A program made the position numbers and the translations under genes. DNA of 47,938 nt from Opitutus sp. GAS368 (lineage in GTDB: Bacteria > Verrucomicrobiota > Verrucomicrobiia > Chthoniobacterales > Chthoniobacteraceae): assembly GCA_943329925.2 (NCBI GenBank), contig CALQFT020000008.1:1-47938 (forward strand), read 5' to 3'. Every line of letters starts with the position of its first letter. The first letter of the stretch is position 1. This document shows, in pieces, positions 1 through 47,938 of the stretch. Below the pieces are notes generated by a model, which searched no databases, was not told where the DNA came from, and saw only the letters and a program-made list of their open reading frames with translations.

Positions 1-1822
1 AAGGCGCGGCGAATTCTCCAAAGTTGCGCAGCGTTTTGCCGTGTTTAATGGCGTTGTCCCAGATGAACCCGGCGGGCGAATAAGCGAGGGCGTCGTACTC
101 ATTTTCCCCCATGCCGTCCGGATAACTGCGGGGGAATCCGGCGAATGATTTCTCCATGTAATCCGTCGCGTAAGCCGTGGTCGACCACTGATGACCGTCG
201 GCACTCAAAATACCCGAACAATAAGTGTTATCCAAAAGCACGAAGTCACGCGCGATCTTGTGCAAATTTGGCGTGATTTCTTTTCCAAATACGCAGAGAT
301 CCTCACGGCCGTTTCCGCGGGGTTCGTCGCCCAACACCTGATCATAGGTGCGATTTTCTTTAATAATGTAAATAACGTGCTTAAAAAGGCTTGGCTCGCC
401 GATTCGCTCAGGAATAGGGCGCGGCAAAACTCCCGCACGGGCAGGCTGCATGGAAGCCAGAATCGTCTCCCTACGCAAGTTGTGGGAAACCGCCTCCGAG
501 AGAGCCGGCAGATCGCGCGTAGCGGGAAGAGGGACTAGGGAAAGCGTGCCGTTGTAATGGTGGGAATTGAAACCCTTCGCGCCGTCTGTGCTGGTCTTGG
601 TTTGCGAAGGGAGGCCCTTGATGTTTGCGACGAGGAGTTGTTTGCGGGCGGCATCAAAGACTAGAGCGCCGGGAAACCAACCCACGGGAAAAAGTCCGGT
701 GAGTTGGGAGGCCTTGTCCGCTGGGTTAAAATTGAGCACGGCGATAGCGTTTTGCGTGCCGTTGGCGGCGTACAGAGTGCGGCCATTAGGGGCGAAGGCC
801 AGAGCGTTGGGCGAGGCTCCCAGCAGATCCGCGGGACTGGCCTTGGTCCAGATGGTCTCCACCAGAGTGTCTGAGCGAGTGTCGATCACGCTGAGATTGT
901 CCGCACCGGCGTTGGCGCAAACCAGATAGCGGCCGTTGGGGGAAAGGGCGAGGGCCGAGGCGTGCAGTCCGGTGAGAATCTCCACTGTTGGGCGCGGATT
1001 AGTTTCACTTAAATCCAGCACGCTGACAGACCCCTCCGACGCCACAAAATGAACCGGGTCCACCCGCACCTTGGTGCCGCGCCCCGCAGCCCCAGTAAGA
1101 TCCTCGGGGCCCGCACGTCGCCCACCCCAATTGCTAACGTAGGCTTTTCCTGCTGCTATTTCCACATCATAGGGAGCCACTCCCACTTCGAAACTACGCA
1201 ACACTTTGCCTGTATCGGGATCCATTTCCAACAGTTGGTTGGAGAGGTTGGCGCAGACATACAGCCGTTTACCATCTTTACTAAAACTAAGTCCCGCAGG
1301 GATTTCCTGCTTGCGTCTTGGCGCATTGGCCGGGGGCAGCGCAAGCGAGTGGGAACCAGTAAGGGAGCCGTCATCACCCACAAAGAAGACCTTGATGCTG
1401 CCATTGACGTTACTCAAAAACACGCGCTTCCCGTCCGGGGAATAAACCAGACCAGTATAACTGATCTGCCCTTTGGAGTCAGGCTTGAGGATGTTAGCAG
1501 AAGCGACCTCAGGGCGCGGTTCGGTTTGTTCCTCGGATGGGAGGGGCACCCGCTGTAGGATCTCGCCCGTGGCCGGATCTAGGACGAGCAGTTCGCTGGT
1601 TTTGCCCGCGGCAAGCAGTCGCCGTCCGTCGGGGGAAAGCGCGAGGGCTTGGGGGCGCAATCCGGTGAGTTCGATCTGACGCCCCAGAGGAGTGAGTGTC
1701 TGGTTGACGGGGGTGACGCTGCGGCCAGCATCCTTGTGGCCGACGGTCTCCCGAGACTCGGCGGCAAGGAGCATGCCTGGAAAAAGCAAAAGCAGCGGCA
1801 ACTGGCAAAGGGGGGATTGCAT
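1..1822 (-). CDS. Secreted YncE-like beta-propeller / phosphoesterase fusion protein, 3' part missing
   Basis: The reading frame is open from the ATG at 1822 to the left edge of the window, so the C-terminus is missing. The protein starts with a hydrophobic signal peptide (MQSPLCQLPLLLLFPG, then an AA cleavage area) and continues with repeated propeller blades carrying SPDG/SPNG turns (for example ALALSPDGRR, LVYSPDGKR, ALALSPNGRY), as in YncE-like 40-residue-repeat proteins. From about residue 480 it changes to an alkaline-phosphatase/phosphoesterase-like domain with the hallmark string VIYIIKENRTYDQ followed by an SADGHQWS segment. Such fusions are common secreted proteins; the substrate is unknown. 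AGAAGG lies 9 bases before the chosen ATG; an in-frame ATG at 1849 would add nine residues but has no ribosome site. It is separated by 65 bp from ybeY and is on the same strand. Confidence 0.85.
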   Translation of the reverse strand, partial: MQSPLCQLPLLLLFPGMLLAAESRETVGHKDAGRSVTPVNQTLTPLGRQIELTGLRPQALALSPDGRRLLAAGKTSELLVLDPATGEILQRVPLPSEEQTEPRPEVASANILKPDSKGQISYTGLVYSPDGKRVFLSNVNGSIKVFFVGDDGSLTGSHSLALPPANAPRRKQEIPAGLSFSKDGKRLYVCANLSNQLLEMDPDTGKVLRSFEVGVAPYDVEIAAGKAYVSNWGGRRAGPEDLTGAAGRGTKVRVDPVHFVASEGSVSVLDLSETNPRPTVEILTGLHASALALSPNGRYLVCANAGADNLSVIDTRSDTLVETIWTKASPADLLGASPNALAFAPNGRTLYAANGTQNAIAVLNFNPADKASQLTGLFPVGWFPGALVFDAARKQLLVANIKGLPSQTKTSTDGAKGFNSHHYNGTLSLVPLPATRDLPALSEAVSHNLRRETILASMQPARAGVLPRPIPERIGEPSLFKHVIYIIKENRTYDQVLGDEPRGNGREDLCVFGKEITPNLHKIARDFVLLDNTYCSGILSADGHQWSTTAYATDYMEKSFAGFPRSYPDGMGENEYDALAYSPAGFIWDNAIKHGKTLRNFGEFAAP

Positions 1823-1887
1823 GGCGAAGATCCTTCTAAACGAATGCATCGCTGAGAGCCAGTGCCCTTTCCCGAACAAGACTCACT

Positions 1888-2340
1888 TCAACCCCTGCTT
1901 TCCAACCAGATCCGATCCTGAACGGCGTGCATCGCTTTGCGTTCAGCATCCGTTCCATCAAGAAATCCGTTCAAGTGCAGCAACCCATGAACCATGTACA
2001 AGGCAACTTCCTCCAGCGTGGAATGACCATACTCCCCGGCACAGCGCAATGCCGTTTGGGCGCTGATGATTATCTCTCCATGCTCAAAAGTGATGACGTC
2101 CGTGGCGCCCGGGATGTTCATAAAGTCGCGGTGAATCTGCGCGATACGCCGGTCGCTCACCAGCGACACAACCACCTCCTCCAAAGAACGCAGGGCATAC
2201 ACGCCATCCGCCGAGTGGTCCGCGCATAAAGGCACAGCGCGATGCAACCGCTCTTGAAGCGCGTCAAGATCAAGCGCAACAGCGCGCTGGCGGTTCAAGA
2301 GCACGAGTTCTGGCAGGCGCTCCGCAGCAGGCTCAACCAT
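1888..2340 (-). CDS. ybeY: Endoribonuclease YbeY (rRNA maturation)
   Basis: A 150-residue YbeY/UPF0054 protein, a metal-dependent single-strand RNase involved in 16S rRNA 3' end maturation and ribosome quality control. It has the N-terminal LVSDRRIAQIHRDF strand, the family string GATDVITFEHGEI, and the zinc motif HGLLHLNGFLDG. In the classic motif the metal ligands are H-x3-H-x5-H; here the third ligand position is Asp, a variant also found in some other phyla. The start at 2340 is preferred over an in-frame start at 2373 because GGAGGGAG lies eight bases before it. It overlaps the end of the upstream HD-domain gene by 8 bp, so the two are likely translationally coupled. The order phoH, HD phosphohydrolase, ybeY is a conserved bacterial arrangement. 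Confidence 0.93.
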   Translation of the reverse strand: MVEPAAERLPELVLLNRQRAVALDLDALQERLHRAVPLCADHSADGVYALRSLEEVVVSLVSDRRIAQIHRDFMNIPGATDVITFEHGEIIISAQTALRCAGEYGHSTLEEVALYMVHGLLHLNGFLDGTDAERKAMHAVQDRIWLESRG

Positions 2341-3982
2341 GGCGCTCCCTCCGATCCAGATCCGAGCCACCACCAGAACCGTTACGCTCCAGCAGTTGGG
2401 ACTCCCGCTTCGGAGTGGATTTAGGATAGGCGATTCGAGAATGCATCATACTCCGGAGAGTTCGCTTGAAGCTTTCAGCGACTTCCGCAAGTTCGCTAAG
2501 GCGCAAATCGCACTCCTTTAACTCACCCTGCGCGAGGCGCTTTTGAATCATCTCCTCGACCAGTTGGTCGATCCGGTGCGGGGTCGTCTTCTCCATCGAA
2601 CGCGACGCGCTTTCAATCGAATCCGCCAGACTGACAATGGCACACTCCCTCGTCTGGGGCTTGGGCCCATGGTAACGAAAGGATTCCTCGCGCACCTCCG
2701 GCAAATCTTCCTCCTCGTGCGTCGCCCCGGGGGCGACCAGCCCAGCGCGCAACGCCTCGGCCTGTTGCAGCGCTTTGCGGTAAAAATAGTAGACGGTCGA
2801 AGTGCCGTGATGCTGCTGAATGACGTCGATGATCTCACGGTTGAGCCGATGTTTGATCGCCAAGTCCACGCCTTCTTTCACGTGCGCCACGATCACCAAG
2901 GCGCTCATCGTCGGCGCCAAATCGGCGTGTGCGTCGCGCCCGTGTCTCATATTTTCGACGAAATACTCCGGCTTCACCAGTTTTCCAATGTCATGAAAAT
3001 AGGAGCAAACCCTTGCCATGGCTTCATTGGCCCCAATGGATTCCGCCGCTGACTCTGCCAACTGCGCCACCATGAGGCTGTGGTGATAAGTGCCCGGCGC
3101 CTCCAATGTCATGCGCTTGAGCAGCGGATGATTTAAGTCCGCCAATTCCAACCATGTAATGGGTGTGGTTATTCCAAAAATAGACTCCAGAACCGGTAAT
3201 ATCCCAGAAATCAACAACGCCGCGCCGACGCCACTGACAAGCGTGGCGAAAATCTGCCACCCAATAGAATCCCAACGCGTCAGGGCAAGGTTATTCCAAA
3301 GCAAGGGACCGATCTGCCCCATCAGCAAGTCCAATAAAAGAGTGGTGCACCCTACCACGATCCCCGCCTTGAGCAGTCCGGACCTGCGCCGGACATCCTT
3401 GGTCATTAACGCGGCGGCAAACCCGCTGATCATTCCAACCACCAAGGATCTCGCATTGAGCCCTCCATTTAACATCGCTCCAAACAGACTCCCAAAAATC
3501 GCCAGCACTATTCCCAAGCGCTGTCCCAACAACATGGAAATCAGCATCGGACCGAATGCATAGGGGAGAATCAACTCCCAAAACTGCTTGCGATCCAGTG
3601 CGCTCCAAGCCTCACCGGAAGGCACGTTCGCCTCCAATGCGCCGAGCGAAATCCATCGCACCACTTGCACATGCAGGACCAGCGTTCCAAAGACCAAAAG
3701 CAGGCGCGAGTTGTCCGCCCAAATCTTGGAGTGGTTCATCCAAAGCAACGCCACGGCCATGAAGTAGACAAGCACCTGCACCAGTAAGCGCTCTGCGGCG
3801 CCGGCCTCCCCACTGGAAACCGCTTGCATCAACGCTGCTCCAAGCACCAGCACAATCAGCGCCTTGGCAACGTACCCATACCGTAGAGTGTCCAGCAACT
3901 CGCTGCTGCGCAACCGCCGCCGCCACTTCGCGGAGGCGAGTCCACGCCGAATAAGGCGTTGTCTGGCAAAAAAGGAGAGCAT
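2333..3982 (-). CDS. 7TM-HD family phosphohydrolase (PgpH/YqfF-like)
   Basis: A 549-residue membrane protein. Residues about 37-275 hold some seven hydrophobic segments (7TM-7TMR_HD type), followed by a cytoplasmic HD domain with HH at 300-301, FHDIGK at 329-334, VAHVKEGVDLA and QQHHGT. In the PgpH family this domain hydrolyses cyclic di-AMP; that activity here is inferred. The large extracytoplasmic 7TMR-HDED domain that precedes the membrane region in longer family members is absent: the first membrane helix begins near residue 37, and the upstream gene ends only 15 bp before the ATG, so there is no room for it. The C-terminal tail (about 510-549) is charged and Arg/Gly/Ser-rich. It lies between phoH and ybeY in one transcription unit. 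Confidence 0.88.
   Translation of the reverse strand: MLSFFARQRLIRRGLASAKWRRRLRSSELLDTLRYGYVAKALIVLVLGAALMQAVSSGEAGAAERLLVQVLVYFMAVALLWMNHSKIWADNSRLLLVFGTLVLHVQVVRWISLGALEANVPSGEAWSALDRKQFWELILPYAFGPMLISMLLGQRLGIVLAIFGSLFGAMLNGGLNARSLVVGMISGFAAALMTKDVRRRSGLLKAGIVVGCTTLLLDLLMGQIGPLLWNNLALTRWDSIGWQIFATLVSGVGAALLISGILPVLESIFGITTPITWLELADLNHPLLKRMTLEAPGTYHHSLMVAQLAESAAESIGANEAMARVCSYFHDIGKLVKPEYFVENMRHGRDAHADLAPTMSALVIVAHVKEGVDLAIKHRLNREIIDVIQQHHGTSTVYYFYRKALQQAEALRAGLVAPGATHEEEDLPEVREESFRYHGPKPQTRECAIVSLADSIESASRSMEKTTPHRIDQLVEEMIQKRLAQGELKECDLRLSELAEVAESFKRTLRSMMHSRIAYPKSTPKRESQLLERNGSGGGSDLDRRERHG
2345..2352 (-). promoter_or_regulatory. Strong Shine-Dalgarno of ybeY
   Basis: On the minus strand GGAGGGAG lies about 4-8 bases before the ATG at 2340, inside the end of the preceding gene. 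It decides the ybeY start, and stands out because most other starts in this window have no recognisable Shine-Dalgarno. Confidence 0.7.
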
Positions 3983-3997
3983 ACGAAAAAAATCTGT

Positions 3998-4657
3998 CTA
4001 GCGAACCTCACTGGGCTCGCCCGCACCGCGGTGGCGACGATATGCGCTCACTATGAATGCAACCAACTTGTGCCGAACCACATCCTTATCTCCAAAATGA
4101 CAAAACCCAATCCCGGGCACCCCTCGCAAAGCTTGCAACGCCTCCACCAAACCCGAACGCCGGTTCGACGGCAGATCGATTTGCCTCTGGTCGCCAGTGA
4201 TCACACAATTGGAATCCAGCCCCAGTCGGGTCAGAAACATAAGCATTTGCTCAGGCGTGGTGTTTTGCGCCTCGTCCAAAACAATGAAAGAGCCCGCCAA
4301 CGTGAGGCCCCTCATATAGGCCACGGGCGCGATTTCGATGACATTACGCTCCAAACAACGTTGCATTTCCTCAGGCTCCTGAATGGCTTGCACGTAAGTG
4401 CGTTGGTTCTCCGTTTTAGGAATCACCGCTGCGCGCCGGATCGGAACCCCGTTTTGTCTGGCCTTTTCCAACTGTGCAAACAACCGGCGCACTTGATCCA
4501 CCGCCTCATCGGAGCGCTCCACTCGAAGCCATCCTTCGCGAGTGGTTAAGCGCACTCCAAGCTCTTGTTCTAAAATCTTGAGCAACCCCAAGTCGTTGCC
4601 AAACAACGACTGAAGCGTCAGAGCGCTTTCAAACTGCAGCGTTTCAACTCCTGTCAT
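3998..4657 (-). CDS. PhoH-family protein lacking the Walker A segment
   Basis: A 219-residue PhoH-like protein where the family norm is about 320. The N-terminal domain ([15 protein letters not shown]...) and the conserved linker [14 protein letters not shown] are normal, and the C-terminal half is normal: [15 protein letters not shown], Walker [23 protein letters not shown] and [10 protein letters not shown]. But the linker runs straight into [15 protein letters not shown]. The segment that should lie between, holding the GPAGTGKT P-loop, the TRPAVEAGE motif and the LGFLPGD...PYLRPLYDAL region, roughly 75 residues, is gone without loss of frame. The junction is near 4370-4385. It could not bind ATP in the usual way. 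The ATG at 4657 matches the family start; a TTG at 4705 with GAGGAG upstream would add 16 residues and overlap the preceding gene. Confidence 0.88.
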
Positions 4658-4677
4658 AAAGTCGGATACCGGTCGGT

Positions 4678-5121
4678 TTACCGGAATCCATAGGCGAGCG
4701 ACCAAACCGTGCGCTCCTCGGTGGACTTCTCCACCTCGACCAGCAAGTAGTATGTGCCGGTACGTTTAGGGCGAATCTTCGCTGCAGCTTTCTGGCCTTT
4801 TTGCCAGAACTCGTCTTCGACTAATTTCCCATTTTTATCGTAAATATGAACCGAGATGGTGGCTCCCTTGCTGTCAGTTCCCATCCAGAACCAGTAGTCG
4901 TTTCCTTTAAAAAGTTGATGAGGAATTGGAAGTGGTTGACCTGCTGCAAGATCGCCACCCCAGCGCTCTTCCCTCACCGTAAAACCTTCTTTCACGGCAG
5001 GCTGCGCTGCCTCCAAAGCGTAAGAAAGCGCCTCCACAATTGTCCCGCACAGAGCGCTTTGCACCCCACCATAGAGAAGGGTCGCCGCCATTACTGAAAT
5101 CGCCAGAATTTGTCGTTTCAC
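4678..5121 (-). CDS. Small secreted protein, function unknown
   Basis: A 147-residue protein with a typical signal peptide at the N-terminus ([19 protein letters not shown], cleavage probably after the LCG region). The mature part has [27 protein letters not shown] and [12 protein letters not shown], the beta-strand pattern of a pre-peptidase C-terminal (PPC) or similar extracellular beta-sandwich. Two Trp-rich strands flank a DxNGK turn. No catalytic motif is visible. It sits 13 bp downstream of another secreted unknown and 20 bp before phoH, so it probably belongs to the same transcript. The family is not recognised. Confidence 0.75.
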
Positions 5122-5134
5122 AATATCGGTTCTT

Positions 5135-6010
5135 TTAAAGCCCCTTTGCGCTCACCGCAGCGACCAATTCCCTGCAAATCTTACCAATTTCCGCCACAGC
5201 TTTTACTGGGATCTCGCCATCCCCCTTGCCCATCAGCGGCTGAATTTCGCGCAATCCACCCAGAATTTTAACGATCACGGGAAGGCTCTTTGCGGCTTCA
5301 GGAAGAGCCTGCAACCGGAGATTGAAATGATCAACAAGCACCGGCTGGTACAACAACTCCGCGCCGTCCTTGGAAAGGCTCTTTGACACCACAGCCGAGA
5401 GCGCTTCAGTACCACGGATCCAGCCACCCAGACTCACCAACTGCGCAAGCGACTCACTGTTAAGCTCCTGCATCGCCTGACGCACATCAGAAAGTGCCAG
5501 GTCCAGCTCTTTACGCACCTCCACCCAGCGGCGCTTTTCCGCAAACTCCACGATGGAATTCGCTCGGCGACTCACCGCCTTTTCCACCCCAATAGTCTTC
5601 GCCAACGTGCGCACGCTGTTGCCAATGGCCTTCACCTCCTCCGCATTCTCCGCCTCCACAGCCACAAACCCGTCCGCAATCACTATCCCCAACAACAACG
5701 AAATTTGTTCCTTACCGCCGCTGGGTGCAGCCACCCCTTTTTGCGGGCGCACCACCTCCGCCCATCCCTGCTTGCCGAGTTTGTCCAACGCGGAAAAAAC
5801 TTCGCTGGGAACCGGCACGACGACTTGTTCCACCAGATTTGTAGCCTTAGGAAACTCCTTTAAGGCAATATTTTTGGCGGGTTGGTTGGCCAGCAGGGCG
5901 GTGGAGAGGCTCGCGCAACTCAAGCACACGTTCAACGCGAGCTTCGCCGCAGCGGGCATCTTGGTTGCCGACGCCGCGCCGTTGCGCGCGCAGAGGAATC
6001 GTTGTTTCAT
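5135..6010 (-). CDS. Secreted helical protein, function unknown
   Basis: A 291-residue protein from the ATG at 6010; an in-frame TTG at 6043 would add eleven unlikely residues. The N-terminus (MKQRFLCARNGAASATK, then a hydrophobic AKLALNVCLSCASLSTALLA stretch) reads as a signal sequence. The rest is rich in Ala, Leu, Val, Glu and Lys and looks almost wholly alpha-helical, with no cysteine pairs or catalytic motif in the mature part. Its neighbour 13 bp downstream is also exported, so the two may act together outside the cytoplasm; this is inference from position only. It lies about 85 bp downstream of nadK. Confidence 0.72.
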   Translation of the reverse strand: MKQRFLCARNGAASATKMPAAAKLALNVCLSCASLSTALLANQPAKNIALKEFPKATNLVEQVVVPVPSEVFSALDKLGKQGWAEVVRPQKGVAAPSGGKEQISLLLGIVIADGFVAVEAENAEEVKAIGNSVRTLAKTIGVEKAVSRRANSIVEFAEKRRWVEVRKELDLALSDVRQAMQELNSESLAQLVSLGGWIRGTEALSAVVSKSLSKDGAELLYQPVLVDHFNLRLQALPEAAKSLPVIVKILGGLREIQPLMGKGDGEIPVKAVAEIGKICRELVAAVSAKGL

Positions 6011-6095
6011 AATCTTTAGGTCAATAGCATCATCTATCCTCAAAAAAACTCAACACCGCCTTTTTGTGGCCTCCCGCCCCGCAGTCTAACCTTTG

Positions 6096-6962
6096 CTAGA
6101 CCACCTTGCCGCTCCAACGGAGTTTCTGACGGAGCACTTCGAAAAAGGGCAATCCCAAGGGAAAAACAAGGCGCAACATCTGCCGGGAACGCCTGCAGCG
6201 AATAACATCACCAGCTTGTAATGGAAACGGCGTGCGGCCGTCCAAAGTCAAGCAGACCCCAGGTTCGCCCGCCGCCGGCTGGACCGTGATAGTAGAGCGC
6301 TCGTTGATGATGACACTGCGGTTTGTGAGCACATGCGGGCAAATTGGCGTCACTACAAAAACGCCGGAATCCGGAGCAAGAATAGGACCGCCCGCGCTCA
6401 GTGAGTACGCCGTTGACCCAGTAGGCGTGGCCACAATTAATCCGTCGGCGTTGTACTCGGTGAGCTCTACCCCGTCGATCTGCACTTCCAGACGAATCAC
6501 GGTCGAACGCTCGCCCCTGGACAAAACCATTTCGTTGAGCGCCCGCCCCTTCCAAAACGTTTTCCCCAACCGAACCACCTCAATAGAAAGCAAAGTGCGC
6601 TCGCTAAGAACCACGCGCTCCTCGAGTAAATCAGCCAACACCTGCTTGAAATCTGCGGCGCCGGCACCCGTTAAAAAACCAAGGGTTCCCGTGTTGATAC
6701 CCAAAATGGGCGGCGCTGGAAGCATCCCTTCGTGAATGACTTGCAGAAGCGTCCCATCACCGCCAAGCACGATCAAAAGATCGCACTGCTTAAAGAGTGA
6801 TTTGACGGTTAACTCGGAGTTTAGCCCAAGCAAACCGGCCGTAATGCGATCGAACAAGACGTCACGCCCCGCACTCCGCAGCATATCTACTGCAGACGCA
6901 AGCAACTCCGCGGCAGATGGTTTAGTGCCGTTAGCGATGAAACCTACCGTTTTCCAATCCAT
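6096..6962 (-). CDS. nadK: NAD kinase
   Basis: A 288-residue ATP-dependent NAD kinase, which phosphorylates NAD to NADP in the cytoplasm. The family signatures are all present: VLGGDGTLL with GGDG at 67-70, ILGINTGTLGFLT, the conserved LNEMVLSRG segment, and the nucleotide-binding string DGLIVATPTGSTAYSLSAGGPI starting near residue 174, followed by TPICPHVLTNRS. Length is normal. The ATG at 6962 lies inside the end of tlyA, giving an overlap of 19 bp. The tlyA-nadK neighbourhood is recurrent in many bacteria and supports both calls. Confidence 0.96.
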   Translation of the reverse strand: MDWKTVGFIANGTKPSAAELLASAVDMLRSAGRDVLFDRITAGLLGLNSELTVKSLFKQCDLLIVLGGDGTLLQVIHEGMLPAPPILGINTGTLGFLTGAGAADFKQVLADLLEERVVLSERTLLSIEVVRLGKTFWKGRALNEMVLSRGERSTVIRLEVQIDGVELTEYNADGLIVATPTGSTAYSLSAGGPILAPDSGVFVVTPICPHVLTNRSVIINERSTITVQPAAGEPGVCLTLDGRTPFPLQAGDVIRCRRSRQMLRLVFPLGLPFFEVLRQKLRWSGKVV

Positions 6963-7675
6963 GCGAGAAATTCGACGTTACCATCTCCACCTTTAATCGG
7001 TGACTCTAAAATAGCGCGCCACTCCAAGCAGGGATGTAGGGCTACCCAATTTTGAATTCGCTCCACCGCCTTTTGATGAAGCAGCGGATCCCGCACCACT
7101 CCGCCCCGCCCGACTTCCTCACGCTGTAATTCAAACTGCGGTTTAATCAACACAACCGCCATTCCGCCCGCTCTGACCCGCGCCAATGCAGCCGGAAGAA
7201 TAAGCGTCAGGGAAATGAAAGACACGTCAGTGACCAGTAAATCTACAAGCTCCGGCACTTCGGCTTCACCCAAATAGCGGCAGTTTAATCGCTCAAGAAC
7301 AATCACCCGCGCATCGCTTCGGATCCTCCAATCCAACTGCGAATGCCCGACATCCACAGCGTAAACCTTTGCCGCTCCATGTTGAAGAAGACAGTCAGTG
7401 AAGCCGCCAGTGGAGGCGCCAACATCCAAACACACCATCCCTTGCGTCTCAATTCCAAAACCTTGCAACGCCCCCTCCATCTTCAATCCCCCTCGCCCCA
7501 CGTAGCGCGGCCCCGCCTCAAGCGCCACCTCCGAGTCTATCTCCACGCGACTCCCCGGCTTGTCCATTCGCTGGCCGGCCACCGTCACCTGCCCCGCCAT
7601 GATGGCCCGCTGCGCCCGTTCGCGGCTCTGGGCCAGGCCGCGTTCCACCAAAAGAAGATCGAGGCGCTGTTTCAT
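6944..7675 (-). CDS. tlyA: TlyA-family RNA 2'-O-methyltransferase
   Basis: A 243-residue protein of the TlyA/hemolysin-A-like family. An N-terminal S4 RNA-binding domain (KQRLDLLLVERGLAQSRERA, then AIMAGQVTV) is followed by a GRGGLKMEGAL linker and an FtsJ-like Rossmann methyltransferase with the SAM loop DVGASTGGFTDCLLQ, YAVDVGHSQLDW, VTDVSFISL and VLIKPQFE. Family members methylate ribosomal RNA; the old name hemolysin should not be read as toxin activity here. The ATG at 7675 is preferred to an in-frame TTG at 7684. It lies 36 bp after gspE and overlaps nadK. Confidence 0.94.
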   Translation of the reverse strand: MKQRLDLLLVERGLAQSRERAQRAIMAGQVTVAGQRMDKPGSRVEIDSEVALEAGPRYVGRGGLKMEGALQGFGIETQGMVCLDVGASTGGFTDCLLQHGAAKVYAVDVGHSQLDWRIRSDARVIVLERLNCRYLGEAEVPELVDLLVTDVSFISLTLILPAALARVRAGGMAVVLIKPQFELQREEVGRGGVVRDPLLHQKAVERIQNWVALHPCLEWRAILESPIKGGDGNVEFLAWIGKR

Positions 7676-7711
7676 CAATCGCAAGTATTCTAACGCTTTG
7701 CTCGCGGAACA

Positions 7712-9418
7712 CTACTCGTCAGGCAGTTCGTCGGCCTGAGTCACTCGCAGCACTTCCTCAATGGTCGTTTGCCCACGCAACACTCGCCGCCAGCCGTCCG
7801 TGCGCAACGTTCCCATTCCATCCAGCACTGCGCGGGCTTTCATTTCCGTGCCAGTCGCCTTCTTGACCACCAAGCGCCGCAAAGGCTCGGTGAGCACGCA
7901 AATTTCGTAAATGGCCGTCCGCCCACGATACCCCGTTTGCCGGCAATGCTCGCAACCCTTGCCCTTGTATAAAACGGTGCCCGGCGGGACAACTAAACCC
8001 AGTTCTTTCAAATACTCCTCGGGATATTCCACCGGCTCCTTGCACTGCACACATAGCGTTCGCACAAGACGTTGTGCAAGAAATGCACGCACCACACTAG
8101 CCAGCAAAAACGGCTCGATCCCCATGTCCAGCAAACGCGTTATCCCACCCACCGCGTCGTTAGTATGCAGGGTGGAAAACACCACATGCCCGGTCATCGC
8201 GGCGCGGATGGCGATTTCTGCCGTCTCAAAATCACGAATTTCTCCCACCATGACCACGTTGGGATCCTGACGCAAAATGGCGCGCAACCCGTTGGCAAAG
8301 GTCAGATTAATTTCCGGTTTAACGTCGATCTGCGACACGCCTGCAAGCCGATATTCCACCGGTTCTTCGATGGTGATAATCCGGCGGACCACCGAGTTAA
8401 TTGACGTCAAAAACGAATACAAGGTTGTTGACTTTCCAGAGCCAGTGGGCCCCGTCACCATGATAATCCCATTCGGTAAGACCAAAAGCGCCTGTGCAAT
8501 ACGCAACTGCTCCGCGGTCATGTCGAGGCGATCCAGGCCGAATTGCAGCGTCTCACTGCGGCTCAACAGACGCAGGGAAATGCTCTCGCCATTAACCGTC
8601 GGGATGGTCGAGACACGCACATCTATTGCTCCACCAGGAGTTTGCAAATTAATACGTCCGTCCTGCGGCAATCGGCGCTCTGCGATGTCCATGTGCGCCA
8701 TCACTTTGAGACGCGAAATGATCGCGCTCTGCAAGCGGCGCAATTGAGGTGGAACCGCCACCTCGTGCAGAATACCGTCGATGCGATAGCGGATGCGCAA
8801 ATCGTTTTCCAGCGGTTCAACGTGAATGTCTGTGGCGCGTTCGTGGATGGCCTCGCGGATGATCTGGTTGACGAACTTCACCACGCTCGCCTCAGGGTCG
8901 TCGCTGGCGATGTCGTGAGCCTCCTCACGGTCCTCCTGATTGTCGTAGCGGGTGGATTGAAGCAGTTCCTCAAGCGTCTCGGCGCCAACGCCGTAGAGCG
9001 ACTTGATCGTCCTCAGCAGTGGCCCCCTCGCGCACAGCACCCATTCCACACGGCGCCCCGGAAGATTCTGCTCGGCCAAACGGCGGGCCGAGATGTTGAA
9101 AATATCGTACGTCGCGATCCGAACCAACTTATCCTCGATGCGCAGCGGGAGAATGTGGTGCTTGAACACCAGTCGACTGGGAAGCAACTCCAGAACAGCG
9201 CGTTCCACCTGTGCTGACTCAGCGGCCACGTATTCCGTGCGGGCCATTTTCGCCAACTCCTGCGCGAAATGAACCTCGTCAATTTTCCCCGTGTCCAAGG
9301 CGGCTACCGTCCAACTGCCACCGGGAGCCGGAGCAAGAGCCGCGATTTCCCGAGCCTCTTCGATTGTGGCCACTCCACTAGCCTGCAATAATCCAACCAA
9401 AGCTTGGCGCGCACTCAT
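7712..9418 (-). CDS. gspE: GspE/PilB-type secretion or pilus assembly ATPase
   Basis: A 568-residue cytoplasmic ATPase that powers type II secretion or type IV pilus assembly. The N-terminal GspE-N domain (1-150) is followed by VNQIIREAIHERATDIHVEP, Walker A GPTGSGKST at 323-331, the Asp box VEYRLAGVSQI, Walker B VVMVGEIRD, the His box GHVVFSTLHTNDA, and a zinc module with CVQC and CEHC pairs near 455-500 followed by GYRGRTAIYE. Length and domain order are normal. It starts 9 bp after the secretin gene, so gspD and gspE form a unit. No platform protein or pseudopilin gene is visible in this window, so they must be elsewhere. Whether the machine secretes or pilots cannot be decided from the sequence. 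Confidence 0.95.
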   Translation of the reverse strand: MSARQALVGLLQASGVATIEEAREIAALAPAPGGSWTVAALDTGKIDEVHFAQELAKMARTEYVAAESAQVERAVLELLPSRLVFKHHILPLRIEDKLVRIATYDIFNISARRLAEQNLPGRRVEWVLCARGPLLRTIKSLYGVGAETLEELLQSTRYDNQEDREEAHDIASDDPEASVVKFVNQIIREAIHERATDIHVEPLENDLRIRYRIDGILHEVAVPPQLRRLQSAIISRLKVMAHMDIAERRLPQDGRINLQTPGGAIDVRVSTIPTVNGESISLRLLSRSETLQFGLDRLDMTAEQLRIAQALLVLPNGIIMVTGPTGSGKSTTLYSFLTSINSVVRRIITIEEPVEYRLAGVSQIDVKPEINLTFANGLRAILRQDPNVVMVGEIRDFETAEIAIRAAMTGHVVFSTLHTNDAVGGITRLLDMGIEPFLLASVVRAFLAQRLVRTLCVQCKEPVEYPEEYLKELGLVVPPGTVLYKGKGCEHCRQTGYRGRTAIYEICVLTEPLRRLVVKKATGTEMKARAVLDGMGTLRTDGWRRVLRGQTTIEEVLRVTQADELPDE

Positions 9419-9427
9419 CGCAATATG

Positions 9428-11860
9428 CTAGGAAGCAGACGGTTTCGCCTGGGATTTTGGCGTCTTGCCCTTTGATGACGCAGGCGGCTCCACCGGCGTA
9501 ACCACTGGAATCGCGGCGGGCGCAGAAGTCGCCCCTTTGGAAGATTCCCCTCCCGGTTGGACGGCAGAGGGATCGGCTCGGAAGCTCTTGAGCGGTGGCT
9601 TCCCCTCCCCTTTCTTCGCCGGCAATTCCGGAGCAATCAATTCCTCTTCAAGGGTGCGAGGAATGCGGAAAGCTTTCAGGTTGCGGTCTCGAACCTCGTA
9701 TCCCTCTGTTGGATCCATACTGACTGAGGGACGGATAAGTACCAGCAACTCGGTGCGCGTTTTGACATCCGAGGTGCTGCGAAAAAGACCACCTAACAGA
9801 GGGATCCTACCCAAGATTGGAATGCCGGAGTTTACTTTTTTTCGAGTGTCCTTAATGAGCCCACCCAGCACCAGCGTCCCATCGTTGGGTACCATCACGG
9901 ACGTCTGCAACTGGCGATTTGCAATGATTGGATACTCGTTAACGCCATTGCTGTCCTTAATCGGCGTACTTCCCGTAATTTCATCAAGACTCTGCACAAC
10001 ATCAAGATACACTTCCTTGTCGCTATTAATCAATGGCACCACTTCCAGACTCAGATTCACCGGAATGTATTGCACTTGGTTCACCACGGAGTTTCCCGCA
10101 GTAGTCGGAGAGGACTGGGATCCGGTGATAACCGCGATTTTTTCCCCGCTTACAATCGAGGCCTTTTTATTGTTGCTGGTGAACAGGCTTGGACGCGAAG
10201 TCACCTTGAATTTCGAGGTGGACTCCAACGCCGTCACGATGGCCGAGAGGGTATCTCCGGCGGAAATAAACCCAGTCATTCCTCCAGCACCCCCAGCGAA
10301 AGCCCGGGTGAAATTTGGGGCAGCGGCCAATTGCTGCAGACTTTGATTAAAAGGCCCGCCTCCACTCAATATTGACGATGCGCTGGAGCCTCCAGTTACC
10401 AAATCGCGACGCCCCTTGTGGAGAAGATAATTCACTCCAAATTCTTCATCCTGTGAGAGGGTTAACTCGCCGATGACGGTCGTGAGCATGACTTGGGGCG
10501 TGCGCACGTCGAGTTGCTCGAGAATTTTGCTCACCTTGTCTTTAATGTCTGTGCTACCGATGACCAAAATTGCGTTACTGCGCTTGTCCGCCATGATGCG
10601 CGAATTGCCGACCAACACCGTTTGAGGGATAATTTCGTGCGGCTCAGTCTGGAGGCTCAGGGGAGAAGCCGAGGAAGACGCTCCACCCAAACCACGACCG
10701 CCCAGCTGGTTGCCAAACTGGGAGTTGTTATTCGCCGCGGGAGTCGGCGTTCTATTTTGCGGAGTACCCGTCGAACCGGTTGCTCCTGTTGCTCCGGAGT
10801 CCTTGCTGCCTGGGTCCGAAACAGCCTTCACTAGGGCGTCCAAAATATCGCCCGCAGACACAAATTTGAGAGGCCGCACCATCGGCTCACTGAAAGGCAC
10901 GTCTCTGTCAAAATCCTCAATCAATTTGCGCAATATCGGCAAGTTCACCGGACGACTCACCACATAGATCCGGTTGGTCCGCTCGTCGGCAGTGAGGCGA
11001 ACCTTTCCCGCAAGCATGGAGTCCTCGTTCATGCCGCCGATTTCAACTGTAGTAAGCTGACTCGGCGCAGGCGCGGCTCCCGGTTGCCCTCCGGGCTGCG
11101 GTGGTGCAGCGGGACGCGGGGCGCTAGGGGCAGATTGAGGAGTCTGAGTTTTTTCAAAAAGCTTCTCCAGCATCTGAACAACGTCTTTTGCCGAAGCACG
11201 CTGAAGTGAAATAAACTCCCCTTCCACTCGGGTCGGCTCCAAATCAGCCGCACGAATAATACGCATCAAGCCCCGCAAAATAGCCGTATTCTCCGTAATA
11301 ATCAGCGACTGCGCCTTGGGCAGTGGCACTATGTTTGGAGCGTACTCCTGACGCGAGGGCGGCATCGCCTGCTGCAATACCTGCGCCATTTCCGTTGGAT
11401 CCGCATAACGCAGTTTGACCAGATACATGATCACCTGCTCGTTGTCAGGAATGGGCTCGGGCTCAGCAAGAATAGGGACACCGACTTGGCGCGGAGAACG
11501 TCCGATGCCAGTCGCCTTGATCAAATTGGGATCCGTATCCGAAGGCACCAGATGGTAACCGTTCATCAACAGGGTAATTTCAATGATCCGAATTGCCTCT
11601 TCCTTAGGAACTTCCGGCACATTGATATTTACCTGCCCCTGCACAGTGTTGTCGTAGATGAGGCGTTTGCCCACCAACAACTCGTACTGGGAAAGAACGT
11701 CACGCACATCAGCGTTGGGAAAAGTGAGCTTCACCATCTCCCCTTGGGCGCGGTCTGCCTGCGCGTAAAGGGCAACCGGGACAGACAGAGGCCCGGCCAA
11801 AAGGGTGGCAATAGCGACCGCTGGAAATAATAGCAGATAAGGACGCGAGGGGAGTGGCAT
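9428..11860 (-). CDS. gspD: Type II secretion system secretin GspD
   Basis: An 810-residue outer-membrane secretin. From the ATG at 11860 the protein begins with a signal peptide (MPLPSRPYLLLFPAVAIATLLAG); an upstream in-frame TTG at 11935 would place 25 unlikely residues before it. N0/N1/N2 domains follow (VKLTFPNADVRDVL, a repeat of IIRAADLEPTRVEGEFISL type, VNLPILRKLIEDFD), with Pro/Gly-rich and Ser/Gly-rich low-complexity linkers near 240-270 and 355-400. The secretin core has VMLTTVIGELTLSQDEEFGV, a GTLVLGGLI strand and the hallmark VPILGRIPLLGGLFRS. The C-terminal 70 residues are a Pro/Lys/Ser-rich tail, possibly a pilotin-binding S-domain substitute. It is followed 9 bp later by gspE. 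Confidence 0.93.
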   Translation of the reverse strand: MPLPSRPYLLLFPAVAIATLLAGPLSVPVALYAQADRAQGEMVKLTFPNADVRDVLSQYELLVGKRLIYDNTVQGQVNINVPEVPKEEAIRIIEITLLMNGYHLVPSDTDPNLIKATGIGRSPRQVGVPILAEPEPIPDNEQVIMYLVKLRYADPTEMAQVLQQAMPPSRQEYAPNIVPLPKAQSLIITENTAILRGLMRIIRAADLEPTRVEGEFISLQRASAKDVVQMLEKLFEKTQTPQSAPSAPRPAAPPQPGGQPGAAPAPSQLTTVEIGGMNEDSMLAGKVRLTADERTNRIYVVSRPVNLPILRKLIEDFDRDVPFSEPMVRPLKFVSAGDILDALVKAVSDPGSKDSGATGATGSTGTPQNRTPTPAANNNSQFGNQLGGRGLGGASSSASPLSLQTEPHEIIPQTVLVGNSRIMADKRSNAILVIGSTDIKDKVSKILEQLDVRTPQVMLTTVIGELTLSQDEEFGVNYLLHKGRRDLVTGGSSASSILSGGGPFNQSLQQLAAAPNFTRAFAGGAGGMTGFISAGDTLSAIVTALESTSKFKVTSRPSLFTSNNKKASIVSGEKIAVITGSQSSPTTAGNSVVNQVQYIPVNLSLEVVPLINSDKEVYLDVVQSLDEITGSTPIKDSNGVNEYPIIANRQLQTSVMVPNDGTLVLGGLIKDTRKKVNSGIPILGRIPLLGGLFRSTSDVKTRTELLVLIRPSVSMDPTEGYEVRDRNLKAFRIPRTLEEELIAPELPAKKGEGKPPLKSFRADPSAVQPGGESSKGATSAPAAIPVVTPVEPPASSKGKTPKSQAKPSAS

Positions 11861-11944
11861 GAGACTAGGGAGCAACTGTCCTGTGCAATTCTCACTCTGG
11901 CAACTGCCAACTCGCAAAAACCTGCACGGGCCCAAATCACGAAA

Positions 11945-11976
11945 CGCGCCCTCTCCCTGAATTTGGAAGGGGCGCG
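11945..11976 (-). terminator. Hairpin downstream of the isomerase/oxidoreductase pair, possible terminator
   Basis: CGCGCCC at 11945-11951 pairs with GGGCGCG at 11970-11976, and an inner TCC/GGA pair extends the stem. On the minus strand it lies 25 bp past the stop at 12001 and before gspD, so it could end the upstream transcript. Only a short T-run (TTT) follows, so termination would be weak or of another kind. Confidence 0.4.
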
Positions 11977-12000
11977 CCCGCTATAATGTAAGAAATAGTG

Positions 12001-13146
12001 TTAAACGTGCTTCACGTCACGCCATTGTCCCTGCTTGGCGGAATCCAGCACGGCGTCACACACGTACTGTGTTTCCAACGCATCGCGGAAGGTCGGAGCC
12101 GCGGGTACTCCATCGGCGATACCCTGGAAGAAGTCAGCAACCTGATGAACGAAGGTGTGCTCATAACCGATCTGCAAACCAGGCACCCACCACTTGCTCA
12201 TGTAAGGATGGTCGCCATCTGTCACATGAATGGAGCGCCAAGCGCGTAGATTGCCCCGGTCACGGTGATCGAAGTACTGCAACCGGTGCAGATCATGCAG
12301 ATCCCACGCGATGGAAGCATTCTCCCCGTTGATTTCAAACGTGTACAAGGCCTTGTGCCCCCGGGCGTAGCGAGTCGACTCGAAAGTCGCCAGTGAACCG
12401 TTGGCAAAACGTGCGAGGAAGGCGCAGGCATCGTCAATCTTCACTTCCTGCTTCTGTCCGGTGAGGCTGTGCGTGCGCTCCTTAATGAAGGTCTCTGTCA
12501 TCGCCGTGACAGAATCAATGTTGCCGTTGAGCCAAAGCGCCGTGTCGATACAATGCGCCAGCAAGTCACCCGTCACGCCGGAACCAGCCGCGGCCGCGTC
12601 TAAACGCCACAGCCCGGCCCCGCCTTGGGGAAGTTCCGCGCTGATAGTCCAATCCTGCAAAAACTTTGCGCGATAATGGAAAATGCGACCCAAGCGCCCT
12701 TCGTCGATCAACTGCTTGGCGAAGGTCACCGCAGGAGCGCGACGGTAGTTGTACCACACCATATTGGCTACTCCGGCCTTCTCTATTTCGCGCACCATTT
12801 CCTCGCCCTGCGGCCCGTCCATGGAGAGAGGCTTTTCACACATGACCATCTTTCCCGCGCGGGCGGCGGCGATGGCGATTTCGGCATGGGAATCGTTTGG
12901 GGTACAGATATCGATGACGTCAATATCACTGCGCTCGATGAGCTTGCGCCAATCCGTTTCGGAGCTCTCCCAGCCCCAGCGCTCGCAGTAATCCTTGAGC
13001 TTGGCTTCGTCACGCCCGCAGGCGGCTTTGAGCACAGGCTTGATGGCCAGATCAAAAAAGTTGGTTACCTTGCGGAAGGCGTTCGCATGGGTACGCCCCA
13101 TGAAGCCGTACCCGACGATGCCGACGTTGAGTGTTTTTTTGGACAT
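12001..13146 (-). CDS. Gfo/Idh/MocA family oxidoreductase
   Basis: A 381-residue NAD(P)-dependent dehydrogenase of sugars or cyclitols. The Rossmann fold opens with [19 protein letters not shown], and the family signature [13 protein letters not shown] follows near residue 117, with its catalytic-region Lys. The C-terminal domain holds [21 protein letters not shown], where the His is the usual substrate-site residue. There is no export signal, so the enzyme is probably cytoplasmic. It lies 42 bp downstream of a sugar-phosphate isomerase/epimerase-like gene, a frequent partnership in sugar or inositol breakdown. The exact substrate is not readable. Length is normal. Confidence 0.92.
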
Positions 13147-13188
13147 AAACTGATTGTTGTTGGGGTTTCTAAAAAATAGATAGGGGCA

Positions 13189-14223
13189 TTAAATATTCCA
13201 ACCGTGAGCGTCGCGCACCTTAAGCATGGCGGCGAGAATCGTATTCCAGGTCTGCTGGGACTCTAGCAACTCGTTGGAGAACATGCAGCCGTCCCAGCAT
13301 ATGTGCTGCAAACCGCGCTGAGCCGCTCCCTCGAGCCAGAATCCCGCGCAATGGGCAATATCGAGCTTGCCGTTGGGATCGTCGGCGAGGCAATGGCGAC
13401 CCGTCTTGTCGTGGGAACCTGTCCCATGCACAGAGCCATCATTTTGAGCCACATGGAAGTCGATGGTCCAAGGCCGCAGAGCGTCGGTCATCTGGCGGTA
13501 GGCGGCATCAAACTCTGCGGAGGAGTGACCCGGTTTCAGCAACCCGTGCTCTGGAGCGTTGTAGCCCAGCAGGTAAAGGTAGGTGTGCGCGAGATCCGCT
13601 TGAAACCCGACGGTGCCGGGCATCCCCACCTCTTCAAGAAGTTGGACCATGTATTTCCAGGAATGCATCCCGGCCCAGCAGATCTCGCCCTCAGCGGCCA
13701 GACGCTCCCCGTGGGCGGCCGCTACCGCTCCAGCTTCACGGAAGGTCGCGGCAATTTTGCTCGTGTTGCCCGCTGGATCCGCAGCCCAGTGCGAAGGTGA
13801 GTCGGCGGCGTCGATGCGGATGATGCCGTATTTGCGCACGCCGTGGCGATTGAGAATCCCCGCGATGCGGCAGGCTTTTTCTACTGCGAGCACGAACTTT
13901 GCGCGCTGTTCGGCGGAGCCCATGGAGGAGTCGCCGACGGTACCAGGCCAGACAGGCGCGACTAGAGATCCGACATTTAATCCTTTGCTTGCAATGAGAT
14001 CCGCCATCCGCTTGATGTCATCATCGCTGGCGTCCGGATCCGTATGGGGATGAAAGAGAAAAATATCTACGCCGTCAAACTTGTGGCCATCCACCTCGGC
14101 GTGCGCCGTTAAATCGAGCATGCGCTCCAGGCTGATGGGGGGGTGGTCGGTGTTGGGCTCTTTGCCAACGAGGCCAGGCCACATGGCATTGTGAAGTTTG
14201 GGGAAATGGTTTTGGGAGCTCAT
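13189..14223 (-). CDS. Sugar phosphate isomerase/epimerase-like TIM-barrel protein
   Basis: A 344-residue AP-endonuclease-2-like TIM barrel of the xylose-isomerase-like superfamily. Supporting segments are [68 protein letters not shown] and [21 protein letters not shown], which hold the Glu, Asp and His residues expected to bind a divalent metal at the barrel end. No signal peptide is seen. It is first in a two-gene unit with the Gfo/Idh/MocA oxidoreductase. Both probably act on one sugar or cyclitol in the cytoplasm. The substrate cannot be named. Confidence 0.88.
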
Positions 14224-14745
14224 AGAGAACCTACTTCGTCTCTAAATACGGCCAAGGCGACAAGCCTGAAGCGCATTTTTTTGCGATACTGAAATGTGCC
14301 GCCACCACACCGGATTGAGTCTAGGGCGTTTTATTTTGAAGTCAGATTTCTGGTTGAATCGCTGTTTTGCTAGTGTTGGCTGCGCACAAAGCCTTTCCCG
14401 CTATGTGGGTAAATGGCTGTCCATCCGTCCCATGCGCGAATACATTAGTTCTGATTTTTCTTATTAATCGGGGCACTCCGGATCTTCACAATATTCCGAC
14501 TGCCCGTAAAATCTGCGCTCAACGGCTCTACCGTTTTGAAACTGAACTCCCGCTTTTCAATCCGTCAAAGGCCAGACAGAACTTCGACTAGGAGAGCTTG
14601 GCTGAGTTTGCGAGCGTGGGAATCTACGGTAAAAATTTGGGCTGGCATCAAGTTCATACCAAACCTTTTAGCCGTGTAAAAAAGATCCATTGCCCAAGCT
14701 CCTACAAATATCCACCTCGCCCTTCGCCGCCGGCCGCGATGTGCT
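14224..14745. other. Divergent intergenic region with no gene recognised
   Basis: About 520 bases between the isomerase gene (minus) and the YbjN-like gene (plus). It is more AT-rich than its surroundings and should contain both promoters. A 74-codon frame at 14367-14591 has no family resemblance and no ribosome site. A stretch near 14590-14670 resembles the D-arm side of a serine tRNA but does not fold into one. I see no riboswitch. Confidence 0.5.
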
Positions 14746-15201
14746 ATGATGGTGGATCCACTGCGCGCTTATATGAACGACGAACAAATTCAGGCTCTTT
14801 ATATGGACATCCTCTTGGAGGAAGGCTTTCGCCCTAAAGCAGATGATGAGGGCGATTTAGTCTTCAAATCGGAGGGACGTTCCGTGTTCATTCGGATCGA
14901 CCCCGATGACACCGAATTTCTCATGTTTTGCTGTCCAAACCTCTGGAAATGCGAATCGGAAGAAGAGGAGCTTAGAGGACTGGCGGCCGCCTCTTATGCG
15001 ACGGCAACGACCAAGGTCGCCAAAGTCAGCATCGTTGCCGACCAAGCTTGGGTCAGCGTCGAACTTTTCCTTCCTGCCCCGGAACATCTCAGAAGTGTGC
15101 TCACCCGCTCGCTAGGAGCCATGCACGCGGCAATTCGAAACTTTGTCGACAAGATGGATGAATTCCAGAAGGAAGACGAGCCGTTCAAATCAGGCGAGTA
15201 A
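14746..15201 (+). CDS. YbjN-like small cytosolic protein
   Basis: A 151-residue acidic protein. The segment ILLEEGFRPKADDEGDLVFKSEGRSVFIRIDPDD matches the two-stranded opening of the YbjN/bacterial sensory transduction regulator fold, which resembles a type III chaperone, and later strands (VAKVSIVADQAWVSVELFLP) and a C-terminal helix (LGAMHAAIRNFVDKMDEF) complete it. No catalytic residues are visible, and the family has no settled biochemical role. Three start choices exist: 14746, 14749 and 14773. None has a clear ribosome site; the one at 14773 (MNDEQIQ) fits the domain boundary best. It is followed after 110 bp by another small gene on the same strand. Confidence 0.72.
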   Translation: MMVDPLRAYMNDEQIQALYMDILLEEGFRPKADDEGDLVFKSEGRSVFIRIDPDDTEFLMFCCPNLWKCESEEEELRGLAAASYATATTKVAKVSIVADQAWVSVELFLPAPEHLRSVLTRSLGAMHAAIRNFVDKMDEFQKEDEPFKSGE

Positions 15202-15311
15202 TCCGCCCTTCCATACCTCAATCGAGGGGAACCCCGAAGTGGCCCGAAGTTGGGCCCAGCCCCCTTTTTCAGCGCCCACTGCCTAAGAGCCAACAGTCAA
15301 CCAGCCACCCC

Positions 15312-15668
15312 ATGACTGAAGTCTCAATTTCAGAAAACAAACTGATTATAGAGGTCAAAGGTTGGCACAAACTGTGGGCATTCAAAAGCAGGTTGGAAGT
15401 TCCAATTGAGAACCTTATCGGTGCGCGGCCTGCGACTTCGGAACGCGTAAAGGGTTTTCGTGTTCCAGGAACGTATATTCCCTGGGTTATCACCGCGGGC
15501 ACTTATTATGGAAAAGAGGGGCGGGTCTTCTGGGACGTTTGCAATTTGAACCACGCCATCGCCATAGATCTCCGAGAGAACCGATACTCGAAGTTTGTCA
15601 TAGAAGTCCAAAAGCCGGACCAGACCCTCACGCTCATCCGGCAAGCCATCCAATATCCGTCCAGTTAG
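15312..15668 (+). CDS. Conserved small protein, bacterial PH-domain-like
   Basis: A 118-residue protein without signal or membrane segment. It has the pattern KLWAFKSRLEVPIENLIGARP, then VPGTYIPWVITAGTYYGKEGRVFWDV and AIAIDLRENRYSKFVIEVQKP. This is the string found in a widespread family of uncharacterised proteins whose predicted beta-barrel plus helix resembles a bacterial pleckstrin-homology domain. The name is from fold resemblance, not known activity. It lies 110 bp downstream of the YbjN-like gene and converges on the arsenic operon. Confidence 0.75.
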   Translation: MTEVSISENKLIIEVKGWHKLWAFKSRLEVPIENLIGARPATSERVKGFRVPGTYIPWVITAGTYYGKEGRVFWDVCNLNHAIAIDLRENRYSKFVIEVQKPDQTLTLIRQAIQYPSS

Positions 15669-15738
15669 GCGAGCTGCATTTTCAGGTGCAACCTGCTGCC
15701 GCGCAGCTAAAAAACTAGCACTCCAAAACTCTGGGCGA

Positions 15739-16209
15739 TTATTCCGCTTTGGACCGACACAGAGCGCGCCGCTCCCCGGCCCGGCAGCCTTCAGCGTACG
15801 CCTCGAATACACGCTTGATCTCGTCCCGCACACGGCGAAAAACCGCCAATTGTTCCTCGCGTGAACCGGTGGCATGCGCAGGATCATCAAAGCCCCAGTG
15901 ATGCCGGTTGATCTGTCCGGGGAACATCGGGCAGGCTTGATCCGCATTGCCACACACGGTGATAACGGTTTCCACCGGTTGCTGGAGAAAATCGTTCATG
16001 TGCTTGCTGTGGTGCCCACTGATATCGAGGCCAATCTCCCCCATCACTTCGATGCCGAGGGGGTGCACGTATCCGGCGGGATTAGAGCCCGCGCTGGCGA
16101 CCTCAAGAAAGTCCCCGGCGGCTGCCCGAAGAATGCCCTCCGCGAGATGACTGCGGCAGGAATTACCCGTACAGAGTATGAGAACGAGTGGTTTAGTTGT
16201 GGAATTCAT
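15739..16209 (-). CDS. arsC: Arsenate reductase, low-molecular-weight phosphatase type
   Basis: A 156-residue thioredoxin-type arsenate reductase of the LMW protein-tyrosine-phosphatase fold. The anion-binding loop CTGNSCR gives the nucleophile Cys13 and Arg19, followed by the family segments [21 protein letters not shown] and [13 protein letters not shown]; the latter holds the second and third redox cysteines. The string [14 protein letters not shown] is diagnostic of this ArsC class. The ATG at 16209 is chosen over an in-frame TTG at 16224. It starts 5 bp after the DUF6428 gene, so it is the last gene of an arsR-led operon. No arsenite efflux gene lies within the window next to it, which is unusual for a complete ars operon. 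Confidence 0.95.
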
Positions 16210-16214
16210 AAAAC

Positions 16215-16712
16215 TTATCCGCAACAGCCAGAGTCAGGTGCACAACAAGACGAGGGCGCGCTCACGGGAATCGGTGTGGCTCGTTGAGGCGAGCAAGTGT
16301 CGGGCAGGCAAATGCCGCGCGCCAAGCAATCCGTATGTTTGGTCCCCAGCTGGAACTGGAGCACTTCAGCAGAAACCTCCACCCCTTCAAGCGGGTATTG
16401 CGCAACAACATTGGACTCGTGCTCTACTTCAATGGGAAAATCGTGGTGCGGCAGGATGTCTCCAGCTCGCTCAAATATGGCGGCTAGTTTGCCTGCCACG
16501 AGACGATGCTCTACGTCGTCATGCACCCAAGTCTGGAGCAGGCAGGTTTCTTGAACGCGCCGGGTGCCCCCACAATCGATGAAGCGCCGGGTGACATGAC
16601 CGACCTCGGTAATGTGGTAGTGGACAGGGATAGATGAACCATCCGGAAGTCGGAAGGTGATCGTCTTTTTAGGGTTAGAGCTTAGATGAAGGAGGAATTC
16701 GTGGACAGTCAT
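16215..16712 (-). CDS. DUF6428-family protein of the arsenic operon
   Basis: A 165-residue protein. The N-terminal 115 residues match the pattern of DUF6428 proteins ([30 protein letters not shown], then [16 protein letters not shown]), often found beside arsR and arsC. It carries a Cys-rich C-terminal tail, residues about 120-165, with HTDC, RGIC, DTC and a final [12 protein letters not shown]. The His and Cys pattern suggests metal or arsenite binding, which is inference. It lies 3 bp after arsR and 5 bp before arsC. The function of the family is not established. Confidence 0.85.
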
Positions 16713-16715
16713 AGG

Positions 16716-17048
16716 TTAACAGCAATTTTCGAGTGGGTTAGTTTTGGGATGAGACGGATCCGAAAGCGGACAAACTTGGTCCACACAGCGCAAAAACTCG
16801 CCAAAGCAATCGCAGGCGAGACGGTAATACACATTCAATCCCCGCTTTTGAGAGGTCAGCACCCCCGCAGATTTCAGCACGGAGAGATGCTTTGAGACTG
16901 TGGAAATATCGTCTCCAACCAGATCCCGCAGAGCGCAAACACAGAGCTCTCCTTGCATAAGTGCTTCGGTAATGAGCAGACGGGTGGGATGCCCCAAGGC
17001 CTTGAGGACGGCGACGCGCTTGGATTGCTTGAAGTGGAGACCTGACAT
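16716..17048 (-). CDS. arsR: ArsR-family arsenic-responsive repressor
   Basis: A 110-residue winged-helix repressor. The sequence ALGHPTRLLITEALMQGELCVCALRDLV holds the ELCVC motif, the classic arsenite-binding cysteine pair in the alpha-3 helix; the recognition helix ISTVSKHLSVLKSAGVL follows and then the wing QKRGLNVYYRL. Additional cysteines (CDCFGEFLRCVDQVC and a terminal CC) lie in the C-terminal arm. In this family arsenite binding releases the operator. The gene leads the arsR / DUF6428 / arsC operon and has a palindromic site 8 bp before its start. Confidence 0.95.
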   Translation of the reverse strand: MSGLHFKQSKRVAVLKALGHPTRLLITEALMQGELCVCALRDLVGDDISTVSKHLSVLKSAGVLTSQKRGLNVYYRLACDCFGEFLRCVDQVCPLSDPSHPKTNPLENCC

Positions 17049-17055
17049 GCTTGGC

Positions 17056-17077
17056 TATTTGGCAAATTAACCAAATA
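17056..17077. promoter_or_regulatory. Palindromic operator candidate for ArsR
   Basis: TATTTGG (17056-17062) and CCAAATA (17071-17077) form a perfect 7-bp inverted repeat with an 8-base AT-rich spacer. The site sits 8 bp before the arsR start, where binding would block the transcript leader. ArsR-family repressors bind such 12-2-12-like or shorter dyads. The link is by position only. Confidence 0.55.
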
Positions 17078-17301
17078 ATCTTTCCATGCAATCCTTTTTT
17101 CGTCCGTTTTATCCCTAAAAACCAACTCAACCCAACCCATGGCGAGCACGATATAGTCGCGCCACTTTTCGGCGGACTTTGACCTTGCGGCGACGCACAG
17201 CACCGTGCTTTTGTGCCCGAGAAAAAGTACGGCCTAATGCTTCGTTGGCTTCCGAGTTGCTTGCTAGTACAAGAATTAATCCCCCGCTTGCCAACCCCTC
17301 C

Positions 17302-19650
17302 ATGAAATACTTTTCCTCCTCAGTTGCCGTCGGATTAATCCTGCTTACAAACAGTTTTTCAGCAACTGCGGCAGAAACGCTTTTCGTTGAGGCTGAATCT
17401 TTTGGAAAGCACGGCGGTTGGTCTCTGGACACCTCCTTTACCCAAAACATGGGGTCGCCCTACTTGCTGGCGCACGGACTCGGCAAACCCGTCGCGGATG
17501 CACAAGGCGCGTTGCGCGTGAAAGAAGCCGGTTCCTACCGCGTCTGGGTGCGCACGAAGGACTGGGTGGCGCATTGGCAGACGCCCGGCACTCCGGGTCG
17601 GTTTCAGCTGCTGATAAACGGCAAGCCGCTGGCAACCGAATTCGGCACAGAGGGCGCGGAATGGCATTGGCAGGCGGGCGGCACGGTCAACCTCAAATCG
17701 GGAGAAGCCGCGCTTGCCCTGCATGACCTCAGCGGTTTCGACGGCCGTTGTGATGCGATTCTCCTCAGCAACGCCCCCTCTTTCACTCCTCCAGACGGAG
17801 CGGCTCTCGCGCAAGCCCGCAAGCAATGGCTCAATCCAGGCGGTTTGCCCGACGATGCTGGCGAGTTTGATCTGGTAGTCGTCGGCGGCGGCTACGCAGG
17901 CTTGGGCGCGGCCATCTCGGCGGCAAGGCAATCCCTGCGCGTGGCCTTGGTACAGGACCGTTTCGTGTTGGGGGGGAACGGTTCAAGTGAAATCGGCGTT
18001 TGGGCGCAGGGAGGAACGATGCGAGGAAAATACCCGCACATCGGAGAGATCGTGGAGGAATTCGCCGACCGGGCAAAAGACAGTCCAGCAGCCGCAGAGC
18101 AATTTGTGGATGATGTGAAGGAAACGGTTTGCCGGAATGAAAAGACGCTTTCGCTGTTTCTCGGGCACTTCGTCAATGGCGTGGTGCAGGAGAAGCCTGG
18201 CGGCAAGATTCAGGGCGTGACGGCGTTGGACGTGAAAACGGGACGACAGCGGACCTTCCGCGGGAAATTGTTCGCCGACTGCACCGGGCACGGCACGGTG
18301 GGCGGCTTGGCGGGGGCGGCTTTTACCATGGAAGAGACCGGCCACATGGGAACCTCCAACATGTGGTATTTTCAGCAGGAATCCGAACCTCAGCCTTGGC
18401 CGGAAACACCATGGGCGCTGGCCTTGGAGGCGGGCGACTTTCCCGCGCTACGCAAGAGCAAATCTCTGATTGATGAGAAGCCTTTTTTCAAGGGCGAGTG
18501 GTTTTGGGAATCGGGCTTTGGCAAGCATCCGCTCAACGATCTGGAGCTGATTCGCGACTGGAATCTGCGTGCTGTCTTCGGCGCCTTTTCGGCGCTCAAG
18601 CGCGGTGAGAAAGCCGAGGAGAACGCAAACGCTTCGCTCAAATGGGTGTCCCATGTGGGCGGTCCGAGAGAGAGCCGTTTGCTGCAGGGCGACGTGGTGC
18701 TGACCCAAGAAGACATCGTGGAAAAACGTGACTTCGCGGATGGCTTCGTCCCCACCACTTGGGACATTGATCTGCACTACCCGCGCGAACAGTACGCAAA
18801 GAAGTTTCCAGAAAACCCCTTCATCTCCCGCGCCGAATTTGGCCGACATGTGGATCGCAAAAATGGGTACCCCGTCCCCTACCGCTGCTTTTATTCGAAG
18901 AACGTGCCGAACCTCTTTATGGCCGGACGCAACATCAGCGTGACCCACCAGGCCTTGGGCACCGTGCGCGTCATGCGGACTTGCGGGATGATGGGGGAAG
19001 TCGTCGGCAAGGCGGCCTATCTGGCGGTGCTTCACGACACCTCTCCCCGGGGCGTTTACGAAAAGCATCTTCCCGAGTTGATCACGCTCGCCGAACAACC
19101 CGGCGCAATACGTCGAGATTCCCTCAAAGGCGAGACGCGGTTGGACCCCAATATTCGTGATCCTAAAACGCTTCCCGTAGGTTCCATGAACCGGGATCTG
19201 CCACAGTTCGCCACCCGCCTTAACACTGGCAACGGCGAAATGGAAACTCTCCCCGGCATCGTGATCGACGACTCTAGCGCCCAGTTCACCGGAAACTGGA
19301 CCAATACGAGTCTGGTTCCAAACATCGGCGGCGGAGCACACATCTCCGGCCGTCAAGCGGGTGCGGAAGCACGCTTTGCATTCAAGGTTCCCGCCACCGG
19401 AAAATACGAAGTCCGTCTCTATTGGGCCGGGCACGAAAACAGGGCGTCCAACACGTTATGCAAAATTGAGCGCCCCACGCAGGAGGCCGTCTCCATGCGC
19501 CTCAACCAGAAAGAAACCGCCGACAAAGGCGCCAATAGTCTCGGCATTTTTGAGTTTAAGGACGGCGCTACAAACGCCATAATCCTCGCCGCCGCCGATG
19601 CCGATGGCAACGTCGTGGCGGACGCCGTGCAGATCGTGGCCCTTCCCTAA
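17302..19650 (+). CDS. Secreted FAD-dependent oxidoreductase with carbohydrate-binding-like ends
   Basis: A 782-residue exported protein. From the ATG at 17302 it opens with a signal peptide (MKYFSSSVAVGLILLTNSFSATAA). Residues 25-165 are a beta-sandwich of carbohydrate-binding type (FVEAESFGKHGGW...SYRVWVRTKDW). Then comes a FAD-binding Rossmann core, VVVGGGYAGLGAA at about 192-205, with GGNGSSEIGVWAQGG, FADCTGHGTVG and the closing GRNISVTHQALGTVRV, as in the FAD-dependent oxidoreductases of many Verrucomicrobia and Planctomycetes. Residues about 655-782 form a golvesin/xanthan-lyase C-terminal-like domain (GKYEVRLYWAGHENRASNT). The architecture suggests oxidation of a surface-bound glycan or related polymer; the substrate is unknown. 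It is followed by a blue-copper gene. Confidence 0.87.
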   Translation: MKYFSSSVAVGLILLTNSFSATAAETLFVEAESFGKHGGWSLDTSFTQNMGSPYLLAHGLGKPVADAQGALRVKEAGSYRVWVRTKDWVAHWQTPGTPGRFQLLINGKPLATEFGTEGAEWHWQAGGTVNLKSGEAALALHDLSGFDGRCDAILLSNAPSFTPPDGAALAQARKQWLNPGGLPDDAGEFDLVVVGGGYAGLGAAISAARQSLRVALVQDRFVLGGNGSSEIGVWAQGGTMRGKYPHIGEIVEEFADRAKDSPAAAEQFVDDVKETVCRNEKTLSLFLGHFVNGVVQEKPGGKIQGVTALDVKTGRQRTFRGKLFADCTGHGTVGGLAGAAFTMEETGHMGTSNMWYFQQESEPQPWPETPWALALEAGDFPALRKSKSLIDEKPFFKGEWFWESGFGKHPLNDLELIRDWNLRAVFGAFSALKRGEKAEENANASLKWVSHVGGPRESRLLQGDVVLTQEDIVEKRDFADGFVPTTWDIDLHYPREQYAKKFPENPFISRAEFGRHVDRKNGYPVPYRCFYSKNVPNLFMAGRNISVTHQALGTVRVMRTCGMMGEVVGKAAYLAVLHDTSPRGVYEKHLPELITLAEQPGAIRRDSLKGETRLDPNIRDPKTLPVGSMNRDLPQFATRLNTGNGEMETLPGIVIDDSSAQFTGNWTNTSLVPNIGGGAHISGRQAGAEARFAFKVPATGKYEVRLYWAGHENRASNTLCKIERPTQEAVSMRLNQKETADKGANSLGIFEFKDGATNAIILAAADADGNVVADAVQIVALP

Positions 19651-19705
19651 CTACGGCCTAAAGCCGCCTTCGAAGATTTCGTACAACCTTCCCATTTTTT
19701 CCTCT

Positions 19706-20992
19706 ATGCGCTACCCCTCTACGCCTCGACTGCTGCCTTTGCTTGCCGCCCTTCCTGCCTTAATTCAACCCGCCACGCAATTCGCCGCAGCCCCTAAGGC
19801 GCCCGAGACGAGCAAGATCAGCATCCGTGTCATCCCAGGCGCAGTCCGTTACGAAACCACACGCTTCGATGTCACTGCAGGCGGCGCGGTTGAACTGACT
19901 TTGATTAACGACTGCATTCTGCCCCATAACTTGGTGATTCTGCGCCCCGAGGCGGAGCCCGCCTTGATCGCCGCCGTCAACACCATGGGGCTCGAGGGCA
20001 TGGAGAAAAACTTTGTCCCGACTGTTCCCGGGATTGTCGCAGCCACCAAACTTCTGCAGCCCACTAAGAAGGAGCTTCTTTCCTTCACCGCGCCGCAAGA
20101 GGAAGGCGATTACCCTTATGTGTGCACCTTTCCGGGACACTGGTTTACAATGCGCGGGGTCATGCGGGTGCGGGCGGCGGGCGCGAAATTGGAAGCGGCC
20201 CAAAAGAGCACGGAGACAATCGTGCAGGTGCCGGATGCGCTCAAGAACTCCGGCATGACGCATAAGCCGCTCGGCACATTTGAAAAGCCGTTTGTCATGC
20301 GTACCTTCGCCCCGGACCCCGGCTTGGATGCGGCGGTTTTTGCACACCATGGAGTCGGCAAGAATGCGGTGAAATACGACCCGGCAACCCGCTTGGACAT
20401 AACCAAAAAGGAAACGGATCCGGCCACGGGAGCCGTGCGCGAGGTGCCGATTGTGGTAAAGGCCGAGAAGGGCGTCGCGGGCGCCATCGCCGTCAACCAC
20501 GGCACGGAACTCTCCTATGTGTGGGATTCCACGGAATGCCGACTCCTATACGTCTGGCGCGGCGGCTTTCTGGATATGAACACTTATTGGGGCAAGGAGC
20601 CTGGTAGCGGGCGCCAAAAAATGTACATCCCCCTCATCATGGGGCATCTGGTCTACAGAGCCTCCGGCCCGATGCCTTTGGCAGAAGGCGCCGATCCCGC
20701 CCCGATATTTTTGGGGTACAAAATGGAAGGTGGCCTGCCGGAATTCCGCTACCGGCTTGGGACGAAAATCCTTCGCGAAAAGGTGCTGCCGTCTGCCAAG
20801 GACGGCTTTGAAGTGCGAGTGACCACTGAAACTCCGGGGGATGCGCTCAACTGGAAAATCCCTCCAGGGGAACGGGATGCAGTACAGACCCAGTTTAAAA
20901 ATGGCGCACTCCTGGTCTCGGTCAAGGACCGCCCCGAACCGGAGCAACCCGCCCTCGCGCAGCCGGAAAACTCCAAGACCAAGAAGCCCTAA
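19706..20992 (+). CDS. Secreted blue-copper (plastocyanin/azurin-like) domain protein
   Basis: A 428-residue exported protein, starting at the ATG at 19706 with a signal peptide (MRYPSTPRLLPLLAALPALI). Residues 38-155 form a type I copper cupredoxin: His74 in ILPHNLVIL, and Cys140, His145 and Met149 in PYVCTFPGHWFTMRG, the complete H, C, H, M ligand set. Residues 170-400 form a second, unnamed beta-rich domain (SYVWDSTECRLLYVWRGGFLDMN) found fused to copper or heme domains in Verrucomicrobia. The tail is charged and Pro-rich. Spacing (55 bp after the FAD gene, 12 bp before the propeller gene) says operon. It may receive electrons from the FAD protein, which is inference. Confidence 0.87.
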   Translation: MRYPSTPRLLPLLAALPALIQPATQFAAAPKAPETSKISIRVIPGAVRYETTRFDVTAGGAVELTLINDCILPHNLVILRPEAEPALIAAVNTMGLEGMEKNFVPTVPGIVAATKLLQPTKKELLSFTAPQEEGDYPYVCTFPGHWFTMRGVMRVRAAGAKLEAAQKSTETIVQVPDALKNSGMTHKPLGTFEKPFVMRTFAPDPGLDAAVFAHHGVGKNAVKYDPATRLDITKKETDPATGAVREVPIVVKAEKGVAGAIAVNHGTELSYVWDSTECRLLYVWRGGFLDMNTYWGKEPGSGRQKMYIPLIMGHLVYRASGPMPLAEGADPAPIFLGYKMEGGLPEFRYRLGTKILREKVLPSAKDGFEVRVTTETPGDALNWKIPPGERDAVQTQFKNGALLVSVKDRPEPEQPALAQPENSKTKKP

Positions 20993-21004
20993 CCGCCCCA
21001 GCAC

Positions 21005-22555
21005 ATGCCCTCTTTCCATTTTTTCCTAGTGAATTCACGCCTGAGCCGGCTCGTTACCTTTGGCTTTCTCGGCGCATTCCTGCTCTCAGAAACTGCCTTT
21101 GCAAACGCCGATCACGCCGGCCATTCCGCCACACCAGCTCCCTACACCGTACAGGAAATCCCGATGCCAAAAGGTATCGCTCCGGAGATCGGCGGTCTGG
21201 GGTTCACGCCCTCGGGCAAACTCGTCGTCTTGACGCGGCGCTCTGGCATCTTGACGGCTCGCCCCGTGGCGAACCCCGAGCTGATGCAATGGACTCGCTT
21301 CAGTGAGCAATCGCTCCACAACGCCAATGGATTGTTTGTCATCTCCGACCGCGAAATGCTCGTCAGCCAGATGCCGGAACTCACCCGGGTCATCGACAAC
21401 GACGGTGACGGCATCGCCGATGAGTACCGCACCGAGGCCTCCTTCAACCTCAGCGGGGCCTACCACGAAGTTACCGCGGGGCCCGTTCCTGACGGGGCAG
21501 ACGGCTTCTTCATCGCGCTCAACACCGCATCCCATTCGGGATTCACCTTCGAGCACACTCGCGGCGAATTCTCCGAAGTCAGCCGGCGCGGGCGTAATTT
21601 CGCCTCCGTCCAACATCGTGGCTGGGTAATGCACTGGGACCCCAAGACCGGATTGACGCCTTGGGCGAAGGGCTTTCGCTCGCCAAATGGCATCCAAAGC
21701 GGTCCAGATGGTTCCATCTGGGTGACTGACAACCAGGGTGACTTCCGCTCCACCAATCCACTCTATCACGTCCAAAAAAATCGTTTCTACGGACATCCCT
21801 CCTCGCTCGTCTGGGATCCTCAATACGTTAAAGCCGATCCAAAGCGCGACCCCCTCAAGCAGCCCATGGAGGAACTCGACGCAATGCGCACCCCAGCCGC
21901 CGTCCTATTTCCTTATGGTTTCTCGCGTTCGCCCGCAGAGCCCGTTTTTGATCTTACCGGAGGAAAGTTCGGCCCTTTCTCCGGCCAGATGTTAGTCGCA
22001 GACGCCGCCGCTCCGCGCATCATCCGTGTAATGCTGGAGCAAGTCGACGGAGTCAGGCAGGGGGCATGCGTGGACTTTTATTCCAACAACGGCCTGCGCA
22101 ACGGCTCCAACCGGATGGCGTTTTCTCCTGACGGCACGGAGCTTTACGTGGGACAGACCATGCGGGAGTGGGCCGGAGCGATGGAAGGATTGCAGCGCAT
22201 CAAGTTCGATGGCGGACGGGTGTTTGATGTCCTTTCCATGCACTTGACCAAGGACGGCTTTGATCTGGAATTCACCCAACCCGTGGACCGGGGTGTGGGA
22301 GAAAAACCCGAAACCTTCGAGACGGAAACATACTGGTACGATTATTCCTCCAGCTACGGCGGCCCTGAAACAGCAACCAAGCTAGTGCGTCCCAGCTCCC
22401 TTTCCTGGAGCGCAGACCGGCGCAAGGTTCACCTAGTTTACCAGCAGATGCAGCCCCAACGAGTGATGCGCGTGACCCTGAGCGGACTGACCTCCGAAAA
22501 GCAACCGCTGGGACACACCATGGTCGCTTACACCCTCAACCGACTGGCTAAGTAA
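21005..22555 (+). CDS. Secreted PQQ/sorbosone-dehydrogenase-like beta-propeller
   Basis: A 516-residue protein with a signal peptide (LVTFGFLGAFLLSETAFA). It is a six-bladed propeller of the glucose/sorbosone dehydrogenase-like type: GLGFTPSGKLVVLTRR, VIDNDGDGIADEYR (a calcium-binding-like DNDGDG loop), KGFRSPNGIQSGPDGSIWVTDN, GQMLVADAAAPRIIRV and NRMAFSPDGTELYVGQT. It is the third gene of the FAD/copper/propeller operon. Substrate and cofactor (PQQ or none) cannot be read from the sequence; many family members have not been characterised. Its N-terminal His-rich patch (ADHAGHSA) is unusual. Confidence 0.83.
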   Translation: MPSFHFFLVNSRLSRLVTFGFLGAFLLSETAFANADHAGHSATPAPYTVQEIPMPKGIAPEIGGLGFTPSGKLVVLTRRSGILTARPVANPELMQWTRFSEQSLHNANGLFVISDREMLVSQMPELTRVIDNDGDGIADEYRTEASFNLSGAYHEVTAGPVPDGADGFFIALNTASHSGFTFEHTRGEFSEVSRRGRNFASVQHRGWVMHWDPKTGLTPWAKGFRSPNGIQSGPDGSIWVTDNQGDFRSTNPLYHVQKNRFYGHPSSLVWDPQYVKADPKRDPLKQPMEELDAMRTPAAVLFPYGFSRSPAEPVFDLTGGKFGPFSGQMLVADAAAPRIIRVMLEQVDGVRQGACVDFYSNNGLRNGSNRMAFSPDGTELYVGQTMREWAGAMEGLQRIKFDGGRVFDVLSMHLTKDGFDLEFTQPVDRGVGEKPETFETETYWYDYSSSYGGPETATKLVRPSSLSWSADRRKVHLVYQQMQPQRVMRVTLSGLTSEKQPLGHTMVAYTLNRLAK

Positions 22556-22556
22556 C

Positions 22557-22584
22557 AAAAAAAAGCCGGCACACTCAAACCGGC
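22557..22584 (-). terminator. Intrinsic terminator of the glutathione peroxidase gene
   Basis: On the minus strand, GCCGG (22584-22580) pairs with CCGGC (22569-22565) around a 10-base loop, followed by eight T (22564-22557). It lies 20 bp after the peroxidase stop. On the plus strand the run would be A, so it acts mainly on the minus strand. Confidence 0.7.
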
Positions 22585-22603
22585 ACGCCCCACACAGAAA
22601 ATC

Positions 22604-23167
22604 TTACCGTTTAGGTGCTTCAAGAGCCTTTTCGATCGCCTGCTTCAGTTGAATCGATTCCGGCTCCACATCTGACTCAAAACGCGCCTTGAGCACTCCG
22701 TCGCGGCCAATAATGAACTTGTTAAAGTTCCAGTGAACAGGCCCGGGATAGGGCGACTTGGAATCCGTCAGCGCAGCGAAAAAAGGATGCGCATTAGAAC
22801 GAATCTGCACCTTGCTCATCAGCGGAAATGTCACGTTGAAATTACTCGAACAGAATGCCTTGATCTGCTTTTCCTTGGCCGGCTCCTGTTCCCCAAAGTC
22901 GTTGCACGGGAACCCAATGACCGTAAATCCGCGCTCCTTGTAACGCTTGTAGATTTTCTCCAACCCTTCGTACTGGCTCGTATACCCGCACTCGCTGGCC
23001 ACGTTCACCACCAAGATGACGTAGCTACTCCACATACTCAAGTCACCCGCATTACCGTCAATGTCCACCAGCGGAATCTGCAGAAGTGGCGCATCAACGG
23101 CGCGGGCAATGGGAACTGCCGTGGCAGCAAGAAATAAGAGGGAAAAAAGCAGTTTGAGAATTTTCAT
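22604..23167 (-). CDS. Glutathione-peroxidase-family thiol peroxidase, exported
   Basis: A 187-residue peroxidase. The ATG at 23167 gives a signal peptide (MKILKLLFSLLFLAATAVPIARA). The tetrad is complete and uses Cys rather than Sec: Cys60 (NVASECGYTS), Gln94 (CNDFGEQEP), Trp146 and Asn147 (HWNFNKF). Cys106 (AFCSSN) matches the resolving Cys of thioredoxin-dependent members. So it probably reduces hydroperoxides with thioredoxin-like donors, in the periplasm. The usual FPCNQF is FPCNDF here. It is followed by a terminator. Confidence 0.93.
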   Translation of the reverse strand: MKILKLLFSLLFLAATAVPIARAVDAPLLQIPLVDIDGNAGDLSMWSSYVILVVNVASECGYTSQYEGLEKIYKRYKERGFTVIGFPCNDFGEQEPAKEKQIKAFCSSNFNVTFPLMSKVQIRSNAHPFFAALTDSKSPYPGPVHWNFNKFIIGRDGVLKARFESDVEPESIQLKQAIEKALEAPKR

Positions 23168-23304
23168 GGGGGAGACGAAAAGCTCCACCCACACATAAGG
23201 CACTCTAATGCCATGTCAAGTAAGCGGCAACATAAGGGCCGATTTAAATTGGACGGCCCAAATGAATTATACCAAGTCCTGAAGAAAACTGGTCCTTCTC
23301 TCCT

Positions 23305-23382
23305 GGGAACGCGGAGCCCCGGCTCCGCTTTGACGCTCCAAAAACTCAGACAGTCCTTGCGGAGCTGGGGCTGCGCGTTCCC
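23305..23382. repeat. REP-like double hairpin element
   Basis: Two 24-base arms at 23305-23328 and 23359-23382 are inverted copies of each other with two mismatches (22 of 24 pair). The left arm also contains GGAGCC-CC-GGCTCC, a perfect inner hairpin. A 30-base centre separates the arms. The 308-bp gap between the peroxidase start and the helicase stop holds nothing else I recognise. Size, GC-rich stems and intergenic site fit a REP/BIME-like or small MITE-like repeat. Confidence 0.6.
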
Positions 23383-23475
23383 ATGTGCTGAGGTCTTTTA
23401 ATCATCCATAAACCTAAAAGAGATGGTATTACAAACAGCTTGCCGGCTTTCTCCAGAACCGCCCAACCCCTGCGC

Positions 23476-25068
23476 CTAGCGAGGAGCTCGCTGAGGAGCC
23501 CGCGTCGCGCCACTGGGGACATCCCGCGTGGGACGCTCCGTTTTAAATGCAGGTTTTCGCGCTGCAGGACGTTCCGAATTTCCCGCGTATTCCCGCTGCG
23601 GTTGGGCGCCGCGGTCCCGTCCCTCGGGCCTGGGCCCATCGGAGCGGTAACTGCGCGTTTCGCGACGCGGCCTTTCCCCAGAATCGCCGTACTTAGGAGC
23701 GCGCGGGCCGCCACCTGGAATAACGTCGGCGCGGGAGTCATTATCTTGATTTGCGCCGGATGCCTTCGCTCCAGTCGCTTTACGATGCGTGAGCAGGTGC
23801 AGAAGTGCCTCTATGACGACCTCCGGTTCGCTGCCATCGGACAGAAGCGCTTTCGCTCCGACATGCGCTTTGGAAACTGTGCCAGTAGCGATGAGCGCAC
23901 GGACTGATTCAACCAACACCTCGATGCGCTTTTGGGCCGCCTCGGCGGGAGTGGGCATCCGCTCACGGCGTATTTTAATTCGGGTAAGGCGGAAGATACG
24001 CTCCAGTGCAAACATCTCCCGTGGAGTCGCAAAGGAAATAGCGCGACCACTGCGTCCGGCACGCCCTGTACGACCGATACGATGCACATAGTCTTCCGGA
24101 TCGCGGGGTAAATCGTAGTTAAGAACTACCTCAATATCCTCCACATCAATGCCTCGTGCGGCGACGTCCGTGGCCACGAGGAACTCCAGCTTGCGATCCC
24201 GGAAGCGGCGCATCACACGCTCGCGCATGGCTTGGGACATATCACCGTGGAGACGATCCGCCTGATAACCCTCAGCCACAAGATGTTCAGTAACCCCGTC
24301 GACTGCATTTTTGGTGGAGCAAAAAATGATTCCAAAGCGCAGGTTGGTTGCCTCCAGAACGCGGCAAAGCGCGCCAACGCGTGAACCGTGACCTACTTCA
24401 AAGTAGCATTGGTCGATGTCTGGGGCTGCCTCTGCGCGGGTTTCAAGCCGGACCCAGAACGGGGTGCTGGTGTAGCGCTTAATGAGCTGCTCCACCGCCG
24501 CGGGCATTGTGGCGGAGAAAAACGCCGTTTGCCGCTGGGGCGGAGCCTGTTGCAAGATCGTTGCAATGTCATCCCGGAAACCCATGTCCAACATCCGGTC
24601 GGCTTCGTCTAAAATGACCATCTTGATGGCATCCAACCGCAGCGAGCCTCGATCCAAGTGATCCATGATCCGCCCAGGAGTGCCCGCGATTATTTGCGCC
24701 CCATTTTCCAAACCGCGAAACTGTGCTCCGTAAGATGCCCCGCCATAAATCGCAAGTTCCTTCACCCCACGCTTGAAGGCGCTCAATTTACCCACTTCAC
24801 CGGCAACCTGCACCGCAAGCTCCCGAGTAGGACAAAGGATAAGCACTTGCGGAGCACCCAAGGAAGCATCCACGCATTCTACTGCGGGAATGGCAAAAGC
24901 GGCTGTCTTCCCCGATCCAGTACGGGAGAGGCCCGCGACATCCTTCCCAGATAAAAGTGCAGGAATGGTGGCGGCTTGGATCGGAGAGGCTTCTTCAAAG
25001 CCCATCTCTTTAACGGCTTTCAGCAACTCAGGCGAAAGGCCGAGATCAGAAAAGGAAACAGATTGCAT
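23476..25068 (-). CDS. DEAD-box ATP-dependent RNA helicase
   Basis: A 530-residue DEAD-box helicase that unwinds RNA with ATP; roles in ribosome assembly or cold adaptation are typical. Motifs in order: Q-motif (FSDLGLSPELLKAV, ASPIQAATIP), I SRTGSGKT, Ia PTRELA, Ib TPGR, II LDEAD, III SAT, IV IIFCST, V ATDVAARGID, VI HRIGRTGRAGR. Residues 350-400 form a helical linker and the last 110 are Arg/Gly/Pro-rich and disordered, as in CsdA/RhlE-like proteins. The ATG at 25068 suits the family start; an in-frame ATG at 25083 adds five residues. Neither has a Shine-Dalgarno. Confidence 0.95.
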   Translation of the reverse strand: MQSVSFSDLGLSPELLKAVKEMGFEEASPIQAATIPALLSGKDVAGLSRTGSGKTAAFAIPAVECVDASLGAPQVLILCPTRELAVQVAGEVGKLSAFKRGVKELAIYGGASYGAQFRGLENGAQIIAGTPGRIMDHLDRGSLRLDAIKMVILDEADRMLDMGFRDDIATILQQAPPQRQTAFFSATMPAAVEQLIKRYTSTPFWVRLETRAEAAPDIDQCYFEVGHGSRVGALCRVLEATNLRFGIIFCSTKNAVDGVTEHLVAEGYQADRLHGDMSQAMRERVMRRFRDRKLEFLVATDVAARGIDVEDIEVVLNYDLPRDPEDYVHRIGRTGRAGRSGRAISFATPREMFALERIFRLTRIKIRRERMPTPAEAAQKRIEVLVESVRALIATGTVSKAHVGAKALLSDGSEPEVVIEALLHLLTHRKATGAKASGANQDNDSRADVIPGGGPRAPKYGDSGERPRRETRSYRSDGPRPEGRDRGAQPQREYAGNSERPAARKPAFKTERPTRDVPSGATRAPQRAPR

Positions 25069-25159
25069 CAAGGCTTTTCGCATGCGGCGCCACAGAAGGC
25101 CATTCCTTTCGCAAGATCCCCCATGAGTGAAACGTTTGTCAGCGCACTTTGGGAAGGTT

Positions 25160-25564
25160 TCAGCAAACTTTCCTCAGCCAAAAGCCCGCTGCAAACACGG
25201 CACCCGCCACATAACTCAGCACGTCTGCCCAATCGGCAGTTCCAAGGTGGAAAAACCGGGGGAAAACCCACTCAAACATCACCGACCACACCAACGTCCA
25301 CTCGAAAACCTCCCGCAAAGTGGGCATCCCATCATGGGAACGAAGTCCAAATTCGCGAAAAATCCAGAGTAACGCCGGTAACGCGACAGGAATCAGCAGG
25401 CAATCGTTGAAATGGTCGTGTAGAAACGGCAACTCGGCTCCAAATCGTGGCTTCCACCACCAGCGATTAAGCGCATAAAGCATCACAGCACCCAAAAAAA
25501 TTGGATCCGCAAGGTAGCAAAACCTACGAGGCCCCATCTTAGATTCGCCGTGTTTGTCAGACAT
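25160..25564 (-). CDS. Small four-helix membrane protein, function unknown
   Basis: A 134-residue integral membrane protein from the ATG at 25564. Four hydrophobic segments can be seen (FLGAVMLYALNRWWW, CLLIPVALPALLWIF, WTLVWSVMFEWVFPRFF, WADVLSYVAGAVFAAGFW). The pattern LYALNRWWWKP, LHDHFNDCLLIPVALP and ADWADVLSYVAGA is shared with a family of uncharacterised membrane proteins of Verrucomicrobia and Planctomycetes. No catalytic motif is visible, except for a conserved HDHFND loop that could bind metal. It lies 91 bp upstream of the helicase start. Confidence 0.75.
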   Translation of the reverse strand: MSDKHGESKMGPRRFCYLADPIFLGAVMLYALNRWWWKPRFGAELPFLHDHFNDCLLIPVALPALLWIFREFGLRSHDGMPTLREVFEWTLVWSVMFEWVFPRFFHLGTADWADVLSYVAGAVFAAGFWLRKVC

Positions 25565-25751
25565 TTTTAGCTGACAAATTTTAACTAAACCACTGGATCC
25601 CGGTTGCAAAAAGCAATCCGATGCCTAGCCGTAACAAATGTTCCACATATAAATCATTAGACCGCTGGGTGAGCTTTGCAACATTTGGCGACGCCAGAAG
25701 GCGCGCAGCAAAACCGTTGTTTCACAGGCTCATTCCGCTCAAGATCAGCGA

Positions 25752-28370
25752 ATGTCCCCTCGCCCATTCCTTTGCCTCCTTGCATCATTGGCTTTGTTGG
25801 TTCCAGCAGCCTCTGCCACGGAATGGTTTGTTTCGCCAAAAGGGAACGACGCTTGGAGCGGCAGGCAACCCGCTGCGCAAACCAGCGGCAACGAGGGACC
25901 ATTCGTTACATTTGAGCGGGCGCGCCGGGCAATCCGTGAATCCCGAACGGCGGGCGACACTTCGCAGCAAACCGTCAGTGTACGCGCAGGAACCTACCGG
26001 ATGAGCGAGGCGTTGACCTTGGGTAAGGCGGATTCCGGCGAGGAGGGTTCCCCAGTGATTTGGCGCGCCTTTCCTGGGGAAAAACCAATTCTCAGTGGTG
26101 CAGTGATACTGGAGGGGTGGACGCCGTGGAAAAATGGCATTTTCAAAGCACCTCTCGGATCAGCAGGTAAAGGCAAAGGCGTACGCCAGCTCCTTTTAAA
26201 CGGTCAACGACAGACTCTTGCCAGATATCCTAACTCGACCCCGGAGGACCCTGTGGCGGGCGGCTGGGCCTTCGCTGACGGACAACTCTGGCCGATGTAC
26301 GCCGACATCCCCGGCGAGGACAAACACACGCTGCAAGTCAAACCTCCAGACTGGCGAACATGGGCGAAGCCTTCGCAAGTCGAGTTGTGTATTTTCCCGC
26401 GCTTTAATTGGTGGAACAATCGGGTGCGCGTGCAATCGGTGGATCCCGTTTCCAGCAAGGTCACCCTCGCTGGAGATTGCTCGTACGCGATACGCAGCGG
26501 AGATCGATTCTTTTTTCAAAACGCTCTCGAAGAACTGGATACTCCGGGGGAATGGTACGCCGATGCGGAGGAAGGCGTGCTTTATTTCTGGCCCCCGGCG
26601 GGGAGCAAACCGGAAGAAGCAACACCCGTTATTGCGCAAACTTTGCTAAAAATGGAAGCCGGCGCCCATGACATTCTGTGGCGGGGATTTATCATGGAGG
26701 GGTGCGACGCCTCTGCTGTGGTTCTCGCAGAGACACGGCGGTGTGTTGTAGAGCACAACTGGATTCGGGCGGCAGGAGACTGGAACGGACACGGCGTCTC
26801 AGTCTCAAAAGGAGTTGAAAACCGCGTGCGACACAACCAGTTGGAGCAAATCGGAAACACGGCTATCACGCTCAACGGAGGTGATATCCCAACGCTCACA
26901 GAAGCTAACAATGTGGCTGAGCACAACGAAATCCACCACTTTGGCCTCTACTACAAACAGGGCGTGGGCGTCTCCATTTCCGGGGTGGGCAATCGGGCAC
27001 TGCACAATCACATTCATCACGGCCCCCGCTTCGGAATCGACCACAACGGCAACCGTAATGAAATAGCGTTCAACCACATTCACGATGTCTCCCTAGAAAC
27101 CGAGGATACCGGCGCCATCTACTCAAACGGAAGAAACTGGATCACCCCACGAGGCACGAGCATCAATTACAACTTCATTCACGATATCCCCGGCTTCTCC
27201 ATGCACAACGGAGAGGCAGTCACCCCTAACTTTGCTTGGGGCATCTATCTCGATGATAATTCTGGCGGGGTGAACGTCTTCGGTAACATCGTCACTCGCT
27301 GCGGACGAGGAGGCATGCACGCCCACGGAGCACGAGACTGCATCGTGCAAAACAACATCTTCTCAGGCAACAGAGACTGGCAGGTGGACTTCCACGGCTG
27401 GAGTATCCAGCAAAACTTCTGGGAAAAGCACATGCCAGCAATGGTGAAAGGTTACGAATCTGTAGCCGGAAATGAGGAATGGAAAACCATGCGAGGAATG
27501 GAGTTGCACCCAAATAATGCTCCCCTCCCCGATGGCCTGACCATGCGAGGCAACCGCTTTGAGAAAAACATCGTGGTGTCGCCTAAAGCGGAGGTGCCAG
27601 TGATGAGCATCTTGCGGGTGCCCTTCAGCCATAACACATTTGAATCCAATTTATATTGGACGCCGGAGGGAACGATCCGAACGGGCTTCCAGTCTGCAGG
27701 TCCAAACGAAGGAGACAATCTGCTCGCTCCATTCTCCGGCGAACCCGGCGAAATGCCGACAGGCTGGCGCTGGGGCACAAAACCCAACGGCAGTCCCCTC
27801 GCCGCCTTGGCCCGAAATGAGAAAGGCGTTACAAGCTTCCAAATCTCCTCCGAAGGCGCGGATTCCAAAAAGATTCAACCCCTTGTGTTCGGTAATGATA
27901 TCAATTTAGAAGCAGGCGTAACCTACCGCCTGAGCGCTCGCGTGCGGGCAACGGTGCCGGGGCGAGCCGCATTGAGTATGCAGTCGTTTATTCCAAAGGT
28001 GTACTTTTGGATTAGCCCAAAAAGCGAAGTAGAAGTCTCCACCGAATGGAAGAATCTGGAGTGGGTATTCGAGGTCCCAGCCCCTGGCAAACCTAACTGG
28101 GTTGAACAAATGAAACAGTTCTCAGCCCGCATAGGATGGCGCTGCAACAATGGCCAGTTAGAGATCGCGGACCTTCAATTGCATCGCGCCGCGCCCAAAA
28201 CTGAATGGGATTCCTGGCGCGCCAACGGCGTCGACTCGCGCTCCCTTGTCGCCGACCCCTTGTGGGATGATGTCAAAACCTTTACCCTCCAAAAGGATTC
28301 ACCGGCTTGGCAACTAGGCTTCCAACGAATTCCCGTCGAGGAAATTGGCCCACAACCCGAGAGCCACTGA
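25752..28370 (+). CDS. Large secreted right-handed parallel beta-helix protein
   Basis: An 872-residue exported protein: signal peptide (MSPRPFLCLLASLALLVPAASA), then FVSPKGNDAWSG and a pectate-lyase-like beta-helix over about residues 290-640, with Asn-rich turns such as VENRVRHNQLEQIGNTAITLNG, HNEIHHFGLYY and RNEIAFNHIHDVSLETEDTGAI. Residues about 700-830 form a beta-sandwich of carbohydrate-binding type (YRLSARVRATVPGRAALSMQ). Such proteins usually cleave or bind acidic polysaccharides; the catalytic set is not identifiable by eye. Start ATG at 25752. It precedes the fumarase by 95 bp and is probably an independent unit. Confidence 0.85.
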   Translation: MSPRPFLCLLASLALLVPAASATEWFVSPKGNDAWSGRQPAAQTSGNEGPFVTFERARRAIRESRTAGDTSQQTVSVRAGTYRMSEALTLGKADSGEEGSPVIWRAFPGEKPILSGAVILEGWTPWKNGIFKAPLGSAGKGKGVRQLLLNGQRQTLARYPNSTPEDPVAGGWAFADGQLWPMYADIPGEDKHTLQVKPPDWRTWAKPSQVELCIFPRFNWWNNRVRVQSVDPVSSKVTLAGDCSYAIRSGDRFFFQNALEELDTPGEWYADAEEGVLYFWPPAGSKPEEATPVIAQTLLKMEAGAHDILWRGFIMEGCDASAVVLAETRRCVVEHNWIRAAGDWNGHGVSVSKGVENRVRHNQLEQIGNTAITLNGGDIPTLTEANNVAEHNEIHHFGLYYKQGVGVSISGVGNRALHNHIHHGPRFGIDHNGNRNEIAFNHIHDVSLETEDTGAIYSNGRNWITPRGTSINYNFIHDIPGFSMHNGEAVTPNFAWGIYLDDNSGGVNVFGNIVTRCGRGGMHAHGARDCIVQNNIFSGNRDWQVDFHGWSIQQNFWEKHMPAMVKGYESVAGNEEWKTMRGMELHPNNAPLPDGLTMRGNRFEKNIVVSPKAEVPVMSILRVPFSHNTFESNLYWTPEGTIRTGFQSAGPNEGDNLLAPFSGEPGEMPTGWRWGTKPNGSPLAALARNEKGVTSFQISSEGADSKKIQPLVFGNDINLEAGVTYRLSARVRATVPGRAALSMQSFIPKVYFWISPKSEVEVSTEWKNLEWVFEVPAPGKPNWVEQMKQFSARIGWRCNNGQLEIADLQLHRAAPKTEWDSWRANGVDSRSLVADPLWDDVKTFTLQKDSPAWQLGFQRIPVEEIGPQPESH

Positions 28371-28465
28371 GCTGCGCCCAACCCGTTCCAAACTCCACCC
28401 ACCGCTTCGAGATAGCCCCATTACTTCTCCTTTAGTGCGATACTCATCGCCACTAGTCTCATCCC

Positions 28466-30142
28466 ATGGCAACGCCCGCGTTCTCCTACCAAGACCTTTT
28501 TCAACTCAGCCCTGACCACACCGAATACCGTTTCCTTTCCAAGGAAGGCGTGTCCATCTCGGAATTCGAGGGCCAACCGGTTCTAAAGGTGGATCCCTCC
28601 GCGCTCACATTCCTCGCGAGGCAAGCCTTTCACGACTGCTCTTTTATGCTGAGGAAGAAGCATCTACAACAAGTAGCAGCTATTCTTCAGGATCCCGAAG
28701 CATCCACCAACGACCATTACGTGGCGCTGACATTGCTTAAAAATGCGGAAATCGCCGCTCAAGGAATTCTCCCATTTTGCCAGGACACAGGAACGGCCAC
28801 TGTGATTGGAAAAAAGGGACAGCATGTGTGGACCGGCGCGGACGACGCGGAGTGGATTTCCAGAGGAGTGCATGAATGTTATACCACAGAAAACCTGCGA
28901 TACTCCCAGACCGCACCTCTGGACATGTATCAAGAGGTAAATACGGGCACCAACTTGCCCGCTCAAATCGATTTGTATGCCACTGCCGGAGACCAATATG
29001 AATTTTTGTTTGTAGCCAAGGGAGGCGGATCGGCTAACAAGACTTTCCTTTTTCAGGAGACTAAGGCGCTGCTCAACCCGAAGAGTCTGGAAGCCTTTTT
29101 CCTGCAGAAAATGACCTCCCTAGGAACCTCCGCCTGCCCACCTTACCATCTCGTTTTTGTGATCGGCGGCACCAGCGCTGAAGCCTGCTTGAAGACGGTA
29201 AAGCTCGCCTCGGCAAAGTATCTCGATGGCCTTCCAACCAGTGGAGACGCCCACGGCCGCGCCTTCCGTGATTTGGAAGCAGAAAAGCTGGCGTTGCATC
29301 TCGCTCAGACCACCGGTATCGGAGCGCAATTCGGCGGCAAATACTTCGCTCTGGATGTGCGAGTGATTCGATTGCCAAGACACGGCGCGAGTTGTCCGGT
29401 AGGCGTCGGGGTTTCCTGTTCAGCAGACCGCAACATTAAAGCTAAGATCAATCGGGATGGGATTTGGCTGGAACAATTGGAAGAGGATCCCGGTCGGTTC
29501 ATCCCGGAATCGCTGCGTTTGATCAAGAGTGACAACGGAGTCCACATAGACCTCAACCAACCCATGTCTGCGATCCTCGCCGAACTCTCCAAGCTACCCG
29601 TCACCACGCGCGTCTCACTCAGCGGTCCACTGGTAGTCGCCCGCGATATCGCCCACGCGAAGCTCAAGGAGCGCGTCGATGCAGGCCTAGGATTACCCGA
29701 CTATTTCCTGCAACATCCAGTCTACTACGCCGGCCCAGCCAAGACGCCCAAAGGTTACGCCTCTGGGAGCTTCGGCCCGACAACAGCTGGTCGAATGGAT
29801 AGTTACGTTGATCTTTTTCAAAGCCTCGGCGGCTCAATGGTCATGCTTGCCAAAGGCAACCGTAGCGCACAGGTCACCGATTCCTGCAAAAAACACGGAG
29901 GCTTTTATCTCGGCAGTATCGGAGGACCGGCTGCGATCCTCGCAAAGGAAAACATCAAAAAAGTTGAAGTCCTCGAGTTTGCAGAGCTCGGAATGGAAGC
30001 TGTCTGGAAAATTGAAGTCGAAAACTTTCCCGCCTTTATTCTTGTCGACGACAAGGGCAATGACTTTTTTGCGAGCGGTTGCGCCAAGTGCCTCACGGCA
30101 ACCGCAACAACGACTGCTGGCGTGAGAGGTAAATCTGGATAA
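28466..30142 (+). CDS. Class I fumarate hydratase (4Fe-4S)
   Basis: A 558-residue class I fumarase of the FumA/FumB type, which hydrates fumarate to L-malate in the TCA cycle. The three cluster cysteines sit at the same numbers as in the E. coli enzyme: Cys105 (PFCQDTGT), Cys224 (GTSACPPYH) and Cys318 (GVSCSADRN). The N-terminal hydratase domain (to about 340) and C-terminal swivelling domain ([40 protein letters not shown]...) are both present in one chain. Length is normal. The 4Fe-4S cluster makes the enzyme oxygen-sensitive, so the host probably has a low-oxygen lifestyle or a second fumarase elsewhere. Confidence 0.97.
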
Positions 30143-30176
30143 GGTTCCTAAAAGTTTGTCCGCAAAAAGCCATCCC

Positions 30177-31232
30177 ATGGAAAGCCCTCGAAGCCGCCGT
30201 CAGTTTCTTAAAACATTTTCCGTGCGTTTTAGCGCAGCGACAGTCGCCGGGTTGTACTTTGCAGACGGACATTTGTTTGGGGAGAACCTGCAGAGTTCTC
30301 CAACCAAACGCACCCCGCAAACACCCTTGGAGCCGATGCTTCCGGAGAGTCATCTCTTGGACGAGACCTGGCCAGCACTCGCCCCGCCATCGTACCCCGA
30401 GCCCTGTCAATTCACCGGAGTGGCGGTCGCCAAAGACGGTACAATCTTCGCCTTAAATCACGGCGAAAACCACTCGGACCCCGCCTTGGGTTATTTGAAG
30501 AAATTGATCAGAAAGCCCGCGGTGCTGGTGATCGATCCGAAAACGGGAAAGCTTTTACGCTCATGGGGCAGCAATCTTTTCATGCTTCCCCATCACATCA
30601 GCATAGACGCCGCCGGGAATGTCTGGGTGATTGATGGTGCCTTGAAGAGCGTTTTTAAGTTCGATGTGAACGGGGGCAAACTTTTGGAACTCAATGGCCC
30701 GGAGATTGGCTTTCAAATGCCCACAGATGTCGCGTTTTTCAAGGATGGCTCCTTCCTCGTAACCGATGGCTCAATCATAAAACGCGGCTTGCGTTTCGAC
30801 GCCGACGGAACGCTCACCGGAGAATGGGGCGAAAAGGGTGACGGACTCGCGCAGTTCCACACGCCTCACTCCATTGCGATAGATGATTCTGATTTGGTCT
30901 ATATTGCGGACCGGGAAAATCGTTGGGTTCAAGTACTTAATGCGGAGGGGGAACTGCAAACGACTTGGACCAAGCTCGGTCGCCCGAGCTGCATACGGTT
31001 CCACGCTGGATCAATTTGGGTGCTCTCAAATTTCAATGCGGCAAAAGGGATTGTCCGACGATTCAACCTCAAAGGACAGCTCATGGAAGCTTTCCACACC
31101 AAGCCGCCCGGAACCAAACGAGACTTTGAATGGCCACACGGCCTTGCTGTCACTGATGGAGGCAACACGGTCTATGTCGGATTCATCCTCACCAGCCGCC
31201 AAGTCGTGCGGTACAGGCGTAAGCCAAACTAG
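30177..31232 (+). CDS. Tat-exported NHL-repeat propeller (amidating-lyase-like)
   Basis: A 351-residue protein. The ATG at 30177 gives an N-terminus with SRRQFLK, a textbook twin-arginine motif, followed by a hydrophobic segment, so it is exported folded. NHL blades follow (CQFTGVAVAKDGTIFALNHG, LPHHISIDAAGNVWVIDG, MPTDVAFFKDGSFLVTDG, HTPHSIAIDDSDLVYIADREN, WPHGLAVTDGGNTVYVGF). The spacing of His/Asp residues resembles peptidyl-alpha-hydroxyglycine alpha-amidating lyases, but identity at the active site cannot be judged here. It follows the fumarase by 34 bp. Its TAG stop overlaps the stop of the opposing acyltransferase. Confidence 0.8.
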   Translation: MESPRSRRQFLKTFSVRFSAATVAGLYFADGHLFGENLQSSPTKRTPQTPLEPMLPESHLLDETWPALAPPSYPEPCQFTGVAVAKDGTIFALNHGENHSDPALGYLKKLIRKPAVLVIDPKTGKLLRSWGSNLFMLPHHISIDAAGNVWVIDGALKSVFKFDVNGGKLLELNGPEIGFQMPTDVAFFKDGSFLVTDGSIIKRGLRFDADGTLTGEWGEKGDGLAQFHTPHSIAIDDSDLVYIADRENRWVQVLNAEGELQTTWTKLGRPSCIRFHAGSIWVLSNFNAAKGIVRRFNLKGQLMEAFHTKPPGTKRDFEWPHGLAVTDGGNTVYVGFILTSRQVVRYRRKPN

Positions 31233-32411
31233 CTTTTACGCGCAGAGTAAAGGCGATCCGTCAGGGCATTAACCGCCCTTTCCAAAGCAATACTCCCCGC
31301 GCTCAGCACCCACAGCACCCCCACACTGACCAGAAGAAACTGCCACACCGCCAAGCTTTTAATTCTTTGCCCAAACCATGTAACCAACGGTTGATGCGTA
31401 AGGAAAAGCCCAAAGGAATAAGTGCCAACCAGACTCATCCATTTGCTCGCAGACGCTGACTTTTCGAGCACCCCACACAGGCCGACGACAACCAAAGTGC
31501 AGCAGATGGCAGTGTAACAGTCCGCGAAAATATATGCAGTTCCCGTCTGGAATTGGGGAGCAAACGCATACAGGGCCAGGCCTAAAGCAACCGCCCGCGG
31601 CCCAAGAATCCAACGCTCCACCATCGTGGAATTTCGCAAATGGCTTATACCTAGAATCATGCCAATCGCAAATTCGGGAAGCCTCGAAAGAGCGTTGGCA
31701 CCCAGAAGCCAAAGACCATTCGCTTTCCATTCCACCAGAAGCATATACCGCATCCCAAATCCAATTGCTGCCGCCGCGATGCCAAAGCGCACCAGTCCGA
31801 GCTTGCGCATTCCCACAAACAAGACTGGGAAGATCGCGTATAATTGAATCAGCATGGCAAAGTACCACCACGCCGCATTCCCATATAAAAATGTGGTCTC
31901 CAAGTTAATCCAACGCAGACCAGTAAGACTAACCAGGAAACGGCTATCTATCGGCTCCAACCAAGTAAACGGCATCAGGAGCAGCAGGAGGTGCGCACAC
32001 CAGTACATCGGGTAGAGACGAACGAAGCGTGCCTCATACCAATTTCGCCACTCTATCGGTCCCTTCTCCGCGCGGCGCCATGTGGCAGTTGCGAGTGACC
32101 ACCCGCCGAGCAATACAAACAAACAAACCGACCGCATGAAAACCGACTTGAGAAACCGCCAACCAAGCGATGTTTCCCAGAGTCGCAGCACACGAACCCA
32201 GAGAATCCCACGAATGAGGCCCAATAAGGTCATTTAAAAAATGACCTGACATCGGAGACGGAGTACCAGGCGCGGCATCCGTATCCACGTAGTTGGTAAA
32301 AAAATGAAAATATACCACCCAAAGAATTCCAATACCTTTGGCTAGGTCAATCCATACCAGTCTTTTAGTGGGTTGTGAAACAGCAGTGGGGATGGAGGCG
32401 GGGTGTTGCAT
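31229..32411 (-). pseudogene. Acyltransferase 3 family membrane protein, frameshifted
   Basis: An O-acetyl/acyltransferase of the acyltransferase-3 family, broken into two frames. The first part, from the ATG at 32411, has KRLVWIDLAKGIGILWVVYFHFF (the family signature) and continues to FHAVGLFV, then runs into nonsense. The second frame carries FVLLGGWSLATATW, YEARFVRLYPMYWCAHLLLLL and further membrane helices to the stop at 31229. The switch is exactly at (CAAA)3 at 32116-32127 (TTTG three times on the coding strand); removing one unit gives VGLFVLLGGWSL and a continuous protein of 392 residues. The gene is therefore interrupted, phase-variable or mis-sequenced at that tract. It follows the transglutaminase by 113 bp. 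Confidence 0.85.
32116..32127. repeat. (CAAA)3 tandem tract in the acyltransferase
   Basis: Three CAAA units (TTTG on the coding strand) lie at the frame change of the acyltransferase. Losing or gaining one unit shifts the frame by one base, so the tract can act as an on/off point by slipped-strand mispairing. Three units is short for an efficient phase switch. Confidence 0.75.
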
Positions 32412-32524
32412 CGGGGCGAGATTGGCTGACTCGTTTAAGTCGGCAAAATGGATGCCATCATTAATGCCGCACGTTAAAAAATGGAAACTCCGAAAACGTA
32501 CGCCGCTGGATCTGAATCCGGAAC

Positions 32525-33370
32525 TCACGCCCGTTCTTCAATATGAACACTCACCCGCATCGCGCGGTCGGCAATACCCCAGAAGGTGCCCCGCACCGGT
32601 GCAATGTCTTGATAATCGCGCCCAACCGCGAGGACGACATAGTGTTCGCGGGTGAGACAGTTATTCGTTGGATCCAACCCGTGCCAACCACTGCCGGGCA
32701 CCCAGACTTCCACCCATGCGTGTGAGGCGTGGGCTCCGCGCAAGTCCCGGCGCATCGCATCGTACACATAACCGCTGACATAGCGGGCCGGAATTTGTAC
32801 AGAGCGACAAAGCGCTAACAACAGATGGCTGAAGTCCTGGCAAACACCCTGACGACTGTGAAAAAACTGAGAAGAAGTGGTGAACACATCCGTTACCCCA
32901 GCGAGATATAAACAATTATGGAAAACAAACTCCATTAGCCCCTTAGCCAGCTCGAAACTGTAACGGTGCGAGTGCCGCACATCCACTGCGGCCCGCCAGA
33001 TCTCTGGTGGGAATTCGACGGGACCGGATGGCTGAAGAAAGGGCTGCAGCCGGGACTGATCCTCGGAACAATCAAGCGCACTGAGGGGAACAGCGAGCGG
33101 CTCGCCTGCCGTGTATCGATCGAGCGTATTAACCGAGCTGGTAGTCTCAATCACCAGCTCCTGATGCGGCTCCTCGATTTCGAAATAATTGACAGTGTTC
33201 CCATAGAAATCGACAAACCTTTGGACGCGGCTGGAAGGCAGTACCCGCAGTAAAAAGAACGGAACGTCCTGCCAGCGGCTCTGCACTGGAGACAGTCGTA
33301 GTTCATTGAAGTTTCCATGTACCGGATGCGCATAGCGGTACTCGGTGAGATGGATGATCCGTAACTTCAT
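32525..33370 (-). CDS. Transglutaminase-like cysteine protease-fold protein
   Basis: A 281-residue protein: N-terminal bacterial transglutaminase beta domain (MKLRIIHLTEYRYAHPV, NELRLSPVQSRWQ) and a papain-like transglutaminase core with Cys177 (GVCQDFSHL), His217 (ASHAWVEVW) and Asp233 (GLDPTNN). All catalytic residues are present. No signal peptide, so it probably acts in the cytoplasm. In the cassette with circularly permuted ATP-grasp and alpha-E proteins, members are thought to trim or hydrolyse amide/peptide products; this is inference from gene association. The ATG at 33370 is chosen; upstream residues of the longer frame are unlikely. It follows the alpha-E gene by 83 bp. Confidence 0.93.
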   Translation of the reverse strand: MKLRIIHLTEYRYAHPVHGNFNELRLSPVQSRWQDVPFFLLRVLPSSRVQRFVDFYGNTVNYFEIEEPHQELVIETTSSVNTLDRYTAGEPLAVPLSALDCSEDQSRLQPFLQPSGPVEFPPEIWRAAVDVRHSHRYSFELAKGLMEFVFHNCLYLAGVTDVFTTSSQFFHSRQGVCQDFSHLLLALCRSVQIPARYVSGYVYDAMRRDLRGAHASHAWVEVWVPGSGWHGLDPTNNCLTREHYVVLAVGRDYQDIAPVRGTFWGIADRAMRVSVHIEERA

Positions 33371-33453
33371 GGATTGGAAACAAAGAGCTGGAGCGCAATT
33401 GCGAAACCTGAGCACGCGGCGATATCCGGCGCGGCAAACACCTAAACTTGAAA

Positions 33454-34488
33454 TTACTGCTGCTGTTGCTGTTGCTGGTAGTGGTACCCCAGAGGATCAA
33501 AGGTTGGCAGATGGATGATGTTTTGCGTGGTGTCCTGCGGGATGAGCACGTACGTCTCAAAAATAGCGTGCGCCGTTTCATTGAGGGCCACCTGCAGATC
33601 ATCAATATAGTCATGTAGCCCACGCTCAAGCACATCGGAGGCAGCCGCGAAATTCAGCCGAGCCAGCAAAGCCCCGGCCAACTTCTCGCACCGGTTAGAA
33701 TAACGCCCATTCAAAGTACCAGTGATGTTTCGGAGCATCTCATCGGCCATACGCACGCAAAACCGCACCGAGCGAGGGAAGTCAGTGGAAAGCAGCAAAA
33801 GGTCTAAAACACGCTCAGCCGAAAACTCGGTTCCGTTCACACGCCGATATGAAGCCTGAGCCGAGCACGCCCGCAGAATGGTGCCCCATTCCAACGCTTC
33901 CAAGGCAGTATCGCTCGGATCCGCGGATTGTCCCTTTATGTCCAAAAATCGGCTCGTCTTGTCGGCCCTTTCCAAAAACCTGCCCAATTGCAGAAAATGC
34001 CATCCTTCTGTACGAGATAATGTTGCCGAGGTAATCCCATCGAACAAAAGCGACGACTGGATGATCATTTCAAAGAAGGACTGAGGAGTGGCTTCAAGCA
34101 ATGCCGCCCCCCGATCAGAATCAATCAGTAGATACAATTGATTGAGCTCCGCCCACATCTCGTCGGAAATTTGATCCCGAGCGGTGCGTGCATTTTTTCG
34201 TGCCTCACGAATGCAGGACCTAATGGAGTCGGGATTGCGCTCATCGAGCGTTAGGAAATAGGAGCTATCACCGGGCTGCGGGTCGGGGTAAAGGATGTGA
34301 AATGTGTCCTCCATGGCGGTTGCGGCGAGCACTGGACTCCAGTAATCACCGTCTTTGCGAGCGGCGCCCCTCCCTCCGTCCAGCAGGAGTTCGACGCTCA
34401 CTTGCATAAGGCGCGCAATATTCTCGGCCCGTTCAATATAGCGGGACATCCAATAGAGGTGGTCTGCGACTCGTGATAACATAAACAT
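33454..34488 (-). CDS. Alpha-E domain protein with a polyglutamine tail
   Basis: A 344-residue helical protein of the alpha-E family (MLSRVADHLYWMSRYIERAENIARLM at the start, then repeated helices with HFLQLGRFLERADKTSRFLD, RVLDLLLLSTDFPRSVRF and DVLERGLHDYIDDLQ). The family accompanies circularly permuted ATP-grasp enzymes and transglutaminase-like peptidases; its biochemical role is unknown. The C-terminus is GYHYQQQQQQQ, seven Gln encoded by a CAG/CAA run at 33457-33477, which is unusual and probably variable in length. Two starts (34488 and 34482) are possible. It is 12 bp downstream of the ATP-grasp gene. Confidence 0.92.
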   Translation of the reverse strand: MFMLSRVADHLYWMSRYIERAENIARLMQVSVELLLDGGRGAARKDGDYWSPVLAATAMEDTFHILYPDPQPGDSSYFLTLDERNPDSIRSCIREARKNARTARDQISDEMWAELNQLYLLIDSDRGAALLEATPQSFFEMIIQSSLLFDGITSATLSRTEGWHFLQLGRFLERADKTSRFLDIKGQSADPSDTALEALEWGTILRACSAQASYRRVNGTEFSAERVLDLLLLSTDFPRSVRFCVRMADEMLRNITGTLNGRYSNRCEKLAGALLARLNFAAASDVLERGLHDYIDDLQVALNETAHAIFETYVLIPQDTTQNIIHLPTFDPLGYHYQQQQQQQ

Positions 34489-34500
34489 ATGATTGGCAAA

Positions 34501-35934
34501 TTATTGAGATAGAACCCAAGTATCCTTGCTCCCGCCCCCTTGGGAGGAATTCACCACCAGCGAACCCCGCTTTAGAGCCACACGCGTGAGCCCGCCGGGG
34601 AGCACCTTAACCGTCTCACCGCACAAAATAAACGGCCGCAAATCCACATGCCGCCCCTCCAGCGCGCCGTCAATTAGCGTGGGATGTTGGGAAAAATACA
34701 CGACCGGTTGTGCAATGTAGTTACGCGGCGTCGCCTCAATTCGATGACGGAACTCCTCGATCTCGGCCTTAGTCGCCATCGGACCAATCAGCATTCCATA
34801 GCCCCCGCTTTCATTTGCCGCCTTCACGACCAACTCCGGTAAATGTTCCAAAATGTATTTCCGGTCCTCCTCCCGCCACGCCAAGAATGTTGGAACCTGA
34901 TCCAGAATAGGTTCCTGCCCAAGATAATACCGAATCATATCCGGCACGTAGGCATAAGTGACCTTGTCGTCTGCGACACCTGTGCCAATGGCGTTGGCGA
35001 GAGCAACATTACCACGGCGAACAGCATCGACCAAACCGGGAACGCCCAGCATAGAGTCTTTGCGGAAGACTTTGGGATCGAGGAAATCGTCGTCGATGCG
35101 TCTGTAAATGACGTCCACCTGCTTCAATCCGTGCGTCGTCCGCATGAACACAAATTCATCCAGCACAGTGAGATCCCTGCCCTCTACAATCTCGATTCCC
35201 ATTTGCCTGGCGAGAAATGAGTGCTCAAAATAGGCGCTATTGTGCACCCCCGGAGTGAGTAAGACACAATTTGGAAGCGCTGTCTGTCTCGGGGCAATGT
35301 ACTGCAAGGTCGCCAAGAGATCGGCCGGATAGGTGTCCACCGGTCGGACGCCTGAACTGCCAAAAAGCTGCGGGAAAACCCGCTTCATAGCAGCCCGGTT
35401 TTCAAGCACATACGACACACCCGAGGGACAACGCGCATTGTCCTCTAGGACAAGATAACGACCGTCCCTGTCCCGAATCAGATCTGTGCCACACACGTGG
35501 ATATAGGTGTTGCGGGGGACTTTAATCCCGACAAATTCGGGACGAAAATGAGCAGCACTAAGAACCACCTCTTCGGGGATGACCTTGTCCGAAAGAATCT
35601 TCTGTTCGTGGTAGACGTCGTAAAGAAATAGATTCAACGCCGTGATACGTTGAATTAAACCGGCTTCAACCGTCTCCCACTCCAGTGCAGGAATTAAGCG
35701 AGGCACCGGATCGAAGGGAAACACACGCTCTGTACCACGTTCATCACCGTACACGGTAAAAGTAACACCGTGTTTAAGGAAGAGCAGTTCTAAGTTCTTA
35801 ACTTTGTGAGCTAAATCAGCCGGTTCCAATTGGAAGAGGCGATCCGCTACAGGTTGATAATAAGGACGAACTTGGCCATTGCCATCGATGAGTTCGTCAA
35901 AGAGGTCTGCAGGGCGATAAGGTTTCAGGAGCAC
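34501..35934 (-). CDS. Circularly permuted ATP-grasp protein (peptide ligase-like)
   Basis: A 477-residue ATP-grasp protein of the circularly permuted type. Visible segments: [41 protein letters not shown], the basic/ATP-site motifs [35 protein letters not shown], and the displaced N-terminal strand [15 protein letters not shown] and [11 protein letters not shown] near the end. Members of this group probably form amide bonds between amino acids and a carboxylate. The start is a GTG at 35934; no upstream start codon exists before a stop. It leads an operon with alpha-E and transglutaminase genes; a promoter candidate lies 63 bp upstream. Confidence 0.93.
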
Positions 35935-35996
35935 ACAATCTTTATCAGCAAATGCCCTGCCACAAACTTTAACTGCTTACACATCAGACTATAACA

Positions 35997-36025
35997 TATA
36001 TATGGCAACATTTTGACTGTGTAAA
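35997..36025 (-). promoter_or_regulatory. Sigma-70-type promoter candidate for the ATP-grasp operon
   Basis: On the minus strand TTTACA (36025-36020) and TATATA (36002-35997) are separated by exactly 17 bases, and the gene starts about 63 bases further on. The region around is AT-rich and free of genes. The -35 matches five of six and the -10 four of six consensus bases. Confidence 0.5.
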
Positions 36026-36098
36026 GAAAACGGCATTTGCTTAAAAAGCTGCACCTTAAAGATACACTACACCAAGAAGCGCGACGCGCACTTACACC

Positions 36099-36566
36099 TC
36101 AATACGGGTTTGGGTAATAACGCTCCTTTGGATTGATCGCACGCTGATCCCTAAATATTGGCCCAGGAGTTTTTGAAATCACATCAGCTCCTTCCAGAAT
36201 AAATTCGGGGTAAATCCCGTTGCTGGCAGGTTCGTAAACGCTGTCCTTGGAAAAGTGCCCGCGTAGACGGTACTCGAAGCCGTTGTCGGAACCGATTGAG
36301 TTTTGAGCGCGATCCGGGGCGAGCACTTTGTCCTCGTTGAACATGACGAGGCGCGAGTCCGCCCAAGACTCGCGGGGCCGGCGGAGGTAACCCCACATCT
36401 TGTAATCGACCTTATGTACACGCCTACCTATGAAGTAGTTGCTCTTTTGCTCCAGCGGGATGGAAAGCTCCATGGACTGACGCGCGGCCGCAAGTTCACG
36501 GCGGTTGGCCGCAGACTGGCAAGAGGCCAGGCAAAGGAGAATGAGGGCGCTGAGGATTCGTTTCAT
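36099..36566 (-). CDS. Lipoprotein of unknown function
   Basis: A 155-residue protein from the ATG at 36566 with a type II signal peptide (MKRILSALILLCLASCQSA) and lipobox LASC, so Cys16 should be acylated. The mature part, ESMELSIPLEQKSNYF-like with later GYLRRPRESWADSRLVMFNEDK and a Pro/Tyr-rich C-terminus (KERYYPNPY), has no family I recognise. It lies 22 bp downstream of mntR on the same strand and is presumably cotranscribed. Its position beside the manganese regulator does not by itself show a role in metal uptake. Confidence 0.78.
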   Translation of the reverse strand: MKRILSALILLCLASCQSAANRRELAAARQSMELSIPLEQKSNYFIGRRVHKVDYKMWGYLRRPRESWADSRLVMFNEDKVLAPDRAQNSIGSDNGFEYRLRGHFSKDSVYEPASNGIYPEFILEGADVISKTPGPIFRDQRAINPKERYYPNPY

Positions 36567-36588
36567 GCCGATTGTGCGGGATTGATGG

Positions 36589-37056
36589 TTAAAGTTTTGA
36601 GGCGATTTTTTTGCGCGCGGGCTTGCGGGGCGGTCCAAGCCGAATGGCCCCCAGTAAGGCGGGTCTGCTTTTGAGATGCTCGGTGAGGGACTCTATGGCG
36701 CGAACGGTCGCGGGGCTGATATGGTGCTCCATGCCCTCGACATCGTGATAGATGGTCTGGGTATCCAAGCCAAGGAGCTGGAGGAAATCTGTAAGGAGCT
36801 GGTGACGGTGCGTGATATTTCTCGCAAGGTCCTCCCCTGCAGTTGTCAACACAAGCCCACGGTACTTTTCATATTTGAGCAGGCCTTCTGCGTCGAGTTT
36901 TTGAACCATGTTAGTGACGCTGGCTTGCGCTATGGAAAGTCTCTCCGCGATGTCCACAACACGCGCGTAACCCTTGGTGTTGATGAGCTCGAGAATCTGC
37001 TCGAGATAATCTTCAACGGCGGAAGAGGCTGGGCGTGTTGTATAACGTGGGGGCAT
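36589..37056 (-). CDS. mntR: MntR-type manganese-responsive repressor (DtxR family)
   Basis: A 155-residue DtxR/MntR protein. The winged helix is residues 12-75 and the metal-binding dimerisation domain 76-140. The metal ligands line up one for one with those of B. subtilis MntR: Asp16, Glu19, His85, Glu107, Glu110, His111 (spacings 3, 66, 22, 3, 1, as in Asp8, Glu11, His77, Glu99, Glu102, His103). This says manganese-type rather than iron-type specificity. The C-terminal 20 residues are Lys/Arg-rich. It is divergent from mntH across 125 bp containing a DtxR-like box. Confidence 0.95.
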   Translation of the reverse strand: MPPRYTTRPASSAVEDYLEQILELINTKGYARVVDIAERLSIAQASVTNMVQKLDAEGLLKYEKYRGLVLTTAGEDLARNITHRHQLLTDFLQLLGLDTQTIYHDVEGMEHHISPATVRAIESLTEHLKSRPALLGAIRLGPPRKPARKKIASKL

Positions 37057-37123
37057 CTAATGAGAGTATGGAAAGCCGAAGAAGGGGTCAACCTACGGGG
37101 AGATGTAGCGCCCGCAAACAAAG

Positions 37124-37137
37124 TTAGGTGAGGCTAA
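37124..37137. promoter_or_regulatory. DtxR/MntR-like operator between mntR and mntH
   Basis: TTAGGTGAGGCTAA (37124-37137) matches the left 14 bases of the DtxR consensus TTAGGTTAGGCTAACCTAA at 13 positions and has TTAG/CTAA dyad ends. It lies 44 bp before mntH and 68 bp before mntR, in the divergent promoter region, so manganese-loaded MntR may repress mntH and itself from here. Confidence 0.6.
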
Positions 37138-37181
37138 TTATTCTATTGTTTCCTTATCTTGTGGCGCCCACGCTGGATTGA

Positions 37182-38525
37182 ATGGCGGCAGATCAGCATT
37201 CAGACAGCGATGCAGATGGCTCGGAGAGGCAAAGGCGAAGTCTCCCCGAAGTTTTTGCGAGCGTCCATGTGCCCCGTGGAGGCGGCTGGTTGAAGCAGTT
37301 GCTGGCTTTTACAGGACCAGGTTACATTATCTCTGTGGGATATATGGATCCAGGAAACTGGGCGACGGCGATCGCCGGTGGATCGAAGTTTGGATACACG
37401 CTGCTTAGCGTGGTCTTCGTATCCAACTTGATGGCCATGCTGCTTCAGGCTTTGGCCGCGAGACTCGGAATAGCCACCGGCAGAGACCTTGCCCAAGCGT
37501 GCCGGGACGAGTATCCCCCCGCCGTTCGGTATGTTTTATGGTTTTTTTGCGAACTGGCAATTATCGCCTGCGACTTGGCTGAGATAATCGGTACGGCACT
37601 GGCATTGAAACTTTTATTTGGCGTACCGATGGGCATTGGGGCGGTGTTCACCGTTTTGGATTCACTGGTGGTATTGACGCTAATGCAGCGTGGGTTTCGA
37701 TGGCTTGAAGCATTTATTGTGGGACTTATCGTGCTGATAGCAGGCAGTTTCCTAGTAGAGCTTTTCCTGGCTTCCCCGAAAGCAAGCGAGCTTTTCGCCG
37801 GCTTTCTCCATCCCTTAATGCCATTTTCAAACCCCGAGATGCTCTACATCGCCATTGGGATTTTGGGCGCGACGGTGATGCCGCATAATCTTTACCTGCA
37901 TTCATCCATCGTCCAGACACGCGGGTTTGAACGCACGCCCGAAGGCAGAAAGAACGCGGTGCACTGGGCTACCTTGGACAGTAACATCGCCCTTGGACTC
38001 GCATTGTTTGTCAACGGAGCGATTCTGGTTTTGGCGGCTGCGGTCTTTCACTCAACGGGTCGAACGGATGTGGTGGAAATCGATCAAGCTTATGCCCTGC
38101 TTACTCCCCTGCTGGGAGCCACACTGGCAGCCACCTTGTTTGGAGTGGCACTTTTAGCCAGCGGCTTAAACTCAACGGTGACCGGTACGTTGGCCGGACA
38201 AATCGTGATGGAGGGATTTCTAAACCTTCGACTCAAACCCTGGATGCGTCGATTGCTGACGCGAGGACTGGCCGTGCTGCCTGTCCTAGCAGTACTTTTT
38301 GTATATGGCGAGCACGGGACGGGGCGGCTGTTGGTGTTCAGTCAGGTAATTCTTTCCATGCAACTACCATTCGCCGTGATCCCGCTTGTGAGTTTTGTTT
38401 CTAACAAGCGACTTATGGGGGATTTACAAATCTCCAAAGGACTTACATGGCTCGCGTGGTCGGTCGCATTAATCATCGTGCTGCTTAACGGAATGTTGCT
38501 GCGCGAGGTACTGCGAGGCAGCTAA
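37182..38525 (+). CDS. mntH: NRAMP divalent-metal transporter MntH
   Basis: A 447-residue inner-membrane proton-coupled manganese importer with about eleven membrane helices. Metal-site motifs: DPGN at 56-59 ([10 protein letters not shown]) in helix 1 and MPHNLYLHS in helix 6, the two halves of the Mn site. A 40-residue charged N-terminus precedes helix 1. It is divergent from mntR with a candidate operator between them. Length and motifs are normal. The start ATG at 37182 is the only reasonable one. Confidence 0.96.
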
Positions 38526-38599
38526 ACAGCGCCCCTCGAAAGATGCTCGGCGGCAGCTCTGGAATTGGCTAATATTTGTTCGTGTCTTTGCGAATTCAA

Positions 38600-39460
38600 A
38601 TGCTGCAGGTAGCCCGTCTTGGTGCTCAGTCTTTGGGCGAATCTCTTCCCTTGGTGCGTGGTTTTCTGCGCTCCTGCCTCTCGGAGGACGGTGCAGGAAA
38701 GGACCGCGACGGGAGAGCTGATTTGTACTACACAATTTTTGCGATTGCTGGCCTTGCGGCTGTGGACGAGCCGCTGCCCGTCGAAGCCCTACAACGATAC
38801 CTTACTTCGTTCGGGGACGGGGCATCTCTGGATTTTGTGCATCTCGGAGCCTTGGCTAGATGTTGGTCTATGGTGGGTGGCGCGCCGAGAAATACTGCGA
38901 GCGCAATCCTATCCCGTCTCGAGACTTTCCGGGCTTCCGATGGTGGATATGACGGGGAACGCGGTTCGCTTCATGGAAACGCATACGGGGGCTTTGTGGC
39001 ATTGGGTGCCTATCAGGATTCAGCGATGGCGTTGCCTGAACCCCTACGTTTGGTTCAATCGCTAAAGTTTTTAGAGGCACCCGGGGGGAGTTGGGGGAAC
39101 GCGCCGGGCCTTCCAATGGGGTCCACTAATGCAACAGCTGCCGCAGTAACAATGCTTCATCAGTTGGATATGCCAGTGCACTCCGAGACGGGCATTTGGC
39201 TACTGAACCAACTGCACCTAGATGGAGGTTTTTTGGCGATGCCTAAGGCGCCCATTCCCGACCTTCTTTCCACTGCAACGACGCTGCACGCGTTGGCCTG
39301 TCTGGATGTTGTCTTGGTGCCAAGTGCGAAAGAAAAATGCCTCGATTTTCTAGACTCGCTCTGGAGTGCGGAAGGTGGTTTTCACGGCCACTGGGCGGAC
39401 GAACATCTGGATGCCGAGTATACCTATTACGGACTACTTGCATTGGGGCATCTAACATGA
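38600..39460 (+). CDS. Prenyltransferase/squalene-cyclase-repeat protein (alpha-alpha barrel)
   Basis: A 286-residue protein of the alpha-6/alpha-6 barrel family shared by protein prenyltransferase beta subunits and triterpene cyclases. It has repeated QW-like turns (SDGGYDGERGSLHGNAYGG, PGGSWGNAPG, LDGGFLAMPKAP, AEGGFHGHWADEHLDAEYTYYGLLALG). The DxDD cyclase acid motif is absent, so it should not start a class II cyclisation alone. The ATG at 38600 is chosen; an in-frame TTG at 38576 would add eight residues. Its TGA overlaps the ATG of the next gene (ATGA), suggesting a translationally coupled partnership with the terpene cyclase. Confidence 0.8.
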   Translation: MLQVARLGAQSLGESLPLVRGFLRSCLSEDGAGKDRDGRADLYYTIFAIAGLAAVDEPLPVEALQRYLTSFGDGASLDFVHLGALARCWSMVGGAPRNTASAILSRLETFRASDGGYDGERGSLHGNAYGGFVALGAYQDSAMALPEPLRLVQSLKFLEAPGGSWGNAPGLPMGSTNATAAAVTMLHQLDMPVHSETGIWLLNQLHLDGGFLAMPKAPIPDLLSTATTLHALACLDVVLVPSAKEKCLDFLDSLWSAEGGFHGHWADEHLDAEYTYYGLLALGHLT

Positions 39461-41295
39461 ATCTAACAGGTTCCACCCATCGCATGACGGAAGCTCTCCG
39501 TCTTGCTACGGCCTCTCTTACCGAAGAATTACAGGGCGCACCGCATTGGTCCGGGGAACTTTCCAGCAGCGCACTTTCAACAGCCACGGCCGTGATCGCG
39601 CTTTCCAGCCTATCGGCGGGCCAACAGACACCAGAGGACGAGGCACGCATTCGAGCGGGTCTCACCTGGCTTGAGGCAACACAAAATGCGGATGGCGGTT
39701 GGGGGGACACCATCCGCAGCCATAGTAATATTAGTACAACAGCGCTTGGGTGGGCTGCGTTTGGAGCGGCGAACAGCGACGCTGTCTTTCCGATTGTCCT
39801 CGAAGGATGCACCCGATGGCTACAGGAGGCTTGCGGTGCATCCGCGCCCGGTTGGGAGCGGCCCCTTGCGGAGGCAATCCGAACACGCTACGGAAAGGAC
39901 CGGACGTTTTCTGTGCCCATTCTAACGGCATGTATTTTGTCGGGCCGCATGGGAGCTAATGGATGGCAGGAAGTGCCGGCTCTGCCTTTTGAGTTGGCCG
40001 CTTTGCCTCACTCTTTTTACGGCGCAATGCAGTTGCCGGTTGTCAGCTATGCACTGCCTGCGCTGATTGCCATAGGGCGAGTCATCCACCGTCATGCGCC
40101 GACACGCAATCCAGTAGTGCGTTTTATGCGCAATGTTCTGTGGAAATTAACCGCCGAAAAATTGGAGACATTGCAGCCGGAAAACGGTGGCTTTTTGGAG
40201 GCAACGCCGCTGACAAGTTTTGTACTGATGAGTCTTGCGGCCTGCGGTGAGGCTCAGATGCAGACAGGCAGATTGGCGGCTGATTTTTTACGCGCCTCAG
40301 TGCGCAGTGACGGGAGTTGGCCCATCGACACGAACCTTGCGACATGGACGAGCACTCTGGCGATCAACGCATTATCACATCAGCCTGAAGCACTTATTGG
40401 ACATCAACGCCAGCATCTTCGTCGCTGGCTTCTAGCGCAGCAGTATCGAGTGGTACACCCATACACCAACGCCGCTCCCGGCGGCTGGGCTTGGACTGAT
40501 TTGCCTGGTGGCGTGCCTGATGCAGACGACACGGCGGGAGCCTTGCTGGCTCTGCTCTCACTTGGACAACCCGACGCGCCCATCATTGAAGCGGGGCTGC
40601 TCGGAGTGCGCTGGCTGCTGGAGCTGCAAAACCGCGACGGCGGGATGCCCACATTTTGTCGAGGCTGGGGTACGCTTCCTTTTGATCGTAGCGGGGCAGA
40701 TCTCACTGCGCATGCACTGCGGGCGTGGGTGGCATGGATACCGTTTGCAGATAAACGCTTGGAGCGAGAGCTGCTTGTCGCGACGAAAAAGGGGCTTTGT
40801 TTTTTACGCGAGCAACAACGAGAGGACGGCACGTGGACGCCGCTTTGGTTTGGGAACCAACACGCTCGCGAAGAGGAAAATCTGACTTGGGGTACCGCTC
40901 GGGTTTTAGGGGCGCTCCGGGATCTGCAACGCAAAGGTTACGCGGTTGATGAAGAGATGATCCGGCGCGGGGAGGTGGCCTTGGTGGGAATGCAACAGAG
41001 GGATGGAAGTTGGTCTGGAGGTTGGGGGGAAGGATTACCCGGTTCTGTGGAGGAGACCGGTGTGGCGGTGGAGGCGCTGGCAGGAGGAGCTCAAACTGGG
41101 GCGCTGGAGGCGGGAGTGCAGTGGTTGGTTTCGCGAGTGGAAGACGGCACATGGCGTAAGGCTTCTCCGGTGGGCTTTTATTTTGCCAAACTTTGGTACT
41201 ACGAAAAACTATATCCGGAACTAACCATTGTAGGCGCCCTTGGCGCTGCATTAAGTTTGAATAGAATCCAGAAATCACTGCGGTCTGCGGATTAG
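39457..41295 (+). CDS. Class II terpene cyclase, squalene-hopene-cyclase-like
   Basis: A 612-residue triterpene-cyclase-fold protein. The catalytic acid motif DxDD is complete: PDADDTAG, DADD at residues 355-358, in the same context (GGWAW...PDADDTA) as squalene-hopene cyclases. QW repeats recur: ADGGWGDT, PGGWAWTDLPGG, RDGGMPTF, EDGTWTPLWFGNQ and RDGSWSGGWGEGLPG. The opening WSGELSSSALSTATAV fits the hopene-cyclase-like subgroup. The normal start at 39457 overlaps the previous stop by 4 bp. Length is slightly short for SHC (about 630-720). Substrate not known: squalene, another polyprenyl chain or a diterpene precursor. Confidence 0.88.
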   Translation: MNLTGSTHRMTEALRLATASLTEELQGAPHWSGELSSSALSTATAVIALSSLSAGQQTPEDEARIRAGLTWLEATQNADGGWGDTIRSHSNISTTALGWAAFGAANSDAVFPIVLEGCTRWLQEACGASAPGWERPLAEAIRTRYGKDRTFSVPILTACILSGRMGANGWQEVPALPFELAALPHSFYGAMQLPVVSYALPALIAIGRVIHRHAPTRNPVVRFMRNVLWKLTAEKLETLQPENGGFLEATPLTSFVLMSLAACGEAQMQTGRLAADFLRASVRSDGSWPIDTNLATWTSTLAINALSHQPEALIGHQRQHLRRWLLAQQYRVVHPYTNAAPGGWAWTDLPGGVPDADDTAGALLALLSLGQPDAPIIEAGLLGVRWLLELQNRDGGMPTFCRGWGTLPFDRSGADLTAHALRAWVAWIPFADKRLERELLVATKKGLCFLREQQREDGTWTPLWFGNQHAREEENLTWGTARVLGALRDLQRKGYAVDEEMIRRGEVALVGMQQRDGSWSGGWGEGLPGSVEETGVAVEALAGGAQTGALEAGVQWLVSRVEDGTWRKASPVGFYFAKLWYYEKLYPELTIVGALGAALSLNRIQKSLRSAD

Positions 41296-41319
41296 TAAAT
41301 GCCCCCTTTTGTTCACCCC

Positions 41320-44300
41320 ATGAAGTCTCTCCTCTCCTTTTTATTACCCGCAATGGCTCTGTTGGCGATTACACCGCTAACAGCTGCTGATACGCAAAAA
41401 TCCCCCTCCCAGAGAGCGCCTGCTGCGATCCCCACACCGGCCGCCAATGATGATGTTCGGAAAATTGCTGAGACCTACGCGGGGCGCGGGATACAGCGTG
41501 ACGACACTCCCCCCACTCCTCCCAAAGACGCCCTGCGAACCTTCACAGTTCGTGAAGGATACGAGTTAGACCTCATGGCGAGCGAACCGGATGTGATGCA
41601 GCCACTTTACATGAGCTGGGACTCCAGAGGCCGCATGTGGGTGCTTGAATATCTGCAATACCAATTTCCCGCTGGCCTTAAAGTCATGAGTTATGACCAG
41701 CATTTGCGCGCGCAATTCGACAAGATTCCTGAACCGCCTCCCAAGGGCGTTAAAGGCGCTGACCGCGTGACGGTGTTTGAGGATTCAAAGGGCAGCGGTT
41801 TTTTTGACTCGCACAAAATTGCATTGGCCGGGCTGAATATGGCGACAGCGGCCATTAAGGGAGCCGGCGGCATCTGGGTCATGAACCCGCCCTACCTGTT
41901 ATTTTATCCAGACGCAAACGACGACGATATTCCTGACGGAGATCCGCAGGTAATGCTAAGCGGGTTTGGGATGGAGGACACCCATTCCATGGCGAACAGT
42001 CTGCGCTGGGGTCCTGACGGCTGGCTTTACGGCGCAAATGGAAGTACCACTACGGGAAACGTTTCCTCTGCGGTGAGTAAAAATGTAAAGTTCCAAGGAC
42101 AGCACGTCTGGCGCTTCAACCCAAAGACTAAGGTCTTCGAAATATACGCCGAAGGAGGCGGGAACACCTTTAGCACCGAGATTGATGCAAAAGGGCGAGT
42201 CTTCAGCGGAACCAATGGCGCCCATCGCGGGATGCACTACGATCAGGGAATGAGCGGGACCAAGGCGTTTGGCAAACACGGTCCGCCACTAAACCCGTAT
42301 GCATTTGGTTTTTTTGATCACATCGAAACAAAAAGCGACGGCAAGCGCTTCAGTCAGGCCATGGGAGTGTATGACGGCGGTCTGATGCCGGAACTCGAGG
42401 GCCGCATTATTGCCGCCAACGCGTTGCATAACATGTGCTACGTCAGCCGTAGAATTCCGAGCACGTCAACCTTTCGCACCGAAGACGATCCGGAGTTACT
42501 CCGCAGTTCGGACCGGTGGTTCAGACCGGTGGACCTCAAGATCGGCCCTGACGGCTGTGTATATCTCGCTGACTGGTACGATACTCGCCTGAGTCATGTG
42601 CGCCCAATCGACGACTGGAGCAAGGAAGACGGGCGCATCTACCGCGTCCGACCAAAAGGTGCGCAGGTCGGCCTCAAGCCTTTTAATTTGCACACAGCGC
42701 CGGTGGTCGAATTACTCGCGAATCTGAAACACGCCAACAAATGGTTCCGAGTACAGTCCGCTCTAGAACTGAACTGGCGAGGAGAAACCTCGGCGCTCCC
42801 CGCCTTGCAGAAGCTAGCCTGCGATGCGCGCAATCCCAATGCTCTGGACGCTCTTTTTGCCCTGCATATGCTGGGGGGACTAAGCGAGTCCATCGCCATC
42901 GAGTTGTTGCAGCACCCCGATCCATACGTCCGGCGATGGGTGGTGCGTTGTGTTGGCGACGAGGGCGAGGCTACCGCATCGATTGGCTCTGCATTGAGTC
43001 AACTTGCAGCAAAGGAACAACATCCAGAGGTCCGCACCCAGCTTCTTTGCAGCGCAAAGCGCCTTCCAGCAAAGGTCGCGATGCCCGTGGTACGCGCCAT
43101 GATGGAGCGCGAAGCCGATGCAGCCGACCAGCGAATCCCACTCCTGCTTTGGTGGGCGATTGAAGCCAAGGCGGAGTCGGACCGGGAGGCGGTACTCTCT
43201 TTGTTTGAGAATCCGGAGGTCTGGAATTTAAAGCTCGCCCGAACATTCGGCGCACAAAACCTCGCGAAACGATACGCCATGGCCGGAGGGAAAGAGAACT
43301 TCGAGTCCTGCGCAAAACTCCTCTCCCTTGCCAAGCGCGACGAGGACAGAGGGCTCGTCATCGAGGGAATCGCCGCCGGTTTTGAAGGCGGAAAAATGCC
43401 CAACCTTCCGACCGCTTTAGCAGACGCCGTCGGGGCTTACATGAAAGGCCAGATGGACAATGACCTCGCCCTAGCTGTGAAAACGGGTAGCGCGGATGCC
43501 TTAAAAAAGGCGCTGAGTGTCGTAAGCGACAAAAAGGCGCCAACGGCAAATCGCGCCGCACTGATTCGTGTGCTTGCAGAGATGGGTGGAACTAACGCAA
43601 TTCCGGCGATGCTGGGTATTTTATCAAGCAGCGGTGAAGTCGGCTTGAAAAAAGTCGTGCTCTCCGAGGCGGCGCGTTACGACGAACCGAAGATAGCGCA
43701 GACAGTTGTATCGGGATACGAGTCCCGTTTCGCGGGTGAACCCGGACTGCGCGACTCCGCGATCCGGATGCTTGCAGGTCGCAAAGAGTGGGCGCAGCTT
43801 CTGCTCAATGAAGTGGACAGCCACCACGTAAAGACCATCCATGTGGCGCCGGACGTTCTCCAACAAGTCGCCCTATATCATGATCCGGCGATTGACGCCT
43901 TAGTCCAGAAGCACTGGCCACCGGCTAACATCAAGCTCAACAACACTCAAAAGCTTGCGGAGATGCAGCGACTCAAAGCACTCGCGCAGAGCGCGCAGGG
44001 AGACCAGGAAAAGGGTCGGGAGCTTTTCGTCCAACGTTGCGCGGCCTGCCACACGCTTTTTAACGAGGGTGGAAAAGTGGGCCCGGAACTCACGGGATAT
44101 GAACGCAACAACATGGACTTCTGGCTGCTGGCAATTCTGGAACCGAGCATAGAGATTCGTGAAGGTTTTGGTGCATACATCTGCAAACTTAAGGACGGCC
44201 AGATTCTCATGGGAATCATCGAAAAACAGGATGCTGGAGGCGTGGTCATCAAGGATGTTGCGGGACAAAAGCATGCCTTCAGACAGTTGGATATTGCGAG

Positions 44301-44400
44301 CCTTGAGGCGTCTCCAATTTCAATCATGCCGGAAGGTCTTTTGGGCGGATTGAACGACACACAACTTCGTGATTTGTTCGCATACCTACGAAAGCCTTAA
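41320..44400 (+). CDS. Secreted PVC-type heme-binding CxxCH protein with propeller and HEAT-like repeats
   Basis: A 1026-residue exported protein, signal peptide MKSLLSFLLPAMALLAITPL from the ATG at 41320. Residues about 75-450 form a six-bladed propeller of the PVC membrane-bound-dehydrogenase type (FTVREGYELDLMASEPDVMQPL, then DGWLYGANG and VYLADWYDTR). Residues 460-860 are helical HEAT-like repeats. A c-type heme site, CAACH, lies at 907-911, then a short PVC-type C-terminal domain (GPELTGYERNNMDFWLLAILEPS). Such proteins are expanded in Verrucomicrobia and Planctomycetes and are thought to take part in periplasmic sugar oxidation; substrate unknown. It starts 25 bp after the terpene cyclase, but a shared role is not evident. 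Confidence 0.9.
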   Translation: MKSLLSFLLPAMALLAITPLTAADTQKSPSQRAPAAIPTPAANDDVRKIAETYAGRGIQRDDTPPTPPKDALRTFTVREGYELDLMASEPDVMQPLYMSWDSRGRMWVLEYLQYQFPAGLKVMSYDQHLRAQFDKIPEPPPKGVKGADRVTVFEDSKGSGFFDSHKIALAGLNMATAAIKGAGGIWVMNPPYLLFYPDANDDDIPDGDPQVMLSGFGMEDTHSMANSLRWGPDGWLYGANGSTTTGNVSSAVSKNVKFQGQHVWRFNPKTKVFEIYAEGGGNTFSTEIDAKGRVFSGTNGAHRGMHYDQGMSGTKAFGKHGPPLNPYAFGFFDHIETKSDGKRFSQAMGVYDGGLMPELEGRIIAANALHNMCYVSRRIPSTSTFRTEDDPELLRSSDRWFRPVDLKIGPDGCVYLADWYDTRLSHVRPIDDWSKEDGRIYRVRPKGAQVGLKPFNLHTAPVVELLANLKHANKWFRVQSALELNWRGETSALPALQKLACDARNPNALDALFALHMLGGLSESIAIELLQHPDPYVRRWVVRCVGDEGEATASIGSALSQLAAKEQHPEVRTQLLCSAKRLPAKVAMPVVRAMMEREADAADQRIPLLLWWAIEAKAESDREAVLSLFENPEVWNLKLARTFGAQNLAKRYAMAGGKENFESCAKLLSLAKRDEDRGLVIEGIAAGFEGGKMPNLPTALADAVGAYMKGQMDNDLALAVKTGSADALKKALSVVSDKKAPTANRAALIRVLAEMGGTNAIPAMLGILSSSGEVGLKKVVLSEAARYDEPKIAQTVVSGYESRFAGEPGLRDSAIRMLAGRKEWAQLLLNEVDSHHVKTIHVAPDVLQQVALYHDPAIDALVQKHWPPANIKLNNTQKLAEMQRLKALAQSAQGDQEKGRELFVQRCAACHTLFNEGGKVGPELTGYERNNMDFWLLAILEPSIEIREGFGAYICKLKDGQILMGIIEKQDAGGVVIKDVAGQKHAFRQLDIASLEASPISIMPEGLLGGLNDTQLRDLFAYLRKP

Positions 44401-44501
44401 GCGCCACCGCTGGGTCCTATAAGCCGCCCGAACCACTAGCTCTACAAAGCTTTACAAGACTTTTACAAAATCAGCGTTGGGGGTTAGCAATTTCTTATCC
44501 T

Positions 44502-44741
44502 TTGAAGGTTTGGCACACCGATCCGTTGCTGTGTCCTCATTGCCAGCATAAAATGGAGGTGATCGCAGTGATTCATCAGCGGGTGGTGATTGAAAGGATT
44601 TTGCGCCATGTGGGCCTTTGGAGTGGTACGCCGCGCATGGCGCCTTCCCGCGCGCCTCCTGTCGAGCAAACGGATCATCGCAGTTCGCCCTATGACATGA
44701 GCGACCCGATGCCGGACTACGAAAACGTGTACACGGACTGA
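44502..44741 (+). pseudogene. Transposase C-terminal remnant (IS91/Y2-type family)
   Basis: An open fragment with WHTDPLLCPHCQHKMEVIAVIHQRVVIERILRHVGLW and MPDYENVYTD. This is the CxxC zinc finger, the (V/I)IERIL(R/K)H(L/V)GLW helix and the acidic PDYE tail found at the C-terminus of IS91-like putative transposases of Verrucomicrobia. The catalytic N-terminal part is missing; the frame can be read back to about 44421 without resemblance. No complete ends or target duplication were found. 44742-45060 holds what looks like the downstream flank of the element, with no gene. Confidence 0.65.
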
Positions 44742-45062
44742 GCCCACCGCCTGAGCATTGGAGAGGTGGGCAGAACCGTTTGAAACGCTGAGGCCCCCAG
44801 CGAGAAGGCTCCATTGCCCAAATTGACGATAAAACTGTGGCTCGGATACTGAGGCGCAAGATGAACGGGACGAGCATGAACCAAAGCCGATCTTTTGCCG
44901 GAAACCAAAGCCAAACTCGCACATAATGGCTCGATTTCGCTGGACGCCCCACAAGGAATCGGGGAAAAGAAATTCTCCCTATTGAGGTAACGCTCCCGCG
45001 CTCAGGCTGAAGAAATTGTGCCGGGGGGGTGAAAAGCAATATCCTTAGCTCCCAGAAGGACC

Positions 45063-45090
45063 TTGCATCCATACGATCCATTCGTATACT
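45063..45090 (+). promoter_or_regulatory. Promoter with overlapping palindrome before the HigB/HigA-like pair
   Basis: ATACGA (45071-45076) and TCGTAT (45082-45087) form a perfect 6-bp dyad with a 5-base spacer. It overlaps a -10-like TATACT (45085-45090) with a weak TTGCAT -35 (45063-45068) 16 bases before. An antitoxin operator overlapping the promoter is typical of type II toxin-antitoxin autoregulation. Confidence 0.45.
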
Positions 45091-45161
45091 TTAAGTCGGA
45101 CTCCAATATGGTCTTTAGACCCTCATCCAAAGCGCCCCCACTTCTGCCAACTTTTGTCTAG

Positions 45162-45527
45162 TTGCCTCCGTTTCAACGCTGGCGTCAGGACTATTTGACG
45201 GATGAAGACTACCGAGCTTTGCAAAATCTTCTCCTAGTAAACACTGAAGCAGGCGACGTGATTCAGGGATCTGGGGGACTCAGGAAGGTTCGATTTGAAG
45301 ACAAACAACGCGGCAAAGGTAAGCGCGGTGGGTTACGCATCATCTATTACTTTTGGGACGGAGGGCAGGAATTCTGGATGTTCACCCTCTACAGCAAAGG
45401 CGAGATGGAAGATCTGTCTGTAGCTGAACGAAAAGCGTTCAAGACGTTGTTGGAAAATGAATTATTAAACCGTTCTAAACCGAGTAAGCCGCCAGTAAAA
45501 AGCCGCAGCCAACGTGGGAATAAATAA
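45162..45527 (+). CDS. HigB2/RelE-like toxin, damaged N-terminus
   Basis: A 121-residue RelE-superfamily toxin related to HigB2, which cleaves mRNA at the ribosome. The body is normal: PPFQRWRQDYLTDEDYRALQ, GDVIQGSGGLRKVRF, GKGKRGGLRIIYYF, FTLYSKGEMEDL. However it starts at a TTG directly after a TAG at 45159-45161. Read through, the codons before it give PTFV*LPPF, so the TAG sits where family members have Glu (as in VFVES of V. cholerae HigB2). CTG stands where an ATG would be expected (45144). If the TTG is used, the first beta-strand is cut. It is followed by its antitoxin 1 bp later. Probably a decaying toxin. Confidence 0.8.
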   Translation: MPPFQRWRQDYLTDEDYRALQNLLLVNTEAGDVIQGSGGLRKVRFEDKQRGKGKRGGLRIIYYFWDGGQEFWMFTLYSKGEMEDLSVAERKAFKTLLENELLNRSKPSKPPVKSRSQRGNK

Positions 45528-45528
45528 T

Positions 45529-45843
45529 ATGAAAAAGCGCAACCTGCTCAGTGAATTAAAGGAAGGCATCACGTCATTAACCGCTGAACGCGAGGGGAAA
45601 TTGACGCTAAAGCGTGTCCATATGGCAGAACAGGAGGCTCCCGTCGTCGCGCCTGAGGAACTACGCAAACTTCGGGAGGATCTTCACCTGTCACGGGCCC
45701 TCTTTGCCCGAACAATCCGTACCAACCCACGAACAGTGGAGAGCTGGGAGCAAGGCCGAAGCAAACCCAACGCTCACGCAGCTCTTCTCATCAAGTTGGT
45801 TGAGAAGTTCCCAGAAACACTGGAACACCTCCGCGCGGTGTAA
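45529..45843 (+). CDS. HigA2-like helix-turn-helix antitoxin
   Basis: A 104-residue Xre-type DNA-binding antitoxin from the ATG at 45529. N-terminal toxin-binding part (KKRNLLSELKEGITSLTAEREGKLTLKR), then a helix-turn-helix from about 50 (LRKLREDLHLSRALFARTIRTNPRTVESWEQGRSKPNAHAALLIKL), as in V. cholerae HigA2. It follows the toxin stop with one base between, the usual toxin-first order of HigBA. The antitoxin looks intact although the toxin start is damaged. It probably binds the palindrome at 45071-45087. Confidence 0.9.
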   Translation: MKKRNLLSELKEGITSLTAEREGKLTLKRVHMAEQEAPVVAPEELRKLREDLHLSRALFARTIRTNPRTVESWEQGRSKPNAHAALLIKLVEKFPETLEHLRAV

Positions 45844-45886
45844 GGCATTGCTGTAATCAGGCACCCACGTTTCACCCCACGGAGGC

Positions 45887-46345
45887 ATGGCATTTAACGA
45901 AATTCCAGGGTCAAAATCCCTGCACTCCTGCATCTCACACGCCTGGGCTTTTCGTACCTCTCCCTGAAGGATCTCACGTGGGATGAATCCACCAACATCT
46001 TCCCCACCCTGTTTCGGGATAGTATTGGAAAAATCAATCCGGGCGCATCTTCCGACGACATCGACCGGCTTCTTCAGGACATAAGCCTGCTTCTTGATAA
46101 TGAAGACTTGGGCAAAGCCTTCTACGAACGCTTAACCAGCCGGCCTCAAACTCATCGACTTTGGCAAGAATAGCTTCGGGAATAACTCGTTTCAGGTTGT
46201 CACTGAGCTCACTTGCAAGAATGGGGACGATGAATTTCGCCCGGACATCACGCTCTTAATTAACGGTCTTCCCCTCGTCTTCATCGAAGTCAAGAAGCCC
46301 AACACTCGGGATGGCATCCTCTCGGCCTACAAGGATCGATTGAAG
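45887..46345 (+). pseudogene. Type I restriction endonuclease HsdR, N-terminal remnant
   Basis: A decayed fragment of the R subunit of a type I restriction-modification system. Three frames must be joined: MAFNE (45887), then a missing base and SRVKIPALLHLTRLGFSYLSLKDLTW, DDIDRLLQDISLLLDNEDLGKAFYERLTS (45904-46147), then another shift into KLIDFGKNSFGNNSFQVVTELTCKNGDDEFRPDITLLINGLPLVFIEVKKPN (46148-46330). The last part includes the PD-(D/E)XK nuclease core (RPDI...FIEVKK). The remainder of the ~1000-residue subunit, including its helicase domain, is absent; the sequence changes near 46345. Confidence 0.85.
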
Positions 46346-46417
46346 GGGTTGTTCACAAAGTCCCACAGGATCGAAATGGGATCTCGAAAAAGAACTCGGA
46401 GGTCTACACCTGTGAAG

Positions 46418-46622
46418 AATCCATATCTTCGAGAGTTCTGTGAGGTTTTTGATGGTCCGCACGCTACCCCGACGAAGACGGACGAAGGTCCATTCTACCT
46501 TAGCATTTCTAGTCTCGAGAACGGTAAACTCTCACACCAAGTCTCCACACCTCAGCGAGAACGATTTCAAGAAATGGACAAAAAGAGTAACCCCGAGAAA
46601 AGGCGACCTCCTGTTTTCGCAT
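46418..46622 (+). pseudogene. Type I restriction specificity subunit HsdS, fragment
   Basis: A fragment of the S subunit: REFCEVFDGPHATPTKTDEGPFYLSISSLENGKLS (46430-46534), then a frame change into SENDFKKWTKRVTPRKGDLLFS (46551-46619). This is the first target-recognition-domain beginning of HsdS (GPHATP, ISSLENG, GDLLFS). It is fused in frame to the HsdR remnant and stops near 46622, where the kinase frame starts. Between 46346 and 46417 there is sequence I cannot assign. No HsdM gene is present. Confidence 0.8.
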
Positions 46623-47938
46623 GAAGAGTCTCACGAAACTAGCAGTGGAGAAGTTTGTCCGATTACAGAGCCAACTTTGGAGTTGCCCCATCACCTTCGG
46701 CGAAACCGGCGTGCGCTGGCTGCTCGGCAGGTGGCTGCTGGGCGGTTTTACTCTGGGACTAGCCCTCGTCATCGCCACCGCAGTCTACGCTCGAACCACC
46801 ACCGAACAGCAGGCCAATGCCGCCGAAGACGTGGCGCACACGCTCAAAATCGAGGTCAAGATCCGCCAACTGGAAGCCACAATCGAAGTCAAAACCGTCA
46901 GCCTGCAAGGCTACATCCTCACCGATAACGCCACCCTACTCCAACGCACCACCCAGTCGTTAAACGCCATCCGAAGCGTTTTAATTGAACTGCGCGGCCT
47001 GGCGGCGACCAACGTAGACCTGCAGTCGCGACTCGACCGCACCAAGCAACTGATCGACGAACGCGGCGAATTTATTAACCGGCTCATCACCGCACGCCAG
47101 TCGGGTGCCAGCGGCGCACCCGCCGGGCCCGATCCAACGGTCGGGGCCACCCTGCTGGGCGAGCAAATCCGGGCCAATCTCGACGAGATCATCACGTATG
47201 CAGACCGGTTGCTCGCGTCCCAACAGGCTCTCGCCGTGCTCCTGCGCGAGCGTGCGTCCTCGATTCTTCCCATCCACTTATTCCTGCTGTCCCTGCTGAC
47301 GCTTACCGTGCTGTTGCGGCTGAATGCTGAGGCCGCCGAGCATGCTCGCTACTCAGAAAAACTCATTCGTAGTGAAGGACTAAAGACGTCGATCCTCAAC
47401 TCCATGCCGACTGAAATTGCCCTGCTTAACCCGGCCGGGGTCATCGTGGCGGTGAACGAGCCGTGGCTGCGCTTCGCCCGTGAACGAGGCGCCCCCGCAG
47501 AAAGCCGGATTGGGGTGGGGGCCAACTACCTTGAGTCATGCCGCCAAGCACTCGCTGACAACGATCCCTATGCCGCCGCAGCACTCACTGGCATTCAAGC
47601 GGTGATCAATGGCACGCGCTCGGAGTTTCAACTGGAGTACCCCTGCCCAAGCCCGACGCAGTCCTTCTGGTTCCTGCTTCACGCCACATCGCTCCAAGAC
47701 GGGGTGGGCGGCGCGCTGGTCGCCCACCTCGACATCACCGCGCGCAAGGAAGCCGAAGCGAATATCCGCGTGCTCAACGCCGAACTGGAGCAGCGTGTCG
47801 CGGAGCGCACGGCCGCGCTCAACGCCGCCAACACCAACATCCAACAGCTCAACGCCGACCTCACCGCCCGCGCCACCAAGCTGGAAGTGGTCAACAAGGA
47901 ACTGGAATCGTTCAGCTATTCGGTCTCGCACGACCTGC
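46621..47938 (+). CDS. Membrane histidine kinase with CHASE3 and PAS domains, 3' end missing
   Basis: The frame is open from an ATG at 46621 to the right edge. Order: TM helix at about residues 35-55 (WLLGGFTLGLALVIATAVYA), CHASE3-like periplasmic helices (KIRQLEATIEVKTVSLQGYILTDN...), second TM at about 215-235 (LFLLSLLTLTVLLRL), a PAS domain (ILNSMPTEIALLNPAGVIVAVNEPWLRFA, near 255-370), a coiled coil (LEQRVAERTAALNAANT), then the HisKA H-box ESFSYSVSHDL with phospho-His near residue 437. The ATPase domain lies beyond the window. The first 25 residues may be junction sequence, because the ATG overlaps the hsdS remnant; GTG codons downstream (46645) are alternatives. Confidence 0.85.
   Translation, partial: MKSLTKLAVEKFVRLQSQLWSCPITFGETGVRWLLGRWLLGGFTLGLALVIATAVYARTTTEQQANAAEDVAHTLKIEVKIRQLEATIEVKTVSLQGYILTDNATLLQRTTQSLNAIRSVLIELRGLAATNVDLQSRLDRTKQLIDERGEFINRLITARQSGASGAPAGPDPTVGATLLGEQIRANLDEIITYADRLLASQQALAVLLRERASSILPIHLFLLSLLTLTVLLRLNAEAAEHARYSEKLIRSEGLKTSILNSMPTEIALLNPAGVIVAVNEPWLRFARERGAPAESRIGVGANYLESCRQALADNDPYAAAALTGIQAVINGTRSEFQLEYPCPSPTQSFWFLLHATSLQDGVGGALVAHLDITARKEAEANIRVLNAELEQRVAERTAALNAANTNIQQLNADLTARATKLEVVNKELESFSYSVSHDL

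Follow-up and report, generated by a model that had tools for sequence, protein, structure and literature searches.

The question raised by this locus is whether a ybeZ-type phoH gene has lost the nucleotide-binding half of its ATPase core while its reading frame stayed open, and whether such a loss reflects a genuine deletion, a working variant of the protein or a fault of the assembly. The window, i.e., the whole stretch of 47,938 nucleotides analysed here, corresponds to positions 1-47938 of contig C8 of a draft genome (G000; 3.80 Mb in 287 contigs, 93.5% complete). P-loop ATPases that are devoid of Walker A and the surrounding strands are not expected to bind ATP normally. YbeZ itself, an ATPase-like protein, is conserved as a partner of the RNase YbeY and has no settled role. 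A study on E. coli found that YbeZ binds YbeY in two-hybrid tests and called its function still unknown (PMC5101352), and a review describes YbeZ as a highly conserved YbeY partner that is involved in the biogenesis of the 16S rRNA platform and 3'-domain (PMC10582724).

An earlier note, made from the sequence alone, had described a PhoH protein from which about 75 residues around the P-loop are missing in frame, with both sides well conserved and Walker B intact, and had offered three readings: an in-frame deletion of recent date, an evolved non-ATPase variant or an assembly collapse. The coordinates of all features considered here are given in Table 1. The frame runs from an ATG at 4655-4657 to a TAG at 3998-4000 and encodes 219 aa; an internal stop or frameshift was looked for along 3998-4657 of the reverse strand and none was found. 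Within the protein, a 14-residue linker joins directly to a 24-residue stretch such that the P-loop segment is gone, i.e., the Walker A sequence GPAGTGKT is absent, while Walker B is kept in frame as VLDEAQNTT, just as the note had it.

Table 1. Features of the phoH locus, with coordinates in the window.
Feature	Position	Strand	Remarks
ybeZ-type phoH remnant	3998..4657	-	single open frame, 219 codons, two internal in-frame deletions
N-terminal domain, residues 1-70	4448..4657	-	KH-like predicted fold; carries R13L and G48R
96-bp deletion junction	4427..4439	-	6-bp direct repeat CGGCGC at the segment edges in G006
222-bp deletion junction	4369..4380	-	5-bp direct repeat GGAGC at the segment edges in G006
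C-terminal ATPase-core remnant	4001..4374	-	DEAQ kept; L112V, R118L, K150N, T158R at conserved positions
HD-domain membrane protein gene, 549 aa	2333..3982	-	downstream of phoH
ybeY, mechanical frame	1888..2373	-	true start uncertain; overlaps HD 3' end; full-length alignment with genus
gene upstream of phoH, 147 aa	4678..5121	-	omega 0.043 vs G006

Family tests agree with this picture. The Pfam PhoH profile (PF02562) is matched at positions 89-204 of 205 only, with 152.5 bits against a cut-off of 27, such that positions 1-88 remain unmatched. For the NCBIfam equivalog PRK10536.1, against which the window protein alone was scored, 96.1 bits are reached where 380 are demanded. The protein resembles YbeZ/PhoL (PF02562) in the position of its gene before the HD gene and ybeY, in its KH-like N-terminus, in the DEAQ of Walker B and in the C-terminal GD..Q.DL and DVVRH motifs. 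It differs by the missing Walker A, by a missing 32-codon linker segment and by an R in place of the T of GD-x-TQ.

With regard to the gene order, phoH is followed by a gene that presumably encodes an HD-domain protein, the name also used in the earlier note. It starts 15 nt past the phoH stop, and ybeY comes after it, so the operon neighbourhood described earlier holds. The order of phoH and then the HD gene was also measured in relatives; a matching start was found in eight of the other genus members (not in G009), and there the gap between the two genes spans 18-33 nt. The textbook zinc motif of YbeY reads HGxLHLxGYDH. As a side observation, YbeY of the window and of eight aligned relatives reads HG(L/M)LHLNG(F/Y)xD, i.e., the third histidine of the zinc motif seems to be replaced.

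We compared the locus with the closest relative found, G006, which we take to be the Spartobacteria MAG KT_bin-1681 (CAIXGS010000046.1) and whose HD protein is 93.8% identical to that of the window at the amino acid level. Its phoH is full-length and has both segments that are missing in the window. The DNA alignment places a gap of 222 bp (74 codons) at window position 4374/4375, and the segment absent from the window carries Walker A, TRPAVEAGE and LGFLPGD. The loss of the P-loop segment is thus confirmed. It extends further, since another 96 bp (32 codons) are missing in frame just upstream at 4432/4433, ahead of the PKT linker, a gap that had been overlooked.

In G006, both missing segments are bordered by short direct repeats (Table 1). 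If every in-frame deletion of 60-300 bp that the G006 gene allows is considered, 0.8% have repeats of at least 5 bp and 0.2% of at least 6 bp. The two gaps are also the only indels above 21 bp in the 12.4 kb shared with G006 (window 1888-14302), which is the span that this comparison covers, given that contig C46 of G006 has no match to the rest of the window. A general tendency towards deletions was not seen in these aligned 12.4 kb, where the next largest indel measures 21 bp. We also searched the window's own genome assembly (93.5% complete) for a displaced copy of the missing segment and found none.

The possibility of a form without P-loop shared by the whole lineage was considered as well and is refuted for the genus. 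A ybeZ-type PhoH was found in 9 of the 11 other genomes of the same genus, where the profile is matched at positions 2-204, and GPAGTGKT is aligned in all nine; the remaining two (G002 and G007) show no ybeZ-type PhoH and no HD gene either. The search for a second phoH in the window's genome (E≤0.001) yielded one further PhoH-domain protein, located on contig C7 (10862-11533) within a 505-codon frame. It shares the PhoH ATPase domain with the window protein and differs by an intact P-loop, GKAGTGKT; presumably it is a PIN-PhoH (PhoH2-type) protein. Independent of this, the close PhoH relatives include four loci (L093, i.e., CALQJI020000003.1, as well as L072, L077 and L110; 56-61% identity over the best segment) whose records are titled as Klebsiella pneumoniae, Proteobacteria and Clostridiales MAGs; these titles may be wrong.

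We then asked how the retained part of the gene evolves. Columns that are invariant among eight genus members and Chthoniobacter flavus were used as reference. At 120 such columns of phoH, the window shows 8 private changes (R13L, G48R, L112V, R118L, T135P, F139L, K150N and T158R) and G006 none (binomial p 0.008). For the HD gene, we count 2 window-only and 2 G006-only changes at 210 columns, and for ybeY 1 vs 1 at 51, such that the contrast between phoH and its two neighbours is borderline (Fisher p 0.055). Two of the eight changes, T135P and F139L, lead to residues that are common elsewhere in the PhoH family, and L112V is mild. Set against 30 diverse homologues, window PhoH breaks 3 of 50 invariant columns, among them that of G48R, which is the highest count in any of the 31 rows; its sister breaks 0/50. 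The earlier statement that both sides of the gap are well conserved thus holds only in part, given that G48R, R118L and T158R hit strongly conserved positions.

For phoH, the protein branch of the window measures 0.083 and that of G006 0.056; for the HD gene, the values are 0.026 and 0.052. The pairwise omega between window and G006 is 0.092 for phoH, compared to 0.037 for the HD gene of the same two; two intact phoH pairs of similar dS both give 0.035. Overall, the phoH value nevertheless stays well under 1. When rates were tested against one outgroup at a time, none of the nine outgroups gave a significant result (p from 0.096 to 1.0). The dS to most outgroups is saturated, too far for synonymous changes to be polarised. 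The signal of relaxed selection in phoH rests on few sites, and it suggests that the retained part has begun to drift. An open frame is compatible with this: when 20 random changes were introduced into simulated phoH copies, 51% were still free of stops.

The drift bears directly on the question of whether the deletions exist at all. In the case of an assembly or library artefact, the genome would hold a normal phoH of which a deleted path was assembled, e.g., from chimeric reads joined at short repeats, and the draft state of the genome speaks for this. An assembly collapse is nevertheless disfavoured because the retained part drifts at conserved sites, which its two tested neighbours do not, and an artefact would have to have struck twice, each time in frame. 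For the same reason, the deletions are probably not brand-new: with drift apparently under way in what is retained, we judge them to be probably real and of an age that allowed some drift.

To assess how often the P-loop is lost, we searched with a 75-position C-terminal profile built from 12 sequence pieces and listed stop-to-stop frame lengths. Within the order, 139/147 genomes gave a match, and frames below 300 aa were found in G000 itself (255), G022 (114), G481 (202) and G003 (286), where the G481 frame is cut by a contig end and the G003 frame begins at one. The family of G380 gave 70 matches in 69/78 genomes with a single short frame (224), that of G380 itself. In a phylum sample with matches in 133/194 genomes, the sole frame below 300 aa besides G000 belongs to G204 (228). 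In the latter, a single contig of 2.2 Mb, ybeZ is split by a frameshift that separates the KH/linker part from the P-loop core (L140, C1:1784000-1786500), which leaves the P-loop present. Taken together, about 303 different genomes carry a ybeZ-type gene (hand count over the three listings) and 3 are without P-loop due to an internal deletion, a lower bound because a long upstream open frame can hide a loss. A motif script run on 88 loci (L003-L032 and L059-L116) recognised the PhoH frame in 85. Two loci, L116 and L078, did not fit the strict Walker A pattern; L078 reads GPAGVGKT and thus keeps its P-loop.

The two further cases are as follows. G022, a draft from the same family, has a ybeZ frame of 114 codons (L045:2910-3251) from which about 225 codons are gone in frame. 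The KH domain is largely missing, as is much of the core, while the C-terminal end is little changed. The Victivallales MAG CSMAG_1858 (L116:1995-2606, the locus of G380) has a 203-aa ybeZ frame directly before an HD gene and lacks both Walker A and Walker B; here 120 codons were deleted in frame at a GCTCAA repeat that is seen in the relative G532. As in the window, a ybeZ-type gene of a draft genome has in both cases lost its ATPase core internally and in frame. They differ in their breakpoints, in the additional removal of Walker B and in a remaining part that shows no evident drift, and may therefore be very recent or artefacts. All four large deletions in the three genomes are in frame (chance about 1/81). 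We did not accept this bias as proof of selection; it is only suggestive because a phoH frameshift does exist in the single-contig genome G204.

As a control, LepA was surveyed in the same 147 genomes, with matches in 130. Short or split frames were found at contig ends in G525 and G458, and G007 has the gene split over two contigs, one piece starting from base 1. G452 shows a frame break beside unresolved bases, G496 a second, partial match, and in G510, a draft of the same order (L137, C135:4000-7000), about 50 bp are lost out of frame near the C-terminal domain. A conserved gene can therefore be found broken in a few drafts. A LepA shortened in frame was not seen among these matches, where losses masked by an upstream open frame would not show, and all full-domain frames besides G525 and G452 have at least 600 aa. 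In complete E. coli genomes, ybeZ is matched in 5374/5426 (52 without match), and each of the 5374 matches covers at least 80% of the gene, a limit that would let a 96-bp loss pass.

For the artefact reading, these numbers cut both ways. That the three genomes with a P-loop-less ybeZ are all drafts, two of them with no evident drift in what remains, that drafts such as G510 and G452 contain faults or losses in LepA and that the complete E. coli genomes show such uniform coverage is in its favour, while the lack of any in-frame shortened LepA in the 130 genomes stands against it. Along with the drift at conserved sites, this leaves an artefact in the window unlikely in our view.

The remaining alternative is a YbeZ that works without ATPase, i.e., a protein whose KH RNA-binding domain and remaining tail would serve as a scaffold that still binds YbeY or pre-rRNA. 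We therefore turn to the predicted structure, for which AlphaFold was run with 31 aligned sequences and Foldseek was used for structural matches. Residues 1-70 are modelled confidently (block means of pLDDT from 86 to 96), and the predicted N-terminal domain is KH-like, matching KH2 of FUBP1 (6y2d, E 0.004) and PNPase (E 0.012). The whole model reaches a pLDDT of 72.4 and a pTM of 0.40 compared to 87.5 and 0.82 for its full-length sister, and the target-normalised TM to the solved PhoH 3b85 is 0.40 vs 0.90. That is, the chain could plausibly fold in its N-terminal part, whereas the ATPase-core remnant without its P-loop half is poorly modelled. With this entire half missing from the RecA-like core, the protein would be without normal ATP binding.

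Such a scaffold would fit the confident KH-like model, the preserved frame of all deletions, the low omega and the two-hybrid contact between the E. coli proteins. However, the KH part itself carries R13L and the G48R change of an otherwise invariant residue, the core remnant models poorly, and the form is shared by 0/9 genomes of the genus that have the gene. There is also no common shortened architecture, because the other truncated cases lose different segments, with most of the KH domain missing in G022. We thus grant a working short YbeZ a small probability, and the earlier suggestion of an evolved non-ATPase variant finds little support. Quite improbable is the broader proposal that YbeZ acts as a small ATPase-free KH protein serving YbeY or ribosome maturation, with recurrent in-frame removal of the core in Verrucomicrobiota.

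How severe a loss of this ATPase would be can be related to its distribution. No PhoH-domain match was obtained for 87/387 sampled genomes of the phylum (E≤1e-10, with 7 first-look candidates scored per genome). PhoH loss thus seems to be tolerated in the phylum, since so many genomes give no match, which weakens the expectation that an ATPase loss at this locus would be notable. The 87 genomes include 18 listed ones of the genus g30 (family f15), all 98-100% complete, which looks like a clean loss across the whole genus.

Given these comparisons, the locus is probably a genuine deletion mutant of ybeZ (phoL/phoH) in decay, shaped by deletions at short repeats in a dispensable gene and subsequently by relaxed selection. 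According to this reading, replication slippage or microhomology joining at the 5-6 bp direct repeats would have deleted segments of 96 and 222 bp, both in frame, from the window branch after its split from G006. The YbeZ ATPase would have been lost in this lineage, and the rest of the gene would then have drifted under relaxed selection. The gaps against G006, their size, frame and repeats, their absence from relatives and the excess of changes at conserved sites were observed directly; the reality of the deletions, their mechanism, the ATPase loss and the order of events are what we infer. Of the three readings offered at the outset, the in-frame deletion is thus the one retained, in the form of two events that are probably not brand-new, while the assembly collapse loses ground to the drift. 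The still open frame would mean either that the loss is young or that translation of phoH helps that of the HD gene 15 nt downstream and of ybeY; perhaps such translational coupling keeps the frame.

With regard to the literature, our search found no work on a PhoH pseudogene in Verrucomicrobia and none that treats in-frame deletion, direct repeats, replication slippage and pseudogene together. Among works on PhoH, Walker A and deletion, none is, by the excerpts available, evidently about a PhoH without P-loop.

Overall, the locus appears to show the real, ongoing loss of a gene in a single uncultured lineage, and is as such mostly ordinary; as plain gene decay, which we think likely, it is of modest interest. 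If the deletions are real, they would mean that the ATPase is dispensable in a natural lineage that retains YbeY and the operon, they would allow one to ask in a natural setting which YbeZ part is important for YbeY, and they would show how a gene within an operon can be emptied without a break of its frame.
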